Of a stretch of DNA of 64,000 nt, positions 1 through 64,000 are shown piece after piece. The position numbers and the translations under genes are program-made. Position 1 is the first letter of the stretch. Each line of letters starts with the position of its first letter. The DNA is from Pseudovibrio exalbescens DSM 16456 (GTDB lineage Bacteria > Pseudomonadota > Alphaproteobacteria > Rhizobiales > Stappiaceae). A model generated the notes under the pieces. It saw only the letters and a list, made by a program, of their open reading frames with translations, was not told where the DNA came from and did no database searches. The DNA lies in assembly GCF_000422785.1 (NCBI RefSeq), contig NZ_AUGS01000011.1:62001-126000 (forward strand), read 5' to 3'.

Positions 1-2
1 CT

Positions 3-3000
3 TCGCCTTCTTTCCAGGACCGAGATCGGTACTATCAAGACTTGTTGCAGCAGCTTGGGCCAGAGCAAGGATTTCTTGCCAGCAAGTGGCGGGAATATCG
101 AAACTACCCTCTTTTGGATCGTGCCTATCGGCTTTTGGCGGCCGGACAGGCAAGCAGCGCACTGGCGGAATTGAACAAAATCCTTGCGGTTGAACCGGGT
201 AACATGAGCGTCTTGTGGCAAAAGGCGAACATACTGATCACTCTGGGCAGGACAGCAGATGCCAAGAACATTCTAGCCCGGATTTTTACGGCGCGCCCCG
301 GTTTTGGGCCGGCCTATCTCAGCCTTGCAGAAATTTTCAAGACAGAGGATCGGGATCGCACAGCGGCCAGTTTGTTTCTGGATGCACTGGACACCGGCAT
401 TTTGTTGCCAAATGACAGGCAAGAGGCCATTCGGGAAACCTTGAGCATAGCGCGCCGGTCCATGAGCCGTGAGTTTGTTGCCTATATCGTGAATCGCTTG
501 AACGCCATTGAACAGCTAACCCCGCCCGAAGCCTTGCAGGTCGCCCGCCTTCTGAACCAATGGCGTTTAGATGATGAGGGTGATCGCCTGTATCGAGAGA
601 TCATGGAGGCTGGCCAAAGTGATCAGGTCAAGCGGTTGGCCATTCTGGAACACGCGGAGTTCATGCTGGGTCAAGGCCAACTTGAGCGGGCCATGAAGGA
701 CCTGGAACGCGGTGAAAACATGCAATTGTTTGCAACAGGCAAGCCAGTGGAGGACGGCGAGCGCGCAGCCTACCAGTATCTGTGGGCCAAGACCTTGATC
801 GCACTTTCAGATCACGCAAACTTGCGAGAGCGCCTGTCAGACGATTTCTTCGTAAACCTTTCGCTCTTTCGCCGCGTTGAACTGTCCTACAAACTGGCGC
901 AGCGCGACCAAAAAGCGCTCGCCCTTGCCATGCTCTCGAACCCGGATGGATCCTTTTTGGATACGGCCAGCGCAAGTCAGGAGACCGTCAACGAGTACTA
1001 TCTGGCGGTGTATCAGTTGGCATCGGATCTCAACCGAATTTCGACAGAGCAATCGGCAAGACGCGCGCTTTTGATGTTGAACGTTTCGCCACAAACGGTC
1101 TTGCGCCTGAGCAATATTGCGTTGGACTCGGGTTGGTTGAGCGGTGCATTGCAAATTCTGGAGGATGTCAAAGCACGCACCTCTCCGGCACAGCTGCAAC
1201 AACACCCCATGATATGGGCAGAGTATATGCGCAACCTCAGTCACCTCGCATTGGAGGCGGGCGATAGGGCGAGAGCGGTAACCGCGTTGAACGAAGCCAT
1301 CAGGCTTGATCCGCGTTGGCAGTCTGTCGTGGCTCTGGGGCGCTTGTTGATTGAAAAAGACAGGATGCAAGAAGGTGCGACCTTGCTTGAAAACGGCGTC
1401 TCTCGTGCCGGACCGGTTCCGCCCGGCTCGCCAGATGCCGAGCTGCTAGCAGGTGCTTATGTTGATCTTGCTCGAGCAAAAATCGTAACAGCGCCAGCTG
1501 CGACCGTGTTTCCATTGATCCGCACCGCTTGGGATCTGGCTCCCTCAGAGAGCATTCTTACGGCTGTAGATCAGGAGATCATGACAACACGCGATGGTCT
1601 GACCCTGTTGCCTCGCTGGCTGGATCTGATTGGTGACGAGGGGCCAGACGATCAAACCAAGGCGGCAGCGCTGTTGGTGTTGGCCCGGACGCTTAAAGAG
1701 GAGAAAGATCTGGAAGCGTCACTCACTGTTTACCTGCGATCTATCGACCTGCATCCCGTCAAGGCAGCGGTGCTGGAAGCTGCGTATCTGGCGCTTGATC
1801 TTGATCAGCCCCGTCGTGCCCTCGCTTTGGCGGCGAAGTTGAACGATGGTGAAGATGCCCCGGCTATTACCGCAATAAAGTGTCAGGCAGCAAGCCAACT
1901 GGCTGATAAGGAACAGCAGCTTGTTTGCCTGATGCGTTCTGCTGAAGACCAACCACAAAGCGTTAATGCGCAACTCAACGCCGCTTATGCTGCCTTGGCC
2001 CTTCAAAGAACCGAACAGGCGCTCGCGCTTTTTAAATCCGCATATGCTCTCCAACCCAGTGCGGCGCTAGCACTGGAGATCGGCGTCATTGAAGATCAAG
2101 CGGGGCGCAGCTCCAAAGCCCTGCAATGGTATGAGACGGCGTTTCGCCAGTTTGATAGTGCGCTTGCCGGTCTTTATGTCGTCAACACCTTGCTCAAGCT
2201 GGGCCAGATCAAGCGAGCCTTTGCAGTCATTGAAACAATCGATCCGTACCTTCTCTCTTCAGAGGACGCTAGCCGGTATTTTGAAGCTCGTGCCCGTCTG
2301 CGGCTTCGTGTGCTTGCACAAAACGCAGAAACTTTGTCAGCTTCGCTGGCGGACATGCGCCGTGCCGGGGCGCTCAGGTCTACGTTTGATATTCGCTTTT
2401 CGATCGTGAACCTCTTGTTCCAATCTGGAGAAATTGAGGAAGCTGAAACTGCCTATACGGCTTTGCCCAGTTCTGACCGGGCCCAAGCTCAGGTGCTTGC
2501 GCTTGGTGGATACATTGCCCGAGCCAATGGCCAGCCTGAAACAGCAGCACAGCGCTTTGCTGCCTCGCTGGAGATCAATCCTGCACAGCCGTTGCTGAAA
2601 GAGGATCTCGCTTATACCTATCTTCAGATTTACGAAAATGCCCAGGCTGCCGAACTGTTTCGGGAACGGTTGGTGGACATGCAATCCGCGCAGCTCAGCT
2701 TGGCGGATCAAGAAAAGAAAGCCCGGTTTCAACGCCAACTTCGGATCCTCGAAATACCCCTCTCCTTCACGGCGTTCAGTGGTCTGAGCCCTTCGCCACA
2801 AACAACGGTATTTTCCGGCGGCGCGCTTGGCATTCCGAGCAGTAGTCCTTTTGGCTCTGTGGAAGTTGCCTGGTGTCCACCGATAATCGGCTATGCGAAT
2901 GGGCGCAGTTTTGAAGTGGTAGGCAGAACGCAATGGGCCAACGAGCGTGGGAGCTTTCGGCCGGATGACGAGACAGTTCAAGCCGTGGTAGGCGTGCGTT

Positions 3001-3509
3001 TTAAGCCATTGCGCACACAGAACCTGAAATTCGGTCTGGAACGATTTTTCAAGATAGGCGATCAGACCGAGGACAACTGGTTGGCGCGTGTCCTGTGGTC
3101 GTATACGCAGGGCAATGACTTCCTCCCCTTTGTGGATCCTGAAACAGGCACGGCTCTCGATGGGATGCCTTACTACAGCGCATACCTGGAAATGGGGCGC
3201 TTTTTGCAAGGGGAAAAGACGACGTTGTTTTACGGAGACGGCCGAGTTGGTTACACTTTTCATGTTAATCGTAATCTAATCTTTTCGCCCTTTGTCTATG
3301 CCATTGGAAGCGGGAACTGGTCATCGACACTCGATGCCTTTGCCGCAGAAGCGGGCGCAGGCATAAGCTTGAAGCTCAAGACATGGGATACAAAACTGTA
3401 CGGCGACTTAGTCACGCTGGAAGTTTTTGGCCGATTAGGTGGAGAGTTTTACACCAATGAAGGCTCGCGCAGCGATCGCATACTTCTGGGTTTGCAGGCT
3501 TCTTTCTAG
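3..3509 (+). CDS. nfrA: NfrA-like TPR/outer-membrane protein (5' end cut by window)
   Basis: A long TPR-rich protein of which at least 1169 residues are visible. The frame stays open to the left edge of the window, so the true start lies outside it. Most of the length is helical repeats rich in Ala, Leu and Tyr (TPR-like). The last 250 or so residues change to beta-rich, aromatic sequence (GGALGIPSSSPFGSVEVAW onward, ending in LLGLQASF with a terminal Phe), as expected of an outer-membrane barrel and like the C-terminal domain of bacteriophage N4 adsorption protein A. In Enterobacteria, NfrA exports a surface glycan with the c-di-GMP-responsive glycosyltransferase NfrB. Here wecB follows two genes downstream, which fits the same role. 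A cellulose-export BcsC-like protein is the main alternative, but the wecB neighbour favours NfrA. Confidence 0.72.
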   Translation, partial: SPSFQDRDRYYQDLLQQLGPEQGFLASKWREYRNYPLLDRAYRLLAAGQASSALAELNKILAVEPGNMSVLWQKANILITLGRTADAKNILARIFTARPGFGPAYLSLAEIFKTEDRDRTAASLFLDALDTGILLPNDRQEAIRETLSIARRSMSREFVAYIVNRLNAIEQLTPPEALQVARLLNQWRLDDEGDRLYREIMEAGQSDQVKRLAILEHAEFMLGQGQLERAMKDLERGENMQLFATGKPVEDGERAAYQYLWAKTLIALSDHANLRERLSDDFFVNLSLFRRVELSYKLAQRDQKALALAMLSNPDGSFLDTASASQETVNEYYLAVYQLASDLNRISTEQSARRALLMLNVSPQTVLRLSNIALDSGWLSGALQILEDVKARTSPAQLQQHPMIWAEYMRNLSHLALEAGDRARAVTALNEAIRLDPRWQSVVALGRLLIEKDRMQEGATLLENGVSRAGPVPPGSPDAELLAGAYVDLARAKIVTAPAATVFPLIRTAWDLAPSESILTAVDQEIMTTRDGLTLLPRWLDLIGDEGPDDQTKAAALLVLARTLKEEKDLEASLTVYLRSIDLHPVKAAVLEAAYLALDLDQPRRALALAAKLNDGEDAPAITAIKCQAASQLADKEQQLVCLMRSAEDQPQSVNAQLNAAYAALALQRTEQALALFKSAYALQPSAALALEIGVIEDQAGRSSKALQWYETAFRQFDSALAGLYVVNTLLKLGQIKRAFAVIETIDPYLLSSEDASRYFEARARLRLRVLAQNAETLSASLADMRRAGALRSTFDIRFSIVNLLFQSGEIEEAETAYTALPSSDRAQAQVLALGGYIARANGQPETAAQRFAASLEINPAQPLLKEDLAYTYLQIYENAQAAELFRERLVDMQSAQLSLADQEKKARFQRQLRILEIPLSFTAFSGLSPSPQTTVFSGGALGIPSSSPFGSVEVAWCPPIIGYANGRSFEVVGRTQWANERGSFRPDDETVQAVVGVRFKPLRTQNLKFGLERFFKIGDQTEDNWLARVLWSYTQGNDFLPFVDPETGTALDGMPYYSAYLEMGRFLQGEKTTLFYGDGRVGYTFHVNRNLIFSPFVYAIGSGNWSSTLDAFAAEAGAGISLKLKTWDTKLYGDLVTLEVFGRLGGEFYTNEGSRSDRILLGLQASF

Positions 3510-4521
3510 GGCGCTGCCTTTGGCGCTTGCCTTTGTTTTGCTGTTGCCATCACAGATAGCCCCACAGGGGCACGCCGCTGATGCGGCAAGCAGCGAGTGC
3601 TACGAAATTCGCTATTCTTTCCTTCAGCCCTGGGGTGATCAATACTTCACCGATCCTGAGGAATGGGCTGCTGAATTCCGGCAGTTGCGCGGCCATGGCG
3701 TTGAACATGCCATCTTGCAGTGGACCTTGTGGGGCAAGGAAATCTCCTCCAACCCGACGTTGCCGGAGTGGTTGCCGGCTGCACTGGAAGCCGCCCACGA
3801 TACCGGTACCCAGCTTTGGGTGGGGCTGCGCTATGACCCGGAGCTGCTGGAAAACATCAAAGGATATCGGGCTGAGGACTACATGGAATGGCGGTTGGCC
3901 GAAGCGGAGGATGCTGCAGCGCTCCTTGGTGCATATCTGCAAGACCATCCGACAGTGAGGCAAGCCGTTGCCGGCTGGTACATCGCCGACGAGGTGGACA
4001 ATACCTTGCTTGCGCAAGGAGCGGCGAACGAACTGCTTACTCGGTTCCTGTCTGCCCAAAGGCAGGTCATGACCACGGCGGTTGACATGCCGGTTGCCGT
4101 AACCAGCTACGCTTCCGGTGATCTTCCGCGCAACAAGCTTGCGCAGCATCTCGCAGACTTCATGGATCATACGGGCGCCTCGATATTGTTCATGCAGGAC
4201 AGTCTTGGTGTGGCCCTTCAATCCAGAAAACAGGCCAAAACCCAGTTCACCGCGCTTCGCGAACTGGCTCGGGAGCGGTCATGGAAGGTGGTGCCGGTTG
4301 TTGAGATCTTCGACATCAATCAAAAAAACAAGTCATTCTCCAGCCTGAGCGTTGAAGCCACCACGGCGCTCGAGCGGATGAAGTTGGCGAGCCAGACTGT
4401 ACAAGAGCCACTGGCCTTGTTTTCCGTATCGATCCATGTGCTGCATGACACCAGCTCCAATGGGAAAGAACTTTCATCTCTTCTCAGGAAAAACAGGTTA
4501 GGATGTCCCTTAGAACAATAA
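3457..4521 (+). CDS. Exported TIM-barrel-like protein (YbcH/DUF4434-like) of the Nfr locus
   Basis: A 354-residue protein whose start overlaps the 3' end of the NfrA-like gene by about 50 bases. The ATG at 3457 is chosen because GGAGAG lies about 10 bases upstream; a GTG at 3439 is possible. The N-terminus has a hydrophobic signal segment (LPLALAFVLLLPSQIA) ending near HAADA, so it is probably periplasmic. The body looks like a glycosidase-type TIM barrel: GVEHAILQWTLWG, LWVGLRYDPE, and GWYIADEVDN, where the Glu/Asp are plausible acid residues. E. coli carries ybcH next to nfrA/nfrB, recalled as a DUF4434-type protein, and this gene sits in the equivalent place. Enzymatic activity is not shown; it may trim or help export the glycan. 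Confidence 0.6.
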   Translation: MKARAAIAYFWVCRLLSRALPLALAFVLLLPSQIAPQGHAADAASSECYEIRYSFLQPWGDQYFTDPEEWAAEFRQLRGHGVEHAILQWTLWGKEISSNPTLPEWLPAALEAAHDTGTQLWVGLRYDPELLENIKGYRAEDYMEWRLAEAEDAAALLGAYLQDHPTVRQAVAGWYIADEVDNTLLAQGAANELLTRFLSAQRQVMTTAVDMPVAVTSYASGDLPRNKLAQHLADFMDHTGASILFMQDSLGVALQSRKQAKTQFTALRELARERSWKVVPVVEIFDINQKNKSFSSLSVEATTALERMKLASQTVQEPLALFSVSIHVLHDTSSNGKELSSLLRKNRLGCPLEQ

Positions 4522-4533
4522 GAAGAGGGACAT

Positions 4534-5661
4534 ATGAATTCCTCCAGTCTGCCGAAGGTGACGTGCCTTGTCGGTACGCGTCCGGAGGCCATCAAGATGG
4601 CGCCCGTAATTCTCGCAGTTCGCCAATGTGGAAAGGTCCACTGTGAGGTCCTGCTTTCTGGACAACATCAGGCCATGGCCGCCGAAGCATTGGGGTTGTT
4701 TGGCATCCATGACGTGGTTTGGTTGGAAACGGATCTGGCTTCTTTTTCCCTTGCGGATCAAGCGGCAGCCTATCTCGAGGGATTGGGGCGCTATCTTAGC
4801 CACACTTCCTGCGCTTACATGCTGGTTCATGGCGATACAACCACGGGACTGATTGGTGCTCTGGCCGCTTTTTATGCCCATGTACCTGTCGGCCATGTAG
4901 AGGCGGGCCTTCGCAGTGGCGATATGCAAAATCCGTTTCCGGAAGAGGCCAATCGTGTTCTCATCGACCGCTTGTGCGATCACTTGTTTGCACCCACCGA
5001 AGGGGCTGCGGCCAACCTGAGACAAGAAGGTTGTGCAACTGAGCGTATAGAGGTAACAGGCAACACCGTTGTGGATGCCGTCCGCCTGATTGCAGCCCGT
5101 GCGCCGCGGGCCTGCACCCTGTCAGACCTGTCTCGTTTGTCGATGACCGGTAGCACGGAACTTGTTCTGCTGACGGCGCACCGCCGCGAAAATTGGGGAA
5201 CACCCCTGCGCGATATCTGCCGTGCTGCCCGCGATTTGGTCCGTGCACGGGAAAATCTTTGGGTTGTCATGCCAGTACATCCAAATCCAGCCGTCAAGTT
5301 GATCGTTTTTGAGGAACTGGGGGATGTTGAACAGGTCATCCTTACGGACCCGCTGGACTATGACAGCTTGATTGCGCTGGAGCGTGATGCCGATCTCATC
5401 CTCACCGATAGCGGTGGCATTCAAGAAGAAGCGCCAGAGTTTGGCACGCCGGTTCTTGTCCTGCGCGAGACGACCGAACGTCCGGAAGCTGTTCTTGCCG
5501 GTTTCGCATGGGTCATTGGTAGGAAGCCAGAGGATATTGTTTCTGCTGCAGTCAAGGCACTGGATGCCGGGCGGCTGACCGGCGGCACCAATCCGTTTGG
5601 TGACGGCAAAGCGGCCGAACGTATTTGTGCCCGCGTTTTGCAGGCCTTGAAGATAACCTGA
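4534..5661 (+). CDS. wecB: UDP-N-acetylglucosamine 2-epimerase (non-hydrolysing)
   Basis: This 375-residue enzyme interconverts UDP-GlcNAc and UDP-ManNAc in the cytoplasm. All family landmarks are present: VGTRPEAIKMAPVI at the N-terminus, SGQH, VHGDTTTGL, VGHVEAGLRSGD, PFPEEANRVLID, LLTAHRRENWG, MPVHPNP and the UDP-binding LTDSGGIQEEAPEFGTPVLVLR. The length is normal. It starts 12 bases after the previous stop behind AGAAGAGGGA. In E. coli N4 receptor synthesis, WecB supplies UDP-ManNAc to NfrB, so its position downstream of the NfrA-like and YbcH-like genes argues for a dedicated sugar-donor role here. Confidence 0.93.
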   Translation: MNSSSLPKVTCLVGTRPEAIKMAPVILAVRQCGKVHCEVLLSGQHQAMAAEALGLFGIHDVVWLETDLASFSLADQAAAYLEGLGRYLSHTSCAYMLVHGDTTTGLIGALAAFYAHVPVGHVEAGLRSGDMQNPFPEEANRVLIDRLCDHLFAPTEGAAANLRQEGCATERIEVTGNTVVDAVRLIAARAPRACTLSDLSRLSMTGSTELVLLTAHRRENWGTPLRDICRAARDLVRARENLWVVMPVHPNPAVKLIVFEELGDVEQVILTDPLDYDSLIALERDADLILTDSGGIQEEAPEFGTPVLVLRETTERPEAVLAGFAWVIGRKPEDIVSAAVKALDAGRLTGGTNPFGDGKAAERICARVLQALKIT

Positions 5662-6241
5662 CAAGGTTGATCGCCTGAGAGCTGCACCTTTGAGGTTACC
5701 TAAACGAAAACCCGTATAATTTGTGCATATCCCGTCAAACTACGGCTTTCTCTTCATACTATTGTTGCCGGATCAACTGTAGGCTCAGTTGTTTCGTGGT
5801 CTTGTGCCCTTCGAATCCGTATTGATCCGTTTTCACATGCGGCTAACCTGTTCCGTGATAAGGTTTTGACCCAGAACAGCCAGTGTGATGTATTAAGCTG
5901 TTGTTACAGTGATGAGCGGTTCGCAGGTGTTACAAACCCGGCCTTTTGCCAAGAAAAGAGAAAAACAGGCCGTCAGAGGAAGTATAAATACGCCTTTAAG
6001 AAGTAATAAAACATAATGGCGGCGTGTTATGAAATTTCCCTTCAGATGTCATGAAAACGAAATATAGGTTTCGGTTTGTAACAAAACGTAACAACGCGTA
6101 ACGATAGGCAGAATGCGTATTGTTGTGCGCGGTCCTGCGGATCAATCATCTCCCTAACTAGTCAAGAGACCCGCCCTGTTTTCGCGATCAAACACCGGGC
6201 CTCAATAATCTAGGCGACACCTAGAAACCGGGAGAATAACG
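5662..6241. promoter_or_regulatory. 580-base intergenic region upstream of ptsP with phased GTAAC repeats
   Basis: No gene is visible. GTAAC occurs at 6078, 6088 and 6098, exactly 10 bases apart and so on one helix face. TGTTACA occurs at 5902-5908 and 5928-5934, and its complement TGTAACA at 6077-6083. This looks like a multi-site operator for the PTS genes, but the regulator is unknown. AT content rises around 5980-6080. Confidence 0.45.
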
Positions 6242-8812
6242 GTGAGGGACCAAACCAATACTTTTTCCATTCTGCTGCCGCTGAAAGGCATTGTTCAGCC
6301 GATTACTGAACTGCCGGACCCGGTGTTTGCAGAAAAGATGATGGGCGATGGCGTTGCGATCGACCCGCTGGATACGGTGCTTTATGCGCCGTTCGCGGGC
6401 AAGATCACGCAGATCCACCCCTCCCATCACGCTGTTACCTTGCAAAATGGCGATGTTGAAGTGCTCATGCACATCGGCCTTGATACTGTTGCCCTCAAGG
6501 GACGTGGGTTTGAGATCAAGACTGAAGAAGGCGACATGGTAGAGGCCGGGCAGCCACTCTTGTCGTTTGACCCCGACATCATCGCCCGCGAGTGTGTCTC
6601 CGTTCAGTCCGCTATCGTGATCACCAGCGGCCAAGAGGCCAATGTGGCCGTGCCATTTGGTAGCGCACAGGACGATCTGGCCCAGACGCTTTTCACCGTT
6701 CCCAGCGGGAATGACCCTTCCGAGGCACCGGCTCCATCGACCACACAGCCCGCCTCAACCGACGCACCAGCAACACCAAGCGGACCACGGACGAGTGGCT
6801 CCGTGCAGATCCCGAATGCAACCGGGCTGCACGCTCGTCCGGCGGCTCGTCTTGCTGTTGTGGCGCGTCAGGCAGATGCCGAAGTGACCTTGACCGTGAA
6901 CGGCAACAGCTGTCGCGGTTCAAGTGTCACCGGCATCATGTCGTTGAAAACAAAGCTGGGCGACACTATTGAAATCGAAGCCGTCGGTCCGGACGCGGAA
7001 AAAGTCGTCAAGGAGATTGAGGAGGCCGTACGTAGCGGTTTGGGCGAAGAAATCTCCGAGGTTTCTGAGGCCCCCAAAGCCGAGGTCGTCAAGGAGACGC
7101 CGCTTCTGCAGGTAACCTCCGGCGAAGAGGGCGTGTTCGTCGGGTTCACGGCGTCACCGGGTCGCGCAATTGGCAAATTGGTCAAGCACAGCAAGGTCTT
7201 GCCTGAAGTAACGCGCAATGGCATGGGGCCGGCTGAAGAGCGCGCGGCGTTCAAGGCGTCGGTCAAGTCCAGTGTGGCAGACCTCCACTCCGTTATCGAG
7301 CGGCTCAATGCTCAGGGTCAAGAGGAGCTGGCGGAGGTGTTCAACGCCCATGTCCAGCTTCTGGAAGACCCGGAACTCTCTGAAAAACCACTCGAGGATA
7401 TAGCGAAGGGCGAAAGCGCTGCGTGGACGTGGAAGCGTGCCTATGAAGCCCAGGCGGAAACGCTGGCAAAGATGGACGACCCGTTACTCGCCGGACGTGC
7501 CGCAGATGTGCGTGACGTAGGTTTGCGCGTTCTGAAAAAGCTTCTGGGCGTGGACGATGGGACGGAAATTCTTGAAGAAGGAACCATCCTTTTACAGGAA
7601 GACGTTACGCCTTCGGAAATCGTGTCGCTTGATCTGACCAGAATTGTGGGTCTGTGCACGACCCATGGAGGTTCGGCATCGCATGCAGCGATCATCGCGC
7701 GCAGCAATAACCTGCCCTATCTGGTTAATGTTGAAGAAGCCATGATGGATCTGGACGACGGCACCGTGCTGCTTCTGGATGCCAAACGGGGCCGCGTCAA
7801 GGTGAGCCCAACCGACGAAGAACAGGCCGCCTTCAAGGAAAAGATCGACAACGCTGCCAAGCAGGCGGAAGAATATCGCCGCGACGCGGACAAGCCTGCC
7901 ATTACCACTGATGGTGTCCAGATCGAGATCGCGGCCAACATAGGCAATCTGGAAGATGCCCAAAAGGCTGTCGAACTGGGTGCTGAGGCAGTCGGTTTGT
8001 TGCGCTCTGAATTCCTTTATCTGGAACGCCTGAACGAGCCCTCCGAGGAAGAACAGGCTGAGAAAGTAGGCAGCATTCTGGAAGTGATGGGCAAGGATCG
8101 CCCGGTCATCATCCGCACGCTGGACGTGGGAGGTGACAAACCCCTGCCCTATTTGCCAATGCCCACGGAGGAAAACCCGTTCCTTGGCGTGCGCGGCATC
8201 CGTATCGGCATTGAACGTCCAAGCATTTTGCGCCGCCAGGTACGCGCAATTCTGTCTCAGGCAGACAAGGGACATGCTCGCATCATGTACCCAATGATAA
8301 GTGCGCTGGATGAGTTGCGGGCAGTAAATGCGCTGGTGCGTGAAGAACAAGCCAATCTGGGCGTGGACAATGTGGAGGTCGGCATCATGATTGAAGTGCC
8401 TTCCGCAGCCCTGATGGCGGACAAACTGGCAGAAGAAGTAGACTTCTTCTCCATCGGTACCAATGACCTTACTCAGTATGTCTTGGCGATAGATCGGGGC
8501 CATCCGGGCCTCGCATCCCGTGCGGACGCACTTCATCCAGCAGTGCTGCGCATGATCGACATGACTGTCAAGGCCGCTGACAAGGCGGGCAAATGGGTTG
8601 GCGTATGTGGCGGACTGGCCAGCCAGACTGAGGCCGTTCCGGTCCTCATCGGTCTGGGCGTCAAGGAATTGTCGGTCAGTGTACCGTCGTTGCCAGAGGT
8701 CAAACACAAGGTTCGTTCTGTGTCCATGGAGGAATCCAAAAAGATTGCACAAGCAGCTTTGGATTGCGCGGACACAAGCGATGTAAAGGCGCTCCTCAAG
8801 TCATACCAGTAA
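6242..8812 (+). CDS. ptsP: PTS multiphosphoryl transfer protein, EIIA(Glc)-HPr-EI fusion
   Basis: An 856-residue cytosolic fusion carrying three phosphorelay modules. Residues 1-150 are a Crr-type EIIA, with His63 and phospho-site His77 (VEVLMHIGLDTVALKG). After a Pro/Thr/Ala linker (residues 155-185), an HPr domain follows with GLHARPAARL, phospho-site His197. The rest is enzyme I: swivelling-domain motif GGSASHAAIIAR with active His481, and the PEP-binding end with SIGTNDLTQYVLAIDRG and GVCGGLASQ. It moves phosphate from PEP to the EIIC-EIIB encoded 100 bases downstream. The start is GTG at 6242 behind GGGAGA. Fusions of this order occur with glucose- and GlcNAc-type PTS systems in proteobacteria. 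The name ptsP is a generic database label for such fusions. Confidence 0.93.
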   Translation: MRDQTNTFSILLPLKGIVQPITELPDPVFAEKMMGDGVAIDPLDTVLYAPFAGKITQIHPSHHAVTLQNGDVEVLMHIGLDTVALKGRGFEIKTEEGDMVEAGQPLLSFDPDIIARECVSVQSAIVITSGQEANVAVPFGSAQDDLAQTLFTVPSGNDPSEAPAPSTTQPASTDAPATPSGPRTSGSVQIPNATGLHARPAARLAVVARQADAEVTLTVNGNSCRGSSVTGIMSLKTKLGDTIEIEAVGPDAEKVVKEIEEAVRSGLGEEISEVSEAPKAEVVKETPLLQVTSGEEGVFVGFTASPGRAIGKLVKHSKVLPEVTRNGMGPAEERAAFKASVKSSVADLHSVIERLNAQGQEELAEVFNAHVQLLEDPELSEKPLEDIAKGESAAWTWKRAYEAQAETLAKMDDPLLAGRAADVRDVGLRVLKKLLGVDDGTEILEEGTILLQEDVTPSEIVSLDLTRIVGLCTTHGGSASHAAIIARSNNLPYLVNVEEAMMDLDDGTVLLLDAKRGRVKVSPTDEEQAAFKEKIDNAAKQAEEYRRDADKPAITTDGVQIEIAANIGNLEDAQKAVELGAEAVGLLRSEFLYLERLNEPSEEEQAEKVGSILEVMGKDRPVIIRTLDVGGDKPLPYLPMPTEENPFLGVRGIRIGIERPSILRRQVRAILSQADKGHARIMYPMISALDELRAVNALVREEQANLGVDNVEVGIMIEVPSAALMADKLAEEVDFFSIGTNDLTQYVLAIDRGHPGLASRADALHPAVLRMIDMTVKAADKAGKWVGVCGGLASQTEAVPVLIGLGVKELSVSVPSLPEVKHKVRSVSMEESKKIAQAALDCADTSDVKALLKSYQ

Positions 8813-8867
8813 CTGAGGAGTACTACGTGGGAGCAAGTCTTCCTCTTGAGGAATACTTGTAAAACAT

Positions 8868-8904
8868 CAGAGGGTTGGTGCTCTGCCGGCACCAACCGTC
8901 TCTG
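8868..8904 (+). other. Strong stem-loop between ptsP and the EIICB gene
   Basis: GGTTGGTGC (8873-8881) pairs perfectly with GCACCAACC (8889-8897) around a 7-base loop, and CAGAG (8868-8872) can extend the stem with CTCTG (8900-8904). No T-run follows; the next bases are the GGGGGAC ribosome site of the downstream gene. It may be an mRNA-processing or stability element, or a translation switch, rather than a terminator. Confidence 0.6.
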
Positions 8905-8915
8905 GGGGACAAAAA

Positions 8916-10679
8916 ATGAGCATGTTCAATAACGCTTTCGGGACTTTGCAAAAAGTTGGCAAGTCCTTGATGCTACCGGTTTCGGTTCTGCCGGCCGCTG
9001 GTATCCTTCTCGGTGTTGGTGCCGCAGACTTGCCGTTTATTCCGGATCTTGTAAACCACCTGATGGAGCAGGCTGGTGGGTCGATCTTCGGAAACCTTCC
9101 AATCATCTTTGCCGTAGCTGTTGCGCTCGGCTTTGCCAATAACGATGGTGTTTCGGGTCTGGCAGCCGTGGTCGGCTATGGCGTCTTGCTGGCGACCATG
9201 GGTGTTATCGCCGAAGCCATCGGCGTTGAAACCAAGTCAATTCTGGGAATTCAATCCATCGATACCGGCGTGTTCGGCGGTATTCTCATCGGCGGTGTGG
9301 CCGCCTACATGTTCAACCGCTTCTATCGAATAAAACTGCCTGATTATCTCGGGTTCTTTGCCGGGAAGCGGTTCGTGCCCATTATCACAGCCTTTGCATC
9401 CATTGCGCTGGGTGTGATCATGGCGTTTGTCTGGCCCCCAATCGGTGGTGCCATCAATGCGTTCTCGCATTGGGCGGCAGATGAAAATCCTCAGCTTGCC
9501 TTCTTCATCTACGGTGTTGTTGAACGCTCGCTGATCCCGTTCGGCCTGCACCACATCTGGAACGTTCCGTTCTTCTTTGAAGCCGGCTCCTATGTAGATC
9601 CGGCAACCGGCGAAATGGTTCGTGGTGAAATTCAGCGGTACCTTGCTGGTGATCCGACTGCGGGCAACATGGCAGGTGGCTACCTGTTCAAGATGTGGGG
9701 TCTGCCAGCTGCTGCGCTTGCAATCTGGCACTGCGCCAAGCCTGAAAACCGCACCATGATCGGCGGTATCATGCTCTCCGCAGCGTTGACCTCGTTCCTG
9801 ACCGGTATTACCGAGCCGATCGAGTTCTCCTTCTTGTTCGTTGCACCGCTACTGTATGTTGTTCACGCCCTGATGGCTGGTATCGGCTATTCGCTGATGA
9901 TCATGCTCGGCATCAAGCACGGCATGACCTTCTCGCACGGCTTCATCGACTACGCCCTGCTGTATCCGCTGTCCACAAACGGCTGGATGCTCATCGTGTT
10001 CGGTCTGGGCTATGCAGCGCTATATTACGTCGTGTTCCGTGTCCTGATCACAGCCTTCAATCTGAAGACTCCTGGTCGTGAAGACTCTACTGCAGGCGAC
10101 CCTGCCGCAGTGGGTGCAGGTGATGAAGATGCCATGTCGGCTCAACTCGTCGAGGCATTCGGCGGCGCTGACAACATCACTGCTCTGGATGCGTGTATCA
10201 CTCGCTTGCGCGTCAGCACGGCGGATGTGTCCAAGGTAAATGATGAAGCGCTCAAGAAGCTTGGCGCACGGGGCGTTGTTCGTGTCGGTAACGGCGCGCA
10301 GGCCATCTTCGGAACGGCATCGGAAAACCTCAAGACCGATATGGAGATCTATCTGCGCAACCGTGGCAATGCGCCAGCCAAGGCACCAGCTCCGGCCGCT
10401 GCCGCACCGGCTGCCGCGCCTGCCGCAACCAGTGCAGATGCAAGTGACTTCGATCCGGAAAGCATCTTCAAGCAATTGGGCGGCAAGGACAATCTTGTTG
10501 CAGCAGAAGCGGTGGCCAACACCCGCGTTCGCGTTGAAGTGAAGGATCTGAACAAGGTCTCCATGGCTGATCTGGCAAATGCTGGCGTACAGGTCATGAA
10601 GGCTGGCGACAAGGCTCTGCACCTTGTCGTTGGCGGAGCCTACACGACACTTGCAGATGAACTGGCGGCCCGGATTTAA
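8916..10679 (+). CDS. nagE: PTS EIIC-EIIB permease, N-acetylglucosamine/glucose type, with a second degenerate EIIB-like domain
   Basis: A 587-residue inner-membrane permease. Residues 1-390 form the EIIC domain ([60 protein letters not shown]). Residues 410-485 form EIIB with phospho-Cys427 in [13 protein letters not shown]. An Ala/Pro-rich linker (about 490-515) leads to a second EIIB-like domain ([15 protein letters not shown]...TRVRVEV), in which Ala534 stands where the phospho-Cys should be. No EIIA is attached; it is supplied by the fusion upstream. The [10 protein letters not shown] and HHIWNVPFF motifs are typical of the GlcNAc/glucose group, and nagE is preferred over ptsG by general resemblance. 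No nagA or nagB is in the window. ATG behind GGGGGAC. Confidence 0.87.
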
Positions 10680-10761
10680 TTTCGGACCACCAATTCAGGC
10701 GTCACTCACAGATCCGAACTCTCCCCTTGTGACGTGACGCCTTTCAACAAACCTCCCGGTT

Positions 10762-10798
10762 GGCATCGGCGCTCAGGCGCCGGTGCCGATTTTATTTT
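10762..10798 (+). terminator. Rho-independent terminator after nagE
   Basis: An 11-base stem, GGCATCGGCGC with GCGCCGGTGCC (one T-G wobble), with a TCAG loop, followed by GATTTTATTTT. It lies between the convergent nagE and the minus-strand ABC operon, so it can protect both. Confidence 0.8.
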
Positions 10799-10826
10799 GG
10801 GGGATTTGAAATGGAAACAGGCACTA

Positions 10827-11942
10827 TTACCCGTACAGGCGCATACCGGTTTCAGCGTCAAACACACACGCGCGAGACATGTCGAGGGCGAACTCCATGC
10901 TGTCACCGGGTTCACAGGCAAAAGCCGGCGAAACACGCGCCTTGGCGCCCCGCCCCGCCAACCGGATTACGCAGAGCGTATCGGCCCCTGTCGGTTCCAC
11001 GACGTCTACATCACAGGTGATCACCGGGTCTTCTGGCGCTGCTGTGGTGGCCTGAGAAATCATTTCAGGGCGAAGGCCAAGAACCACGGGCTGCCCGATA
11101 TGGCTGTGATACTGTCCCCCCGCAGGCAGGGGCAGGAAATAGGGCGTATCCACGCCTTTCAGCTTGGCAGGAAGCATGACGCCGATTTGGTCTCCGTCCC
11201 GCTCCAGAGTTACCTCGAAAAAATTCATGGCCGGAGAACCGACAAAGCCCGCCACATACACATTGGCAGGCGTGTTGTAAATTTCCGAGGGCGTGCCGAT
11301 TTGTTGGATGCGTCCGTCCTTGAGGACCGCTATACGATCGGCCAGTGTCATGGCTTCGATCTGATCGTGAGTCACATACACCATGGTCGCCTTCAGCGTT
11401 TGGTGCAGCCGCTTGATTTCCGTTCGCATTTCCACACGCAGTTGAGCGTCCAGATTGGAGAGTGGTTCATCAAACAGGAAAATTTTCGGACGACGCACCA
11501 AAGCCCGGCCCATGGCGACCCGTTGGCGTTGTCCGCCAGACAATTGAGCGGGTTTGCGATCCAAAAGGTGTTCAATCTGCAACAGGCGCGCCACTTCTTC
11601 GACGGCGGCCTTGCGCTCGGCCCGACCAACGCCGCGCATTTCCAAGCCAAACGCGATGTTCTTTTCAACGCTCATGTTTGGGTATAGCGCATAGCTTTGG
11701 AACACCATCGCCATGTCACGATCCTTGGGGTGGACATCGTTCACCACCTCACCGTCGACGCGGATCGTGCCGTGGCTCACCTTCTCAAGGCCCGCAATCA
11801 TGTTGAGCAACGTTGACTTGCCGCATCCGGACGCGCCAAGCAATACAAGAAACTCGCCATCGTCCATGGACAGTGAGATATCCTTAAGAACGTCGGTGTC
11901 GCCGAATGATTTTCCTGCGTTTTCAATGCTCAACGTCGCCAT
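10827..11942 (-). CDS. MalK/UgpC-type sugar ABC transporter ATP-binding protein
   Basis: A 371-residue ATPase that drives the GtsABC-like importer. It has Walker A GASGCGKST, Q-loop MVFQSYALYPNMS, signature [15 protein letters not shown], Walker [12 protein letters not shown] and H-loop VTHDQIEAM, then the C-terminal TOBE-type regulatory region of the MalK class (LRPEMI near residue 295). It starts about 15 bases after the second permease, so it is the last gene of the minus-strand operon. In Pseudomonas glucose systems the matching ATPase is GltK/MalK. Confidence 0.9.
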   Translation of the reverse strand: MATLSIENAGKSFGDTDVLKDISLSMDDGEFLVLLGASGCGKSTLLNMIAGLEKVSHGTIRVDGEVVNDVHPKDRDMAMVFQSYALYPNMSVEKNIAFGLEMRGVGRAERKAAVEEVARLLQIEHLLDRKPAQLSGGQRQRVAMGRALVRRPKIFLFDEPLSNLDAQLRVEMRTEIKRLHQTLKATMVYVTHDQIEAMTLADRIAVLKDGRIQQIGTPSEIYNTPANVYVAGFVGSPAMNFFEVTLERDGDQIGVMLPAKLKGVDTPYFLPLPAGGQYHSHIGQPVVLGLRPEMISQATTAAPEDPVITCDVDVVEPTGADTLCVIRLAGRGAKARVSPAFACEPGDSMEFALDMSRACVFDAETGMRLYG

Positions 11943-11957
11943 GCGTGTGTTTTATCC

Positions 11958-12845
11958 CTACCCCTTGATGGCCCCGGCGGTCAGACCGCGCACAAAATAA
12001 CGTCCGGCAACAACATAGACCAGAAGCGTGGGGGCGGCTGCAATAAGGGCCGCGGCCATGTCCACATTGTACTGCTTCACGCTGGTGGTGGTATTTATGA
12101 GGTTGTTCAGAGCCACCGTAACGGGCTGGGCCCCGCCGGTGGTGAAGCTGGCGCCCAAGAGGAACTCGTTCCAGATCTGGGTAAACTGCCAGATGATCGA
12201 AACCACGATGATGGGTTGTGACAACGGGATCATGATACGCCAGAAGATCTGGAAGAACCCGGCCCCGTCCATGGTGGCCGCTTTCACCAGATCATTGGGA
12301 ATGGTCACGTAATAGTTGCGGAAGAACAACGTGGTAAAGCTGATACCGTAAATCGTGTGTACGAGGATGAGACCGCTGATGGAGTTGGCAATTCCCAAAA
12401 AGCCCAGTGTCTGCGCCATGGGAAGGATCACGATCTGCAGCGGGATGAAACAGCCAAACAGCATGAGCGAGAAGACTGTATTTGCACCTTTGAACCTGAA
12501 CTTGGAGAGGGCAAAACCGCTGAGCGCCCCCAGCGCGGTGGACAGGATTACAGCGGGAACAGACATCAGGATCGAGTTCAGGAAATAGGGTTTCAACCCC
12601 TCACAGCGGACCCCGATACAGGCGTTGGACCATGCGGCTTGCCACGCACTGAAGTTCAGCTCGTGGGGCAGGTCCAAAAGTGCGCCTGCCCTGATTTCCG
12701 CCAGATCTTTCAATGAAGTGGCGATGACCACATAAAGCGGGGTGAGGTAAACGAATGCTGCAAACAGCAACAGCGACCAGATGAAGATCCGGCCAGCCAT
12801 ACGGCGCTTGCCATTGGCCCCTGCCAGTCGTGAGCTGTTAGGCAT
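11958..12845 (-). CDS. gtsC: Sugar ABC transporter permease (GtsC/MalG-like)
   Basis: A 295-residue inner-membrane permease with about six membrane segments, the first at FIWSLLLFAAFVYLTPLYVVI. The EAA loop near residues 185-205 (NDLVKAATMDGAGFFQIFWRIMIPLSQP) is the site that docks the ATPase. The start overlaps the end of the upstream permease by 8 bases. The WSNACIGVRCEGLKPYFLNS segment and gene order match glucose-type Gts systems. The symbol is by resemblance only. Confidence 0.82.
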   Translation of the reverse strand: MPNSSRLAGANGKRRMAGRIFIWSLLLFAAFVYLTPLYVVIATSLKDLAEIRAGALLDLPHELNFSAWQAAWSNACIGVRCEGLKPYFLNSILMSVPAVILSTALGALSGFALSKFRFKGANTVFSLMLFGCFIPLQIVILPMAQTLGFLGIANSISGLILVHTIYGISFTTLFFRNYYVTIPNDLVKAATMDGAGFFQIFWRIMIPLSQPIIVVSIIWQFTQIWNEFLLGASFTTGGAQPVTVALNNLINTTTSVKQYNVDMAAALIAAAPTLLVYVVAGRYFVRGLTAGAIKG

Positions 12846-13749
12846 GGCGTTTTCCTCGCAGCTCCGAATAAAGATAGGGCACCATGATCGCGGCCACGGT
12901 CAGCAGCATCATCACAGCAGAAGCCGCCCCAAGCCCGATCTGATTACGCCGAAACGTCATCTCGTACATGAAGTTTGCGGGCAACGTGGACGCATACCCC
13001 GGTCCGCCGCCGGTCAGGGCGACAACGAGATCGAAGCTCTTGATGGACAGATGCGCCAGAATGACGAAGGCGGACAGGAACACGGGCCGCAGTGATGGCA
13101 GGATGATGCCAAGGTAAATCCTCGTGGTGCTCGCCCCATCCAGATATGCGGCCTTCACGATTTCCTGATCCACGGATCGCAAGGCGGACAAGAACAGGGC
13201 CATCACAAAGCCGGAGGCCTGCCAGACGGCGGCGATGACCACCACATATATTGCCATGTCCTTGTCAACGATCCAGTCGAACCGGAAGCTTTCCCACCCC
13301 AGACCGCGAATGTAGCTCTCGATTCCGAGTGAGGGATTGAGCATCCATTTCCACGCCGTCCCGGTAACAATGAAACTGATCGCCATGGGGTAGAGATAGA
13401 TGGTGCGCAGCGCTCCTTCCGCGCGGATGCGTTGGTCGAGAAGAACCGCGAGCAGACACCCGATTGCCAGTGACAAGGTGATGTAGAAGGCGCCGAACAC
13501 AAGCAGGTTGTCAAAGGCCACATCCCAGCGATCCATCGCGAACAGGCGAAAGTACTGCCGAAAGCCCTGCACCTCATAGGCGGGCAGCATGCGTGAATCG
13601 GTGAAGGAAATATAGCCGGTCCAGATAATGAACCCGTAGACGAAAAACAGAATGAGAAGAAACGACGGCGCAACAACCAATTGCGGCAAGAAACGGGAGA
13701 GCTTGTCCAGAACAGTCCGATGTGAAGACCCGCCCTTGGGCTGCGGCAT
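12838..13749 (-). CDS. gtsB: Sugar ABC transporter permease (GtsB/MalF-like)
   Basis: A 303-residue permease with a short cytoplasmic N-terminus and six predicted membrane segments (first at VVAPSFLLILFFVYGFIIWTG). The EAA loop EIVKAAYLDGASTTRIYLGIILPSLRP is near residues 195-220. LTGGGPGYASTLPANFMYE is typical of this permease class. It begins 71 bases after the binding-protein stop behind AGAGGAA and is translationally overlapped with the next permease. Confidence 0.83.
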   Translation of the reverse strand: MPQPKGGSSHRTVLDKLSRFLPQLVVAPSFLLILFFVYGFIIWTGYISFTDSRMLPAYEVQGFRQYFRLFAMDRWDVAFDNLLVFGAFYITLSLAIGCLLAVLLDQRIRAEGALRTIYLYPMAISFIVTGTAWKWMLNPSLGIESYIRGLGWESFRFDWIVDKDMAIYVVVIAAVWQASGFVMALFLSALRSVDQEIVKAAYLDGASTTRIYLGIILPSLRPVFLSAFVILAHLSIKSFDLVVALTGGGPGYASTLPANFMYEMTFRRNQIGLGAASAVMMLLTVAAIMVPYLYSELRGKRHA

Positions 13750-13820
13750 TTGGGTTCCTCTCTTGCCTGAAGTCCTGCACCCCAGATAGCCCGTCGCCTG
13801 CCTGCGTGCGGCGATCCGTA

Positions 13821-15068
13821 TCAGCGTGCGAGCGCTACAGTCTCTGCTAGCAAGTTGACGGCCTCTTGAGAAGACATGTCCGTGTTAAAATGCTGGGTAA
13901 TCACATCCAGAAAGGCACCGCGTACGGCTCCATCCTGCACAATTTCGTGGGCCAGCGAACTCACCAGTGAGCCGTCCGCTTCGCTTGCTTCCAGATCCTC
14001 CATTGACCGCAAGGCGCATGGATCGAACCCTGATTGGTCAACACCTTTTCGCGCCGGGATAGACCCTTTTTTCAGGTTGAACTTCCGTTGCAATTCTTCA
14101 TCCAGAACCAGCGATGCCATCAAGTCCTGACCTTGTCCCGCCTCATCTTCCGGTACCTTGAACATGGCGAAACTGTCCGAGTTGAGGATATAGCCGTTCT
14201 GGGCTGGTGTTGGTACACAGATGAAGTCTTCTTCGGGCGTCAAACCGGCTGATAAAAACTCTGCCTTGACCCAATCTCCCATGATTTGCATAGCGGCTTC
14301 GCCGCGCATTACCATGGCGGTTGCAAGGTTCCACTCGCGGCCGGGAAAGCCCGGATCCACGAAGGTGGAAAGCTTGCGCATCTGGTCAAAGACCTTGATC
14401 ATGGTCTCAGATGTCAAAGCCTCGGCATCCAGATCCTGCAAGGCCTTCTTGTAGAATTGTGGTCCGCCAATACCCAGAACCACCACCTCAAACAAGGTGG
14501 CGTCTTGCCATGGCTGGCCCCCATGGGCCAAAGGAATGACGCCCTCGGCTTTCAGTTTCTCGGCTGTGGCATTGAACTCCTCCCAGGTTGTGGGGGGCTT
14601 GGCGTCTACCCGTGCCAGAACTTCCGGATTGGCCCAAAGCCAGTTGACCCGATGAATGTTCAGCGGCACGGCCACATAGTCACCGTTATACTTGACCACG
14701 TCCTTCAGCACATCCGGCACAAGCGCATCCCAGTTTTGCCGTTCCGCCAGATCGGTCAGAGGGCGAAGCGCACCAGCTGCAGCCCATTGGTGAATGTTCT
14801 GTCCCTTGATCTGAACGGTAGAGGGTGGATCGCCGGACAACACGCGGGCGCGTAACACTGCGGCCTGGGCATCGCCTCCGCCACCGGCAACCGGTGCATC
14901 TACCCACTTCCCGCCTGCGTCTTCAAACGCATTCTTGAGAACCTGAACGGCTTCCGCCTCGCCGCCGGACGTCCAGTAGTGCAGCACTTCCGCCGTCGGC
15001 TGCGCTGCGGCATGTGTTGTCAATGCCAGCAGAACGGCCGAAGCGTGTCTGAAGAGCGACTGGACCAT
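13821..15068 (-). CDS. gtsA: Periplasmic sugar-binding protein (GtsA-like)
   Basis: A 415-residue solute-binding protein with signal peptide VQSLFRHASAVLLALTTHAAAQ. It then shows the sugar-binding lobe start AEVLHYWTSGGEAEAVQVLKNAF, the conserved SGDPPSTVQIKG and the WLWANPEVL strand. The start is set at 15068 because GGAGGAA lies 5 bases before that ATG; an in-frame ATG 21 bases further upstream has no such site. It resembles glucose/mannose-binding proteins of Gts systems. It is the first gene of the minus operon and is divergent from the two-component pair at 15270. Confidence 0.85.
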   Translation of the reverse strand: MVQSLFRHASAVLLALTTHAAAQPTAEVLHYWTSGGEAEAVQVLKNAFEDAGGKWVDAPVAGGGGDAQAAVLRARVLSGDPPSTVQIKGQNIHQWAAAGALRPLTDLAERQNWDALVPDVLKDVVKYNGDYVAVPLNIHRVNWLWANPEVLARVDAKPPTTWEEFNATAEKLKAEGVIPLAHGGQPWQDATLFEVVVLGIGGPQFYKKALQDLDAEALTSETMIKVFDQMRKLSTFVDPGFPGREWNLATAMVMRGEAAMQIMGDWVKAEFLSAGLTPEEDFICVPTPAQNGYILNSDSFAMFKVPEDEAGQGQDLMASLVLDEELQRKFNLKKGSIPARKGVDQSGFDPCALRSMEDLEASEADGSLVSSLAHEIVQDGAVRGAFLDVITQHFNTDMSSQEAVNLLAETVALAR

Positions 15069-15269
15069 GGAGTTCCTCCCACCTTTCACCTACAGGATTC
15101 GGCGCGTTTTGATAATCTAGTAACAATCACGTACAGGTCAGGTGTTTCGTGAGAATCCGGTGCAGGGTAACGTTCTCGGCAGTCTGCAGTCTCGCGCTCA
15201 CTGGAAAATTTGGTATATACATCAAGAGTTGGGCTCTCTGCCACGCATGAATGACAGGCACACCCGAGT
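15069..15269. promoter_or_regulatory. Divergent promoter region between the Gts operon and its two-component system
   Basis: About 200 bases that must hold promoters for both directions. An imperfect inverted repeat, GAGAA (15150) to TTCTC (15174), is the only symmetry noticed. The arrangement suggests the response regulator binds here. Confidence 0.5.
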
Positions 15270-15992
15270 ATGATGACTTCCAATAAGACTTTGCTCATTG
15301 TTGATGATGATGAAGAGATTGCAAGCCTGACTGCCAGCTTTTTGCGGGATCGTGGCTACACGGTGTTGACTGCCAACTCCGCAGAAGACGCTGAACAGGT
15401 TTTGAAGGCCAACACGGTCGACCTTATGGTGCTGGACATCATGCTGCCGGGAGAAAGTGGTCTGAGCTTGTGCCAAAAAGTGCGCCAGACCTCCAAGCTT
15501 CCGATCATCATCATCTCCGCAATTACCGGAGATACGGAACGCATTGTCGGCCTCGAATTGGGCGCGGACGATTATCTGGAGAAGCCCTTCAATCCCAGAG
15601 AGCTGCAGGCACGCATCTTTGCCATTTTCCGGCGCACAGAAGAGCCTGGTGCGACTGGCGCGCGGCTCAAGGCCCGCCGTTACGAGTTCGGCGGCTGGCT
15701 TTTGGATGAAGCCACCCGTCATCTGAAGGCGCCGGATGGGGTGTTGGTTCATCTCAGTTCTTCGGAGTTCGACGCGCTGCTTACGCTGGTAAAGTCACCA
15801 CAAAAACCGGTGTCTCGCGACACGTTGGGGCGGGTGCTGCGGGGCACGGGCGTGAACTCGCATGATCGTAGTATCGACATCCTCATCAGCCGCCTGCGCA
15901 AGAAACTCGCTCAGACCGACCCGGCAAAGGATTTCATCAGTACGGTTCGCCATCAGGGCTATGTGTTTTCTTATCCGGTACAACAGGTCTGA
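15270..15992 (+). CDS. OmpR-family response regulator, probably GltR-like
   Basis: A 240-residue regulator: receiver domain (residues 7-120) with acidic Asp12-Asp14, phospho-acceptor Asp56 in DLMVLDIMLPGESG, switch Ser/Thr in IIISAITGD and Lys in LEKPF. A winged-helix DNA-binding domain follows (residues 140-235: HLSSSEFDALLTLVKSPQKPVSRDTLGRVL and RSIDILISRLRKKL). It is followed after 26 bases by its histidine kinase. The divergent partner operon is a glucose-type ABC transporter, the same layout by which Pseudomonas GltR/GtrS controls glucose uptake, so that role is inferred. Confidence 0.92.
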   Translation: MMTSNKTLLIVDDDEEIASLTASFLRDRGYTVLTANSAEDAEQVLKANTVDLMVLDIMLPGESGLSLCQKVRQTSKLPIIIISAITGDTERIVGLELGADDYLEKPFNPRELQARIFAIFRRTEEPGATGARLKARRYEFGGWLLDEATRHLKAPDGVLVHLSSSEFDALLTLVKSPQKPVSRDTLGRVLRGTGVNSHDRSIDILISRLRKKLAQTDPAKDFISTVRHQGYVFSYPVQQV

Positions 15993-16018
15993 AACACGAA
16001 GGCTAGAAAGAACGCGGA

Positions 16019-17452
16019 TTGTTAGGACAGCTCTACACGTTTCTGCCCAAGACCTTGGAACAGCGCGTTACAGCGTTGCTGTTGGCCACTGCTGTCCTCG
16101 TCGGTCTGGTTGTCGGAATGGCGGTCAACACCTTCAATCAGCGTGAACAGGCACTGGCCATGGCCTATGAGGTCGGGCATGAGCTCGCGTTGTATTTTGA
16201 AGCATCACCTTCACAAGGCCCCTTTCCGGCTCCTTACGCAGGCCAGTTCATTCAAGTCGTGCCAACCCCTGAAGCTTTGAAGCCCCAAGAATATTTCGAT
16301 TTGCCGCTGCTCCTGCAATTTGGCGAGAAGGCGGTGAGAGCAACGCTTTTGTTTGATGGTCGTCCAAGTCGCGCTGATTTGATAGAGGCAGGCTATGATC
16401 TCAGCGAACAGTCGGCGACCCGCCTAGGTGCTTTGGCAAAGGCCCTTGCACGGCAAGACCTGACGGCTCGCCTTCTAATTCCCGATGAAACAGCGTCAGG
16501 ACTCGGCGGCGTGGTGGTCTCAGCGCCGCGAGTTTGGTCGGAACGCCTGACGGAACCCATGGTGGTCATTTTTGCGGCCTGCGCCCTTCTGGTGATTGTC
16601 GTTGGGGGCCGAATGCTTGCTCATTTTTGTGCCCAGCCATTTCGCTCTCTGGCTGAACACGACCGTGCGAACCTTCAGCCATGGGACACGGAAGAAGCGG
16701 TGGTCTTGCAGGACAAGATTCTGGAGCAACAGGATGCGCGCGCCACCATGCTTTCAGAACAAACGCGAATGCTGGCCTCTATCAGTCATGACCTGCGAAC
16801 ACCGGCAACTCGTTTACGCCTGCGACTGGAGCAAATCGAGTCGGCTGCCATCCGTAACCGCATGCTGCAGGATGTGGAGGAGATGACCCAGCTCATCACG
16901 GCGTCGTTGGATTTTCTGCGTTTCGATGTTCGGATGGAAGAACCACAACAGCTTTCCCTAGGGGCGCTCCTGCAATCGCTTTGTGATGATTACGTCGATA
17001 CGGGTCATAACGTCACCTTTATCGCCGAGCGCCATGCCCGCGCAGATCAGGCACACAGCATTTTTGGTGGTGGCGGGGAAGTTGAATTGGCTGTTGAAGG
17101 ACGAGCGGTCATGAATGGGCGGCCGACGGCCTTGCGGCGGGCCTTCACCAATCTCATTGACAATGCGCTGAAATACGGCGGCGCGGCCACTGTGCAATTG
17201 CAAAGCCATTTGCACGACCGTCTCAAGATCAGAGTAAGTGATCCCGGACCAGGCATTCCGGCACATCTTCACGAGCGTGTCTTCGAACCCTTCTTTCGCA
17301 ATGACAGCAATGAGCGCACCCGCTCCTCCAGCGTGGGATTGGGCTTGTCCATCGTGCAGCAGATTGTCAAGGCGCACGGCGGGGTGATCACGCTTGGAGA
17401 GACGGCAGACGGTCAGTTCTGTATCATCGTAGAATTGCCACGCGAACTATAA
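16019..17452 (+). CDS. Membrane sensor histidine kinase (GtrS-like)
   Basis: A 477-residue sensor kinase. The first membrane helix is at residues 15-36 (VTALLLATAVLVGLVVGMAV), a periplasmic sensor domain covers about 37-180, and the second helix is at PMVVIFAACALLVIVVGG. A HAMP-like linker leads to the dimerisation domain with phospho-His257 (ASISHDLRTPATRLR). The ATPase domain has N-box NLIDNALKYGG, G1 DPGPGIP and G2 SVGLGLSIVQQI. The start is a TTG at 16019 with only a weak AGAAAG upstream, so it could be a little shorter. It pairs with the response regulator at 15270. Confidence 0.9.
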   Translation: MLGQLYTFLPKTLEQRVTALLLATAVLVGLVVGMAVNTFNQREQALAMAYEVGHELALYFEASPSQGPFPAPYAGQFIQVVPTPEALKPQEYFDLPLLLQFGEKAVRATLLFDGRPSRADLIEAGYDLSEQSATRLGALAKALARQDLTARLLIPDETASGLGGVVVSAPRVWSERLTEPMVVIFAACALLVIVVGGRMLAHFCAQPFRSLAEHDRANLQPWDTEEAVVLQDKILEQQDARATMLSEQTRMLASISHDLRTPATRLRLRLEQIESAAIRNRMLQDVEEMTQLITASLDFLRFDVRMEEPQQLSLGALLQSLCDDYVDTGHNVTFIAERHARADQAHSIFGGGGEVELAVEGRAVMNGRPTALRRAFTNLIDNALKYGGAATVQLQSHLHDRLKIRVSDPGPGIPAHLHERVFEPFFRNDSNERTRSSSVGLGLSIVQQIVKAHGGVITLGETADGQFCIIVELPREL

Positions 17453-17469
17453 ACCCTTGAGAGCACAGC

Positions 17470-18006
17470 ATGTACTTCTTCACTGCAGACACTCACTTTG
17501 GCCATGAGCGAATTATTGGTTTGTGTGATCGACCGTTCAAGGATAGCGCGGATCAAACCGCCGGTCTTATCGAACGCTGGAATGCAGTTGTCGGACCCAA
17601 CGATCACGTTTTTGTCGTCGGCGACTTTGCTCACGGCGCCACACAGGATGAAATGAAGGCCATTTTTGCAGCGCTTAACGGGACCAAAAGTCTGATTTGC
17701 GGGAACCACGATGGTGCCGCTACGAAGAACCTGCCGTGGCAATCACATGACCAGCGATTTCCGGAGTGGGCTGTCACGGATACCTTGCGGCTACGCCATG
17801 AAAAACAGACCTACTTCATGTGCCATTATGCATGGCGCACGTGGCCGGAAGATCATCACGGCGCTATTCATCTGTTTGGGCATTCGCATGGCCGATTGCC
17901 GGATTTGGGGCGATCCTGTGATGTTGGCGTGGATCTGTGGGACTATGCCCCGGTCAGCACGGAACAGTTGCTTGAAAAATTTCAGGCTGTCATGCCTCAT
18001 GCCTGA
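17470..18006 (+). CDS. Calcineurin-like metallophosphoesterase
   Basis: A 178-residue single-domain protein with all metal-binding blocks of the family: TADTHFGHE at the N-terminus, VVGDFAHG, ICGNHD, MCHYAW and LFGHSHGRL. Small enzymes of this type hydrolyse phosphomonoesters or diesters; the substrate cannot be told. It starts 17 bases after the kinase stop and may be co-transcribed with it. A terminator follows at 18056. Confidence 0.87.
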   Translation: MYFFTADTHFGHERIIGLCDRPFKDSADQTAGLIERWNAVVGPNDHVFVVGDFAHGATQDEMKAIFAALNGTKSLICGNHDGAATKNLPWQSHDQRFPEWAVTDTLRLRHEKQTYFMCHYAWRTWPEDHHGAIHLFGHSHGRLPDLGRSCDVGVDLWDYAPVSTEQLLEKFQAVMPHA

Positions 18007-18436
18007 CCTTGAAGGACTCACAAGCCACTTCAGGTAGTCAGGGCTCGCGATTCCGAAAGCGCGGTATCAATTGCCATTCGGCGCTTTTTTCGCCGCTTAT
18101 TTTTTAAAAAACAAGCGTTGTACATAGCGTGTGTGCTCTTTGATTTTACTGCGTTTTCAAGGTGGCTGTTGCTTTGTTACCAAAGAAACTCACTGTCATG
18201 ATGAAAATATCTCTCGTTCCCCTCTTGCGCAGTTTTCAAGTTCAGGTTAAAGAGCTGACTTCAGCAGCAAAATTTAGTCGGACCGCAAAAAGGTCCAGTT
18301 GTGTGTTTAGTGTAGTTACTGACAGTAGTCAGTGCTGCGCTTTTTCGTGCACATAGATCTTTAATACGTGCGTATTACTTGCGGCGACTATTTATCTACT
18401 GCCCATTGAAAATCTATACTGCTGAGGAACGGATCT
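18007..18436. other. Intergenic region with terminator and promoter for the NCS1 permease
   Basis: 430 bases with no convincing gene. A terminator-like hairpin sits at 18056-18090; the remainder, AT-rich around 18100-18400, is probably the permease leader and promoter. Confidence 0.5.
18056..18090 (+). terminator. Terminator after the metallophosphoesterase
   Basis: AAAGCGC (18056-18062) pairs with GCGCTTT (18081-18087) and runs into TTTTTT. The 18-base loop may hold a small inner pairing. Confidence 0.6.
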
Positions 18437-19939
18437 ATGGCGCAAACCGAAGTTCTGGACGAGACTTCGTATGGCAAGTCACGCCTGCTCGAACAAGCAA
18501 TTCTCCCCGTCTGGCTCAATCAACGCGCCATCTCGAATACAGGGTATATCGGTCTTTGGATTTCCATGGCCGTGATCATCGCCACCTTTCAGTTAGGCGC
18601 TGGCGGTGTTGCGGGCCTGCCTCTGACCACCGTTCTGTTGACGATCTTCATCGCAAACGTTCTGCTCGGTTTTGTCATGATGCTGACGGCCGATATTGGC
18701 ACTGAACATGGGATTTCCTTTGCGGTTTACCTGCGGGCGCCGTTTGGAACGCTTGGAACGCACATTCCCTCCATCTCGCGCGGCATTGTAGCGGCGATCT
18801 GGTTTGGTATTCAGACCTACCTCGGTGCTCTGGCACTGAACGGGATTTTCGCCCATCTGACGGGGTTTGATAATTGGGTGCCCTGGTACATCGGTTTTGC
18901 GGTGCTGCAGGTTGCCAATACCGCGATGGGCATTCGTGCTGTTGAGCTTCTTGCCAAGGTTGCTGCACCCGCCATTCTCGCCATCTCGGTTTGGATGTAT
19001 TTCACACTGGACAATCTGGCAACGGCCAGTGGCAAGGACATCTGGACCTTCGTTGGCGATGCAGAAATGTCCGTGGTTGCGCTATTGGTGGCCAACATGG
19101 CCTTCTGGTCCTCGCTGGCCGTGGACATTCCCAACATCACGCGCTTCATCAAGGTGGAAAGCGGCACCAAGAATTTCTTCAAGCGCAACAAGAACACCTT
19201 TGCTGCCCAGTTCATCGCTTTGCCGGTGGTGCAAGTATGGATTGCCTTCATTGGCGCGATTTCCTTCATCGCTGCTGGAGATTGGAACCCGATCACGGTA
19301 ATCCAGAGCGAAGGTGCGGGTATTACCCTCATCGTCCTCTTGGTCATGGTTGTGCTGGCGCAATGGTCCACCAACACCAGCGCCAATCTCATCCCGGCTG
19401 CCCTCACCTTCATCAATGCAGGGGCGCCATGGATCAACTATGCGATGGGACTGGTTCTGGCAGCGCTGGTTGGAACCATTGCAATGCCTTGGCTGATTTT
19501 GGAGCACCTCTTCACCTATCTCAGTCTCTACGGTGGCATGTTGGCTGCGCTCGGCGGGATCATGATCTGCGACTACTTCGTGATCCGCAAACGGCGGTTG
19601 AACGTGCCGGATCTTTACGAGGAAGAAGGCCAGTTCCACTATCTGGGCGGATGCAACCCGGCAGGACTGATTGCCTGGGCGATTGGCGGAGTGCTGGCAG
19701 TGGTCTTTATCGAGTACTCATATCTCGTGGGCTTTCCCGTTGGCTTCGGTATCTACTACTTGCTGATGAAGGGGTGGGTTCTGCCGCGCTTCAAGCAGGA
19801 TGAAGTGGAACATCCGGATATGGACAAGTATCTGGCCACCAGCGTGGACCGAAACTGGGTCTATGTTCAGGGCAATGGCATGGTGCAGATGGAAACCTCA
19901 GCAATTCCTGCACATGCGCTGGCTCGCGAAGACCTCTAG
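18437..19939 (+). CDS. NCS1-family nucleobase/allantoin/hydantoin permease
   Basis: A 500-residue inner-membrane transporter with about twelve hydrophobic helices. Motifs fit the nucleobase:cation symporter-1 family: LPVWLNQRAISNTGYIGLWI near the start, TEHGISFAVYLRAPFGTLG, SRGIVAAIWFGIQTYLGALAL, ALLVANMAFWSSLAVDIPN and the C-terminal MICDYFVIRKRRLNVPDLY. Substrates in this family include cytosine, uracil, allantoin, hydantoins and thiamine. No catabolic neighbour marks the substrate. It is monocistronic, closed by the terminator at 19968. Confidence 0.88.
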   Translation: MAQTEVLDETSYGKSRLLEQAILPVWLNQRAISNTGYIGLWISMAVIIATFQLGAGGVAGLPLTTVLLTIFIANVLLGFVMMLTADIGTEHGISFAVYLRAPFGTLGTHIPSISRGIVAAIWFGIQTYLGALALNGIFAHLTGFDNWVPWYIGFAVLQVANTAMGIRAVELLAKVAAPAILAISVWMYFTLDNLATASGKDIWTFVGDAEMSVVALLVANMAFWSSLAVDIPNITRFIKVESGTKNFFKRNKNTFAAQFIALPVVQVWIAFIGAISFIAAGDWNPITVIQSEGAGITLIVLLVMVVLAQWSTNTSANLIPAALTFINAGAPWINYAMGLVLAALVGTIAMPWLILEHLFTYLSLYGGMLAALGGIMICDYFVIRKRRLNVPDLYEEEGQFHYLGGCNPAGLIAWAIGGVLAVVFIEYSYLVGFPVGFGIYYLLMKGWVLPRFKQDEVEHPDMDKYLATSVDRNWVYVQGNGMVQMETSAIPAHALAREDL

Positions 19940-19967
19940 GCTCTGCCGCAAATGAAACAGATTGAAG

Positions 19968-20000
19968 ACCCGGCGGGAGAAGCGTCCTGCCGGGTTTTTT
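19968..20000 (+). terminator. Rho-independent terminator after the NCS1 permease
   Basis: ACCCGGC (19968-19974) pairs with GCCGGGT (19989-19995), followed by TTTTTT. Confidence 0.85.
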
Positions 20001-20141
20001 GTAGGTGTGTGACTAAGAGATCATTCACCAAGTGGCCATCAACGCTGATGAGTGTGCTCACTGCCTTGTCCGGTTGGCGTCCTATCTCCTGCAACGTTCC
20101 AGTTGCCACAAATGACACTGATCATACAACAGGAGAAGAAA

Positions 20142-20393
20142 ATGCCAGCAATTGTTCTTGATCAGAACTGGACTAACCTGCCGGGCGGAAAATGGCAGCC
20201 ACAGTTCAACGACAATGGAGTTTGGGTTGACGCAAATGGGCAAACACCAATCAGCTTTCTGCCACTTGTCCGATCAAATCCTGCCGGCGATGAGAAAGCT
20301 CTGAGCGGAGCATTTACCGTGCCGGGCGGGAGTCAGTATCAGGCTCATACCATACCGCAATCCGCCAATCAGGTGCGGCTGAATCCAGTCTGA
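20142..20393 (+). CDS. Small hypothetical protein
   Basis: An 83-residue protein that I do not recognise. The ATG at 20142 follows AGGAGAAGAA closely, which decides this start over an in-frame ATG 90 bases upstream. It starts MPAIVLDQNWTNLPGG and contains KWQPQFNDNGVWVDANGQTP. There is no signal peptide or membrane segment. It is rich in Gly, Asn, Gln and Pro with regularly spaced aromatics, suggesting a small beta-rich soluble domain. It stands alone between two terminators. Confidence 0.6.
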   Translation: MPAIVLDQNWTNLPGGKWQPQFNDNGVWVDANGQTPISFLPLVRSNPAGDEKALSGAFTVPGGSQYQAHTIPQSANQVRLNPV

Positions 20394-20436
20394 TTCAGGG
20401 CGGTCATAATTTGAGCAGGAAAAACGCCACTTGCAA

Positions 20437-20460
20437 CGGCGGGAGAAGGCTCCCCCGCCG
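20437..20460. terminator. Hairpin between convergent small protein and MFS genes
   Basis: CGGCGGGAG pairs with CTCCCCCGCCG (one bulged C) around AAGG. On the minus strand a GCGTTTTT run lies about 15 bases downstream, so it can serve the MFS gene as well. Confidence 0.55.
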
Positions 20461-20468
20461 GAATTTCA

Positions 20469-21629
20469 TCACAAGCCGGAACGCTGACGAACCGCACCAG
20501 AAAAAGCGAGTGAGATGCCCAAAAGAGGCAAGACGGCGGCCAGGCCGAGCTGAATGCCGAATGGTTCGGCGATGAAGCCGATCAACAAGGGGCCAACGAT
20601 AAATCCGGCAATGCCAATCTGAGTAACAAGCGCGACATTACTGGTCGGGTTGGCGCCGTCCTGTTCGGCTGCAGCCGTGATGGCGAGGGGAAAGCCGGTG
20701 GAGACACCAAGGCCGGCGAGTCCAAATCCGATCAGCGCTATTTCTGCGTGAGGGGCAATCAGCAACAGGATGCCGCCACCAACTGCCACGCTCACGCACA
20801 AACGGGCGGTCCGGCCCGCACCTAGACGTGAGCGCATGGTGTCGCCCAAAAAACGGCCCATTGCCATGAACAACGCGAACAGCACATAGCCAAAACCTGA
20901 CGGGCCGGGTCCCAGTGCAAACACATCGCGCAGGTAAATTGCTGACCAGTCGGCCATCGCGCCTTCTGTCATTGCCATTCCGAATAGGAAGCAACAGATG
21001 GCGAGCAATGATCCCGTCAACCTGAGCCTTCCGGGTGTTGCGGAGTTATCCCCGTCCGGCTCCGCCACGTTGGGCAGTGACCATGTTGCCCACAGACAGG
21101 GCAGCGCGACCGCGATTGCCAGAGAGAAAAGGCTTTGAGCCGGACTGGCGCCAATCCAGGCAAAGCTGGAGCCGATAAGGCTGCCGACCAGTACACCAGA
21201 ACTCCAAAAGCCATGGCAGGAAGACATGATCAGGCGACCGCAGCGCCGTTCAATTGCATCTGCGGTGACGTTCATCCCCAACTCGACGGCACCCAGCGAG
21301 GCACCGACAAGAACCAGTGCCGCAAAGAGCCAGCCGATCGTTGGTGCGAGGCTGGCGAGCGGCATGGATGACAGAAAAGCGCAAAAACTTGCAAGAAAAA
21401 CGCATTTGAGCCCATAGCGCGCAACAAGGCGACTGGCAAAGACAAGGGAGCCAACGATGCCGATCGACATGCCGGTCAGAGCAATGGCAAATGCGGCCTC
21501 ACCAGCACCAATGGCCTGTTGAACCTCGGCCAGACGAGGAAACCATGCGCCCAGAATAAGAGGTTGAACGAAAAAGACAAACCGGATCAGCGCGATATCT
21601 CGGCGGCCGTAAACCGAGGTGGCTCCCAT
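20469..21629 (-). CDS. MFS transporter, YbjJ-like
   Basis: A 386-residue membrane protein with roughly twelve helices. The start is VYGRRDIALIRFVFFVQPLILGAWFPRL; the region VELGMNVTADAIERRCGRLIMSSCHGFWSSGVLVGS and the later MTEGAMADWSAIYLRD are typical of the YbjJ/fucose-permease-like branch of the major facilitator superfamily. The substrate is unknown. It is divergent from the siderophore-interacting protein, with an iron box in between, so it may be iron-regulated, but the box lies closer to the other gene. Confidence 0.83.
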   Translation of the reverse strand: MGATSVYGRRDIALIRFVFFVQPLILGAWFPRLAEVQQAIGAGEAAFAIALTGMSIGIVGSLVFASRLVARYGLKCVFLASFCAFLSSMPLASLAPTIGWLFAALVLVGASLGAVELGMNVTADAIERRCGRLIMSSCHGFWSSGVLVGSLIGSSFAWIGASPAQSLFSLAIAVALPCLWATWSLPNVAEPDGDNSATPGRLRLTGSLLAICCFLFGMAMTEGAMADWSAIYLRDVFALGPGPSGFGYVLFALFMAMGRFLGDTMRSRLGAGRTARLCVSVAVGGGILLLIAPHAEIALIGFGLAGLGVSTGFPLAITAAAEQDGANPTSNVALVTQIGIAGFIVGPLLIGFIAEPFGIQLGLAAVLPLLGISLAFSGAVRQRSGL

Positions 21630-21777
21630 GTGAGCGTCCTTTATGAAGTGAGCAAGATTCTGCCAGATACGTGGAGGGTGAAAGTGTTTCTGCTTCGCCC
21701 GTGGCTGGCAAGAGGCATTTGCAACCGGAACGGCTCGCTATCAACTTTTTGCTTGCCCGCTTCACCCGGATTGAATA

Positions 21778-21800
21778 AATATGAGTAAATAACTCATATT
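21778..21800. promoter_or_regulatory. Candidate RirA iron-responsive operator (IRO box)
   Basis: A perfect 9-base inverted repeat, AATATGAGT and ACTCATATT, separated by 5 bases. Its core is TGA (21782-21784), nine bases, TCA (21794-21796), which is exactly the TGA-N9-TCA form of the rhizobial RirA box. It sits 54 bases before the siderophore-interacting protein gene. Confidence 0.65.
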
Positions 21801-21853
21801 AAAGCGATCTGACATTACCTCCCCACACGCCCCTGAATTATAAGGAAAACCGT

Positions 21854-22684
21854 ATGGCTGAAACGTCGAAGCCCCTGCAAAATGCCGCGCCCAGCAAGCC
21901 GTCCGCCCGTTTGTTGTTCGTCAAGTCTGCCCGGTATCTCACGCCCAATATGATACGGATCACCCTCACAGGTGACGAGTTGGAAGGGTTTCCAGAGAAC
22001 CACGAAGGTGCGAATTGCAAGCTCGTGTTCCCTGAGTGCCAAAGGGATCCGGTGGCTTTCCGGGGATATTTCGCTGATGGCATGCCCAAGAAAGGAACCT
22101 TCCCGGTCCGGACTTATACCGTGCGGCATTATCGGCCAGAAACTCAGGAGCTGGATATCGATTTTGTTGCTCACGGAGATGAAGGGCCGGCGACCCGATG
22201 GGCGCAACAGGCCAAGCCCGGGGATTTCCTTATGTTTCGAGGTCCGGGGCCGGTCAAGGTGCCAAAATTTTACGCCCGCTACTATATCGTGGTGGCGGAT
22301 ATGTCTGCCCTGCCCGTTGCCGCTGCAACCTTGGAGGCCATGCCACGTGAAGCTAAGGGCATTGCTGTTTTCGAGATCATGAGTGAAGAGGATAAGCAAC
22401 ACATCGACTTGCCTGATGGCATCGACGTGCACTGGATTGTGCACTCAGACCCGCACGTACCATCCCATGCGGCACTGGAATTCATCCAGTCCCGCGACTG
22501 GCCTGAAGGCCCGATCCAGACCTGTATCGCGGGTGAGCACGGAATGGTACGCGATTTCAAACAGTTCCTCCTGAAAGAAAAACAGGTTCCGGTACGCGAT
22601 ACCTATATCTCCGGCTATTGGAAAATCGGTTTGGTCGAGGATCAGCACCAGATCATGAAGCGGCAGGAGGCTGCGACTTCCTAA
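21854..22684 (+). CDS. Siderophore-interacting protein (FAD-dependent ferric-chelate reductase)
   Basis: A 276-residue cytoplasmic flavoprotein of the ViuB/SIP family that reduces imported ferric siderophore to free the iron. The FAD-binding signature RTYTVRHYRPE is near residue 87. It is preceded by ARYLTPNMIRITLTGDEL and followed by the NAD(P)H-lobe sequence ADMSALPVAAATLEAMP and the acidic stretch EIMSEEDKQHIDL; C-terminal GYWKIGLVEDQHQIMK fits the family. It starts with ATG at 21854 behind AAGGAAAA. The upstream RirA-type box suggests induction on iron depletion. Confidence 0.88.
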   Translation: MAETSKPLQNAAPSKPSARLLFVKSARYLTPNMIRITLTGDELEGFPENHEGANCKLVFPECQRDPVAFRGYFADGMPKKGTFPVRTYTVRHYRPETQELDIDFVAHGDEGPATRWAQQAKPGDFLMFRGPGPVKVPKFYARYYIVVADMSALPVAAATLEAMPREAKGIAVFEIMSEEDKQHIDLPDGIDVHWIVHSDPHVPSHAALEFIQSRDWPEGPIQTCIAGEHGMVRDFKQFLLKEKQVPVRDTYISGYWKIGLVEDQHQIMKRQEAATS

Positions 22685-22693
22685 CAAAAGATA

Positions 22694-22720
22694 TGAACAT
22701 ATGCTCTAAATCATGGAGCA
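22694..22720. promoter_or_regulatory. DUF134-type palindrome, copy 1
   Basis: TGAACATATGCTCT (22694-22707) matches the motif at 23297, and ATGCTC (22701-22706) is answered by GAGCAT (22715-22720). It lies between the siderophore-interacting protein gene and the thioesterase gene. Confidence 0.5.
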
Positions 22721-22817
22721 TGCCAGTGATTGATCTTACAAAGGGCCAGACCAAACGGGCTGGCCTTTATTGCGTCGGACCGGGTTGCATAAAACTTCAG
22801 AACTACAAGAGAACCCC

Positions 22818-23246
22818 ATGACCTTTCTTCCTTATGAAATGGAACCAAACTCAAACCACCAGCACTGCGTTGTCTGTAGTCCCACTGCGCCAGGGTCATT
22901 GGCTTTGGTTTTTACTGCTCATCCAGATGGTTCTGTAACAACAGACTTTTTCCCGGACGAAGCCGTACAGGGGTATACCGGACAGGTTCATGGCGGGATC
23001 ATTGCTTCGCTGTTGGATGCAGCAATGACCCATGTGCTTTTTCAGCGGGGTGTGGAAGCGGTGACCGCGGAACTGAAGGTCCGGTATGTGAAGCCCGTAC
23101 AGCTTAAAAACTCCCTCCGGGTAGCCGCTTGGGAGCCTGAAACAAGCCGGCGCATTTTCGAGCTTTATGGTGAGATCCGACAAGCTGGCAAGGTTGTGGC
23201 ATGGGCGGAAGGCAAGTTTATGAAACGGCCGGCTGCTCGTCCGTAA
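22818..23246 (+). CDS. PaaI/hotdog-fold thioesterase
   Basis: A 142-residue hotdog-fold acyl-CoA thioesterase candidate. GYTGQVHGGIIASLLDAAMTHVLF carries the usual HGG and acidic residue of the active site; the second half, TAELKVRYVKPVQLKNSLRVAAWE, forms the central sheet. Start chosen at the ATG at 22818 (MTFLPYEMEPN); upstream in-frame sequence does not look coding. It is bracketed by copies of the DUF134-associated palindrome and followed by the DUF134 gene, so it is a likely target of that regulator. The acyl substrate is unknown. Confidence 0.82.
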   Translation: MTFLPYEMEPNSNHQHCVVCSPTAPGSLALVFTAHPDGSVTTDFFPDEAVQGYTGQVHGGIIASLLDAAMTHVLFQRGVEAVTAELKVRYVKPVQLKNSLRVAAWEPETSRRIFELYGEIRQAGKVVAWAEGKFMKRPAARP

Positions 23247-23262
23247 TGAACCTATGTTCATT
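23245..23262. promoter_or_regulatory. DUF134-type palindrome, copy 2
   Basis: AATGAACCTATGTTCATT is a near-perfect palindrome that overlaps the last codon of the thioesterase gene. It shares TGAAC and TATG-TCA spacing with copies 1 and 3. Confidence 0.6.
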
Positions 23263-23292
23263 TTGACTTGCATACAGCTCTGTTGTGCGCTA

Positions 23293-23314
23293 ATAATGAA
23301 CATATGCTCATTAT
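23293..23314. promoter_or_regulatory. DUF134-type palindrome, copy 3 (probable operator of the DUF134 gene)
   Basis: A 22-base palindrome centred on TGAACATATGCTCA with ATAA and TTAT flanks. It ends just before the GGAGG ribosome site of the DUF134 gene, the right place for autorepression. Confidence 0.65.
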
Positions 23315-23329
23315 ATGGAGGCTATAACA

Positions 23330-23761
23330 ATGCCACGTCCTAGAAAAACACGCCGTATTCAGGAAGGCAGCCGCGTCCAGTTCTACAAGCCGCAGGGTGT
23401 TCCCATGCGGGAACTGAAAGCGGTCGTGTTGCCCGAAGATGGTCTTGAAGCATTACGCCTCGCCGATGCCGAAGGGCTGGAGCAAGCCGCAGCAGCAGAG
23501 CTGATGGGGATTTCGCGCCCAACCTTTTCTCGCCTGGTTTCTCACGCTCGTACGACAGTTGCGACAGCCTTGACTGAAGGCATGGCGCTCAAAATTGAGG
23601 GCGGAGATGTCGAAATTGGCGAAGATACTGGCTTGATCGAAGACGAGGATAATGGCCGGTGCCGTCGGATGCGCCGCCGCCGCGGGTTTTGTGGCCGGGC
23701 TACGGTCGTCACCGAGGATATTGAAGATCGTCCACGCCGCACCACGGTAGAAACAATCTGA
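23330..23761 (+). CDS. DUF134-family helix-turn-helix DNA-binding protein
   Basis: A 143-residue protein with the family start MPRPRKTRR, then an HTH (residues 38-75: LEALRLADAEGLEQAAAAELMGISRPTFSRLVSHARTTVA), an acidic stretch and a basic Cys-containing tail (CRRMRRRRGFCGR). The ATG at 23330 with GGAGG upstream is preferred over the in-frame ATG at 23315, because family members begin MPRPR. DUF134 proteins are predicted regulators without a well-defined ligand. The palindromes at 22694, 23245 and 23293 are its likely sites. Confidence 0.85.
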   Translation: MPRPRKTRRIQEGSRVQFYKPQGVPMRELKAVVLPEDGLEALRLADAEGLEQAAAAELMGISRPTFSRLVSHARTTVATALTEGMALKIEGGDVEIGEDTGLIEDEDNGRCRRMRRRRGFCGRATVVTEDIEDRPRRTTVETI

Positions 23762-23785
23762 CCGACTGTTTCTTGAAACAGTCGG
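23762..23785. other. Perfect hairpin after the DUF134 gene
   Basis: CCGACTGTTTC (23762-23772) and GAAACAGTCGG (23775-23785) are fully complementary and touch the stop codon. No T-run follows on either strand, so termination is uncertain. Confidence 0.55.
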
Positions 23786-23938
23786 GAAAGTTCAGAAAAC
23801 GGGTCAAGTCGACATGACAGACTGCTGTGTCGCGCGGTAGTCCTCCCCAGATCCGTTTTCTCTAAAGGCAACGTTGGCGCTCACAGGTCCGTCAGGGCCA
23901 TATCCACGCTGCAGTGAGCGTCAGCGTTGTCGTTGCAT

Positions 23939-25117
23939 TTAACTGCCGCGGAAGAATTCCGAGGTGAACGGCAAGGCCGCCGCCCCCACTGCCGAGGCAT
24001 CGCGCTCAATCTCAGAAATGATCGGTTTGGCCACAACCCGCGCTATTCCATAGCGGGGCCGATTGAACCACTCTGTTCGCGCAATGAACATTTCAGCAAG
24101 CTTTCGGGGAATCTCGCCCCCAAAAACAATGGCTTGGGGATCTATGATGGCGCAAATCGCGTTCATCATACGATTGTAGTTCGGGACAACTTCATCCATC
24201 CAATCCGCGACACCCGGCCAATCCGGCTGAAATTCCCGTTTCAGCCGATCAACAGAGGTAATAGAAAGGCCGTTTTCATTCAGGCGTCGGATCAGCAGTT
24301 CAAGTGCCGGGCGTTTGTAGTTGTTCTCATTGTCGAACATGCCGCTGAATTCACCGGCGTTTCCGTGCGCCCCACGTAAAAGCTTGCCATTCATCACGAC
24401 GCCGCCGCCAAACCCGTAGTTGAACGACAAGTATGCGAAATGAGACAGATGGCGTCCGACGCCCATCAGATTCTCGCAGATCGCGGCCGCGTTGGCCCCA
24501 TTTTCGAGCCAGACCGGCGCTTTGAACCGACCGGAAAGCAAGGGGCCCAACTCGATGAGGGACCAATCCTGCAAAGGCAGCGGCGCATTATACTGTGTTC
24601 CGGTAACGTGATAACCCGCAATGGCAAAACCAACACCAAAGAGTTTGTCTTCCGAGCGACCCGAGGACGTGGTCAGCTTGGCAACGGCTTCCTCTATTCG
24701 GTCCAGTGCAGGTTCTCTGTTCAGGCCTTCGATATCAATGGTTAGGGTGTCATGCCCCCCGGCAAAGTCCATCAGGCAGACTCCGGCCTTGTCGGTATTT
24801 ATGGAAATGCCGAGGGTGTAGGCGTAGTCCGGATTGAGGAACACGGCGGGGCTCGGCTGCCCTCGCCCCTTTGGTGGAACCGGATCGCCAATCCTCAATA
24901 GGCCACGCTCTGCCAACGTTTCGACCAAGCGATGCACCGATTGCTGGGTCAGGTCCAGATGACTGATCAGCTCCGCGCGCGCCAGCCCCGGCTTGCGGTG
25001 AATTTCCGAAAGCAGATGGCGCTCATTCCGAGAGGCGACGTCGGCATTGCGGCCCCCTCTTAGAAATGGGGCTCGAATCAAATGACGTGGAGTGTAGGAC
25101 AGATGTACCATTATCAC
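23939..25117 (-). CDS. ROK-family transcriptional regulator
   Basis: A 392-residue regulator with an N-terminal winged HTH (residues 25-80: NERHLLSEIHRKPGLARAELISHLDLTQQSVHRLVETLAERGLL) and a sugar-kinase-like ROK domain (GVGFAIAGYH, YLSFNYGFGGGVVMNGKLLRGAHGNAGEFSGM). The usual CxCxxxGCxE zinc site is missing, as in a subset of ROK regulators. It is transcribed divergently from the Ugp-like operon at 25297 and very likely controls it in response to a sugar or sugar-phosphate. The start could be either of two ATGs six bases apart. Confidence 0.88.
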   Translation of the reverse strand: MIMVHLSYTPRHLIRAPFLRGGRNADVASRNERHLLSEIHRKPGLARAELISHLDLTQQSVHRLVETLAERGLLRIGDPVPPKGRGQPSPAVFLNPDYAYTLGISINTDKAGVCLMDFAGGHDTLTIDIEGLNREPALDRIEEAVAKLTTSSGRSEDKLFGVGFAIAGYHVTGTQYNAPLPLQDWSLIELGPLLSGRFKAPVWLENGANAAAICENLMGVGRHLSHFAYLSFNYGFGGGVVMNGKLLRGAHGNAGEFSGMFDNENNYKRPALELLIRRLNENGLSITSVDRLKREFQPDWPGVADWMDEVVPNYNRMMNAICAIIDPQAIVFGGEIPRKLAEMFIARTEWFNRPRYGIARVVAKPIISEIERDASAVGAAALPFTSEFFRGS

Positions 25118-25251
25118 AGCATAGGTGTGGAAATGACGTCATGAAAGATTTATCTTTCTGGATTGTCGCCTGTTTCCCATGAGTTTTCTTAAGTTGGCTC
25201 TTATTATCACACTTTATGTGTCATTATGTTGTCACACCAAAACTGTGATAA
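25112..25251. promoter_or_regulatory. Divergent promoter with TTATCACA/TGTGATAA elements
   Basis: TTATCACA occurs at 25112-25119 and 25204-25211, and its complement TGTGATAA at 25244-25251. The last two form a 48-base inverted pair just upstream of the binding-protein gene. A TGACGTCA palindrome lies near 25135. These are candidate ROK operator sites. Confidence 0.5.
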
Positions 25252-25296
25252 CTGCCGCGCCAATTCACTTCTGGTCCAAACAATTTGGGGGCGCAA

Positions 25297-26601
25297 ATGA
25301 AACTCTTGAAGATCGCAGCATCCGCGTTGATGCTTTCCACTGCAGCCACAGCGGTTAACGCTGCGCAGTTCGAATTCTGGTACGGCAACACCGGTTCTGT
25401 AGAAACTGCAATTCAGGCCGCTTGCGATGCGTTCAACGCGTCTCAGGAAGAACACACCGCAAACTGCATCGGTCAGGGTGGTTATGAAGCCGGCATGCAG
25501 AAGGCGATCGCGGCCTACCGTTCTGGCAAGCATCCGGTTCTCATTCAGTTCTTTGATGCGGGCACGCTGGATCTGATGCTTTCAGATGCTGTGGTGCCCG
25601 TTCAAGAGATCATGCCAGAGGTCAATTGGGGCGATTATCTGACCGGTGCGCGCTCTTACTATGAAACATCCAAGGGCGAACTCTTCTCTCAGCCTTACAA
25701 TGGTTCCACGCTCATTTTCTACGCCAACATGGAACAACTCGGCGAAGTGGGCGTGAAGGACGTACCTGCCACCTATGAAGAAATGGTGGAAGTTGCTCGC
25801 AAGCTAAAGGAAGCCGGTCACGAATGTCCCGTCACTACGGACGCTCACCCATGGCGTGTTCTTGAACAGTTTTCTGCCCGTCACGGTGCGCCAATTGCCT
25901 CCAACAACAACGGTTACGGCGGTCTGGATGCCGAATACATCTTTAACGAAGGCCCGGTTGCTGACCATCTGAACAACCTTGCCCAGTGGCGTGAAGAAGG
26001 CCTCCTTAAGCTCAATCAGGACACCAAGGCAGGCAAGTACAACGTTGCCTTCAATCAAGGCGAATGCGCCATGATGGAAGCCTCTACCGGTTCATATCGT
26101 TCTGCCTTTGAAGCTCTGGGCGACAAGGTGGAGATCGCGATGGCGCCCATGTATGAAGGCGTTGAGCGCCGCAACACCCTGATCGGTGGCGCGTCCTTGT
26201 GGGTTATGAAGGGCCACGAAGGCGAAAAGCTGGAAGCTGCAAAAGCGTTCCTGAACTACCTGCGCCAGGATGACGTGCAGATCGAGTTCACCCGCATGAC
26301 CGGTTACATGCCTGTCACCCAGTCAGCGCTGACCAAACTGAAGGACAGCGGCAAGGCGGAAATGAAAGAGTTTGCAACCGCTGAAATGGGCGTGAACTCC
26401 TTGAACCAGCCGGGTGACGCGAACAGCCGTGGCCTGCGACTGGGCTTCTACGTGCAGTTCCGCGACATCTTCATGGAAGGAACCCAAAAGGCATTCAACG
26501 GCGGCCAGACCATGCAGGCGGCCCTCGATGCAGCCAAGGCCCGCGGTGATGCCCTGCTGCGTCGCTTCGAACAAACCTACCGCGGCGTTGAACTGCCTTA
26601 A
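25297..26601 (+). CDS. ugpB: ABC transporter substrate-binding protein, UgpB-like
   Basis: A 434-residue periplasmic binding protein with signal peptide KLLKIAASALMLSTAATAVNAA. The mature protein begins QFEFWYGNTGSVETAIQAACDAFNASQ, close to the UgpB pattern. YRSGKHPVLIQFFDAGTLDLM, YNGSTLIFYANMEQL and SLWVMKGHEGEKLEAAKAFLNYL follow. The start is the ATG at 25297; a TTG 12 bases upstream is in frame but has a poorer setting. With the glycerophosphodiesterase in the same operon, a glycerol-3-phosphate or glycerophosphodiester ligand is likely. Confidence 0.85.
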   Translation: MKLLKIAASALMLSTAATAVNAAQFEFWYGNTGSVETAIQAACDAFNASQEEHTANCIGQGGYEAGMQKAIAAYRSGKHPVLIQFFDAGTLDLMLSDAVVPVQEIMPEVNWGDYLTGARSYYETSKGELFSQPYNGSTLIFYANMEQLGEVGVKDVPATYEEMVEVARKLKEAGHECPVTTDAHPWRVLEQFSARHGAPIASNNNGYGGLDAEYIFNEGPVADHLNNLAQWREEGLLKLNQDTKAGKYNVAFNQGECAMMEASTGSYRSAFEALGDKVEIAMAPMYEGVERRNTLIGGASLWVMKGHEGEKLEAAKAFLNYLRQDDVQIEFTRMTGYMPVTQSALTKLKDSGKAEMKEFATAEMGVNSLNQPGDANSRGLRLGFYVQFRDIFMEGTQKAFNGGQTMQAALDAAKARGDALLRRFEQTYRGVELP

Positions 26602-26625
26602 CTCCCCAATCACGCGAACCATGGC

Positions 26626-26650
26626 GGGCCGGTGCATCCGGCCCCCTTTT
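26626..26650 (+). other. Hairpin between ugpB and ugpA
   Basis: GGGCCGG pairs with CCGGCCC around TGCAT, followed by CCTTTT. A partial terminator or 3'-end stabiliser here would keep binding-protein transcript above permease transcript, which is common in such operons. Confidence 0.55.
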
Positions 26651-26670
26651 CCCGTTAAAGGCCGACTTCC

Positions 26671-27555
26671 ATGTCAAACCGCTTTTATAGAAACAAATGG
26701 CTTCCGCTCTGGCTGGCTAGTCCGCAGCTTGTGGTGTTGTTTTTCTTCTTCTATCTGCCGGTGTTTCTGGCGTTCTTCTGGTCGTTTCATCTGGAGCGCC
26801 CCTTTGGCGGCGGCTCCCAGTTCGTGGGCTGGCAGAACTTTGAGCGTGTCCTGAGCGATCCGGAATTTTGGACGTCGCTTTGGCGCACGCTGACCTACAT
26901 GGTTGTGGCGTCCTCCACCTCCATCATTTGTGCTCTGGTCCTTGCACTTGCTGCCGATCGCGGCATTCGCATGTCGCCGTTGGCGCGCAACGTCCTGATC
27001 TGGCCGAAGGCCGTTGCTGCTGCCTCCATCGGTGTCATCTTCCTGTTCATCTTCAACCCGTTCATGGGCATTCTTGCGCCGCTGAACGAGATGTTTCCAG
27101 GGTTTTGGAACCCGCGCATCAACCCGGTGCATACGTGGATCATGATCTACATCGCCAACATCTGGAGCGCGATCCCGTTCACCTTCATCATCCTGCTTAC
27201 CGGGCTGCAGTCCATTCCAGACACGCTTCATAAGGCGGCAGCCATTGATGGGGCGGGCCCATGGCGGCGGTTGTTTGACATTCAGCTGCCATTGCTAACG
27301 CCGCAGCTCTTCATCGTGGTGGTGCTGGAAATTGCCGACAGTCTGTCTGGCTCGTTCGCACTGATCGACACCATGAGCCAAGGCGGCCCTGGCGGCGCCA
27401 CCAATCTGCTTGTCTATAAGATCTACGTAGATGGTTTTAAAGCTTACGATCTGTCCGGTGCAGCCACACAAACAGCGATGCTGATGATCGTCGTCGCTGC
27501 CGTCACCGCGTTCCAGTATCTGGTCGTTGAAAAACGGGTGAAATACGAAAGATGA
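26671..27555 (+). CDS. ugpA: ABC transporter permease, UgpA-like
   Basis: A 294-residue permease with about six membrane segments; first LVVLFFFFYLPVFLAFFWSF. The EAA loop is DTLHKAAAIDGAGPWRRLFDIQLPLLTPQL near residue 185, and FNPFMGILAPLNEMFPGFW is characteristic of UgpA. Starts 70 bases after ugpB, past a hairpin, and overlaps the next gene by 4 bases. Confidence 0.87.
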   Translation: MSNRFYRNKWLPLWLASPQLVVLFFFFYLPVFLAFFWSFHLERPFGGGSQFVGWQNFERVLSDPEFWTSLWRTLTYMVVASSTSIICALVLALAADRGIRMSPLARNVLIWPKAVAAASIGVIFLFIFNPFMGILAPLNEMFPGFWNPRINPVHTWIMIYIANIWSAIPFTFIILLTGLQSIPDTLHKAAAIDGAGPWRRLFDIQLPLLTPQLFIVVVLEIADSLSGSFALIDTMSQGGPGGATNLLVYKIYVDGFKAYDLSGAATQTAMLMIVVAAVTAFQYLVVEKRVKYER

Positions 27556-28463
27556 TTGAAGATACCCGCTCCATCAACACCACGGCGACACTGCTCCTTA
27601 TGGCTGGCTGTGCCTTTGTTCTGGCACCTCTTGTCTTCGTGGTCATCACGGCAACGCAAAGCTATGGCGACTTCCTGCGCAATAATTTCTCGCTGACGCC
27701 TGGAAGTCATCTCGTAGAAAACTTCAGGCAGGTTTGGGAAATGACCCTTCTGCCACGCCAGACATTCAATAGCTTCGTCATCGCGTTTGCCTCTGCTTTT
27801 GGGCGCTGCTTTCTGGCATTCACTACGGCCTACGCAGTGGTGTTCTTTGCGCCGCGCTACAGCATCTTCATTTATGCGGCGGTGCTTGCCTCCATCATGC
27901 TGCCGCTCGATCTCATGGTGATCCCGGCCTATCAGGTCGCGGCCAACGTTGCCATGCCCATCAATGCGGTGGCCAATCTGGGGGGGGGCTGGGAAACTCT
28001 TTTCGGAGCACCATTGGACTTGCAGCTCAACCTGCTCAATACCTACGCCGGTGCTGCGATCCCACTGATGGCGCAAGGTACTGGCACACTGATTATGGTG
28101 CAGTACTTCAAGACCCTTCCGGTGGATCTGGCAAAGGCGGCCACGCTGGATGGGGCGAGCCCTCTGCGCTTCATGGTGGACATTCTTTTGCCGCTCAGCA
28201 AGGGACCGCTGCTCAGCCTGTTCATCTATCTCTTCATTGGTGGGTGGGTTGCCTACATGTGGCCACTGGTATCCATCTCCTCTCCCGACATGCAGACCGC
28301 TGTAGTCGGCCTTACTGCATTGGATACAGGCATGGGAGAAGATGAGATTCCCAACTTCCCGTTGCAAATGGCCGGCGCCATCATGGTAACCGTCATTCCC
28401 CTTGTACTGATCGCCCTGACCCAGCGCCTCATTGTGCGCGGGCTGATCCTCTCGGAGAAATAA
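27552..28463 (+). CDS. ugpE: ABC transporter permease, UgpE-like
   Basis: A 303-residue permease overlapping ugpA by ATGA. It has six membrane segments and the EAA loop VDLAKAATLDGASPLRFMVDILLPLSKGPL, and MWPLVSISSPDMQTAVVGL is typical of UgpE. A run of nine G residues at 27980-27988 encodes part of NLGGGWE. Replication slippage there would frameshift the gene. Confidence 0.87.
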   Translation: MIEDTRSINTTATLLLMAGCAFVLAPLVFVVITATQSYGDFLRNNFSLTPGSHLVENFRQVWEMTLLPRQTFNSFVIAFASAFGRCFLAFTTAYAVVFFAPRYSIFIYAAVLASIMLPLDLMVIPAYQVAANVAMPINAVANLGGGWETLFGAPLDLQLNLLNTYAGAAIPLMAQGTGTLIMVQYFKTLPVDLAKAATLDGASPLRFMVDILLPLSKGPLLSLFIYLFIGGWVAYMWPLVSISSPDMQTAVVGLTALDTGMGEDEIPNFPLQMAGAIMVTVIPLVLIALTQRLIVRGLILSEK

Positions 28464-28465
28464 TC

Positions 28466-29530
28466 ATGTCTGCTCAATCACATGCCGCTGGCATTCATTT
28501 GACTGATCTGCAGAAGACCTACAATAAAACGCCTGTTATTCCGGGACTGACGGCCGAATTGGCCGCTGGTGAGTTCACCGTTATTCTGGGTCCTTCCGGC
28601 TGTGGCAAGTCCACCTTGCTCAACATGATCGCCGGTCTTGAGAAAGTCTCCGGTGGCAAGATCATGATCGGGTCGCGCGAGGTGCAGAATATTGCGCCAA
28701 AAGACCGCGGCCTTGCCATGGTTTTTCAAAACTATGCCCTCTACCCACACATGAGCGTAGCAGACAACATTGGCTACGCGCTGAAGGTTGCTGGAGTGCC
28801 AAAGGATGAGCGCACCAGCCGGATTCAGACGGCTGCAAACGTTGTGAATCTGGGTGACTACCTTGATCGCCGACCTTCAGAGCTTTCCGGCGGACAGCGC
28901 CAGCGTGTTGCGATTGCCCGCGCGATCGTGCGTGAACCGCAGGTGCTTCTGTTCGATGAACCGCTGTCAAATCTGGATGCCAAGTTGCGTCACGACATGC
29001 GCATGGAACTGTCGTCCCTGCACCGCCGCATTGGCGCAACCAGCGTTTTCGTAACCCATGATCAGGTTGAGGCCATGACGCTGGCTGACCGCATTTTGAT
29101 CCTCAATCACGGCCGCATTCAGCAGTTTGACACCCCGCATAACATCTACCACAAGCCCGCAAATACCTTTGTCGCCGGGTTCATAGGTTCCCCTCCCATG
29201 AACCTTATTGAGGCTCAAGCCTCGAACGGTGCGGTGAGTGTGGGTGGTGTGCGCCTTGCGGCAACTGAAATCAGCGGGGATGTGACAGTCGGCATTCGAC
29301 CGGAACACATCAAGGTTACGGAAAGCGGCATTCCCGTGCACGTGGCCTACAGGGAAGATCTTGGCTCCCACAGCACCATGGTGGTGGAGATGGAGAACGG
29401 TCAGACCCTGCGCCTTGCAACCCAATTGGGCGAACCCATTCGCGGTGGTGAATGGGTTCATATCACCATCCCAGAAGACAAGCTGCACTTTTTCAACGCC
29501 GCCACGGGCGACGCGCTGCGTAGTAATTAA
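28466..29530 (+). CDS. ugpC: ABC transporter ATP-binding protein, UgpC-like
   Basis: A 354-residue ATPase with Walker [23 protein letters not shown], signature [15 protein letters not shown], Walker [13 protein letters not shown]-loop VTHDQVEAM and a C-terminal TOBE-like region (GIRPEHIKV). It begins 3 bases after ugpE and completes the importer with UgpB, UgpA and UgpE. Confidence 0.9.
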
Positions 29531-29553
29531 CAAAAGAACACAAGGACTTTTCC

Positions 29554-30393
29554 ATGATACCGTATCGCGACTTTATCCGCGGATCCCGTTTGGCACCTAC
29601 TATTGTGGCCCATCGCGGCGCATGGCATGAAGCCCCGGAAAACTCTGTTCAGGCCATTTTGAATGCTGTTGAGGCGGGTTATGAGATCGTAGAGATCGAT
29701 GTGCGGCGTTCACGTGATGATGTGTTGTTCATTTGCCATGATGAGACGCTCGACCGCATGGCAGGCCAGAACGTTGTTGCAGAAGAACTGACCTTGGCCG
29801 AACTGAAGGCTTTGCGACTGAAAAACAGAGACGGTGGTGAAAACCAACCCTTCACGGAGCACCTGATCCCAACACTCGCTGAAGCCTTGGAAGCCGCCAA
29901 GGGCCGCGTTTATCTGGACATTGATGTAAAGATCGGGCGCGATCTGACGGATGCGTCTCATCTGGTGTCGGAACATCGCATGAATGACCAGGTTGACCTG
30001 AAGATCAAGGTACAAACTCCTGAGCAAGCCAGCGACCTTCTGGAACTTCAAAGCGCCAATGGCATCATGGTCATGCCCATGACACGGTTTGAAGAACATA
30101 ATGTGGATGCCCTGATTGATTTGCTTGCCGAAACGGGTGCTTCCATCGTTGAAACCAAGTTTGATGACCTGAACACCATTGCCTCACGGGCGGACCGCTT
30201 TCGTGTGGCGGGACTGGCTGTCTGGGTTAACACGCTGGATGGTGTCGCCTGTTGCGGCCTGACGGACACATTGGGTGCGCAAGAACCTGCGGCTGTCTGG
30301 GGCCGTCTCATGGACGCAGGTGTGAGTGTTATTCAAACCGACGAGCCGGAAGCCCTTCAGGCTTACCGCTCCCAACTGGCGAAAGTAGGTTGA
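29554..30393 (+). CDS. ugpQ: Glycerophosphodiester phosphodiesterase
   Basis: A 279-residue GDPD-family enzyme that hydrolyses glycerophosphodiesters to glycerol-3-phosphate and an alcohol. Catalytic and metal residues are visible: IVAHRGAWHEAPENS, EIVEIDVRRSRDD and ICHDETLDRM. There is no signal peptide, so it acts on imported substrate in the cytoplasm. Its stop overlaps the start of the phosphatase gene (TGATG), implying coupled translation. Confidence 0.91.
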   Translation: MIPYRDFIRGSRLAPTIVAHRGAWHEAPENSVQAILNAVEAGYEIVEIDVRRSRDDVLFICHDETLDRMAGQNVVAEELTLAELKALRLKNRDGGENQPFTEHLIPTLAEALEAAKGRVYLDIDVKIGRDLTDASHLVSEHRMNDQVDLKIKVQTPEQASDLLELQSANGIMVMPMTRFEEHNVDALIDLLAETGASIVETKFDDLNTIASRADRFRVAGLAVWVNTLDGVACCGLTDTLGAQEPAAVWGRLMDAGVSVIQTDEPEALQAYRSQLAKVG

Positions 30394-31223
30394 TGAAGCT
30401 GACACCAGCCTTTTATGAAGCGCTGATCAACGAAGTGCGGCAGATCGCTCGTGAGGAGATCATGCCGCGCTTTCGGAACTTGGAAACCACGCAGATCGAC
30501 AGCAAGACTGCGCCTGATGATCTGGTGACCATCGCTGACAAACGCTCTGAAGAGCGTCTCACCGAAGCTGTGGGCCGCCTGTTGCCGAGTGCCGCTGTGG
30601 TGGGCGAGGAAGCGGTCTCCGATGATCCGTCCCGACTATCCCTGATTGACCGTGAAGACATTTGCGTGATTGTCGATCCCGTTGACGGGACCTGGAATTA
30701 CGCCAATGGCCTTGCCACCTTCGGCGTTATCATCGCCGTTACATACAAGGGCGAGACGGTGTTCGGTCTGCTCTATGACCCAGTTCTGGATGACTGGATC
30801 TGTGCGGAAAAAGGTGCTGGCAGCCGGTTTCAAACAGCAGCGGGTCATACCAGAAAGATCTCCAGCCTTGAGGGGCCGGGGCTTCTTACTGGCATGGTGC
30901 CTTTGTACCTGCTGTCGCCTGACCAGCGTCTGGCCGTCGGAGCCCGTTTGTCGGAGTTCAACCGCCTTAACTCTCTGCGGTGTTCCTGTCACGAGTATCG
31001 ATTGGTATCGCAAGGCCGAATTGGCTTCTGCCTGGCTGCCAATCTGAAGCCATGGGACCACGCAGCGGGGGCGCTGATTGTTGAAGAAGCGGGAGGTGCG
31101 GCGCAGTTGATTACTGGTGAGCGGTATCGTCCAACCATGTCTGAGGGCATGCTGCTAACTGCCGCAAGTCCGCAAATGATGGAGGACGCGCTCTCGCGTC
31201 TGCGGCCTGCCTTGCAGGTTTAG
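30393..31223 (+). CDS. Inositol-monophosphatase-family phosphatase
   Basis: A 276-residue member of the FIG/IMPase superfamily: Mg-binding VVGEEAVS, signature DPVDGTWNYANGL and C-terminal PWDHAAGALIVEEAGG. The start at 30393 overlaps the upstream stop as TGATG. Placed after a diesterase and an importer, it may remove phosphate from the product of diester cleavage, for example a polyol or inositol phosphate. Histidinol-phosphatase or 3'-phosphoadenosine phosphatase activity are the usual alternatives of the superfamily. Confidence 0.86.
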   Translation: MKLTPAFYEALINEVRQIAREEIMPRFRNLETTQIDSKTAPDDLVTIADKRSEERLTEAVGRLLPSAAVVGEEAVSDDPSRLSLIDREDICVIVDPVDGTWNYANGLATFGVIIAVTYKGETVFGLLYDPVLDDWICAEKGAGSRFQTAAGHTRKISSLEGPGLLTGMVPLYLLSPDQRLAVGARLSEFNRLNSLRCSCHEYRLVSQGRIGFCLAANLKPWDHAAGALIVEEAGGAAQLITGERYRPTMSEGMLLTAASPQMMEDALSRLRPALQV

Positions 31224-32188
31224 GCAATCTGACAAGCCCGGTCCGTTAGACCTCCTCTGGACCGGGTATTCCTTGAAAGCACACAGTCTTTGTGCTCTGC
31301 TTTTCCTCCTCCTCCGCTTGGGAACCGGTTTTTCGTCAATGATGTGGTGGGAGCACCGAGCCTCAGCGGCACCGTCTGTATTGTCTAGTTTTCAGGATTG
31401 TGGCGACAGGCACCCCATCACCATGGCAACCACGAGCCGTTCGACGGTTCTGTTTTCACGATGACGATGAGATCAAACTTTAGCTCGTAAGCTTTGTTTC
31501 CCGGTGCCCGGTTATCAAAGCTTCATTAGCATGCTCGCTCGCCTGCGTTCTGGATCTCCAGAGCGGATGATGAAGTGTCGGGCCTATGATCCGCTTTGGT
31601 ATTCAGATTGCGGTTACCCTGCAAGCAGGGCGCCTACCCCAATGGGTCTGAGCGGCGTGGCTGGCAACGCTATCTCTGCCATTTCGGCCGTGTTGCTGAT
31701 CAAGAATCAGAGGTTTGATTCCCCCGACTGCTAGGGATTTACGCCACCCCTACCATTTTAGCAGGAGGTTTGGTTGCGTTGATTAAGTACTCACAGCCTA
31801 AAATTCATGCCGCGAATGAGTGCCTTGAGAGCGCCGTGCATGGTTCCTAGACAACTGGCGTGTGTGGTTACACGTCTATTCAAGTGCTTAAGTGTCTAAC
31901 GCATGCAGGATTTGCGTAGCACGAGGGGCGTTCATATCCTTAGTTCTACGATAATTCAGGGGTGCTCGTAGCAGATGAAAACGCATATTACGCATTTTCA
32001 ATAGGTTAGCATCTCTTCTTGCTACAACCATTTGTACATGCTGCTGTCTTTCGGTCGTTCACGCACCAACTTTGCCATCGAAAATTCATAAAATGCTTGC
32101 ACATGCATATTGACAGATGCGGATGAATATACTTGTATGCGCAAGCAATCAGCGAGGTTGCCCACTCAGACAGAGGTTAAAACGCGTT
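31224..32188. other. 965-base gap upstream of the biosynthetic cassette
   Basis: No gene that I can support; short open frames at 31273-31464 and 31504-31734 lack good ribosome sites and family features. CCCGGTCC (31237-31244) and GGACCGGG (31259-31266) form a terminator-like stem for the preceding operon, though with no clear T-run. A perfect CCCTGC-AA-GCAGGG hairpin lies near 31620. The last 150 bases are AT-rich and probably hold the cassette promoter. Confidence 0.5.
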
Positions 32189-33679
32189 ATGGTCTATGAG
32201 ACTTTAAGCCAAGGCTTCTTGGAGCAGTTTGAGAAAACCAAAGACAAGATTGCACTTTTTACCGATCATGGCGATGTGCGTTACCTTGACCTTTTGGAGA
32301 TCTATCGTGGTTTCTGCCACCAGGTAGAAGATCTGCCGCTGCCTTCTGGTTCCCGCGTAGCATTGTATGCAGAAAAGAACGCGCAAACGATCGCCCTGAT
32401 CCTGGCGCTCTGGCACCACGGTCATCCTGTGATGGTTGTTCCTACCGCCCTCGGTGATAAGGCATGTGACAAGGTATTTGAAGATGCAGCTATATTTGCG
32501 CAGTTGGGCCTTAACACCAACGGAACCATAGAAATCCTGAAGGAAGTGCGTGGTAAAGGCTTCACGAAATGTACCAGTAGTTGCGCTTTGATCTTAACCA
32601 CATCCGGAAGCACCGGGGTTCCGAAAGGTGTGATGCTTCCTGTAAGGGCGTTGACCAATTTCTTCAACTGGGCACGACAGCAGTTTTCAGTAACAGCTGA
32701 CACAACGGTCTTCAGCTATGCGCCCTTGAACTTCGATTTGGCTCTTCTCGAAATCTGGACGCCTCTTTCCGTCGGGGCGCGCTCGGTCCTTGCGGACCCT
32801 GTAAAAGGTGCGGACGGTGCTTATCTGCGCTCGTTGGTATCCACGTATCAGCCAGACCTCATTGAAGGTGTTCCCCTGCTTTATCGACTGCTTGCAGAGG
32901 CTGATGGCAGCTCAGCCTTCAAGGCCCCCTTTGTGAAAAATGTTATCATGACCGGCGAGAAGTTCTCGAAAGAGCAGCGCCATCAGCTGGCCCATATGTT
33001 CCCTGAAGCGATCTTTCGGAATGTTTATGGGGCCACGGAGACCAACAACAGTCTGGTCTTCTCCTGCAATGCCGAAGAGTTGACAGACCTTGAGGTCATG
33101 CCGGTTGGTATGCCGCTACCTAATGTAAAGGTTCTGGTCGAGCCGACAGATGAACCGGAGGCAGACGATGTCGCCCGCGGCGAATTGCTCGTTTCTACGC
33201 CGTTTCAGGCAACAGGTTATACAGATCCAGTAAAAACAGAGGATGCGTTCATAACTCGGACTGTGGAAGGCGTAGCATCAACATTCTATAAGACCGGAGA
33301 TCTTGTGAACATGAAACAAAATGGCCTGATTTATCTTGAAGGCCGAAGCGATTTTATTGTGAAAGTTCGTGGTGTCCGCACCAACATTGTCGATGTTGAG
33401 ATCGCCCTTGCCTCCCATCCAGATGTGGAAGCGGCTGCCGTAATACCCCTTCCTGACACGGCTGCAGGCACGAAGCTGGCTGCAGTTGTGCAGGTTTCGC
33501 CTGGCGCAAAGCTGAATAGCCTGAGCCTGCGCAGCTTTTGCGCCGATCACATCCCCCGCTCCGCAATTCCCTCTTTCTACAAAATTTCAAGTGATCCAAT
33601 CGCAAGAACCTCTACAGGCAAGCCCGACCGGAAGTCTCTTGCTGGGTTCTTCCTAGAAACCGGAGAAGCAACTTCATGA
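32189..33679 (+). CDS. Stand-alone adenylation enzyme (amino-acid/acyl AMP ligase)
   Basis: A 496-residue ANL-superfamily enzyme. Core motifs in order: A3 LTTSGSTGVPKGVML, A4 YAPLNFDLALLEIW with an Asp where amino-acid-activating domains place it, A5 VYGATETN, A7 YKTGDL, A8 GRSDFIVKVRGVR and A10 STGKPDRKSL with the catalytic Lys. The start is set at the ATG at 32189 behind AGAGG; an in-frame ATG 72 bases upstream adds a basic tail with no homology-like features. The next gene is a carrier protein overlapping by ATGA, so this enzyme probably loads an amino acid on it, as PltF loads PltL in pyoluteorin synthesis. The substrate cannot be read from the pocket by eye. Confidence 0.85.
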   Translation: MVYETLSQGFLEQFEKTKDKIALFTDHGDVRYLDLLEIYRGFCHQVEDLPLPSGSRVALYAEKNAQTIALILALWHHGHPVMVVPTALGDKACDKVFEDAAIFAQLGLNTNGTIEILKEVRGKGFTKCTSSCALILTTSGSTGVPKGVMLPVRALTNFFNWARQQFSVTADTTVFSYAPLNFDLALLEIWTPLSVGARSVLADPVKGADGAYLRSLVSTYQPDLIEGVPLLYRLLAEADGSSAFKAPFVKNVIMTGEKFSKEQRHQLAHMFPEAIFRNVYGATETNNSLVFSCNAEELTDLEVMPVGMPLPNVKVLVEPTDEPEADDVARGELLVSTPFQATGYTDPVKTEDAFITRTVEGVASTFYKTGDLVNMKQNGLIYLEGRSDFIVKVRGVRTNIVDVEIALASHPDVEAAAVIPLPDTAAGTKLAAVVQVSPGAKLNSLSLRSFCADHIPRSAIPSFYKISSDPIARTSTGKPDRKSLAGFFLETGEATS

Positions 33680-33933
33680 CCTATTCGCAAGCAATTCGCA
33701 GTTTCATTTGTGACGAACTGACCACCGATGTTTCTGCAGATGAAATCCCAGAGGACTATGACCTGTTGGCCTCTGGTGTTTTGGACAGTCTGGCGCTGGT
33801 GCGTCTGATTGCGTGGCTCGGAGAAACTTTTTCTCTGCCAATCAACGAGATGGACCTTGCACCGGAAGACTTTCTGAGTGTGAAGGCCATAGACGACTTC
33901 ATTCTGAAGCATGAACAGAAAGCAGTCGCCTAG
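33676..33933 (+). CDS. Acyl/peptidyl carrier protein
   Basis: An 85-residue carrier protein with the phosphopantetheine site Ser38 in GVLDSLALVRL. A four-helix fold is suggested by FICDELTTDVSADEIPEDYDLL and INEMDLAPEDFLSVKAIDDFI. Its ATG overlaps the stop of the adenylation gene, so the two are translationally coupled and presumably work as a pair. Confidence 0.9.
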   Translation: MTYSQAIRSFICDELTTDVSADEIPEDYDLLASGVLDSLALVRLIAWLGETFSLPINEMDLAPEDFLSVKAIDDFILKHEQKAVA

Positions 33934-33967
33934 TACTAACCAGATTTTCTATTAGGAGGATAGAGTA

Positions 33968-34345
33968 ATGTTCTACCGCAAGAAAGATGAACTTGAAGGC
34001 GTAAATTGGGGAAATGGGTCCAGCCACCGTCTAATCACGAAGAAAGACAACATGGGGTTCACTGTGGCCCATACTGTTGTGAATGCAGGTTCAGAGTCTC
34101 GCTTGCAGTATGAGCGTCATCTGGAAGCCTGCTACTGCATTTCCGGTAGCGGCAAGGTCTACAACAAAGATCGCAGCATCGTTTTTAACATTGAACCAGG
34201 CGACATCTACGCTCTCAATGAACACGACCCGCATATACTCGTCGCCAACGAAGGTGAAGACATGCATCTCGTGAGTGTCTTCAACCCGCCGCTGAATGGC
34301 GATGAACGACATAAACTAGACCCAGAAGGGTTCTCCCGCTACTAA
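33968..34345 (+). CDS. Orphan ectoine-synthase-like (EctC) cupin
   Basis: A 125-residue cupin of the EctC family. The three residues that bind metal in characterised ectoine synthases (Glu57, Tyr85, His93) are matched by Glu53 (RHLEACYCISG), Tyr81 (EPGDIYALNEHD) and His89 (HDPHIL). EctC closes N-acetyl-diaminobutyrate to ectoine, but ectA, ectB and ectD are absent here and the neighbours are carrier-protein enzymes. It therefore probably performs a related ring closure or dehydration on another substrate. Strong ribosome site AGGAGG. Confidence 0.85.
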   Translation: MFYRKKDELEGVNWGNGSSHRLITKKDNMGFTVAHTVVNAGSESRLQYERHLEACYCISGSGKVYNKDRSIVFNIEPGDIYALNEHDPHILVANEGEDMHLVSVFNPPLNGDERHKLDPEGFSRY

Positions 34346-34366
34346 GCTAAAAGGAGTGCGAGCGTC

Positions 34367-35503
34367 ATGCTCACGACCAATCCTTCTGCGCGCTTCGAAG
34401 AGCTGATTTCGGCTCTTCGTAAGCTCGATCCCTCCATCAATGAGGGAACCCCTTCTGAGAGGGTGTTTCCTCGTACCAAATGGCAGGCCATCTCCGAGAC
34501 GGGTTTCTTTCACGCGGCTGTAGACGAAGCCTTCACCTTAAACGATCGCCTCAAAGGCATGCTCAGCCTTTGCGAAACATTGGGTGAAGTCTCCCAGGAT
34601 GCAGGCCTCAACTTCTCTGTGGCAACACATCTAGCCAGCACCATTTCCGCTTTGGAGCAGTTCGGCAGCGATGATCTGAAAGACCGTTACCTGTCTTATT
34701 TGGCAGCGGGGCGTTTGATTGGTGCCCACGCCATCAGTGAGCCTGGTGCCGGGTCTGATGCTGTTTCCATGCAGGCAACGGCTGCCAAGCATGGAGATGA
34801 GTACGTCCTGAATGGCCACAAGGCATTCGTAACAAACGGCCCGATCGCCGATGTGATCGTGGTTTACGCCAAGACCAGTGACAGCAAGGCAGGCGGCATT
34901 TCCGCGTTTCTTGTGCCAACAACCACTAAGGGCGTGAAGATTGGGCCAACCATGAAGAAGGTTGGTTTGATTTCTTCTCCCCTCAGCGAGCTGACACTGG
35001 ATGACTGCCGCATTCCGGCAGCCAATCTCATTGGCCGCGAAGGCGCAGGTTTCCTGATCCTGAGCTATGTCATGAAGCGTGAGATCCTCTATTCCTTCAT
35101 GATGAATGTCGGCGAAATGAAGCGCCGAATTGACCGGTGTGTTCGGTATGCCAACACCCGCGAGCAATTTGGCACGTCCATCGGGGCCTTCCAGTCTGTG
35201 GCCAACAAGATCGTAGAGATGAAAATGCGCTTCGAAATGAGCCGCAACTGGATCCTGCACGTAGCGGAAAAGGTCAGCCAGAACAAAGACGTGACGACCG
35301 ATGTTGCGATTGCAAAGGTCTATGTGAGCGAAAGCGCCCTGTCCACGGCCATTGACGCGGTCCATGTGTTCGGTGGCTACGGCTTTCTGGCGGAAAACGG
35401 ACTTGGCGCTGAGGTGTGCAATGCACTGGCCGGTCCGATTTACTCCGGAACAAACGACATTCAGCGCTCCCGAATTGCAGCCATGATGGGGATCAGAGCA
35501 TGA
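34367..35503 (+). CDS. Acyl-CoA-dehydrogenase-family flavoenzyme, likely acting on a carrier-bound substrate
   Basis: A 378-residue FAD enzyme with ACAD landmarks: GAHAISEPGAGSDAVSM, GHKAFVTNGP, TREQFGTSIGAFQ and AVHVFGGYGF. The usual catalytic Glu of medium-chain enzymes (in YEGT) is Ser360 (IYSGTNDIQR). A Glu is instead found at residue 239 (MKREILYS), 29 to 26 residues before REQFG, the isovaleryl-CoA-dehydrogenase position. Next to an adenylation enzyme and a carrier protein, the best-known parallel is PltE/RedW, which oxidises prolyl-carrier to pyrrolyl-carrier. The actual substrate here is unknown. Confidence 0.85.
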   Translation: MLTTNPSARFEELISALRKLDPSINEGTPSERVFPRTKWQAISETGFFHAAVDEAFTLNDRLKGMLSLCETLGEVSQDAGLNFSVATHLASTISALEQFGSDDLKDRYLSYLAAGRLIGAHAISEPGAGSDAVSMQATAAKHGDEYVLNGHKAFVTNGPIADVIVVYAKTSDSKAGGISAFLVPTTTKGVKIGPTMKKVGLISSPLSELTLDDCRIPAANLIGREGAGFLILSYVMKREILYSFMMNVGEMKRRIDRCVRYANTREQFGTSIGAFQSVANKIVEMKMRFEMSRNWILHVAEKVSQNKDVTTDVAIAKVYVSESALSTAIDAVHVFGGYGFLAENGLGAEVCNALAGPIYSGTNDIQRSRIAAMMGIRA

Positions 35504-36225
35504 GCACGTCGCACATCCACTCCAATCAAGACCCGTCCGTTGCTCTGAACCATTTTGGTTTGGACACTGACTTTAGTTTTCTCGGTGTCGAGTGCCAGCC
35601 CGGCGAGGTTCTGGATTATCTCGACCCTGGGGTTCAGAACTACGTAAAGCATGCACTTGGTCGGAAAGATCATTCCGACCGGTCCGTGGCAGTCACGCTG
35701 TACTACAAGATCCGCGATGGCATCTTCTACGAGGTGTTTGGAACGGACATCAGCAAAGACGGCTTGAAGGCCTCCGGCATCATCAATGCCGGGCGTGGCT
35801 TCTGTCTGCACAAGGCCATTTTGTATGCTGCATGTTGCCGTGCCGCCAGTGTGCCGTGCCGTGTTGTGGCCTCTAAGGTTCAGAACCACATCACCACACC
35901 AAGCCTGGAAAAATTGGTTGGCGGCAAGGTGTTTCTGCATTGGTACAATGAGGTGAAAGTAGACGGTCAATGGCTGAAGACTGCACCTGTTTTCAATAGC
36001 TTGCTTTGCAAGCTCTACAAGATTGAACCGCTCGAATTCGACGGTTTCAGCGATGCGGTCCATCAGCCGCATACCAAGGGTCGGTCCATGGAATACCTTG
36101 GAGAGCCGACACGTTTCTCTAACCCCAAGCACTCGGAACTTGTGTGTCTGGTTCAGTCCCAGCACCCCTTGATGGTGACAGGCAAGGGATCAGTGCCGAA
36201 GGAGCGTGAGTTCCGGGCTGCCTGA
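35500..36225 (+). CDS. Transglutaminase-like cysteine enzyme
   Basis: A 241-residue protein with a transglutaminase/cysteine-protease core: Cys102 in GRGFCLHKAILYAACCRAASVPCRVV and His147 in FLHWYNEVKVDGQWLKTAP. The third residue of the usual triad (Asp in W...DP) is Ala162. The start ATG overlaps the previous stop as ATGA. In the andrimid pathway a transglutaminase-like protein (AdmF) joins a carrier-bound acyl group to an amine, which is an attractive model here: release of the carrier-bound product by amide formation. Confidence 0.75.
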   Translation: MSTSHIHSNQDPSVALNHFGLDTDFSFLGVECQPGEVLDYLDPGVQNYVKHALGRKDHSDRSVAVTLYYKIRDGIFYEVFGTDISKDGLKASGIINAGRGFCLHKAILYAACCRAASVPCRVVASKVQNHITTPSLEKLVGGKVFLHWYNEVKVDGQWLKTAPVFNSLLCKLYKIEPLEFDGFSDAVHQPHTKGRSMEYLGEPTRFSNPKHSELVCLVQSQHPLMVTGKGSVPKEREFRAA

Positions 36226-36253
36226 TTACAATTTTTTTTGAGGATATACTTGC

Positions 36254-36886
36254 ATGTACAACAAAAACACTGGTGGCCCATCAAACAGCATTGTCGTCTA
36301 CACCGACTATGTGTGCCCGTATTGCCTCTTGGCTGAGACGGTCATTCGACGTGTCATCGACGGTCACGATGTGCCTATCGAGTGGCGGCCTTATGAACTG
36401 CGTCCTGATCCTGTGCCCACGCTCCGGGTCGAGGATCCATATCTGCCTTCAGTCTGGGAACGTTCCGTTTATCCCATGGCAGAAAAGCTGGGAGTAGCAA
36501 TCAAGCTGCCTGAGATTTCGCCGCAACCTCGCACTCAGAAAGCCTTTGAAGGCTTCCAACTTGCTCAGGAAAAGGGACTTGGTGAAGCATATTCCAATCG
36601 CTTTTTGCGCGCATTCTTTCAGGAAGAGCAGGACATTGGAGACATTGAGGTGATTGTTCGCCTTGGCGAGGAAGTTGGCCTTGATGGAGCGGAACTGCGA
36701 GAAGTGCTCGATAAAGGCACCTATTCATTCTCTCACTGCAAGGCGCTGGAACAGGCCAAAGAAGAAGCCAACATCTCTGCTGTTCCAACCATTTTCATTG
36801 GAGACAGGCGTCTTCAAGGCGTTCCTTCGGAGGGCGAGTTGCGCGCTGCCCTTCAAGAAGCCGGGTTGTTGAATACAGCAACCTAA
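36254..36886 (+). CDS. DsbA/FrnE-family thioredoxin-fold protein
   Basis: A 210-residue cytoplasmic protein of the DsbA-like group that includes FrnE. The CPYC motif is at residues 21-24 (TDYVCPYCLLAE), the cis-Pro is in ISAVPTIFIGDRRLQGVP and a helical insert lies between. There is no signal peptide. FrnE-type proteins occur in polyketide clusters and are annotated as possible isomerases or oxidoreductases. Here it may keep thiols of the carrier-protein enzymes reduced or take part in product chemistry. A T8 run precedes its GAGG ribosome site. Confidence 0.85.
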   Translation: MYNKNTGGPSNSIVVYTDYVCPYCLLAETVIRRVIDGHDVPIEWRPYELRPDPVPTLRVEDPYLPSVWERSVYPMAEKLGVAIKLPEISPQPRTQKAFEGFQLAQEKGLGEAYSNRFLRAFFQEEQDIGDIEVIVRLGEEVGLDGAELREVLDKGTYSFSHCKALEQAKEEANISAVPTIFIGDRRLQGVPSEGELRAALQEAGLLNTAT

Positions 36887-36932
36887 ATTTCAACCACTCC
36901 CCTCATTCAACTGAAACATAGAAAGGTATGTC

Positions 36933-37253
36933 ATGAGCTGGTTCTATCTTGGTATCGCTGTAATATTTGAAATTGCAGTTGCAATTTCGGCAGGTAATGC
37001 AAAAGGTTTCACTAACTTCAGGTGGACGGTCGCAACTCTAGTTAGTGGTGTAATCGCCACATTTTTCCTAAGCCTCGCGCTTCTAACCTTTGATGTCGGT
37101 GTCGGTTACGCGATCTGGACCTCGGTATCAGGTGTTGGAATTGTTGTTTTGGGCGCACTCTTCTTCAATCAGCGCCTTAATTGGCAGAAAGCTCTAGGCA
37201 TCGCGATGGTCGTGGGCGGGGTCGTCGGTCTGCGTCTGACTGGGGCAGCATAA
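36933..37253 (+). CDS. Small multidrug resistance (SMR) protein, first of pair
   Basis: A 106-residue inner-membrane protein with four hydrophobic helices. Glu13 in the first helix (AVIFEIAVAISAG) is the proton/substrate site of the SMR family, and VGVGYAIWTSVSGVG is the dimer-interface motif in helix three. It is followed after 50 bases by a second SMR gene, so it likely forms a heterodimer exporter for the cassette's product. Confidence 0.88.
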   Translation: MSWFYLGIAVIFEIAVAISAGNAKGFTNFRWTVATLVSGVIATFFLSLALLTFDVGVGYAIWTSVSGVGIVVLGALFFNQRLNWQKALGIAMVVGGVVGLRLTGAA

Positions 37254-37303
37254 ACAGTCTACTCGGCATCCTTCACATGAAGCTAAAACAAGGAACTTGA
37301 AAA

Positions 37304-37681
37304 ATGTCAGCGACAACTGAACAAAATGAAACGACTGAAGGTCACGGAAAAGCATGGATCATGCTCCTTCTCGCAGGCCTGTTTGAAATCGGCTATGCCT
37401 TGAGCGTTGGTGGGAGCCAAGCGTTCACAGTACTCACCTGGTCCATCTCTGCGGTCATCTTCTTCTTGCTCACGTTATATTTCCTGAGTGTGGCGTTGAA
37501 GCAGATCGATGTTGGTATTGGCTACGCCGTTTGGGCAGGTATCGGCGCAATTGGAGCTGCGGTCTTTGGAAGTATCCTTCTGGACCAACCCGTGACCTTG
37601 TATCAGGGCGTATGGCTAGCCGTAATCATTGCGGGTGTTGTTTGGCTGAAACTGGCCGATAGCAAGCAGCTAAACGGCTGA
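37304..37681 (+). CDS. SMR protein, second of pair
   Basis: A 125-residue SMR protein with a 16-residue hydrophilic N-terminal extension, then four helices. Glu28 (LLAGLFEIGYALS) and VGIGYAVWAGIGAIG match the family. Paired SMR genes (EbrAB, YkkCD, MdtIJ types) usually need both partners. Export of the locus product, or self-protection, is inferred from position. Confidence 0.88.
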   Translation: MSATTEQNETTEGHGKAWIMLLLAGLFEIGYALSVGGSQAFTVLTWSISAVIFFLLTLYFLSVALKQIDVGIGYAVWAGIGAIGAAVFGSILLDQPVTLYQGVWLAVIIAGVVWLKLADSKQLNG

Positions 37682-37690
37682 GGTAATCAA

Positions 37691-37802
37691 CATCAAAGGC
37701 AGACCTTTTGATGCTGTAACCCGTCTCAAGATCCCGCTCCTCGCGGTAAGGCATACAACACCGTTAGTTTGAAAACCATGCAGGTGTTTGCCGCGAGGAG
37801 CG
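37691..37802 (+). other. Structured intergenic RNA element upstream of the deaminase
   Basis: Two stems in a row. CATCAAAGG (37691-37699) pairs with CCTTTTGATG (37704-37713) with one bulge, in terminator position after the SMR pair. CGCTCCTCGCGG (37735-37746) is perfectly complementary to CCGCGAGGAGCG (37791-37802), with inner ACACC/GGTGT pairing. The second structure lies 63 bases before the deaminase start. It could be a leader RNA or riboswitch; I do not recognise a known class. Confidence 0.55.
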
Positions 37803-37864
37803 ATATCTCTTGCGACTTAATTTGCCCCTAAATTCTCAAACCAATGACAGGGAGCGCGGCATAC

Positions 37865-38356
37865 ATGCCCTCAAATACAGAACACGACGTAATTAACGGT
37901 CTGGTTCAACAGGCGGTGGACATGTCTATTGAGCATGTTGAGAAGGGCGGCATTCCCTTCACAGCGTTGATTGCCGATCAAAACGGCAAAGTCTATGGAA
38001 GCGGGGTCAACCGCGTTTCAGAAGATCACGATCCCACAGCCCACGCAGAGGTTGTAGCAATCCGAAATGCATGCAAGCACCGTCAGCACCCTAGCCTGAG
38101 CGGTTTGACCCTGATCGCCTCCGGTGAGCCATGCGCGCTGTGTTACATGGCAGCGCTTTATTCCGGCGTCTCACGCATAGTCTACGCGGTGGACAGAGAC
38201 GGAGCCGCGCAAGGTGGCTTTAACTACTCGCGTTCCTACGAAATCTTCGCTGTGCCAACAGAAAATTGGGCCATGCGCCCACAACTTCACGAAGTAGATA
38301 ATGGTTTCGAGCCCTTCCGTATGTGGTTGGCGAAATCAAGTTTCATGCGGTTTTGA
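37865..38356 (+). CDS. Nucleoside/guanine deaminase-like zinc enzyme
   Basis: A 163-residue member of the cytidine/deoxycytidylate deaminase superfamily, guanine-deaminase/TadA-like branch. The zinc and catalytic motifs are DPTAHAEVVAIRNA (HAE) and SGEPCALCYMAALY (PCxxC). The ATG at 37865 behind AGGGAG is used; an upstream in-frame ATG at 37844 precedes the ribosome site. C-terminal FGxxW-type residues fit a small-molecule rather than tRNA substrate, but this is not certain. It is followed by the Asp/Glu-racemase-superfamily gene 14 bases later. Confidence 0.82.
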   Translation: MPSNTEHDVINGLVQQAVDMSIEHVEKGGIPFTALIADQNGKVYGSGVNRVSEDHDPTAHAEVVAIRNACKHRQHPSLSGLTLIASGEPCALCYMAALYSGVSRIVYAVDRDGAAQGGFNYSRSYEIFAVPTENWAMRPQLHEVDNGFEPFRMWLAKSSFMRF

Positions 38357-38370
38357 AGGAGGACGCTCAG

Positions 38371-39156
38371 ATGGAGGGTAAACTTGATGGCAAATGGAAG
38401 GCTGATGGATGGAGTGCTCCCACTCGCATCGGCGTGATTGTACCTCACGCGGATGTGGGGCCTGAAGCCGAGTTCGGCGCAATGGCGGGCGGCGAGGTGT
38501 CCATTCATGGTGGGCGGGTTCATTTTTCGGCCATGCGCGCGGGTGGCGTTATGGACGAGAAGATCGCTCATCAGCCAGTTGAAACGTTTACCGCGCCGCC
38601 GCATCTGGATGAAGCGGTAGAATCTCTGGCCACATCTCCGTTGGATGCGATCGGGCTTGCATTTACAAGTTCAGCTTACAAGCATGGCCCGGATGGTGAG
38701 GCTGCGTTGATAGAGCGACTAAAGCCTGTGCTGCGCGGTATTCCAGCCACCACAACTTGTCTTGCTGCCGCGAAGGCTTTCAAGCAACTTGGGACCAAAC
38801 GATTGGCCTTGATCAATCCGCCCTGGTTTGACGATGCGCTGTCCAAAGAGGGGGCGGGCTACTTTGAAAAGGCCGGAATATCCGTCGCGCATCATGGCCC
38901 GTGTGGTTTGCCGAGCGGGCAACCGCATATTACCCCAGCCGGGCTTTATGATTGGGTTGCCAAGGTGGTCAAGGAAAATGACGTTGATACCGTTTTCGTC
39001 GCCGGCAACGGCCAGCGTGCCGTTGGCATCATTGATGCGGTGGAAAAGGATTTCAATGTAGCGATGACGTCCGCCAACCAAGTGTTGTTCTGGGATACCC
39101 TCTCCAAGTGTCGTGAGAAACCCGTGGTAACGGGATATGGGCGTCTTTTCGGCTGA
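38371..39156 (+). CDS. Asp/Glu racemase-superfamily enzyme (maleate isomerase / arylmalonate decarboxylase-like)
   Basis: A 261-residue protein with RIGVIVPHADVGPEAEF at the N-terminus, a Cys in IPATTTCLAAAKAFKQLG, and SANQVLFWDTL where two-cysteine family members carry the second catalytic Cys. A single Cys is seen in decarboxylases of the arylmalonate type; racemases and maleate isomerases use two. AAGGAGG precedes the ATG at 38371, which fixes the start. It forms an operon with the deaminase, so a two-step conversion of a nitrogenous acid is possible. Confidence 0.78.
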   Translation: MEGKLDGKWKADGWSAPTRIGVIVPHADVGPEAEFGAMAGGEVSIHGGRVHFSAMRAGGVMDEKIAHQPVETFTAPPHLDEAVESLATSPLDAIGLAFTSSAYKHGPDGEAALIERLKPVLRGIPATTTCLAAAKAFKQLGTKRLALINPPWFDDALSKEGAGYFEKAGISVAHHGPCGLPSGQPHITPAGLYDWVAKVVKENDVDTVFVAGNGQRAVGIIDAVEKDFNVAMTSANQVLFWDTLSKCREKPVVTGYGRLFG

Positions 39157-39176
39157 ACGTTTTTAAAGCAACCAGA

Positions 39177-39219
39177 CGCCCGGCAGAAACACCATAGCTG
39201 CTGGGCGCTCATTTATTTG
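39177..39219 (+). terminator. Terminator at the end of the cassette
   Basis: CGCCCGGCAG and CTGCTGGGCG form a 10-base stem (one G-T wobble) with an 11-base loop, followed by a T-rich tract (CTCATTTATTT). Confidence 0.65.
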
Positions 39220-39375
39220 AATTGTTTCTTCATATTTCTATCTGGCCTTGTGCGGTGATGAAATTGATGAGCGTCGTCAATTCTTCACAACGTACTCTAC
39301 CTCTTTTATTATTAATTTGTATGTGCATATATAAAATAGACTAAGACAATCTATGCGCAGGAAGCGAGCAATACC

Positions 39376-39819
39376 ATGTCCCTCCAAAGTGCCGCATGGG
39401 AGCGGTTGATTTACCTTATTGACTTCGTGGAGAACTTCATAGCCAAGGAAATGCAGCGAAAGCACAACATCGGGCTTTCAGAGTTCCGCGCGTTGAAGTT
39501 TCTGGAGGTCGCAAAGGACTCCGAGCTCCGCATGCAGGAACTGGCCGGGCTGTTAGGCTTGAATCAAAGCTCCGTAACCCGTTTGGTCGGGCGTTTGGAG
39601 AATAACGGCTACACTGTCAGGGATCTGTGTCCAGACGACAAACGTGGCATTTATACTGTTCTGACGAACCGCGGACGAAAGCGGCTTTCCGAGGCAAGAA
39701 ATGACTACGACAGCGCGCTGCAGTCTGCTTTGGACCAAGCCAAGGATAAGTTCAACGCGGCGGACGTGCTTGCTTTAACGAATGCGCTTTCCGCCAATGA
39801 CAAGGTTGAGGCCGGATGA
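39376..39819 (+). CDS. MarR-family transcriptional regulator
   Basis: A 147-residue winged-helix regulator: LSEFRALKFLEVAKDSELRMQELAGLLGLNQSSVTRLVGRLENNGYTVRDLCPDDKRGIYTVLT contains the recognition helix and the D-K-R wing typical of MarR. AGGAAG lies about 14 bases before the ATG. An inverted AATTGA/TCAATT pair at 39262-39282 upstream could be its operator. Its placement just after the SMR exporters and enzymes suggests it senses the product or a related phenolic or amine. Confidence 0.87.
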   Translation: MSLQSAAWERLIYLIDFVENFIAKEMQRKHNIGLSEFRALKFLEVAKDSELRMQELAGLLGLNQSSVTRLVGRLENNGYTVRDLCPDDKRGIYTVLTNRGRKRLSEARNDYDSALQSALDQAKDKFNAADVLALTNALSANDKVEAG

Positions 39820-39880
39820 GTGGCCTGTTTCCCCGTTCCTTCAGGGTCGGGGAAACAGGATTCCCTCTGCAAGGACGTCC

Positions 39881-40666
39881 TTACCCGTCAAACGTGTCGA
39901 CTTCCGGCATCCATTCAGGTTGTTCCATGTCAAAGCCCTGGGCGCGCAGTGTTGTCGCGACCTTGGGAAAGTAAACTGATTTGTAGAAGGCTGCTGTCGA
40001 GACGGTGTAGCTTGGCATTTCGGTCATGCCTTGTTCATCCCACCATTCACGCAAGGTCGCGTCGTATACCTTGACACCATCAGCAACGGTTTTGGCGTTG
40101 TATTTTTCGTGCATGGCAAACGTTTCCAAAGGCACGCGCGGTTTAACCGCCGGTAGCTTTTTCTCGTCTGGTACACCGAGTGTCAATCCGTTGATAGGAT
40201 AGGTCCGCGGTGGAAGGCCGAGCAATTTGATCATTTCTTCTGGAGCGCGGCGGATTCCGCCAATCGCCGTAGAGCCATATCCAAGGCTTTCAGCAGCAGT
40301 CTGAAGCGCATTGGTCATTATGCCGGCATCAACAGCTCCGACCAGCAAGCCTTCCGCCGATTTTTCAATAACAATTTCCTCGCCGGCCAAAAATGTTGCG
40401 AAGCCCGGACGCACGTAGTCGATGACAACCGTGATGAAGACATCGGCATTGGCCACTTGCGGCTGCCCGCCAGCTATCTCGGCGATTTTCTTGATGCTGT
40501 CTTTATCGCGGGTGACGACAAGCGAAATCTGTTGGCCATTGATGGAAGTTGGTGCCTGCTGTCCGGCTTTCAGGATCAGTTCCAGATGCTCATCTTTCAC
40601 GGCCTCGCCAGTAAAGGCGCGCACAGAACGGCGGTTCATCATCTGCTCAAGCACAGTGTTCGTCAT
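39881..40666 (-). CDS. Nitroreductase-family FMN enzyme (NfsA/Frp-like)
   Basis: A 261-residue FMN-dependent NAD(P)H oxidoreductase. The N-terminal RRSVRAFTGEAV supplies the FMN-phosphate site, QQAPTSINGQQ is the second FMN contact, and GYGSTAIGGIR with LLGLPPRTYPINGLTLGVPDEK is characteristic of the NfsA/Frp group. These reduce nitroaromatics, quinones or flavins; the native role is unknown. It is convergent with the MarR gene. A terminator of the upstream ABM gene separates it from that gene. Confidence 0.88.
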   Translation of the reverse strand: MTNTVLEQMMNRRSVRAFTGEAVKDEHLELILKAGQQAPTSINGQQISLVVTRDKDSIKKIAEIAGGQPQVANADVFITVVIDYVRPGFATFLAGEEIVIEKSAEGLLVGAVDAGIMTNALQTAAESLGYGSTAIGGIRRAPEEMIKLLGLPPRTYPINGLTLGVPDEKKLPAVKPRVPLETFAMHEKYNAKTVADGVKVYDATLREWWDEQGMTEMPSYTVSTAAFYKSVYFPKVATTLRAQGFDMEQPEWMPEVDTFDG

Positions 40667-40717
40667 ATGATTTACCCTTCAGCCCCTTTGAAAAATGGGG
40701 ATGTTTCAAAACAAAAT

Positions 40718-40739
40718 GAGACCCGCCGGGGCGGGTCTC
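40718..40739 (-). terminator. Terminator after the ABM-domain gene
   Basis: GAGACCCGCC and GGCGGGTCTC are perfectly complementary. On the minus strand CATTTTGTTTT follows, so it terminates transcripts from 40878. Confidence 0.8.
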
Positions 40740-40877
40740 TGGAATTTGGTTTCGAGACCTGCAAGCCTCTTGTTGCCTCAGCATGGCATTTTGCCTATCG
40801 CCGGAAAAGCAACAAGCAAGAGTTCATCGCAGTATCTGCGCCCTGCCCCGTGTTATCGGAGCGCGATCCTACAGAGC

Positions 40878-41171
40878 TTAGGCGATGCGCTCAACCTTCT
40901 TTACATGCAGTTCGGCCAGGAACGGTTTGGATGCCTCCACGAACCCAGTAAAATGTTCGGATACGGCGTGCTTTTCAAAAGCTGCCTCGCTCTCGAACTG
41001 TTCAATCATGACGAGAGTATTGTCGTTGTCCTTGTCTCGATACAACTCATAGGAAATGTTGCCGGGCTCTTCTCGGCTGGGTTCAATGAGCTTGAGAAGT
41101 TCTGCCTTAAGGTTCTCGTACTCGCCCGCTTTCGCAGTAATGGTGGCAACAATCACAATTTTATCAGACAT
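40878..41171 (-). CDS. ABM-domain (YgiN-like) small monooxygenase/stress protein
   Basis: A 97-residue ferredoxin-like-fold protein: IVIVATITAKAGEYENLKAELLKLIEPSREEPGNISYELYRDKDNDNT then MIEQFESEAAFEKHAVSEHF, the standard antibiotic-biosynthesis-monooxygenase domain. Such proteins may oxidise quinols or be autoinducer-related; the true role here is open. Monocistronic, minus strand, with its own terminator. Confidence 0.88.
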   Translation of the reverse strand: MSDKIVIVATITAKAGEYENLKAELLKLIEPSREEPGNISYELYRDKDNDNTLVMIEQFESEAAFEKHAVSEHFTGFVEASKPFLAELHVKKVERIA

Positions 41172-41391
41172 GGTTCAATCTTTCGCTTTGGTATTGGCAA
41201 CCAATCTCGTTTTTGTCCAATACCGTAGAGTTATCGCAGAGGTATAAGCCTCCCGCTCCCGGGCCTCCCAACCAACAAAGACCTCAAGGTCACGGTATAC
41301 AACTGTGCCCCATGATCCGTGATCAGCAATATACGTGAGATTGCGTGGGCAGCCCGCATAAGTTGTCGCTCTGTAAAACGATTGCGATCAA

Positions 41392-42210
41392 TCAGTCAAT
41401 CAATCCCCCTTCCTGATCAAAAAACGGATGTGGGCCGGGAAAATCGCCAAGAAAGCTTTGATGAGAAACCAGTGCATTGTTCTGCCACAAGAACAGTCGG
41501 ATAGCAGGTGGATCCATCGTGAAAGAAGGGCGTGACGTTGGATCGAGGTCAAGAGTGACCTGGTGCGCCACGCACGAGCCGATGCTCACGGGAATACCAT
41601 GTTTCATGGTTTCAATGGTGCGATGAACGTGTCCGCAAGCGATATGCAGGACCTGATCATGCCCTTCCAGCAGAGGCCAGAAGTCGACTTCCGCATTTTG
41701 GAGCATTATCTCGTCCATGTGGTGGATCCCGGTTTCAAAAGGCGGATGGTGCATGAAAATCAGCGTAGGCTCATTTTTATGCGTGGTAAGTTCGTGCTTC
41801 AGCCAGGCTTGTTTTTCAGTATCCATGTGACCTTCGGGACGACCCGGGACCGATGTATCCAAACCGATAATGCGCAGTCCCTCCCGGAAAATCGAAAACG
41901 TCAGGGGCCCTTCGGTCGCCAAATAGGTGTGATCTGAAAATGCCTTTCGCATCACCCGGTAGTCGTCGTGGTTTCCCGGAATGACATGGTAAGGCATGTG
42001 AAGGCGGTTCAGTTCCTGGCGAAGTAAGTTGTACTCGGCCTGCGTACCAAAGTCGCCCAGATCACCGCTGACCACGACCATATCAATGGCTGGCCTGAAG
42101 TCATTCAAATGAGTAACCGCGCGCTGCAACGCGCCGTAGGTATCGACTGTTTGGTAGGCAAACTTCCCCTCTTCCTTGATATGCAGGTCTGTTAATTGTG
42201 CGATGATCAT
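41392..42210 (-). CDS. CpdA/GpdQ-like metallophosphodiesterase
   Basis: A 272-residue class III phosphodiesterase with the double-metal site: QLTDLHI, VVSGDLGDFG, VIPGNHDDYR, FMHHPPFETG, ACGHVHRTIE. This group includes cAMP phosphodiesterase CpdA and glycerophosphodiesterase GpdQ. Its ATG overlaps the stop of the transporter ATPase, so it is the last gene of the operon. A role in hydrolysing the imported compound, a phosphodiester, is more likely than general cAMP turnover. Confidence 0.87.
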   Translation of the reverse strand: MIIAQLTDLHIKEEGKFAYQTVDTYGALQRAVTHLNDFRPAIDMVVVSGDLGDFGTQAEYNLLRQELNRLHMPYHVIPGNHDDYRVMRKAFSDHTYLATEGPLTFSIFREGLRIIGLDTSVPGRPEGHMDTEKQAWLKHELTTHKNEPTLIFMHHPPFETGIHHMDEIMLQNAEVDFWPLLEGHDQVLHIACGHVHRTIETMKHGIPVSIGSCVAHQVTLDLDPTSRPSFTMDPPAIRLFLWQNNALVSHQSFLGDFPGPHPFFDQEGGLID

Positions 42211-43295
42211 GCTTCGTTACTCCACACGGGTAGAACACCGTTTTCTTGAATCTTGAATAAAACCGGATCGCCAGGATGTGGGGGATGACACCAAGCGCTT
42301 TCCAGTGTCACGGTTTGGTTGCCAGGAAGCTCGACAATTACTCGATGACAAGAACCGACGAAGGCAATTGTGCGGGCAATCCCTTTGAGAGCGCCGGATG
42401 CCTGGTCCCCGTCTTCTATGAGGTCGACATCTTCTGGACGAAAGCACATCAGATTACCTCCCTGAGCGGCCATTCGGAGAGCCGCTACCGGCACCTCCAT
42501 ACCCCGAGGCACGAAGCCTTTGTGCCCCCAGTGTCCTGATAGTGCATTGGTTGCCCCAATGAAGGTGGCCACAAACATGTTGTTGGGCTGATGATAGATT
42601 TCCTCCGGGGTGCCAATTTGCTCAATCGTCCCTTCGCTCATGACAACAATTCGATCGCCCAAAGCCATGGCCTCTGACTGATCATGGGTAACGTAGATGG
42701 CGGTTATCCCGAGATCCCTGAGGAGGGCATTGATCTCCATGCGCAAGTCGTCGCGTAGTGTGGCATCGAGGGCAGTCAGCGGCTCATCCAGCAACAAGAC
42801 CTTTGGGCGTGGAGCAATGGCTCGTGCCAATGCTACGCGCTGCCGTTGACCTCCAGACAACTGGTCAATGGAACGATCGGCCAGATCCTGAATGCGCATC
42901 ATCTTCAACATAGTTTCAATGCGCGTATCCCGATCAGCCTTTGTCAGGCGCTCATCCCCCTGCCCGGTTGTCAAACCATACCCAACGTTTTGTCGCACGG
43001 TCATGTTTGGGAACAAGGCATAAGACTGAAACACCATGCCAACTTGACGTTTTTCAATGGGACGGGAGGTGACGTCTTCATCATTGAAGAGAATGGCGCT
43101 TCCATGGTCTGGTGCCTCGAGGCCGGAAATGATGCGCAGCAAAGTTGTTTTTCCGCACCCCGATGGACCGAGAAGCACGACGGTCTCCCCTGCTTGTATA
43201 TCCAGCGTTACCGGCTTCAGCACCTGAGTGTTGCCAAAGGTTTTGGCGCAGCGGCGCAAGTTAATCCTGGTGTTTTGTGAACTGGTCGAGTTCAT
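42207..43295 (-). CDS. PotA/FbpC-type ABC transporter ATP-binding protein
   Basis: A 362-residue ATPase with Walker [48 protein letters not shown] and VTHDQSEAM, plus a C-terminal TOBE-like domain (CFRPEDVDLIEDG). The start is placed at 43295 because AAGGAAAG precedes that ATG; the longer reading adds 21 residues that overlap the permease gene. It serves the two permeases upstream. Confidence 0.88.
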   Translation of the reverse strand: MNSTSSQNTRINLRRCAKTFGNTQVLKPVTLDIQAGETVVLLGPSGCGKTTLLRIISGLEAPDHGSAILFNDEDVTSRPIEKRQVGMVFQSYALFPNMTVRQNVGYGLTTGQGDERLTKADRDTRIETMLKMMRIQDLADRSIDQLSGGQRQRVALARAIAPRPKVLLLDEPLTALDATLRDDLRMEINALLRDLGITAIYVTHDQSEAMALGDRIVVMSEGTIEQIGTPEEIYHQPNNMFVATFIGATNALSGHWGHKGFVPRGMEVPVAALRMAAQGGNLMCFRPEDVDLIEDGDQASGALKGIARTIAFVGSCHRVIVELPGNQTVTLESAWCHPPHPGDPVLFKIQENGVLPVWSNEA

Positions 43296-43317
43296 GACAG
43301 TCTTTCCTTGAAATTGG

Positions 43318-44118
43318 TCAGTGCTGCGTTGGCTTGCGTGCGGTTCCTGTCTGGCCAAACTTCTGCATTGCGATAAGTAGCGGCACGATCATGATGAAGA
43401 AAACGAGCGTGTATGCACTTGCCACCTCAAGTCGCATCGAGGCGTAGGAGTCTGCCAATCCGACTGGCAAAGTCTTGGTCAGCGGGGTGTGAAGCATCCA
43501 TGACAAGTTGAACTCACCAATTGAAAGCGTAACGACCATGAGGCTGCCTGCCATGATGCCCGGCATGGCGTTGGGGACCACTATGTCGAAAAAGCGGCGC
43601 CGCTTGTTGGCGCCCAGACTTGCAGCGGCCTCCTCATACTCATTCAGGGGAATGGATGAGAGAACAGCGAGAACGGACCTCACCATAAATGGCAGAGTGT
43701 ACAGAACATGGCCAACCAGTATGAACGCCCAGCTCATGCGAAACTCGCGAAAGCCACCGTAGGTCTGGATCAGCGCAAGGGCGATGGCAAGGCCTGGAAC
43801 CGCTACGGGCAGAATGAGCGTTTCTTCGAAGATCCGTGCCCACCTGCTTTTCGAGAGGGCAAGTCCGTAAGCTGCGGGCACGCCAGCGATCAAGGTAATA
43901 GCCAAACAAGCCAAGGCAATGCCCATGGAGCGCCAGATTGTGTCCTGATACAGCTCCCACACCCGGAATACCCATTCCAATGTCAAACCGCTTTTCAATC
44001 CGACAAAGAAGTTTTTCGTCAAACCAGCCATGACCGACATGACTACGGGGACAACAAGAAAGCCGACTGTAACCAGAGTCAGCATCAAGGCCGCATAAAA
44101 GTAAGTTCTGCGTTGCAT
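43318..44118 (-). CDS. ABC transporter permease (PotC-like)
   Basis: A 266-residue permease with six predicted membrane helices and EAA loop NEYEEAAASLGANKRRRFFDIVVPNAMPGIM. The start at 44118 has AGGATAA 6 bases upstream and follows the previous permease stop by 5 bases. Belongs to the polyamine/iron/phosphonate transporter class. Confidence 0.85.
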   Translation of the reverse strand: MQRRTYFYAALMLTLVTVGFLVVPVVMSVMAGLTKNFFVGLKSGLTLEWVFRVWELYQDTIWRSMGIALACLAITLIAGVPAAYGLALSKSRWARIFEETLILPVAVPGLAIALALIQTYGGFREFRMSWAFILVGHVLYTLPFMVRSVLAVLSSIPLNEYEEAAASLGANKRRRFFDIVVPNAMPGIMAGSLMVVTLSIGEFNLSWMLHTPLTKTLPVGLADSYASMRLEVASAYTLVFFIMIVPLLIAMQKFGQTGTARKPTQH

Positions 44119-44123
44119 TGGTG

Positions 44124-44945
44124 TTATCCTGCTGCAGCCACGTTGCTGCCGGATAGAGACCGGGCAATGGACAAGGCGGCCCAAGTGATCAGCCCCAGAA
44201 CCACGGAAAGACTTGCAGCGCTGGCAAGGTTCGCGCCCAGGGTGAACTCTGTGTAGATCGTCATGGCCAATACATCGATGTTGGTAGCCAGGGTGAAGGC
44301 CGTGCCAAACGCCCCAACGGACGTGGCAAAACAGATTGCACCGGATGCGATCAAACCCGGCTTCAGTGCTGGTAACAGTACATCAGTAATGACCCGCCAT
44401 TGGCTCGCACCCAAAGAACGAGCGGCCTCTTCCAGTGACACATCAAGCTTTTCTGCTGCAGCCATGACGGTGAGAATGACACGTGGAATGGAAAAGTAGA
44501 GATACCCAAGAAACAGTCCTGTCATGGAATACGCAAACACCAGTTTGCTCCCAGTCAGGGTTTGGCTCACCATTCCTATGAGGCCTTGCCGACCTGCCAG
44601 CATTATGATCAAAAAGCCGATGACGACACCCGGAAAGGCGAGCGGAAAGGTCAAAAGAGACACGAGAATTTGTGAGCCGGGGAAACGATTTCGTACCAGA
44701 AAGACACCAACAATGGTCGAAATAATGAGAGCCACGAGGGTGACCAAGGCCGATAGCAAGAGCGTTGCAATCAAGGCTTCGCGGTGGCGTTCTACGGTCA
44801 GGATGCTCCAATAGGCAGCCAGCCCCTCTTCTCCGCTTGCACCGGTCACTATCAGCTTGACCATAGGAAGAGCGAAAAAGGCCAGCACAAGAACGCCCGC
44901 CGGGAGCAGAAGCAGCCCCATGAAGTGGGAGGTGTGTTTCATCAC
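44124..44945 (-). CDS. ABC transporter permease (PotB-like)
   Basis: A 273-residue permease with six helices, first MGLLLLPAGVLVLAFFALPMVKLIV. The EAA loop VSLEEAARSLGASQWRVITDVLLPALKPGLI is near residue 175. It follows the binding protein gene after about 88 bases and is tightly linked to the second permease. Confidence 0.85.
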   Translation of the reverse strand: MMKHTSHFMGLLLLPAGVLVLAFFALPMVKLIVTGASGEEGLAAYWSILTVERHREALIATLLLSALVTLVALIISTIVGVFLVRNRFPGSQILVSLLTFPLAFPGVVIGFLIIMLAGRQGLIGMVSQTLTGSKLVFAYSMTGLFLGYLYFSIPRVILTVMAAAEKLDVSLEEAARSLGASQWRVITDVLLPALKPGLIASGAICFATSVGAFGTAFTLATNIDVLAMTIYTEFTLGANLASAASLSVVLGLITWAALSIARSLSGSNVAAAG

Positions 44946-45033
44946 GATATCCAGTGAGATCAGTCTGTTCGGCGAAATGGATGTGCCGATGATCCTTCAG
45001 GGCAACTCTTGCTGCCCTGAAGGCAAAGGCAGT

Positions 45034-46047
45034 TTAACGAACGTCGTTCAGGTACGCGTCCTTGAACGCCTCCTGAGCTTCTGCCATTTTGGCGTAATCT
45101 ACCGGCGTAGCACGCTCATATTCACTCTCCGGCAAAAACTTGGCGGCAGCTGCCTCAGACATTGCAGAGGCGCGGATGGGGCGCAAATACGCATTCGCCC
45201 AAACGGCTTGACCCTTGTCGGACATGATGAAGTCAAGAATTTCCTTGCCTTTTTCAGGGTTTGGAGAGTTTTTGACCAAGCTCATCACATAGGGAACCAC
45301 AACGGTGCCTTCCGCTGGAATGACGAACTCAACATTGGCTTCGTCAGTATACTTGGCGCGATAGGCGTTGAAGTCGTAGTCAAGCAGGATCGGGATTTCA
45401 CCGGACAGGACGCGGGCATAGGAGGTTTGCTTTGGAACGATTGGGTCGTTTTCCGCCAGTTCTTTGAACCAGTCAATGCCCGGCTGCCAGTCATCGAAGT
45501 TGCCGCCCATGGCGCGGTTCACGGCCACTGCACCTGCGTAGCCAACAAAAGCAGATGTCGGGTCCAGATAACCCACCATGCCGCGGTATTCATTTTTGAG
45601 GAGATCGGCCCATGAAGATGGGACTGATGCCCCGCCCAGAGCGTCCTTGTTCACGAAGAAGCCCAGAGTGCCAGAGTGAATGGTGAACCAACGGCCTTCC
45701 GGATCCTTCAGGCCTTCCGGGATTTCGTCGAAGTGGGTCGGCTTGTAGGCTGTTACAACATCCTTTTGTGCAGCTTGAATGCCAAACGAAACCCCATAGT
45801 AGGCCACATCCGCAACTGGATTGTCTTTTTCAGCCAACAGCTGAGACAAGGTCTGACCGGAGTTCTTGTTGTCATGCGGCAGAACATATCCGAGTTCTTG
45901 CTCGATGTTCTTCAACTGGCCTGCCCAGTCTGCCCATTGAGGAGGACAATTGTAGCAAATCGCATCTGCCGCTTGCGCTGAAGCGAAAGGCGCACTAACC
46001 ATTAGGGTTGCGCCTAGCGCAACGGACTTCAGTACCTTCGAAAACAT
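45034..46047 (-). CDS. Periplasmic binding protein (AfuA/PotD-type)
   Basis: A 337-residue solute-binding protein with signal peptide VLKSVALGATLMVSAPFASAQA. The mature start ADAICYNCPPQWADWAGQLKNIE carries two nearby cysteines. NPVADVAYYGVSFGIQAAQK and YRGMVGYLDPTSAFVGYAGA fit the ferric/hexose-phosphate/phosphonate binding class. The ATG at 46047 is chosen for AGGAGT 6 bases upstream. The ligand is unknown; the co-transcribed phosphodiesterase suggests an organophosphate diester. Confidence 0.85.
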   Translation of the reverse strand: MFSKVLKSVALGATLMVSAPFASAQAADAICYNCPPQWADWAGQLKNIEQELGYVLPHDNKNSGQTLSQLLAEKDNPVADVAYYGVSFGIQAAQKDVVTAYKPTHFDEIPEGLKDPEGRWFTIHSGTLGFFVNKDALGGASVPSSWADLLKNEYRGMVGYLDPTSAFVGYAGAVAVNRAMGGNFDDWQPGIDWFKELAENDPIVPKQTSYARVLSGEIPILLDYDFNAYRAKYTDEANVEFVIPAEGTVVVPYVMSLVKNSPNPEKGKEILDFIMSDKGQAVWANAYLRPIRASAMSEAAAAKFLPESEYERATPVDYAKMAEAQEAFKDAYLNDVR

Positions 46048-46061
46048 AACAGTACTCCTGT

Positions 46062-47138
46062 TCATGCTTTTGGTTGCATGGGTTTTGAAGCCGAGGGTGG
46101 GGATATGGTTGCAGCCGGCCCCACCGACTCGCCCTCTTGATAGTCATGGGGAAGTAGTCGTGTTGCAGCACACTCCTCCCCTTTCAACTGGCTGAGCACC
46201 AAAGCCGCAGCCTGTTCTCCCATCTCACGCGATGGCTGTACCACTGAGGCGAGAGATGGGGTTATGAGAGAGCCGATGGCGATACCATCCACTCCGATTA
46301 CCGAGACATCATCGGGTACCCGCACACGGCGGCGCCGTAGATCCTTGATGACTGCAATTGCCAGAAAATCATTGGAGCAGAACAAGCCCGTGGGCCCCTC
46401 TGGTGTGCCTACCCTCAAACTGTTCAGTGCGCTATGAACGTCTGCCGAAACAAAATCGACCTCACAAATCCTTGGTGGGGCCAGCCCTGCTTCTGCCAGC
46501 GCACGTGCAAAGCCTTGCCGCCGTGCACGGCTGCGATCGGAAGCAGTAAAGTGGCCCGCTACCATGGCCATGGATGTGTGTCCTAAGCTGATCAGCTTTC
46601 GGGCTACGTCATATCCAACCTGCTCATTGTCTACTGTCACCAGTGGTAGCGCGTCGCGTGTGGCATCATTTTCCTGATTGAACACCAGTACAGTTGGTAT
46701 CTTCGCTGTTTTGAGCAGAGCCAGACCTTCACATTGTGCGGGATTCGTCACGGTTAAAATGGCTGCATCTACCTGATGGTTGAGAAAGCTCTGAATGCTG
46801 TCCAGTTCCAGTTCTCGATCATATTCCGACACGGTAGCCAACAGCGTGTACCCCTGCGCTCGCGCGATGTCGTTGATGCCTGCGAAAATTTCCGCGAACA
46901 CCGGATTGGAGAGTGAGGGAATGAGTACGCCAATATTGCGGGTGCGCCGTGTTTTCAGCGAGCGGCCTGCCGCAGACGGGCGGTACCCGAGAACCTCAAC
47001 CGCCTTGAAGACCTTGGTGGCGACTTCTTCGCTTACCCGTCCCTCGGCCTTTCCGTTCAGGAGGCGCGAAACCGTGGCCACCGAGACACCGGCACGATTT
47101 GCTACATCCTTGATTGTGGGGGTGCCAGCCATTTTCAA
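46062..47138 (-). CDS. LacI-family transcriptional regulator
   Basis: A 358-residue repressor: HTH TIKDVANRAGVSVATVSRLLNG with hinge EVLGYRPSAAGRSLKTRRTRNIGVLIPSLSNPVF, then the periplasmic-binding-protein-like effector domain (GLFCSNDFLAIAVIKDLRRR, VSVIGVDGIAIGSLITPSLASVVQ). It is the first gene of the minus-strand operon and is preceded by a perfect LacI-type palindrome (47168-47185), so it should repress itself and the transporter. Its C-terminus ends 14 bases before the binding protein start. Confidence 0.92.
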   Translation of the reverse strand: MKMAGTPTIKDVANRAGVSVATVSRLLNGKAEGRVSEEVATKVFKAVEVLGYRPSAAGRSLKTRRTRNIGVLIPSLSNPVFAEIFAGINDIARAQGYTLLATVSEYDRELELDSIQSFLNHQVDAAILTVTNPAQCEGLALLKTAKIPTVLVFNQENDATRDALPLVTVDNEQVGYDVARKLISLGHTSMAMVAGHFTASDRSRARRQGFARALAEAGLAPPRICEVDFVSADVHSALNSLRVGTPEGPTGLFCSNDFLAIAVIKDLRRRRVRVPDDVSVIGVDGIAIGSLITPSLASVVQPSREMGEQAAALVLSQLKGEECAATRLLPHDYQEGESVGPAATISPPSASKPMQPKA

Positions 47139-47579
47139 ACCGCGTTGGTTAGTTGAGTATGGTCATGAAGGTAAACGTTTACCTTTGCTGATCAAGTGAA
47201 GTTTTGATGACGCATTCGATCAGAAGCTTTCCTTGAGAAGCCCAGGTTGTGCACAGTTACATTACCTAGGGGTTTTCTCTGCATAGCTCTGAATTGGAAG
47301 ATTTTCGGAACCTACTCAACGGTATGTGTATCGTATAGATACACGTAAAAGAGGATTATCCTGAGACTAAAACGATTAAGTGCGGGCAACGACGTATACC
47401 AATTTATTTTTCTATTTATGATTGAAATGAAAATATAAATAAATGTGATAATGGTGTCGTATAATCAACTCATAATAGTTATAAACCAACAAAGAGCTTT
47501 ATACTTCTATTAATAGTTTTTCTCTAGCTGCTAGTAAGATATTAGAGGCCTATTAGTCCCAAGAAGTCGGGTAGAATAC
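47139..47579. promoter_or_regulatory. Divergent AT-rich intergenic region before the first chemoreceptor
   Basis: 441 bases without a gene. Besides the LacI operator it holds a perfect inverted repeat, GTGTATC (47326-47332) and GATACAC (47338-47344), with a GTATA spacer. From 47400 to 47540 the sequence is unusually AT-rich. Confidence 0.55.
47168..47185. promoter_or_regulatory. LacI-type operator of the transporter operon
   Basis: AAGGTAAACGTTTACCTT is a perfect 18-base palindrome with the central CG typical of LacI/PurR sites, 30 bases upstream of the regulator's start. Confidence 0.82.
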
Positions 47580-49574
47580 ATGTCACGTGCTCCGAACCAA
47601 TCCCAAACTTCCGTCAGCTTTTTCAATAGTATACTGACCAAGGCATTGCTTGTCGCCCTTGCTTCAGTGTTTTTTGTTTTTGCTGCCTTCGCCTACTACA
47701 ATGACGCGCTGCAGCGTTCATCAATTCAGAACGAGGTTTCCGCCTTTCTGGACAGTGTTACGGAAACAACTGCTGACAGCATGGGAAACTGGCTCGAAGG
47801 CCGCATAATGCTGCTCAACTCCGTTTCGGAGACCATTGCAAAGCTCGAGCCAGGTCAAGACCCAGTCGATACGCTGAGCAAAGACTTCATGGTCAACAAT
47901 TTTGATTTCAGCTACATGGGCACGTCTGCTGGCGAATTCTTAATGTGGCCAAAAGGCCCGGTTCCTGAAGGATTTGATCCGCGTGAGCGACCTTGGTACA
48001 AGGATGCGGCAAGTCACAACAATGCTGTTTTGACGGAACCTTACACGGCGACTGCAAATGGTGAACTGACCATATCAGTGGCTGCGCCAGTAAAAGATAC
48101 GGCGCCCGTTAGAGATACACGTGGACTGCTTGGCGTTGTTGGTGCCGATTTCACGATTACCACCATTGTTGACACTCTGAAAGAAGCAAACTTGCAAGGC
48201 GCAGGTCATGCATTTCTTGTTTCCGAGAACGGCAAAATCCTCGTTCATAACGACACGGAACTGATGGATAAGTCCTTGGCAGAGGTCTATCCGGAGAAAA
48301 CGCCAGTTATCTCCGATGAGGTCTCGGAAGTTCCAGAGGGTGATCACATGGCTCTGGTGACCTTTCGCCATATCGATGGGCTTCCGGTTGACTGGTATGT
48401 CGCCCTGTCAATCAACAAGGAAATCGCATACGCCAATCTCACCCATTTCCGGATGTCCGCTGCTATTGCAACGGTTCTTGCTGCTATTTTGATGGTCGTG
48501 GTGCTTGGGTTTGCTCTGACCAAACTTGTTGCAAAACCGGTTCGCAGCATCACTGAAGCTATGACTGTTTTGGCTCAAGGAAATCATGACGTTGATATTG
48601 CCGGTGCTGGTCGGAAAGATGAAATCGGTCTGATGGCAAATGCTGTCCAGGTCTTCAAGGAAAACGCGATTGAGCGGGAACGGCTGCGGGCACACCAGGA
48701 AGAAGAAGAGGCGGCGAAACTTCGGCGCGTAGAGAATGTTAATCAGTTGATCGGTGATTTTGATCAGTCCGTCACTGAGGTCTTGGAGACTATCGGTCGC
48801 TCCTCACATGATTTGGAAAAGACAGCTTCCCACCTGAACGCAACTGCAGAAGCTGGCAGTCAGAATGCAGCAACTGTTGCAGCAGCGTCTGAAGAGGCTT
48901 CAACCAACGTTCGTTCTGTTGCAGCGGCTTCAGAAGAACTGGCGGCTTCTATCTCCGAGATTGCCCGCCAGGTTTCCAAATCTCGCGAAATTGCAGATCG
49001 AGCATCCGGCGCTGCGGAGCAGACCGACGAGACGGTGCAAAGCCTTGTTGCGACGACGGATCGAATTAGCCAAATCGTCAGCCTGATTAGTGATATTGCT
49101 GAACAAACCAACCTTTTGGCTCTCAATGCAACCATAGAAGCGGCGCGGGCCGGCGAAATGGGTAAGGGCTTTGCCGTTGTCGCGTCTGAGGTAAAGTCTC
49201 TCGCCGATCAGACATCAAAAGCGACGGATGAGATTGCTACTCAGATTAACGCCATGCAGACGGTGTCCAATGAGGCGGCAACTGCAATTCGCGATATTGG
49301 TGGCGTGATCGGCGAGATAAATGCGATCTCCACAGAAATATCAGCGGCTGTTGATCAGCAAGGCGGGGCGACCCAGGAGATTGCCCACAACGTGAGCGAA
49401 GCGGCAAAGGGTACTCAAGAAGTTTCCGAAAGCACTGTTCTGGTCAAACAAGGTGCGGCCGATACCGAGCAGAGTGCCGCGCAGGTTCTCTCCGCTGCAA
49501 ATGACCTTTCCTCCAAATCTGTTACACTGCGCCAAACCGTTCAGCAGTTTGTTCAGGCAATCCGCACAGCGTAA
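47580..49574 (+). CDS. Methyl-accepting chemotaxis protein with dCache sensor, paralogue A
   Basis: A 664-residue chemoreceptor. The first membrane helix is near residues 18-40 ([23 protein letters not shown]), a periplasmic dCache domain covers about 41-280, and the second helix is [26 protein letters not shown] ([22 protein letters not shown]) precedes the signalling domain with the hairpin tip [28 protein letters not shown]. In the sensor, [13 protein letters not shown] retains R-x-W-Y but has Phe where amino-acid-binding dCache domains have Tyr, and PYTATANG lacks the expected Asp, so the ligand is probably not a plain amino acid. The C-terminal half is almost the same as that of the next gene. 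Confidence 0.93.
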
Positions 49575-49606
49575 CGCTCTGATTGGATTAGGAAAATTAA
49601 ATGTTT

Positions 49607-49638
49607 TAAAGCCTCCGCTTTGGCGGGGGCTTTTTTTT
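49607..49638 (+). terminator. Terminator after chemoreceptor A
   Basis: AAAGCC-CCGC pairs with GCGG-GGCTTT (small internal mismatch) and runs into eight T residues. Confidence 0.88.
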
Positions 49639-49879
49639 GTGCGGCTGCCCTTCCACCCATAAATAAACTGTACTTACCAATATAGTTCTACTGGATAGTG
49701 ATGTAAGTTTACCTTATCGTTATTCTCTACTATTGCGATAGTAATCGACCCTTTTCGATGCGGATTTTCAGGATTGATCCTTCGTTGGACATCGCAATAC
49801 TTATCTATAAACAATTTAGTTAGAAATTTTCAGGGATACTTGGCTCAGGTTGATCACTTTTCAAATTGGGGCCCATTCG
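49639..49879. promoter_or_regulatory. Leader of chemoreceptor B
   Basis: About 240 AT-rich bases between the terminator and the second receptor gene, presumably its own promoter. No clear operator was noticed. Confidence 0.4.
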
Positions 49880-51859
49880 ATGACGACGATGACAAGCGAA
49901 GCCAAGGCTTCCACGAGTTTCCTGAATAGTATTCTGGCGAAGATCCTTTTGGTTGCCATCACGGCGGTGTTTTTCGTTTTTGCTGTATTCGCGTTTTACA
50001 ATGATGGCCTTCAAAGGAACTCGATTAGCAACGAGGTATCCAACCTTCTTGACAATGTCGGTCAAACAACGGCCAACAGCATTAACAACTGGCTACAAGG
50101 CCGGATCATTCTGGCAGAAGCAATAGCCGAAAACGCGTCAAAACAAGCCGCTGGCGATCCGCCAGTTGCCGTCCTTCAACATAACTATGTTACAGATAAT
50201 TTCCAGTACGCTTATGTTGGTTCAGAAGACGGCTCCTTTGACATCTGGCCCGCTTCCGAAATGCCCGAGGGGTATGATCCCCGTCAGCGTGTTTGGTATA
50301 AGGACGCCGCTCGGACTGGTGAAGCCATATTGACGGAGCCATACGTTGATGCATCGACGGGCGACTTCGTTATCTCCGCAGCCGCGCCGATACTACAAGG
50401 TGCATCCTTGAAAGGCGTGTTGGGCGCGGACTTTAATATTGGCACCTTGGTCAACATGTTGAACAAAACGGACCTCAATGGCGCGGGCGAGGCGTTCCTC
50501 GTGTCTGCCGAAGGAAAGATCCTGGTCCACAAAGATCAAGCACTGGTTGATAAGACGCTTTCGGATGCTTATCCATCCGGCGCACCTGCAATTTCCGCTC
50601 AAATGGCTGAAGTTGAGGCCGCAGATGGCAATGCAGAGCTGATTACGTTCCGCGAAATCGAAGGGCTTCCTGTTAAATGGTTCGTTGCCGTGTCCATGAA
50701 CAAAGACAAGGCGTTTGCAAACCTCACACACTTCCGGACTTCAGCAGCCATCGCAGTCTTTCTTGCAGCGTTGCTGATGGTTGCTGTCCTGAGCTTCTTC
50801 TTGACCAGAATTGTCGCCAAGCCCATTCGTGCAATTACCTCTGCTATGGCTGGGTTGGCAGAGGGTGACAACAACGTGGAAATTGCCGGCGTCGGGCGTA
50901 AAGATGAAATTGGCGCTATGGCAGAGGCCGTGCTCGTTTTCAAGGAAAACGCAATTGAACGTGAGCGTCTGCGCGCACAGCAGGAAGAAGAGGAAGCAGC
51001 CAAACTCCGCCGTGTTGAACAGGTAAATTCCCTCATTGGTGAGTTTGACACAGTTGTAAGTGATGTTTTGGAAACCATCACGCAGTCGTCTTCCGATCTG
51101 GAAGCGACCGCCTCTCACCTGAATGCTACCGCGGAGTCCGGCAGCCAGAATGCGGCGACCGTTGCTGCAGCTTCTGAAGAAGCGTCAACAAATGTTCGTT
51201 CTGTTGCCGCAGCCTCGGAGGAACTCGCCGCTTCTATCTCGGAGATCGCTCGTCAGGTCAACAAGTCACGCGAAATTGCTGAACGTGCTTCCGGCGCTGC
51301 TGCTCAGACAGACGATACTGTGCAGAGTCTCGTATCCACGACGGATCGGATAAGCCAGATCGTCAGCTTGATCAGTGATATCGCGGCCCAGACAAATCTA
51401 CTCGCATTGAATGCAACCATAGAAGCTGCACGGGCCGGAGAAATGGGCAAGGGATTTGCGGTTGTTGCCTCCGAGGTCAAATCACTTGCTGATCAGACTT
51501 CCAAGGCGACAGATGAAATTGCTACGCAGATCAACGCCATGCAAACTGTTTCAAATGAAGCCGCCACGGCAATTCGTGACATTGGAGATGTGATCAGCGA
51601 GATCAACAGCATCTCCTACGAAATCTCTGCGGCTGTCGATCAACAGGGCAGTGCGACCCAAGAGATTGCCCACAATGTCAGCGAAGCAGCAAAGGGCACT
51701 CAGGAAGTGTCTGAAAGCACCGTTCTTGTCAAACAAGGTGCTGCCGACACAGAGCAGAGCGCATCAAGAGTGTTTGGTGCGGCCAATGACTTGTCGAGCA
51801 AGTCCAATACTCTGCGGGAAACGGTACAAAACTTTGTACAGGCTATCCGCGTAGCTTAA
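49880..51859 (+). CDS. Methyl-accepting chemotaxis protein with amino-acid-type dCache sensor, paralogue B
   Basis: A 659-residue paralogue of the preceding receptor with the same architecture. Its dCache has [13 protein letters not shown] (Tyr, then Arg at +5, Trp at +7, Tyr at +8), [10 protein letters not shown] (Tyr-x-Asp) and VLGADFNI (Asp), which matches the amino-acid-binding dCache motif described for PctA-like receptors. The signalling domain has the same tip as paralogue A. The ATG at 49880 is used; a TTG 30 bases upstream is in frame. Confidence 0.92.
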
Positions 51860-51884
51860 CCCTCCCCTCCCGAGCAACCTTCAC

Positions 51885-51914
51885 GGCCTCCAACCTACGT
51901 TGGGGGCCTTTTCT
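51885..51914 (+). terminator. Terminator after chemoreceptor B
   Basis: GGCC-CCAAC pairs with GTTGG-GGCC around CTAC, followed by TTTTCT. Confidence 0.78.
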
Positions 51915-51928
51915 ATTGCCCCGCCCGT

Positions 51929-52417
51929 TCAGTCCACCAGAGCAGAGTTATAAGCCACCGACGCAACTGCCATGTCAAATGCAATAAGCTTGTAAATTGC
52001 AGCATGTGCGGCAAGGGCAGTTCCCCTGTCGACTTCCGAATGGTTATCCAGTGCTCTGCGGAACATATCGCCAAGAACCAGATAGCTATTGATGTACCAA
52101 TCAAAGGGAAGGTCGATTTCCCGGTGTTTGAGTGCAGTATTGATGGTGGAGTTGATGTAGTCGGTATCAAGTTGGCCGGTTAAAAGCAGCTTCCAGTGGC
52201 GCGATTGTTTGCTGATCAACGGTCCGCGGCGGCCTCTTGTTTTGTTTCCAAGGTGCTCGACCGCGTCGGTCCGATCATAAAATGCCTGTAAGATGCTGCT
52301 AAGTTCCGGCTCCAGAACTGGCCAAATGCGCCTGGCATCTCTTATGGTTTCGGCGTCGATCTCGAGAAAGTCGCGATATTGAGGTATCACGGTTCTTAAA
52401 GGGCTATGTAAGTCCAT
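51929..52417 (-). CDS. Free-standing protoglobin (globin-coupled-sensor globin domain)
   Basis: A 162-residue haem-globin domain with no output domain. The pattern LKHREIDLPFDWYINSYLVLGDM aligns with the F-helix of globin-coupled sensors (H-x-x-I-x-L-x-x-x-W-Y), placing the proximal haem ligand at His98. The region SRHWKLLLTGQLDTDYI before it also fits the family. It lacks a signal peptide or membrane segment. It lies convergent to the chemoreceptor genes and next to a paralogue of the same length, so it may feed oxygen or redox information to a separate partner. Confidence 0.8.
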   Translation of the reverse strand: MDLHSPLRTVIPQYRDFLEIDAETIRDARRIWPVLEPELSSILQAFYDRTDAVEHLGNKTRGRRGPLISKQSRHWKLLLTGQLDTDYINSTINTALKHREIDLPFDWYINSYLVLGDMFRRALDNHSEVDRGTALAAHAAIYKLIAFDMAVASVAYNSALVD

Positions 52418-52654
52418 TAGCTATGAAAACTCAGGAATCATTTGAGATATATTAGAATTTTAGCAGCGGTTTAAATGAAATCCAACGCAATAGTAGGACA
52501 GTATGTCTTAAGGTGCTGAAAAATATAGCACTTCCTTTTCTCATGAAATCATGAAGAACGGTAAGGCTTTCCAATCATGTTTGATAGGCGGTGAAGAAGC
52601 TTGGGCGGATGCGTTGGTTTTAAACGTTGAAGGGTTTGTGACCAGACCGAGATT

Positions 52655-53143
52655 TCAGTCCAACAAAGCTGCTGTGTAAGCCGTGGAGGCAATTGAAATG
52701 TCAACTGCGACGAGCTTTAAAACTGCATTGTTTAAACTGAGTACGTCGCTTTCAGACAAATTCGGATGAGACTTTAGTCTCTGTCCAATGATCTCTGCAA
52801 TAGCCATAGAACTGGCAATGTACCATCCCAATGGCAGCTGACGTTCGCGAAACGAGAGCGCAAACCGCATTGCTGTTTGAACATATTGCTCCCCTAACCG
52901 GTCAGTTAAAAGAAGGCATGTTTTTTCCTTCTGAAGCTTCATGAGCTTTCGCAGTTCTTCTTCTGATCGCGACTGCAGACCGGGGACTTCAGCAGCTCGA
53001 GAATGGAACTGCCGCAGAATGCCTTCCATTTCAGGTTCAAGACAGCGCCAAGCTCTTTCCGCCACTGCCATTGTGTCGGCATTGATCTGAAGAAACGTTT
53101 CAACGTTGGCCAAAACGCTATCAAGGGACTTGTAGTGCTGCAT
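52655..53143 (-). CDS. Protoglobin paralogue lacking the proximal histidine
   Basis: A 162-residue homologue of the gene at 51929, aligned end to end. In LSFRERQLPLGWYIASSMAIAEI, Phe98 stands where the haem-ligating His98 is found in the neighbour, while W-Y and the surrounding helix are kept. It therefore probably cannot bind haem in the usual way and may be a haem-free regulator or partner subunit. The ATG at 53143 gives equal length to the paralogue; an upstream TTG start is possible. No strong ribosome site is visible for either start. Confidence 0.75.
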   Translation of the reverse strand: MQHYKSLDSVLANVETFLQINADTMAVAERAWRCLEPEMEGILRQFHSRAAEVPGLQSRSEEELRKLMKLQKEKTCLLLTDRLGEQYVQTAMRFALSFRERQLPLGWYIASSMAIAEIIGQRLKSHPNLSESDVLSLNNAVLKLVAVDISIASTAYTAALLD

Positions 53144-53341
53144 GATGCATTCAATTTGCAAACTCAACTAAAAATTGAGATAGCAACTCATGTTTCAAAT
53201 GACAAGGGCTCAAGATATGCAGCATACGTACAGAGGATTTGAGAACCGCTGAGGTGTATCGGGGTTCAGCGCATCTCATTGTATTTAATCGAAACGCGGC
53301 CGTGTGGTCGGGATGACCGCCCCTTTTGAAGACTGTGGATA

Positions 53342-53366
53342 CCGGCGCCATGATGAACGGCGCCGG
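53342..53366. other. Hairpin downstream of the dioxygenase gene
   Basis: CCGGCGCC and GGCGCCGG are perfectly complementary around a 9-base loop, 11 bases past the dioxygenase stop on the minus strand. There is no T-run, so termination would be weak. Confidence 0.5.
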
Positions 53367-53377
53367 CAATACGCGAT

Positions 53378-54481
53378 TTAGCGTGACAGAACTCGCAAAC
53401 GACTATCAAAGTCACCGCGATCGACGTAGCAGCCATGGAGGTGGCGATAGCCGGTAGACGGATCGAACGCTTCGCGTCCATGAAGGGCGCGGCGATTATC
53501 GAACACAACCATTTCTCCAGCACGTAATGCCAATGAAAGCACGAAGCTCGGATCACGCGTTTTTGTCATGAACGCTCGATAGGCTCGGTAATAGTCCGCC
53601 ATGATGTCGCTAGGCAGATCGAAAATGTCTGCAATATGGGCGTTGTAACAGACCTCGGAGACCTGCCGATCTTCGCGAAGCGTAATCACACATTGACGCC
53701 GTCGGATGTCGTGGTGTTGATCGTGGAACCGAAAAGGGATGGAGACCGAACTCAGTAGGTGAAATGCTTCGGGATCCGTAGTTCGCAAATCTTCGGCGAT
53801 TGCCACGCCATCTGCGAAGATGGATCCACCCCCAACGGCATTATTACCCAGACAATGTAGGAACTGAAAGCCAGGTGGAAGCTCCTGATTGGGTAAATCC
53901 GTATGCAATGGCAAGGCGTCAGAAGTATAAGCCAGATTGTTAGGGTTTGGTTTTGACTTGACCTGAAACGTCCTCCCAAAGTTGGTTTCACGAAGAAAAG
54001 CGATGCGCCGCGCTACGGCCATGCCGGCTTCCGGATCACCATTAAGGCCTTCAACGATCGAAAGGCCAAAGCGTTTCGTGTCTCGCATCCAATTGGCGAG
54101 CGCTAGATCGTTCTCCATAATAATGCGGGCATTGGCACGTGGCACGCCATCTGCCCCCAAACTGGCGTCCCAAGTTTGCGCCTGAATATCGGCGGGATCA
54201 CACCGTGTTTGGCCGGGGCGATGGGCCTCCAACCAGGCTAGATCAAATACACTAACATGGTCGCCCCAGTCGACGGTCAGTACTCCTGCTTCAAGTGTTA
54301 CCTTTTGGGGTTCAATGTCTAGTGCGACAGAAAGAAGGTCGAACGACCGTTCTTGTGTATGTTCATGAAAGCCACTGGGACAATTATCTCTCAGCCAGAT
54401 GTATGGCAATCTAATTTCCTGGCCGCCGTCGTCCAACAGGCATACAGCGCCCTGCTGCTTGCTCATTTGGGCAAGTTTCAT
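53378..54481 (-). CDS. Gamma-butyrobetaine-hydroxylase-like 2-oxoglutarate dioxygenase
   Basis: A 367-residue Fe(II)/2-oxoglutarate oxygenase of the TauD/BBOX group. The N-terminal domain (IRLPYIWLRDNCPSGFHEHTQERSF) is the zinc-type DUF971 region of BBOX enzymes. The catalytic domain has LPLHTDLPN (HxD), RALHGREAF (distal His) and RHLHGCYVDRGDFDSRLRVL. BBOX hydroxylates gamma-butyrobetaine to carnitine, and the related TmpA acts on trimethylaminoethylphosphonate. The start at 54481 follows GGAG; the longer reading overlaps the small ORF upstream. No carnitine genes adjoin, so the substrate is uncertain. Confidence 0.83.
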   Translation of the reverse strand: MKLAQMSKQQGAVCLLDDGGQEIRLPYIWLRDNCPSGFHEHTQERSFDLLSVALDIEPQKVTLEAGVLTVDWGDHVSVFDLAWLEAHRPGQTRCDPADIQAQTWDASLGADGVPRANARIIMENDLALANWMRDTKRFGLSIVEGLNGDPEAGMAVARRIAFLRETNFGRTFQVKSKPNPNNLAYTSDALPLHTDLPNQELPPGFQFLHCLGNNAVGGGSIFADGVAIAEDLRTTDPEAFHLLSSVSIPFRFHDQHHDIRRRQCVITLREDRQVSEVCYNAHIADIFDLPSDIMADYYRAYRAFMTKTRDPSFVLSLALRAGEMVVFDNRRALHGREAFDPSTGYRHLHGCYVDRGDFDSRLRVLSR

Positions 54482-54513
54482 TGTTCGCTCCGAATAGAAA
54501 TTATCTATGAGTT

Positions 54514-54609
54514 TTACATGTGGTCGTATTCGGAAGAATAAGGAGGCGGCCACCAGTCATGTGCTTTGGCATAGGGCGAGCCAAAGTTTCGGCCCGGAAT
54601 GTCAAACAT
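54514..54609 (-). CDS. 31-residue small ORF upstream of the dioxygenase
   Basis: A short frame with AAGGAG six bases before its ATG, ending 32 bases before the dioxygenase start. It begins MFDIPGRNFGSPYAKAH and ends DWWPPPYSSEYDHM: aromatic- and proline-rich, hydrophilic, with no signal or membrane segment. It may be a regulatory leader peptide, a small partner protein or a modified-peptide precursor. I do not recognise it. Confidence 0.5.
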   Translation of the reverse strand: MFDIPGRNFGSPYAKAHDWWPPPYSSEYDHM

Positions 54610-55123
54610 GACTGCTCCTTGTGTTGCCAACGGGTGAAGTGTTGATTGCTTATATGCGCGTAGGATCACGTAGTTGCGTGGCAAACGCAATAGAGCCTAT
54701 GGAATTTCATATGGTCTTGGTGACAAACGAGAGCGTGAAAGGGTTTCATCGGCGGATGGCAGCTGATTTGTGCCACGGATGCCAATGGGTCTCGCAATAC
54801 CGCACCGTTTTCACAAAAGCCATCAACGAACGCGTTCCGATCGGAATATGGCAAAAACGTGCGCTTTTTGATTCTCGGATCTCCAACTGTCTAACCTTTT
54901 GATGTTTCGGCCGCTTTGCGTCGTCTCGGCAAAATCTGATAGGTACGAAGATATTTCAGCCTTTGCAGTGATCATAAAAAATTTCCTTTTTGATAGAAGC
55001 ACATAGGTAACGACCCGCATCATTTTCTGATATATAAGCAGGAAAACGATTGCGCAAACGTTTTTCTTGCCGTTACAGTGTTCCCAAGATGATGGATCAT
55101 CCAAGCCAGTTGGGAGAGGCCTC
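54610..55123. promoter_or_regulatory. Divergent region between the dioxygenase and ribose operons
   Basis: About 510 bases with no supportable gene on either strand; a 93-residue frame at 54621-54902 lacks a ribosome site and family features. The right part holds the ribose operator (55043-55064). Confidence 0.5.
55043..55064. promoter_or_regulatory. LacI-type operator of the ribose operon
   Basis: A 22-base palindrome, AAAACG, ATTGCGCAAA, CGTTTT, with a TTGCGCAA core and one mismatched pair. It is 60 bases before rbsD, the right place for the LacI regulator at 59014. Confidence 0.7.
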
Positions 55124-55543
55124 ATGAGAAAGAGCGTTCTTCAAAACGCACCGATATCAGACATAATTTCACGCATGGGCCATGGAGATGGCCTGTGTTT
55201 AGGTGATGCCGGGCTGCCAGTTCCTCCTGAAACGAGGCGTATTGATCTGGCGGTTCGGCGTAATTTGCCGAAAATGCTGGATGTCGCGCAGACCATTGGT
55301 GAGGAGCTCCAGATTGAAAGCGTGTTGATCGCAGATGAGTTGCCCGAACAACAACCGGCTTACCATCAGAGCGTCCTTGCGTTGATCAAAGATATCGAAA
55401 CGGCACAGGGCACGCGAATTGACGTTCGCTCCGTACCTCATGTGGATTTCAAAAAGGCAACGGCTTCGTGCAAGGCCATTGTTCGCACGGGCGAATGCAC
55501 CCCATTTGCGAACGTGATCTTTTACGCTGGCGTCGCTTTTTGA
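55124..55543 (+). CDS. rbsD: D-ribose pyranase
   Basis: A 139-residue enzyme that interconverts pyranose and furanose forms of ribose before phosphorylation. It has SRMGHGDGLCLGDAGLPVP with the catalytic His, RRIDLAVRRNLPKMLDVAQTI and the C-terminal KAIVRTGECTPFANVIFYAGVAF of the RbsD/FucU family. ATG at 55124 behind GGGAGAGG. First gene of the ribose operon. Confidence 0.93.
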   Translation: MRKSVLQNAPISDIISRMGHGDGLCLGDAGLPVPPETRRIDLAVRRNLPKMLDVAQTIGEELQIESVLIADELPEQQPAYHQSVLALIKDIETAQGTRIDVRSVPHVDFKKATASCKAIVRTGECTPFANVIFYAGVAF

Positions 55544-55582
55544 TCCGACAAACCTTTTGCAGCCTTGGGAGGGTAAGCAACA

Positions 55583-57067
55583 GTGGCCGCCCTACTGGAA
55601 CTCAACGATATCCATAAATCCTTCTCGGGAGTTCATGTGCTCAAGTCGGTGGGCATGGAAATTCATCCCGGAAGAGCTGTGGGCCTTGCCGGTGAAAACG
55701 GTGCAGGCAAATCAACCCTGATGAAAATCATTGCGGGTATCTATAGCCGAGACGCCGGCACCGTCCGCTACAAGGGACAAGAGGTGACCTACAGCAATGC
55801 TCGGCAGGCGATTGATGCTGGCATTGCTGTAATTCACCAGGAACTCAACCTTCTGCCGGAACTGAGTGTGGCCGAGAACATTTTCCTCGGCCGGGAACCC
55901 ACCCGCATGGGCAAGATTCAGTGGGACTATGTGCGCTCAGAATCACGCAAGTGGCTGGAAGCGTTGAAACAGAAGATAGATCCAGACGCCCCGTTAGGCA
56001 CATTGTCTATCGCACAACAGCAGATGGTGGAGATTGCCCGCGCATTGTCACTCAATGCGGAAGTCATCATCATGGATGAGCCCACGGATGCCCTAACGGA
56101 CATAGAGGCAAAAATCCTTTTTGATGTAGTGGCTGACCTGAAGCAACAAGGTAAGGGACTGGTTTTCATTTCCCATCGCCTCGGGGAGATTTTCGAGATC
56201 TGTGAGGACATCGCAATTCTGCGCGATGGTCAGATGGTACATACCGGCCCTACCTCACAAATCACAGAAAATGATCTGATCCGCCACATGGTGGGACGCG
56301 AGTTGTCCGATCAATACCCGTTCGTTCCAGCGCAACCGGGCAAGATACGGCTCGAAGTTGAAAAGCTATCAGCCAAAGGTTTTTCAGAGGTTTCCTTTAG
56401 CGCAAGGGCAGGTGAAGTGGTTGGTTTTTCTGGACTGGTGGGCGCCGGCCGGACCGAATTGGCCAAGGCCATATTTGGAGCCAACCATATCACGGGAGGT
56501 ACTATCAAGATTGATGGGCAACCCGTTACAATCGCCAATCCGCGCCAAGGCATAGCCAATCACATCGGATATGTAACCGAGGACCGCAAGTCCGAAGGCT
56601 TGATACAAATGCATTCCGTTGGCGAAAACATGTCGCTCACGGGTCTTTCCAAGTTCACAAACCGGTTTGGGGTGGTGAACCGCACGTCTGCTTTCATCAC
56701 GATTGACGAGTTTGTCAAGGCGTTCAGCATCAAGACACAAAGTGCTGCGAGCCTTGTACAGAACCTGTCTGGCGGTAATCAACAAAAGGTGTCCATTGCA
56801 AAGTCCCTGATCCCGGGGCCGCGCATTCTCATTCTGGACGAACCCACGCGTGGTGTGGATGTGGGTGCGAAGCGGGAGATTTATTCCCTGATCAACACAC
56901 TGAAAGCGGAAGGCCTGTGCATTCTGCTGATCTCATCGGACATGCCCGAACTTTTGGGTATTTCCGATCGCGTGCTGGTGCTTTCCAACGGAAAGTTGAC
57001 CGGTGAGTTTTCACGGGAAGAAGCCGACCAGGAAAGCATTATGCGCTGCGCCGTGGCGGGCCAGTAA
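55583..57067 (+). CDS. rbsA: Ribose ABC transporter ATP-binding protein
   Basis: A 494-residue two-domain ATPase. The first domain has GENGAGKST, VIHQELNLLPELSVAENIFLGREP, LSIAQQQMVEIARAL and MDEPTDALTD. The second has GFSGLVGAGRTELAKAIFG, a degenerate P-loop as usual in RbsA, with NLSGGNQQKVSIAKSLI and LDEPTRGVDVGAK intact. Start GTG at 55583 behind GGGAGGG. Operates with RbsC and RbsB. Confidence 0.94.
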   Translation: MAALLELNDIHKSFSGVHVLKSVGMEIHPGRAVGLAGENGAGKSTLMKIIAGIYSRDAGTVRYKGQEVTYSNARQAIDAGIAVIHQELNLLPELSVAENIFLGREPTRMGKIQWDYVRSESRKWLEALKQKIDPDAPLGTLSIAQQQMVEIARALSLNAEVIIMDEPTDALTDIEAKILFDVVADLKQQGKGLVFISHRLGEIFEICEDIAILRDGQMVHTGPTSQITENDLIRHMVGRELSDQYPFVPAQPGKIRLEVEKLSAKGFSEVSFSARAGEVVGFSGLVGAGRTELAKAIFGANHITGGTIKIDGQPVTIANPRQGIANHIGYVTEDRKSEGLIQMHSVGENMSLTGLSKFTNRFGVVNRTSAFITIDEFVKAFSIKTQSAASLVQNLSGGNQQKVSIAKSLIPGPRILILDEPTRGVDVGAKREIYSLINTLKAEGLCILLISSDMPELLGISDRVLVLSNGKLTGEFSREEADQESIMRCAVAGQ

Positions 57068-57081
57068 AACGGGTGGGACTG

Positions 57082-58026
57082 ATGAATATCAAACAATTCG
57101 CAAGTGACAACAAATCGCTCATCGGCCTGATTATTCTGATGGTGCTGGTGTCCATTGCAAACGCCAACTTTCTTGGCGTGGACAACATGCTGAACATTCT
57201 CCGTCAGACATCAATCAACGCCATAATCGCCATGGGAATGACCTTCGTCATCATCACGGCTGGTATTGACTTGTCGGTGGGGTCGATTTTGGCCTTTGCT
57301 GGGGCAGTTTGTGCCAGTTTGATCGCAGCAGACATGCCGCTGGTTGTTGCGCTGGTCATGACAATCGCTGTGGGAGCCGCCTTGGGCGCGACCAGCGGTA
57401 CCATTATCAGTTTTTTCAATGTGCAGCCTTTCATTGCCACCCTAGTGGCGATGACCATGATCCGCGGTGCGACGCTGGTTTATACCGAAGGCCGCCCGAT
57501 CTCGACCGGTAGTTTTGATGTCGCGGAAAGCTTTTACCAGTTTGGGGCCGGATACACCTTTGGCGTACCAAATCCGGTTATTGTAGCTGCTGTTGTCTTC
57601 CTCGTGTGCTGGTTCGTGCTAACGCACACAAAGTTGGGACGCTACGTTTACGCCATTGGCGGAAACGAGAACGTTGCACGCCTGTCTGGTGTTAACGTCA
57701 CTGCAGTTAAAATTTCGGTCTTTGCCATTAGCGGCGCGTTGGCTGCTTTGGCCGGGATCATTCTCACAGCCCGTCTGGAGTCGGCCCAGCCGACCGCTGG
57801 CTTGGGCTATGAGCTGGATGCCATTGCCGCTGTCGTTCTGGGAGGAACCAGCCTCATGGGCGGCAGAGGACGTATCTTTGGCACCATCATCGGCGCGCTC
57901 ATTATTGGCGTGCTCAACAACGCCCTGAACATCATGGATGTATCTTCGTACTACCAGCAAATTGCCAAGGGCGCTGTTATCCTTCTCGCGGTTGTCGTTG
58001 ATAGTCGCGGTAAGGCAAATGCATAA
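57082..58026 (+). CDS. rbsC: Ribose ABC transporter permease
   Basis: A 314-residue permease of the BPD_transp_2 type with 8-10 helices. [25 protein letters not shown] and [26 protein letters not shown] are family hallmarks, as is the late [27 protein letters not shown]. The ATG at 57082 is used; a GTG 9 bases earlier is in frame. Follows rbsA by 14 bases. Confidence 0.93.
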
Positions 58027-58058
58027 GGTCTTGCAGGCCACTTCATCGGGAGATTGAA

Positions 58059-58940
58059 ATGAAGAAACTACTTGGAATCGCCGTCGGTACAGCAATGTTG
58101 CTGGGAACCACCGCCCATTCAATGGCGGCAGACACCATGGCGCTGGTTGTCTCCACCTTGAATAACCCATTCTTTGTTACACTTAAGGACGGCGCGGAAG
58201 CCAAAGCTGAAGAGATGGGCTATGAACTGCTCGTTCTCGATAGCCAGAACGACCCTGCCAAGGAGCTTTCCAACGTAGAAGACGTCCTGAACAAGGACAT
58301 CAAGGTGCTGCTGATCAATCCGACGGATTCGGACGCTGTTTCCAGTTCGATCCGTGCGGCCAACCGCAAGGATATCCCGGTTGTGACATTGGATCGTGGC
58401 GCTTCTCGTGGTGATGTCGTGTCTCACGTTGCTTCGGATAACGTTCTTGGCGGAGAGATGGCCGGCAAGCTCATCATTGATACGCTCGGCGGCGAAGGCA
58501 AGGTTGTTGAATTGGAAGGCGTGCCGGGAACTTCAGCAGCACGCGACCGTGGTGAAGGTTTCAACAAGGCCGTGGGTGCATCTGAAGGTATTGAAGTTGT
58601 TGCCAGTCAGCCGGCTGACTTTGACCGCACAAAAGGCCTCAACGTGATGGAAAACATCCTTCAGGCTCAGCCGGAAGTCGATGCTGTGTTTGCACACAAC
58701 GATGAAATGGCTTTGGGTGCGATCAAGGCTGTTCAAGCCTCTGGCCGCGACATCGTTGTTGTTGGCTTTGATGGTACCAGCGATGGTGTAGCCGCGGTTG
58801 AAGATGGTTCCATGCTGGCAACCGTTGCTCAGCAGGCAGGTATGATTGGCGCGATTGGCGTGATGACTGCGGACAAGATAATCAACGGTGAGAGCGTTGA
58901 ATCTTATACCCCGGTTCCACTGAAGCTCGTAACCAAGTAA
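58059..58940 (+). CDS. rbsB: Periplasmic ribose-binding protein
   Basis: A 293-residue binding protein with a typical signal peptide ([22 protein letters not shown]). The mature protein begins [75 protein letters not shown] and [20 protein letters not shown] are close to E. coli RbsB. Completes the importer. Confidence 0.94.
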
Positions 58941-58965
58941 GAGCTTGGCTTTCAAACGGTGATTT

Positions 58966-58990
58966 GGCCCCGGCGCATTGTGCCGGGGCC
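58966..58990 (+). other. GC-rich hairpin between rbsB and the lacI-type regulator
   Basis: GGCCCCGGC and GCCGGGGCC pair perfectly, followed by TTCT. Likely a stabiliser of the rbsB message and a partial terminator before the regulator. Confidence 0.65.
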
Positions 58991-59013
58991 TTCTAAAAGA
59001 GGCTGGGGAAACA

Positions 59014-60012
59014 ATGGTCAGTATCAAGGATGTAGCGGAAAAAGCCGGTGTATCTCCATCGACCGTTTCTCATGTCATCAACAAGACGCGGTATGTTTCA
59101 CCCGTGACAAGCAGCAAGGTTGAGCGCGCGATTGATCAACTGGGATTCCATCCCAGCACATTGGCGCGAGCCCTGAAAATGAACCGCACCAACAATCTGG
59201 GCATGCTGGTATCCTCCAGTACCAACCCGTTTTTCGCGGAAGTGGTCCGAGGTGTGGAAGAAGGCTGTTATCGCAACAACTTCAGTCTCATTCTATGCAA
59301 TTCCGGCAACAAGATTGACCGGCAGCTTGATAACCTCACAACGCTGGTTCAAAAACGGATTGACGCACTGGTCGTCATGACGAACCGGTCGGAAGAAAGG
59401 TTCAACGAGGCTCTTCAAAAGGTGAAGGGCTTGCCCAAAGTAGTTCTGGATTCAGCGCCGCAGCCGAACGCCTGTACATTGCAGGATGACTCCGTTTTAG
59501 GCGGACGCTTGGCAACGAACCATCTGATTTCATGCGGCCATCGAAAGATAGGCTGCCTCATGGGCCCGGAAGGCCATCCTCGCTCCATCGATCGGCATCG
59601 CGGCTATATTGAAGCCATGGCGACGGCGGACCTGCCGGTGAACTCCCTTTGGAGCGCTTCCGGGCCCCTTTCTGTTTCCGGCGGTTACAACGCCATGGCG
59701 GAAATCCTGCGATCTGGTCAGCGACCAGACGCTGTTTTTGCGTTCAACGATCTGATGGCGATTGGTGCGTATCATGCCATTCAGGAGAATGGTTTGAGCA
59801 TTCCGCAGGACATCTCCGTTGTTGGCTACGATGATATTGAGTATGCCAGTTATATGACCCCGGCCCTGACCACCATACGGCAACCGAGTTTCGAGCTGGG
59901 TTTGCAGGCGGCGCGTACGCTGATTGACCATCTGGATCAAAAAGTTGAGCTTCCGCCCGTCATCCAGTTGGTTCCCGAGCTCATTGTTCGTCAATCGGTA
60001 AAAACGAGATAG
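59014..60012 (+). CDS. rbsR: LacI-family ribose operon repressor
   Basis: A 332-residue repressor: SIKDVAEKAGVSPSTVSHVINKTRYVSPVT is the HTH, RTNNLGMLVSSSTNPFFAEVVRG the start of the effector domain, and SVVGYDDIEYASYMTPALTTIRQPSFELG the C-terminal lobe. ATG at 59014 behind GGGGAAA. Within the ribose operon; predicted to act at the 55043-55064 palindrome. Confidence 0.92.
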   Translation: MVSIKDVAEKAGVSPSTVSHVINKTRYVSPVTSSKVERAIDQLGFHPSTLARALKMNRTNNLGMLVSSSTNPFFAEVVRGVEEGCYRNNFSLILCNSGNKIDRQLDNLTTLVQKRIDALVVMTNRSEERFNEALQKVKGLPKVVLDSAPQPNACTLQDDSVLGGRLATNHLISCGHRKIGCLMGPEGHPRSIDRHRGYIEAMATADLPVNSLWSASGPLSVSGGYNAMAEILRSGQRPDAVFAFNDLMAIGAYHAIQENGLSIPQDISVVGYDDIEYASYMTPALTTIRQPSFELGLQAARTLIDHLDQKVELPPVIQLVPELIVRQSVKTR

Positions 60013-60020
60013 GAAGACCC

Positions 60021-60941
60021 ATGTCCATTGCGGTTCTTGGCTCCATCAATGTAGATATTATTACGCGATCCGAGCGATTGCCCAAGCCTGGCGAAACCCT
60101 ACACGGAGAGAGCTACTCCACCAGTTTGGGCGGCAAGGGGTGTAATCAGGCAGTCGCTGCGCGCAAGCTGGGAAGTGAGACAACCCTAATTGGCCGGGTG
60201 GGAAAGGATGGGTTCGGCCAGATCGCGCTCGATGCCTTGGCTTCCTATGATGTGCCACTGGCTAATGTGTTGGTGGATGCGGACAATTCAACCGGCATCG
60301 CTGTTATCGGTGTCGATGCCAACGCAGAGAACTGCATTACCGTTGTTGGTGGTGCGAACATGGCCGTTACAGACGAAGATGTTGCACGGGCTAAAGGTGC
60401 ACTTACAACCGCCAAGATTTTGATGCTTCAGTTGGAAATACCGGTTGAGACATGTGCTTCGGCAGCACAACTGGCGCAAAAAACCGGAGCGACAGTGATT
60501 TTTGATCCCGCGCCTGCGCCGAGTCAGGGCCTGCCAGACGGCTTTTTAAAACACGTTGATGTTGTTACTCCGAACGAAACAGAAACGCACATCCTGACGG
60601 GTATTTTGCCAACCAACGAGTCAGAAGCCAGACAAGCTGCCGAGAAACTTCATGAACAAGGCGTAGCGGCAGCTATTGTGAAACTCGGAGCCCACGGCGT
60701 TTACTATTCCGGCTATGGCGAACGCGGCTTCATAAAGCCCTTTTCGGTCAAAAGCATAGATAGTGTGGCCGCCGGAGATTGCTTCAATGGGGGGCTCGCC
60801 CATGCGCTTCATGAAGGACAGAGCTTTTCCTCCGCCGTGCGTTTTGCGGCTGCGTGTGGTGCGCTGGCGACAACCAAGATCGGAGCAGCCCCGGCTGCGC
60901 CCACCGCAGACGAGGTGGCTGCGTTACTTGCAACACAATGA
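60021..60941 (+). CDS. rbsK: Ribokinase
   Basis: A 306-residue PfkB-family kinase that phosphorylates D-ribose at O5. The N-terminal substrate motif is TSLGGKGCNQAVAARKLG, nucleotide contacts include TPNETETHILTG and VKLGAHGVYYSG, and the catalytic base is in SVAAGDCFNGGLAHAL. Follows rbsR by 8 bases. Confidence 0.94.
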   Translation: MSIAVLGSINVDIITRSERLPKPGETLHGESYSTSLGGKGCNQAVAARKLGSETTLIGRVGKDGFGQIALDALASYDVPLANVLVDADNSTGIAVIGVDANAENCITVVGGANMAVTDEDVARAKGALTTAKILMLQLEIPVETCASAAQLAQKTGATVIFDPAPAPSQGLPDGFLKHVDVVTPNETETHILTGILPTNESEARQAAEKLHEQGVAAAIVKLGAHGVYYSGYGERGFIKPFSVKSIDSVAAGDCFNGGLAHALHEGQSFSSAVRFAAACGALATTKIGAAPAAPTADEVAALLATQ

Positions 60942-60946
60942 AGCAC

Positions 60947-61010
60947 AGAGGACACCAACTGACCGAGGCTGGAGTAAAACGAACACATCCGGCCTCGACA
61001 GGTGTTCTCT
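60947..61010 (+). other. Long stem-loop between rbsK and gntK
   Basis: AGAGGACACC (60947-60956) pairs with GGTGTTCTCT (61001-61010, one wobble), enclosing CGAGGC (60964-60969) paired with GCCTCG (60992-60997). There is no T-run. It may end the ribose operon weakly or stabilise the transcript. Confidence 0.6.
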
Positions 61011-61105
61011 GAAATTTCATGCCGCCGGTTTGAATGATCCTTTCAATTGCCGGGGTATGTGCTAAACCGCCTGCGCAGAGAGACAGGTTTGCGAATGAGA
61101 GCGGT

Positions 61106-61600
61106 ATGCGAATTATTGTGATGGGGGTAAGTGGGTGTGGCAAATCCACGGTAGGTCAGGCCATCGCCGATAACCTAGGCTTGCCATTTATCGAAGGTGA
61201 TACCCTGCACTCCGCAGAAAGCAAAAGAAAAATGGCCGAAGGCGTTCCTCTCAGCGATGAGGACAGATGGCCTTGGCTGGACCGTGTTGGGCAGAAACTC
61301 GGTGCAGCCGATGCCGGCGCTGTTGCGGCGTGTTCTGCCTTGCGGTTGGCATATCGGCAACGATTGCGATGTGCGGCTGGCAAGGATCTGAAGTTTATCT
61401 TTCTCCATGGCCAGCGTGACCTGTTGCAACAACGCATGGAAAAGCGCGAAGGCCATTTCATGCCCCCTGCCCTGCTGGAAAGCCAGTTGGAAACTCTGGA
61501 AAATCCCGAGCGCGAGGTTGGCGTTCTTACTCTGGATGTCTCTCACGACCCGAGTACATTGGCGCGTCAAGCGACTAACTGGTTGCTATCAGAACAGTAA
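61106..61600 (+). CDS. gntK: Gluconokinase (GntK family)
   Basis: A 164-residue P-loop kinase that makes 6-phosphogluconate: MGVSGCGKSTVGQAIA (Walker A), FIEGDTLHSAESKRKMAEGVPLSDEDRWPWL (gluconate motif), and REGHFMPPALLESQLETLE. The ATG at 61106 is used because the family begins MRIIVMGVSG; the ribosome site (GAGAG) is weak. Placed after the ribose operon; it may have its own promoter inside the preceding 160 bases. Confidence 0.9.
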   Translation: MRIIVMGVSGCGKSTVGQAIADNLGLPFIEGDTLHSAESKRKMAEGVPLSDEDRWPWLDRVGQKLGAADAGAVAACSALRLAYRQRLRCAAGKDLKFIFLHGQRDLLQQRMEKREGHFMPPALLESQLETLENPEREVGVLTLDVSHDPSTLARQATNWLLSEQ

Positions 61601-61682
61601 GGGGGTGTCCTCGCCTCTGCTTCCAAATGCTAAGTTTACCAGGAGCCCCAACCTACTACTGTGTGTCGCGGGAGGGGGATTC

Positions 61683-62093
61683 ATGTCCGAAATAATGAGT
61701 TTTGCGCAAACTGTATTCGAGTCTCAGCCATTCACCCGCTTTCTGGGCGCCAGATTGGGCGAAGTAACATCTGAAACCGCCGAGATCTATTTGGACGTCC
61801 ATGAAAACCATAAGCAGCAACATGGTTTCGTTCATGGCGGGGTATTGAGTTATCTGGCAGACAATGCACTGACCTTTGCTGGTGGAATTGCATTGGGTGG
61901 TAACGCATTGACTTCCGAATACAAGATCAACTACGTCCGTCCGGCGCTTGGAAAACGCGTAATCGCGCGCGCGAGTGCCCAAGCAGCAGGAAAACGCCAA
62001 GCGGTTTGCCGTTGTGAGTTGATCTGTATTGATGAAAACGGAGACGAAAGACTTTGTGCGTTGGCTCAAGGTACTGTCGTGCCTGCCGGTTAA
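61683..62093 (+). CDS. PaaI-like hotdog thioesterase
   Basis: A 136-residue hotdog protein: QQHGFVHGGVLSYLADNALTFAGG holds the HGG and Asp of the active site and ALTSEYKINYVRPALGKRVIARASA the sheet core. The ATG at 61683 follows GGAGGGGG. The substrate is unknown. Its transcript ends at the 62120 hairpin. Confidence 0.84.
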   Translation: MSEIMSFAQTVFESQPFTRFLGARLGEVTSETAEIYLDVHENHKQQHGFVHGGVLSYLADNALTFAGGIALGGNALTSEYKINYVRPALGKRVIARASAQAAGKRQAVCRCELICIDENGDERLCALAQGTVVPAG

Positions 62094-62119
62094 TGATCGC
62101 ATCAAAGCCAAATAAGAAG

Positions 62120-62148
62120 AACCCCGCTTGTGAGGCACAAGCGGGGTT
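62120..62148. terminator. Bidirectional terminator, copy 1
   Basis: ACCCCGCTTGTG and CACAAGCGGGGT pair perfectly around AGG; TTTGTTTGTTTT follows on the plus strand, TTCTTCTT on the minus strand. The same hairpin recurs at 63411-63437. Confidence 0.88.
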
Positions 62149-62163
62149 TGTTTGTTTTGGTTA

Positions 62164-62805
62164 TCAATCTACCAACTGCAGGGCTTGTCCATGGATGCCT
62201 TGGCGTCGCCATAGTACATCCGGGAGTTCTCCTTGAAGAACAGTGGGTTTTCGATACCTGAGTAACCGGTGCCCTGACCACGCTTGGAGATGAAGACGTT
62301 CTTTGCCTTCCAAACTTCCAGAACCGGCATGCCAGCGCTTGGTGAGCTCGGAAACCGTCTGCTGAGCCTGTGCCACTGCCATGCCGTAGCCCGGAACGAT
62401 GATGACGCTGTCGGCATCATTCAAGGTTTCGGCGACATAGTCTGCCTCTGCCGGAACCATCTCGCCTTCGATTTCCTGCGCAGGCCCGGAAGTGCCGCCG
62501 AAGCCGCCAAGGATAACGGAGACGAAGTGACGGTTCATGGCCTTGCACATGATGTAGGAGAGGATCGCACCGGAAGAACCGACGAGCGCACCCACAACAA
62601 TGAGAAGGTCGTTGCCCAGAGAAAAGCCGATCGCAGCGGCTGCCCAACCTGAGTAGGAGTTCAGCATGGACACAACGACCGGCATGTCTGCGCCGCCGAT
62701 GCCCATGATCAGGTGGTAGCCGATGAACAGCGCCAGCAGCGTCATCAGGAACAGCGCCCAAACACCCCAAACATCGTTGAAATACATGACGCCGAGGGGG
62801 GATGG
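62164..62805 (-). pseudogene. Decayed partial duplicate of pntB (transhydrogenase beta subunit)
   Basis: It encodes membrane helices and the start of the NADP-binding domain of PntB ([59 protein letters not shown]), then jumps directly to the C-terminal end. Compared with the intact copy at 63454, about 224 bases (63629-63852 equivalent) are missing, plus one base near 62192. Together they restore the frame only at the last residues. The 5' part of the gene is absent beyond about 62805. It is flanked by the same terminator as the real gene, so it is a non-functional duplicate. Confidence 0.88.
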
Positions 62806-62882
62806 GAAGCGCGGTGCGGGATGAGGTCAATGGCTGGGCATCAGCCGCGCAGCGAGGCGCTGCAGGCCTTGGGTGATGCCAT

Positions 62883-62902
62883 GGGGACACCAGAGTGTCC
62901 CC
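62883..62902. other. Perfect hairpin downstream of the DUF805 gene
   Basis: GGGGACAC-CAGA-GTGTCCCC, 11 bases past the DUF805 stop. No T-run on the minus strand. Confidence 0.5.
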
Positions 62903-62912
62903 ATTTGCGCGA

Positions 62913-63365
62913 TCAATTAGGGACGGAAACGCCCTCTTGGAGCGGCGCTTTTTTCGGATCCGGGCCATACTTATTCGGTCCATCCGTGCCAGGCATCAGA
63001 AGAAGCGCCAGCGTAACCCCGGAGCTTGCCAGTCCAGCGACGATTCCCAAGATCGGCCCCAAGAGCGCGGAGCCGGCGCCTAACACAATGAAGATGATGA
63101 GCAGGGGCTTGCCGCTCCAACCAATGTCGTGGCACCGCTGAAAAAAGGCGGCGAGGCTCATGACCACAAAAAGTGCGGAGAAAGGTATCCCCAAAACACC
63201 CAGCAAGACTGACATGGAGCTGGAGGTGCCTAAAGTCATAGCGGTAGAGGCGAGGATGGTGGCAATGACCAACATGCCAACAAGAGCTAAAGTGAAAAGG
63301 AAATAACTCAAGCGGTTACGGCGACCTTCAAAGGTAAAGACATTTTCGAAAACTGGTTTAGACAC
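62913..63365 (-). CDS. DUF805 membrane protein
   Basis: A 150-residue inner-membrane protein of the DUF805 (YhaH-like) family: FTFEGRRNRLSYFLFTLALVGM at the start, ALFVVMSLAAFFQRCHDIGWSGKPLL and a hydrophilic tail GTDGPNKYGPDPKKAPL are hallmarks. The function of the family is unknown. It lies between the duplicated pntB pieces. Upstream (63380-63402) is an AT-rich inverted repeat, TTGTATA/TATACAA, which may be its promoter or operator. Confidence 0.86.
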   Translation of the reverse strand: MSKPVFENVFTFEGRRNRLSYFLFTLALVGMLVIATILASTAMTLGTSSSMSVLLGVLGIPFSALFVVMSLAAFFQRCHDIGWSGKPLLIIFIVLGAGSALLGPILGIVAGLASSGVTLALLLMPGTDGPNKYGPDPKKAPLQEGVSVPN

Positions 63366-63410
63366 GGTGCTGCCTCAGGTTGTATAAATTGGATATATAC
63401 AATTTTAAAC

Positions 63411-63437
63411 ACCCCGCTTGTGAGGCACAAGCGGGGT
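63411..63437. terminator. Bidirectional terminator, copy 2 (end of pntB)
   Basis: Same 12-base perfect stem as at 62121. It lies 17 bases beyond the pntB stop on the minus strand. Confidence 0.85.
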
Positions 63438-63453
63438 TCTTTTGTTTTGGTTA

Positions 63454-64000
63454 TCAATCTACCAACTGCAGGAGCTTGTCCATGGATGCCTTGGCGTCGC
63501 CATAGTACATTCGGGAGTTCTCCTTGAAGAACAGTGGGTTTTCGATACCTGAGTAACCGGTGCCCTGACCACGCTTGGAGATGAAGACGTTCTTTGCCTT
63601 CCAAACTTCCAGAACTGGCATGCCAGCGATTGGGGAGTTCGGATCGTCCTGTGCAGCCGGGTTCACGATGTCGTTTGCACCAATGATGATGACAACATCC
63701 GTGTCCGGGAAGTCCTCGTTGATCTCGTCCATTTCCATGACGATGTCGTAAGGCACCTTGGCTTCCGCAAGAAGAACGTTCATGTGACCGGGCAGACGGC
63801 CTGCAACCGGGTGGATTGCAAAGCGGACGTTCTTGCCCTTGGCGCGCAAGCGCTTGGTGAGCTCGGAAACCGTCTGCTGAGCTTGTGCCACTGCCATGCC
63901 GTAGCCCGGAACGATGATGACGCTGTCGGCATCATTCAAGGTTTCGGCGACATAGTCTGCCTCTGCTGGAACCATCTCGCCTTCGATTTCCTGCGCAGGC
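63454..64000 (-). CDS. pntB: NAD(P) transhydrogenase subunit beta, C-terminal part (cut by window end)
   Basis: At least 181 residues of the NADP(H)-binding domain [93 protein letters not shown] and [14 protein letters not shown] are all classic PntB. The gene continues beyond the right edge. PntAB couples proton flow to NADPH formation at the inner membrane. This copy is intact as far as seen. Confidence 0.95.

Follow-up and report, generated by a model that had tools for sequence, protein, structure and literature searches.

An eleven-gene cassette of distant bacteria for the probable conversion of glutamine to a small, reactive pyrrole

Results and discussion

We describe a cassette of eleven genes, shared by distant bacteria, that probably converts glutamine into a small, reactive pyrrole. 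Our preferred reading, which we regard as fairly probable, is that of a 2-aminopyrrole pathway that stands alone and uses the opening half of showdomycin biosynthesis. The "ectoine synthase" of the cassette probably does not make ectoine. All eleven named genes are open frames within 32189-39819 of the window (the whole stretch of DNA that was analysed, 64,000 nucleotides) according to the list of open reading frames. They are listed here with a hairpin, three operator-like sites and the E-values of a Pfam/NCBIfam profile scan (the second SMR protein was scanned with NCBIfam only):

32097..32108, no strand: operator-like site TTGYRYRYRCAA, 1 mismatch, upstream of the A-enzyme start
32133..32144, no strand: operator-like site, 0 mismatches, upstream of the A-enzyme start
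32189..33679, + strand: stand-alone adenylation (A) enzyme, putative SdmC-like role with glutamine or its cyclic amidine as predicted substrate (AMP-binding 1.5e-45)
33676..33933, + strand: carrier protein, phosphopantetheine site Ser38 (PP-binding 3.4e-6)
33968..34345, + strand: EctC-like cupin, predicted amidine-forming glutamine cyclase (Ectoine_synth 4.6e-35)
34367..35503, + strand: acyl-CoA-dehydrogenase-like (ACAD) flavoenzyme, with prolyl-carrier dehydrogenases as nearest relatives and ring aromatisation as predicted role (Acyl-CoA_dh_1 4.6e-31)
35500..36225, + strand: transglutaminase-like protein, predicted release enzyme (Transglut_core 1.7e-12)
36254..36886, + strand: DsbA/FrnE-like thiol oxidoreductase with CPYC motif (DSBA 1.5e-26)
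36933..37253, + strand: SMR exporter subunit 1 (Multi_Drug_Res 1.2e-17)
37304..37681, + strand: SMR exporter subunit 2 (top NCBIfam match SugE, under the SugE cut-off)
37682..37843, + strand: intergenic hairpin RNA between the SMR2 and deaminase genes
37844..38356, + strand: cytidine-deaminase-fold enzyme, nearest solved relatives guanine deaminases, predicted amidine or imine substrate (dCMP_cyt_deam_1 7.6e-19)
38371..39156, + strand: EutA/arylmalonate-decarboxylase/maleate-isomerase-fold protein, catalytic cysteines absent (Amdase 8e-13; EutA 3.8e-15, far under the EutA cut-off)
39317..39328, no strand: operator-like site, 1 mismatch, upstream of marR
39376..39819, + strand: MarR regulator (MarR_2 1.6e-8)

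Open frames and profiles together confirm the places and families given to these genes by a sequence-only reading of the same DNA. That reading called the first five genes tightly overlapping; they are closely packed, but the junctions are, in order, a 4-base overlap, a 34-base gap, a 21-base gap and a 4-base overlap. Compared with P. exalbescens, dN/dS is 0.00-0.11 across the cassette genes, the value for the transglutaminase-like gene being uninformative because dN is 0 but dS just 0.025. Rfam (gathering thresholds) and tRNA scans of the DNA gave no matches.

Likeness to showdomycin biosynthesis and proposed pathway

The sequence-only reading knew no named pathway with this set, a claim that does not hold: in its gene content the core, with A enzyme, carrier, glutamine cyclase and genes for oxidation and release, matches the pathway of the antibiotic showdomycin (sdm, Streptomyces showdoensis) as given in the consulted parts of a review (PMC8724604). 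There SdmE converts L-glutamine to 2-amino-1-pyrroline-5-carboxylate, SdmC activates and SdmD carries, and loading on SdmD is followed by oxidation, hydrolysis and then SdmA (YeiN-like) and SdmB. SdmE is termed just a 'cyclase' in these parts, and the word 'ectoine' is absent from the review; no paper linking showdomycin with 'ectoine synthase' was found in the literature searched. The likeness is one of gene content. In contrast to sdm as described in those parts, the window is without C-glycosynthase and phosphatase (a profile scan of the eleven genes finds neither a PsuG-type nor a HAD-type one) and adds DsbA, SMR pair, deaminase, EutA-like and MarR genes.

In the pathway that we propose, the EctC-like enzyme would join the side-chain amide of L-glutamine to its alpha-amine, forming a five-membered cyclic amidine, which the A enzyme and carrier would hold as a thioester (cyclisation and loading might occur in either order). 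The prolyl-dehydrogenase-like flavoenzyme would desaturate it to 2-aminopyrrole-5-carboxyl-carrier, and the transglutaminase-like protein would release the acid. Given that the window is without C-glycosynthase, the most likely end product would be an unglycosylated 2-aminopyrrole or, after oxidative decarboxylation and deamination, a maleimide-type electrophile. The deaminase would probably hydrolyse an amidine or imine, the EutA-like and DsbA-like proteins would probably process the electrophile or render it harmless, the SMR pair would export the cationic aminopyrrole, and MarR would control the genes through the TTGYRYRYRCAA operator. It speaks against the pathway that maleimide made in the cytosol would damage the producer and that SMR proteins usually carry cations, not neutral maleimide.

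The working model of the sequence-only reading survives in part: the gene content agrees with a carrier-bound amino acid, an EctC-like enzyme that closes the ring, a flavoenzyme that oxidises and an export step, but release as an amide by the transglutaminase-like protein found no support, the review giving hydrolysis after oxidation. Its order of loading, oxidation and cyclisation is also at odds with the review, which, in the parts consulted, puts cyclisation before loading and oxidation and has L-glutamine as the amino acid (PMC8724604).

Distribution of the cassette

Of 482 named EctC-like loci the best 80 were surveyed; 49 of these hold the core of A enzyme, carrier, EctC-like protein and ACAD (46 of them with the transglutaminase-like gene) and 17, from two phyla, hold the complete eleven-gene set. 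The other 31 do not hold this core, two of them (L080 and L114) having part of it. In 15 of the 80 the core has PsuG and HAD genes beside it, and 2 of the 80 have both the PsuG/HAD and the accessory suite; within the stretches fetched, PsuG is seen in 2 of the 17 full cassettes. A survey with the EutA-like protein as bait yields 26 matching genomes among 391 of one Streptomyces-containing order, with the gene inside a core in 16 and outside any core in 10. Fifteen of these 16 core cassettes have all eleven genes, and a single one, from the bait's own genome, has PsuG. The two surveys overlap, as L164 and L091 are the same locus and the contig of L140 is as long as the record of L010. The grouping of the cassette genes is far beyond chance. 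Lack of co-occurrence in other genomes had been named beforehand as the finding that would speak against one biosynthetic unit; both surveys show that the genes do travel together, and gene content bears the unit out. That DsbA-SMR-SMR-deaminase-EutA-MarR recurs as a suite had not been foreseen.

The clusters for tryptophan mimics (Streptomyces xanthii, S. clavuligerus plasmids) share the A, carrier, EctC-like and dehydrogenase genes, but join this core to TrpD/F/C/A homologues where the window has the accessory suite. The release step can differ, since four of five Trp-type loci (L015, L052, L059, L086) show no transglutaminase-like gene. In seven gammaproteobacterial loci, two of them near-identical, the ACAD and transglutaminase-like proteins are fused.

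A midpoint-rooted FastTree phylogeny of A enzyme, EctC-like protein and ACAD (57 rows, 997 columns) spreads the full cassettes over separate branches with support of 0.94-1.0, interspersed with PsuG- or TrpD-type loci, while several deep nodes are weak (0.45-0.81). Monophyly of the window-type cassette was rejected on this scatter, and the accessory suite may, given these separate branches, be a module for protection or control and not for synthesis. Some further candidates were dropped. The rhizobial/Agrobacterium EctC-like loci L011 and L014 are not the same cassette, having no carrier or such dehydrogenase nearby (the A-enzyme match of L014 is at 23% only). The transglutaminase-like protein is no cassette marker, with relatives at 29-41% identity in 38 of 288 other genomes of the class, and a phage origin was discarded as it has no match in the phage collection. 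One plasmid relative of this protein sits in an acyl-CoA operon (Polaromonas).

Residues of the EctC-like protein and the other enzymes

Residues were counted in 56 core loci (the 49 above plus 7 from a plasmid collection). L036, whose region is the same as L041, was excluded, both members of the near-identical pairs L012/L067 and L013/L042 were counted, and L013 was left out of the invariant-residue counts of the aligned cassette proteins (A enzyme, ACAD, transglutaminase-like, others).

With ectoine synthase EctC (PDB 5ONM/5ONN/5ONO, 5BXX) the cassette protein shares the cupin family, three metal ligands and the amide/amine contacts: Trp21, Ser23, Arg25, Thr40, Tyr52, Glu57, Tyr84 and His92 (PlEctC numbering) are kept in 56/56 core loci, and the metal ligands Glu57, Tyr84 and His92 also in all 33 EctC-like loci without the core. 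It differs in a three-residue insertion after Trp (WGNG), in having thioester pathway genes instead of ectA/ectB as neighbours, and in the loss of Asn38, which contacts the substrate carboxylate in ectoine synthase; the 56 core loci have Ala (32, including the window), Cys (20) or Thr (4) here. In the 33 coreless loci these contacts are likewise kept and Asn38 is lost (18 Cys, 15 Ala), so that the residue pattern is common to relatives outside the cassette and not specific to it. The consulted parts of two papers report that EctC of H. elongata turns glutamine into the same cyclic amidine in a slow side reaction (PMC5924519, PMC6344544), and those of the former add that this is reversible with an equilibrium favouring glutamine, that an ectC mutant regained ectoine synthesis when given one solitary EctC (P. 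syringae), and that the function of solitary EctC proteins was open in 2018 (PMC5924519).

In the A enzyme, Asp183, Gly281, Thr283, Glu284 and Asn286 are invariant in 56 aligned proteins including that of the window. The closest solved relatives of the flavoenzyme are L-prolyl-carrier dehydrogenases (PigA, RedW; PDB 5ZW0, 4IRN), an L-prolyl-PCP dehydrogenase being the nearest structure. Its Glu239, invariant in 56, aligns with Glu244 of 5zw0, which we take to be catalytic (6af6 has an E to A change there). Unlike these enzymes it stays under the curated cut-offs (top NCBIfam match PigA, 339 bits against 500; RedW, 309 against 650), and its predicted substrate is a cyclic amidine. Cys21, Pro22 and Cys24 of the DsbA/FrnE-like protein are invariant in 19, as are His67, Glu69, Cys97 and Cys100 of the zinc site (HAE + PCxxC) of the deaminase. 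In a Foldseek search the model of the EutA-like protein (pLDDT 86.7) matches chains of AMDase and maleate isomerase (E 6.5e-14 to 2.5e-9, query TM-score 0.71-0.78), and the family profiles agree with AMDase, maleate isomerase and EutA; yet, in contrast to AMDase, maleate isomerase and Asp-Glu racemase, which have one or two catalytic cysteines, it has Phe98 and Gly212 at the two cysteine positions. This holds for 20/20 cassette proteins, 19/19 hyp12 relatives and 9/9 aligned outsiders (L163, in pieces, is the tenth outsider and was excluded).

Hairpin and operator-like sites

The hairpin at 37682-37843 folds at -54.6 kcal/mol (z -5.3; 0 of 200 shuffles equally good), is single-copy in the genome and has a stem still recognisable in P. 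exalbescens. The structured RNA of the sequence-only reading thus stands as a strong hairpin, but not as a member of an Rfam family at the gathering thresholds; without such a match and with one genomic copy, a riboswitch or mobile repeat was rejected.

The operator pattern occurs 32 times in 16 non-actinobacterial promoter regions (at least one site in 15), against a mean of 0.55 and a maximum of 3 in single-base shuffles of this set; the test is not independent, since the pattern was drawn from k-mers common to those same promoters. Nine whole loci (171 kb including promoters) hold 47 sites in total, and the window 10. The site at 32133 lies within a longer A-enzyme ORF variant starting at 32117.

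Alternative explanations

That the cassette makes ectoine or an ectoine analogue (compatible solute), as the automatic annotation of relatives would have it, seems to us highly improbable. The EctC-like protein does clear the ectoine synthase cut-offs (121 against 27 bits in Pfam, 142 against 128 in NCBIfam), and the cyclic amidine formed from glutamine counts as a solute in its own right according to the parts of PMC5924519 consulted; against this stand the lost Asn38, the absence of ectA and ectB among the eleven genes, the A, carrier and dehydrogenase genes with no evident use for a solute, and, elsewhere on the contig, a second EctC that looks canonical and is accompanied by an EctB-like gene (by eye). 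That the organism makes showdomycin or some other C-nucleoside, using a C-glycosynthase encoded at a distant genomic site, is very unlikely, even though the core is common with PsuG-type clusters and the genome has one PF04227 (PsuG) gene: this sole copy lies on a different contig, where by eye it neighbours a PfkB-like kinase and is not far from recA, a layout expected for ordinary pseudouridine breakdown, and PsuG is as rare in the cassettes of both surveys as given above. Transglutaminase-fold proteins make amides in some pathways, and Cys102 and His147 are invariant in 52 aligned transglutaminase-like proteins. Joining of the carrier-bound acid to an amine, as the earlier model had it, is nonetheless unlikely, with no amine-making gene recognised among the eleven, an expected third catalytic residue near W158-P163 that looks replaced (by eye, against the consensus), and hydrolysis at the corresponding showdomycin stage.

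More serious, if still rather doubtful, is the alternative that the core alone makes the compound and that MarR-SMR-SMR-DsbA-deaminase-EutA is a self-resistance or detoxification suite clearing intracellular 2-aminopyrrole or maleimide. It reads the core as we do and differs in the second half only. The scatter of full suites over several core-tree branches (adjoining PsuG in two loci), the ten genomes with an EutA-like gene outside any core and an invariant Cys85 in MarR (in 19) argue for it, whereas all six accessory genes stay with the core in 15/16 EutA-bait cassettes, and none of the six is seen in 11/15 PsuG-type loci, the EutA-like relative hyp12 being present in 15/15.

Conclusions

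Compared with the stand-alone 2-aminopyrrole pathway itself, we are more tentative about a wider proposal, which appears possible though somewhat short of probable: a widespread pathway family, unrecognised under its 'ectoine' annotation, would yield free 2-aminopyrrole or maleimide, a base exported by a paired SMR pump that becomes a thiol-reactive electrophile in air, with self-protection through a cysteine-bearing MarR and dedicated disarming enzymes, and with the glutamine-to-aminopyrrole module also at work in C-nucleoside, tryptophan-mimic and ketosynthase clusters. In the free-2-aminopyrrole reading, the exported base would be nearly inert before air oxidation.

The showdomycin core is already known; different here are the missing C-glycosynthase and the attached six-gene accessory suite. 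Caution is advised with relatives of the EctC-like protein, which carry the annotation of ectoine synthase. One group of solitary EctC proteins gains a concrete candidate reaction, glutamine to a cyclic amidine as main activity. Overall, the results suggest that the opening half of the showdomycin pathway forms a portable module, found in at least four cluster types and two phyla, and marine bacteria probably use it to make a new small electrophile that comes with a regulator, an exporter and protection genes of its own.

Co-occurrence of the cassette genes

Searches with two different baits show that the genes of the cassette belong together. The window comes from contig 9; the genome measures 4.16 Mb. 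Eleven genes at 32189-39819 run in the same direction. The first five, for an adenylation enzyme (A), a carrier, an EctC-like enzyme, a dehydrogenase and a transglutaminase-like (TG-like) protein, follow closely on one another, overlapping by 4 bases or standing no more than 34 bases apart; genes for a DsbA-like protein, two SMR proteins, a deaminase, an EutA-like protein and a MarR regulator follow.

With an EctC-like alignment as bait we retrieved 482 relatives from the named genome collection and kept the best 80. The core (A, carrier, EctC-like and dehydrogenase genes) was present inside the fetched stretch for 49 of these 80 loci and absent or incomplete there for 31; the TG-like gene is also found in 46 of the 49, and all six further genes in 17 loci. 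These 17 full cassettes, which vary in gene order, come among others from Vibrio coralliilyticus, Modicisalibacter, Alteromonas, Chromohalobacter, Grimontia, Leisingera, Boseongicola, Actinokineospora, Actinopolyspora, Nocardiopsis, Kitasatospora, Streptomyces and Arthrobacter. The plasmid collection adds two records with this set, from Streptomyces globosus and Vibrio sp. THAF191d.

The second bait, the EutA-like protein of Streptomyces triticisoli, found matches in 26 genomes when 391 from its order, among them its own, were searched, and all 26 surroundings, each of at most 20 kb, were examined. Sixteen matches (67-100% identity to the bait) lie inside the core, 15 of them with all eleven genes; the sixteenth is on a 16.8 kb contig. 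The other ten (42-52%; L154-L163) have neither cassette genes nor a conserved neighbour within stretches of at most 20 kb, and are possibly stand-alone protection genes. The EutA-like gene of L163 is in pieces. The two surveys are not disjoint, as S. triticisoli is common to both and S. globosus probably is too. The distribution of the cassette is patchy: it occurs in one of 398 genomes of a phylum sample, namely the window's own, and in one of 295 from the order to which V. coralliilyticus belongs, namely the genome of the bait.

Among the best 80 of the 482 EctC-like relatives, the nearest named locus is that of Pseudovibrio exalbescens M63 (cassette proteins 85-100% identical). In P. exalbescens the cassette occupies the same site, with an inositol-phosphatase-like gene on one side and a nitroreductase gene on the other; within the genus, two of 16 genomes carry the EutA-like gene, one of them being the window's own. 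Between two Pseudovibrio species dN/dS is 0.00-0.11 across all eleven genes. In the same comparison dS is lower for the dehydrogenase (0.26) and TG-like (0.025) genes, at 34367-36225, than for the other nine (0.56-1.9); this stretch is probably a recent recombination tract. Contig 9 also has, by eye, a second, canonical-looking EctC gene (L038), which lies some 46 kb ahead of the window and adjoins EctB-like, acyl-ligase-like and PLP-decarboxylase-like genes.

Candidate control elements

The palindrome TTGYRYRYRCAA was drawn from the same promoter regions in which it was later counted, namely 16 regions of proteobacterial cassettes (4632 bases). They contain 32 sites with at most one mismatch, against a mean of 0.55 and a maximum of 3 after single-base shuffling. 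The nine entire loci, promoters included, contain 47 sites over 171 kb.

Operator-like sites matching TTGYRYRYRCAA in the window
32097, operator-like site upstream of the A gene
32133, operator-like site upstream of the A gene
39317, operator-like site upstream of marR

A perfect match at 36250, overlapping the start of the DsbA-like gene, reflects either chance or internal control. One cysteine is invariant in MarR (n=19), and a hairpin lies between the genes for the second SMR protein and the deaminase.

Residues and folds of the cassette proteins

From 56 core loci (the 49 plus seven from the plasmid collection) we took the EctC-like proteins and aligned them with the ectoine synthase of P. 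lautus, using the contacts described for it (PMC6344544). The metal positions Glu57, Tyr84 and His92 are kept in all 56, as are Trp21, Ser23, Arg25, Thr40 and Tyr52, and Phe106 in 55; the contacts to the amide and the alpha-amine are among those retained. Asn38, described as contacting the substrate carboxylate (PMC6344544), is replaced by Ala (32), Cys (20) or Thr (4). This loss predicts an enzyme that does not require a free carboxylate, and a carrier-bound substrate would be compatible with it as well. The same pattern is seen in 33 EctC-like loci that lack the core (Cys 18, Ala 15 at the Asn38 position) and is therefore a marker of the EctC-like group, not of the cassette.

The closest solved relatives of the dehydrogenase are prolyl-carrier dehydrogenases, and its Glu244 position is kept. 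Since it is fused to the TG-like protein in seven gammaproteobacterial loci (two near-identical), oxidation and release may act jointly. The DsbA-like protein keeps its CPYC pair and the deaminase its zinc ligands without exception (n=19 each), as does the TG-like protein its Cys/His (n=52). In its predicted fold the EutA-like protein matches arylmalonate decarboxylase and maleate isomerase; whereas these enzymes employ a cysteine mechanism, it has Phe at one cysteine position and Gly at the other and therefore should not work in that way. A distant relative is present in all 15 loci in which the core stands beside a PsuG-like gene (29% identity in the pair compared).

Probable relation to the showdomycin route

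The 2-aminopyrrole acid of the showdomycin route reportedly autoxidises to a maleimide, according to the original paper. As described in a review (PMC8724604), the cyclase SdmE converts L-glutamine to 2-amino-1-pyrroline-5-carboxylate, cyclisation preceding loading; activation by SdmC, transfer to the carrier SdmD, oxidation and hydrolysis follow, the C-glycosynthase SdmA and the phosphatase SdmB acting after them, and the rest is non-enzymatic (PMC8724604). By gene content the aminopyrrole half resembles the core in the window, the sdm proteins being known here by the review's description, but both C-glycosynthase and phosphatase are missing from the window. Elsewhere the core adjoins a PsuG-like and a HAD gene in 15 of the best 80 of the 482 loci; in Burkholderia stagnalis the pair is annotated as pseudouridine-5'-phosphate glycosidase and HAD hydrolase. 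Both suites accompany a single core in Streptomyces triticisoli (L091) and Arthrobacter sp. H35-MC1 (L098). The PsuG-like/HAD pair is absent from the window, and the sole PF04227 gene of the genome lies on another contig with a PfkB-like kinase gene adjacent (by eye).

Because the core stands beside this pair elsewhere and the window lacks it, the cassette probably covers the showdomycin route as far as the aminopyrrole and then continues differently. Two points weaken this reading slightly: the residue pattern is common to non-cassette loci, and the known conversion of glutamine to a cyclic amidine by Halomonas elongata EctC, a slow one, is reversible (PMC5924519). We infer both the end product and what the six accessory genes do.

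Further settings of the core were observed. It is joined to TrpD/F/C/A homologues in Streptomyces xanthii, S. clavuligerus and three of the best 80 loci, which looks like a route to a tryptophan-like amino acid with aminopyrrole replacing anthranilate; TrpD, TrpA, TrpF and TrpC homologues enclose the core in L034 (6727-14065), L015, L052, L059 and L086. In Aliiroseovarius crassostreae the core is plasmid-borne (L033, 11902-19767) and accompanied by a TrpD homologue and two ketosynthase-like genes. On Rhizobium etli pB (L011) an EctC-like gene lies with genes annotated as saccharopine dehydrogenase, D-alanine-D-alanine ligase and diaminopimelate epimerase, a cluster different from the cassette; EctC relatives are present on other rhizobial plasmids too.

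In a tree of A, EctC and dehydrogenase proteins, full cassettes are spread over several supported branches with PsuG- and TrpD-type loci interspersed, the deep nodes being weak. The core and its accessory suites appear to have been swapped or lost repeatedly, which fits a shared core product.
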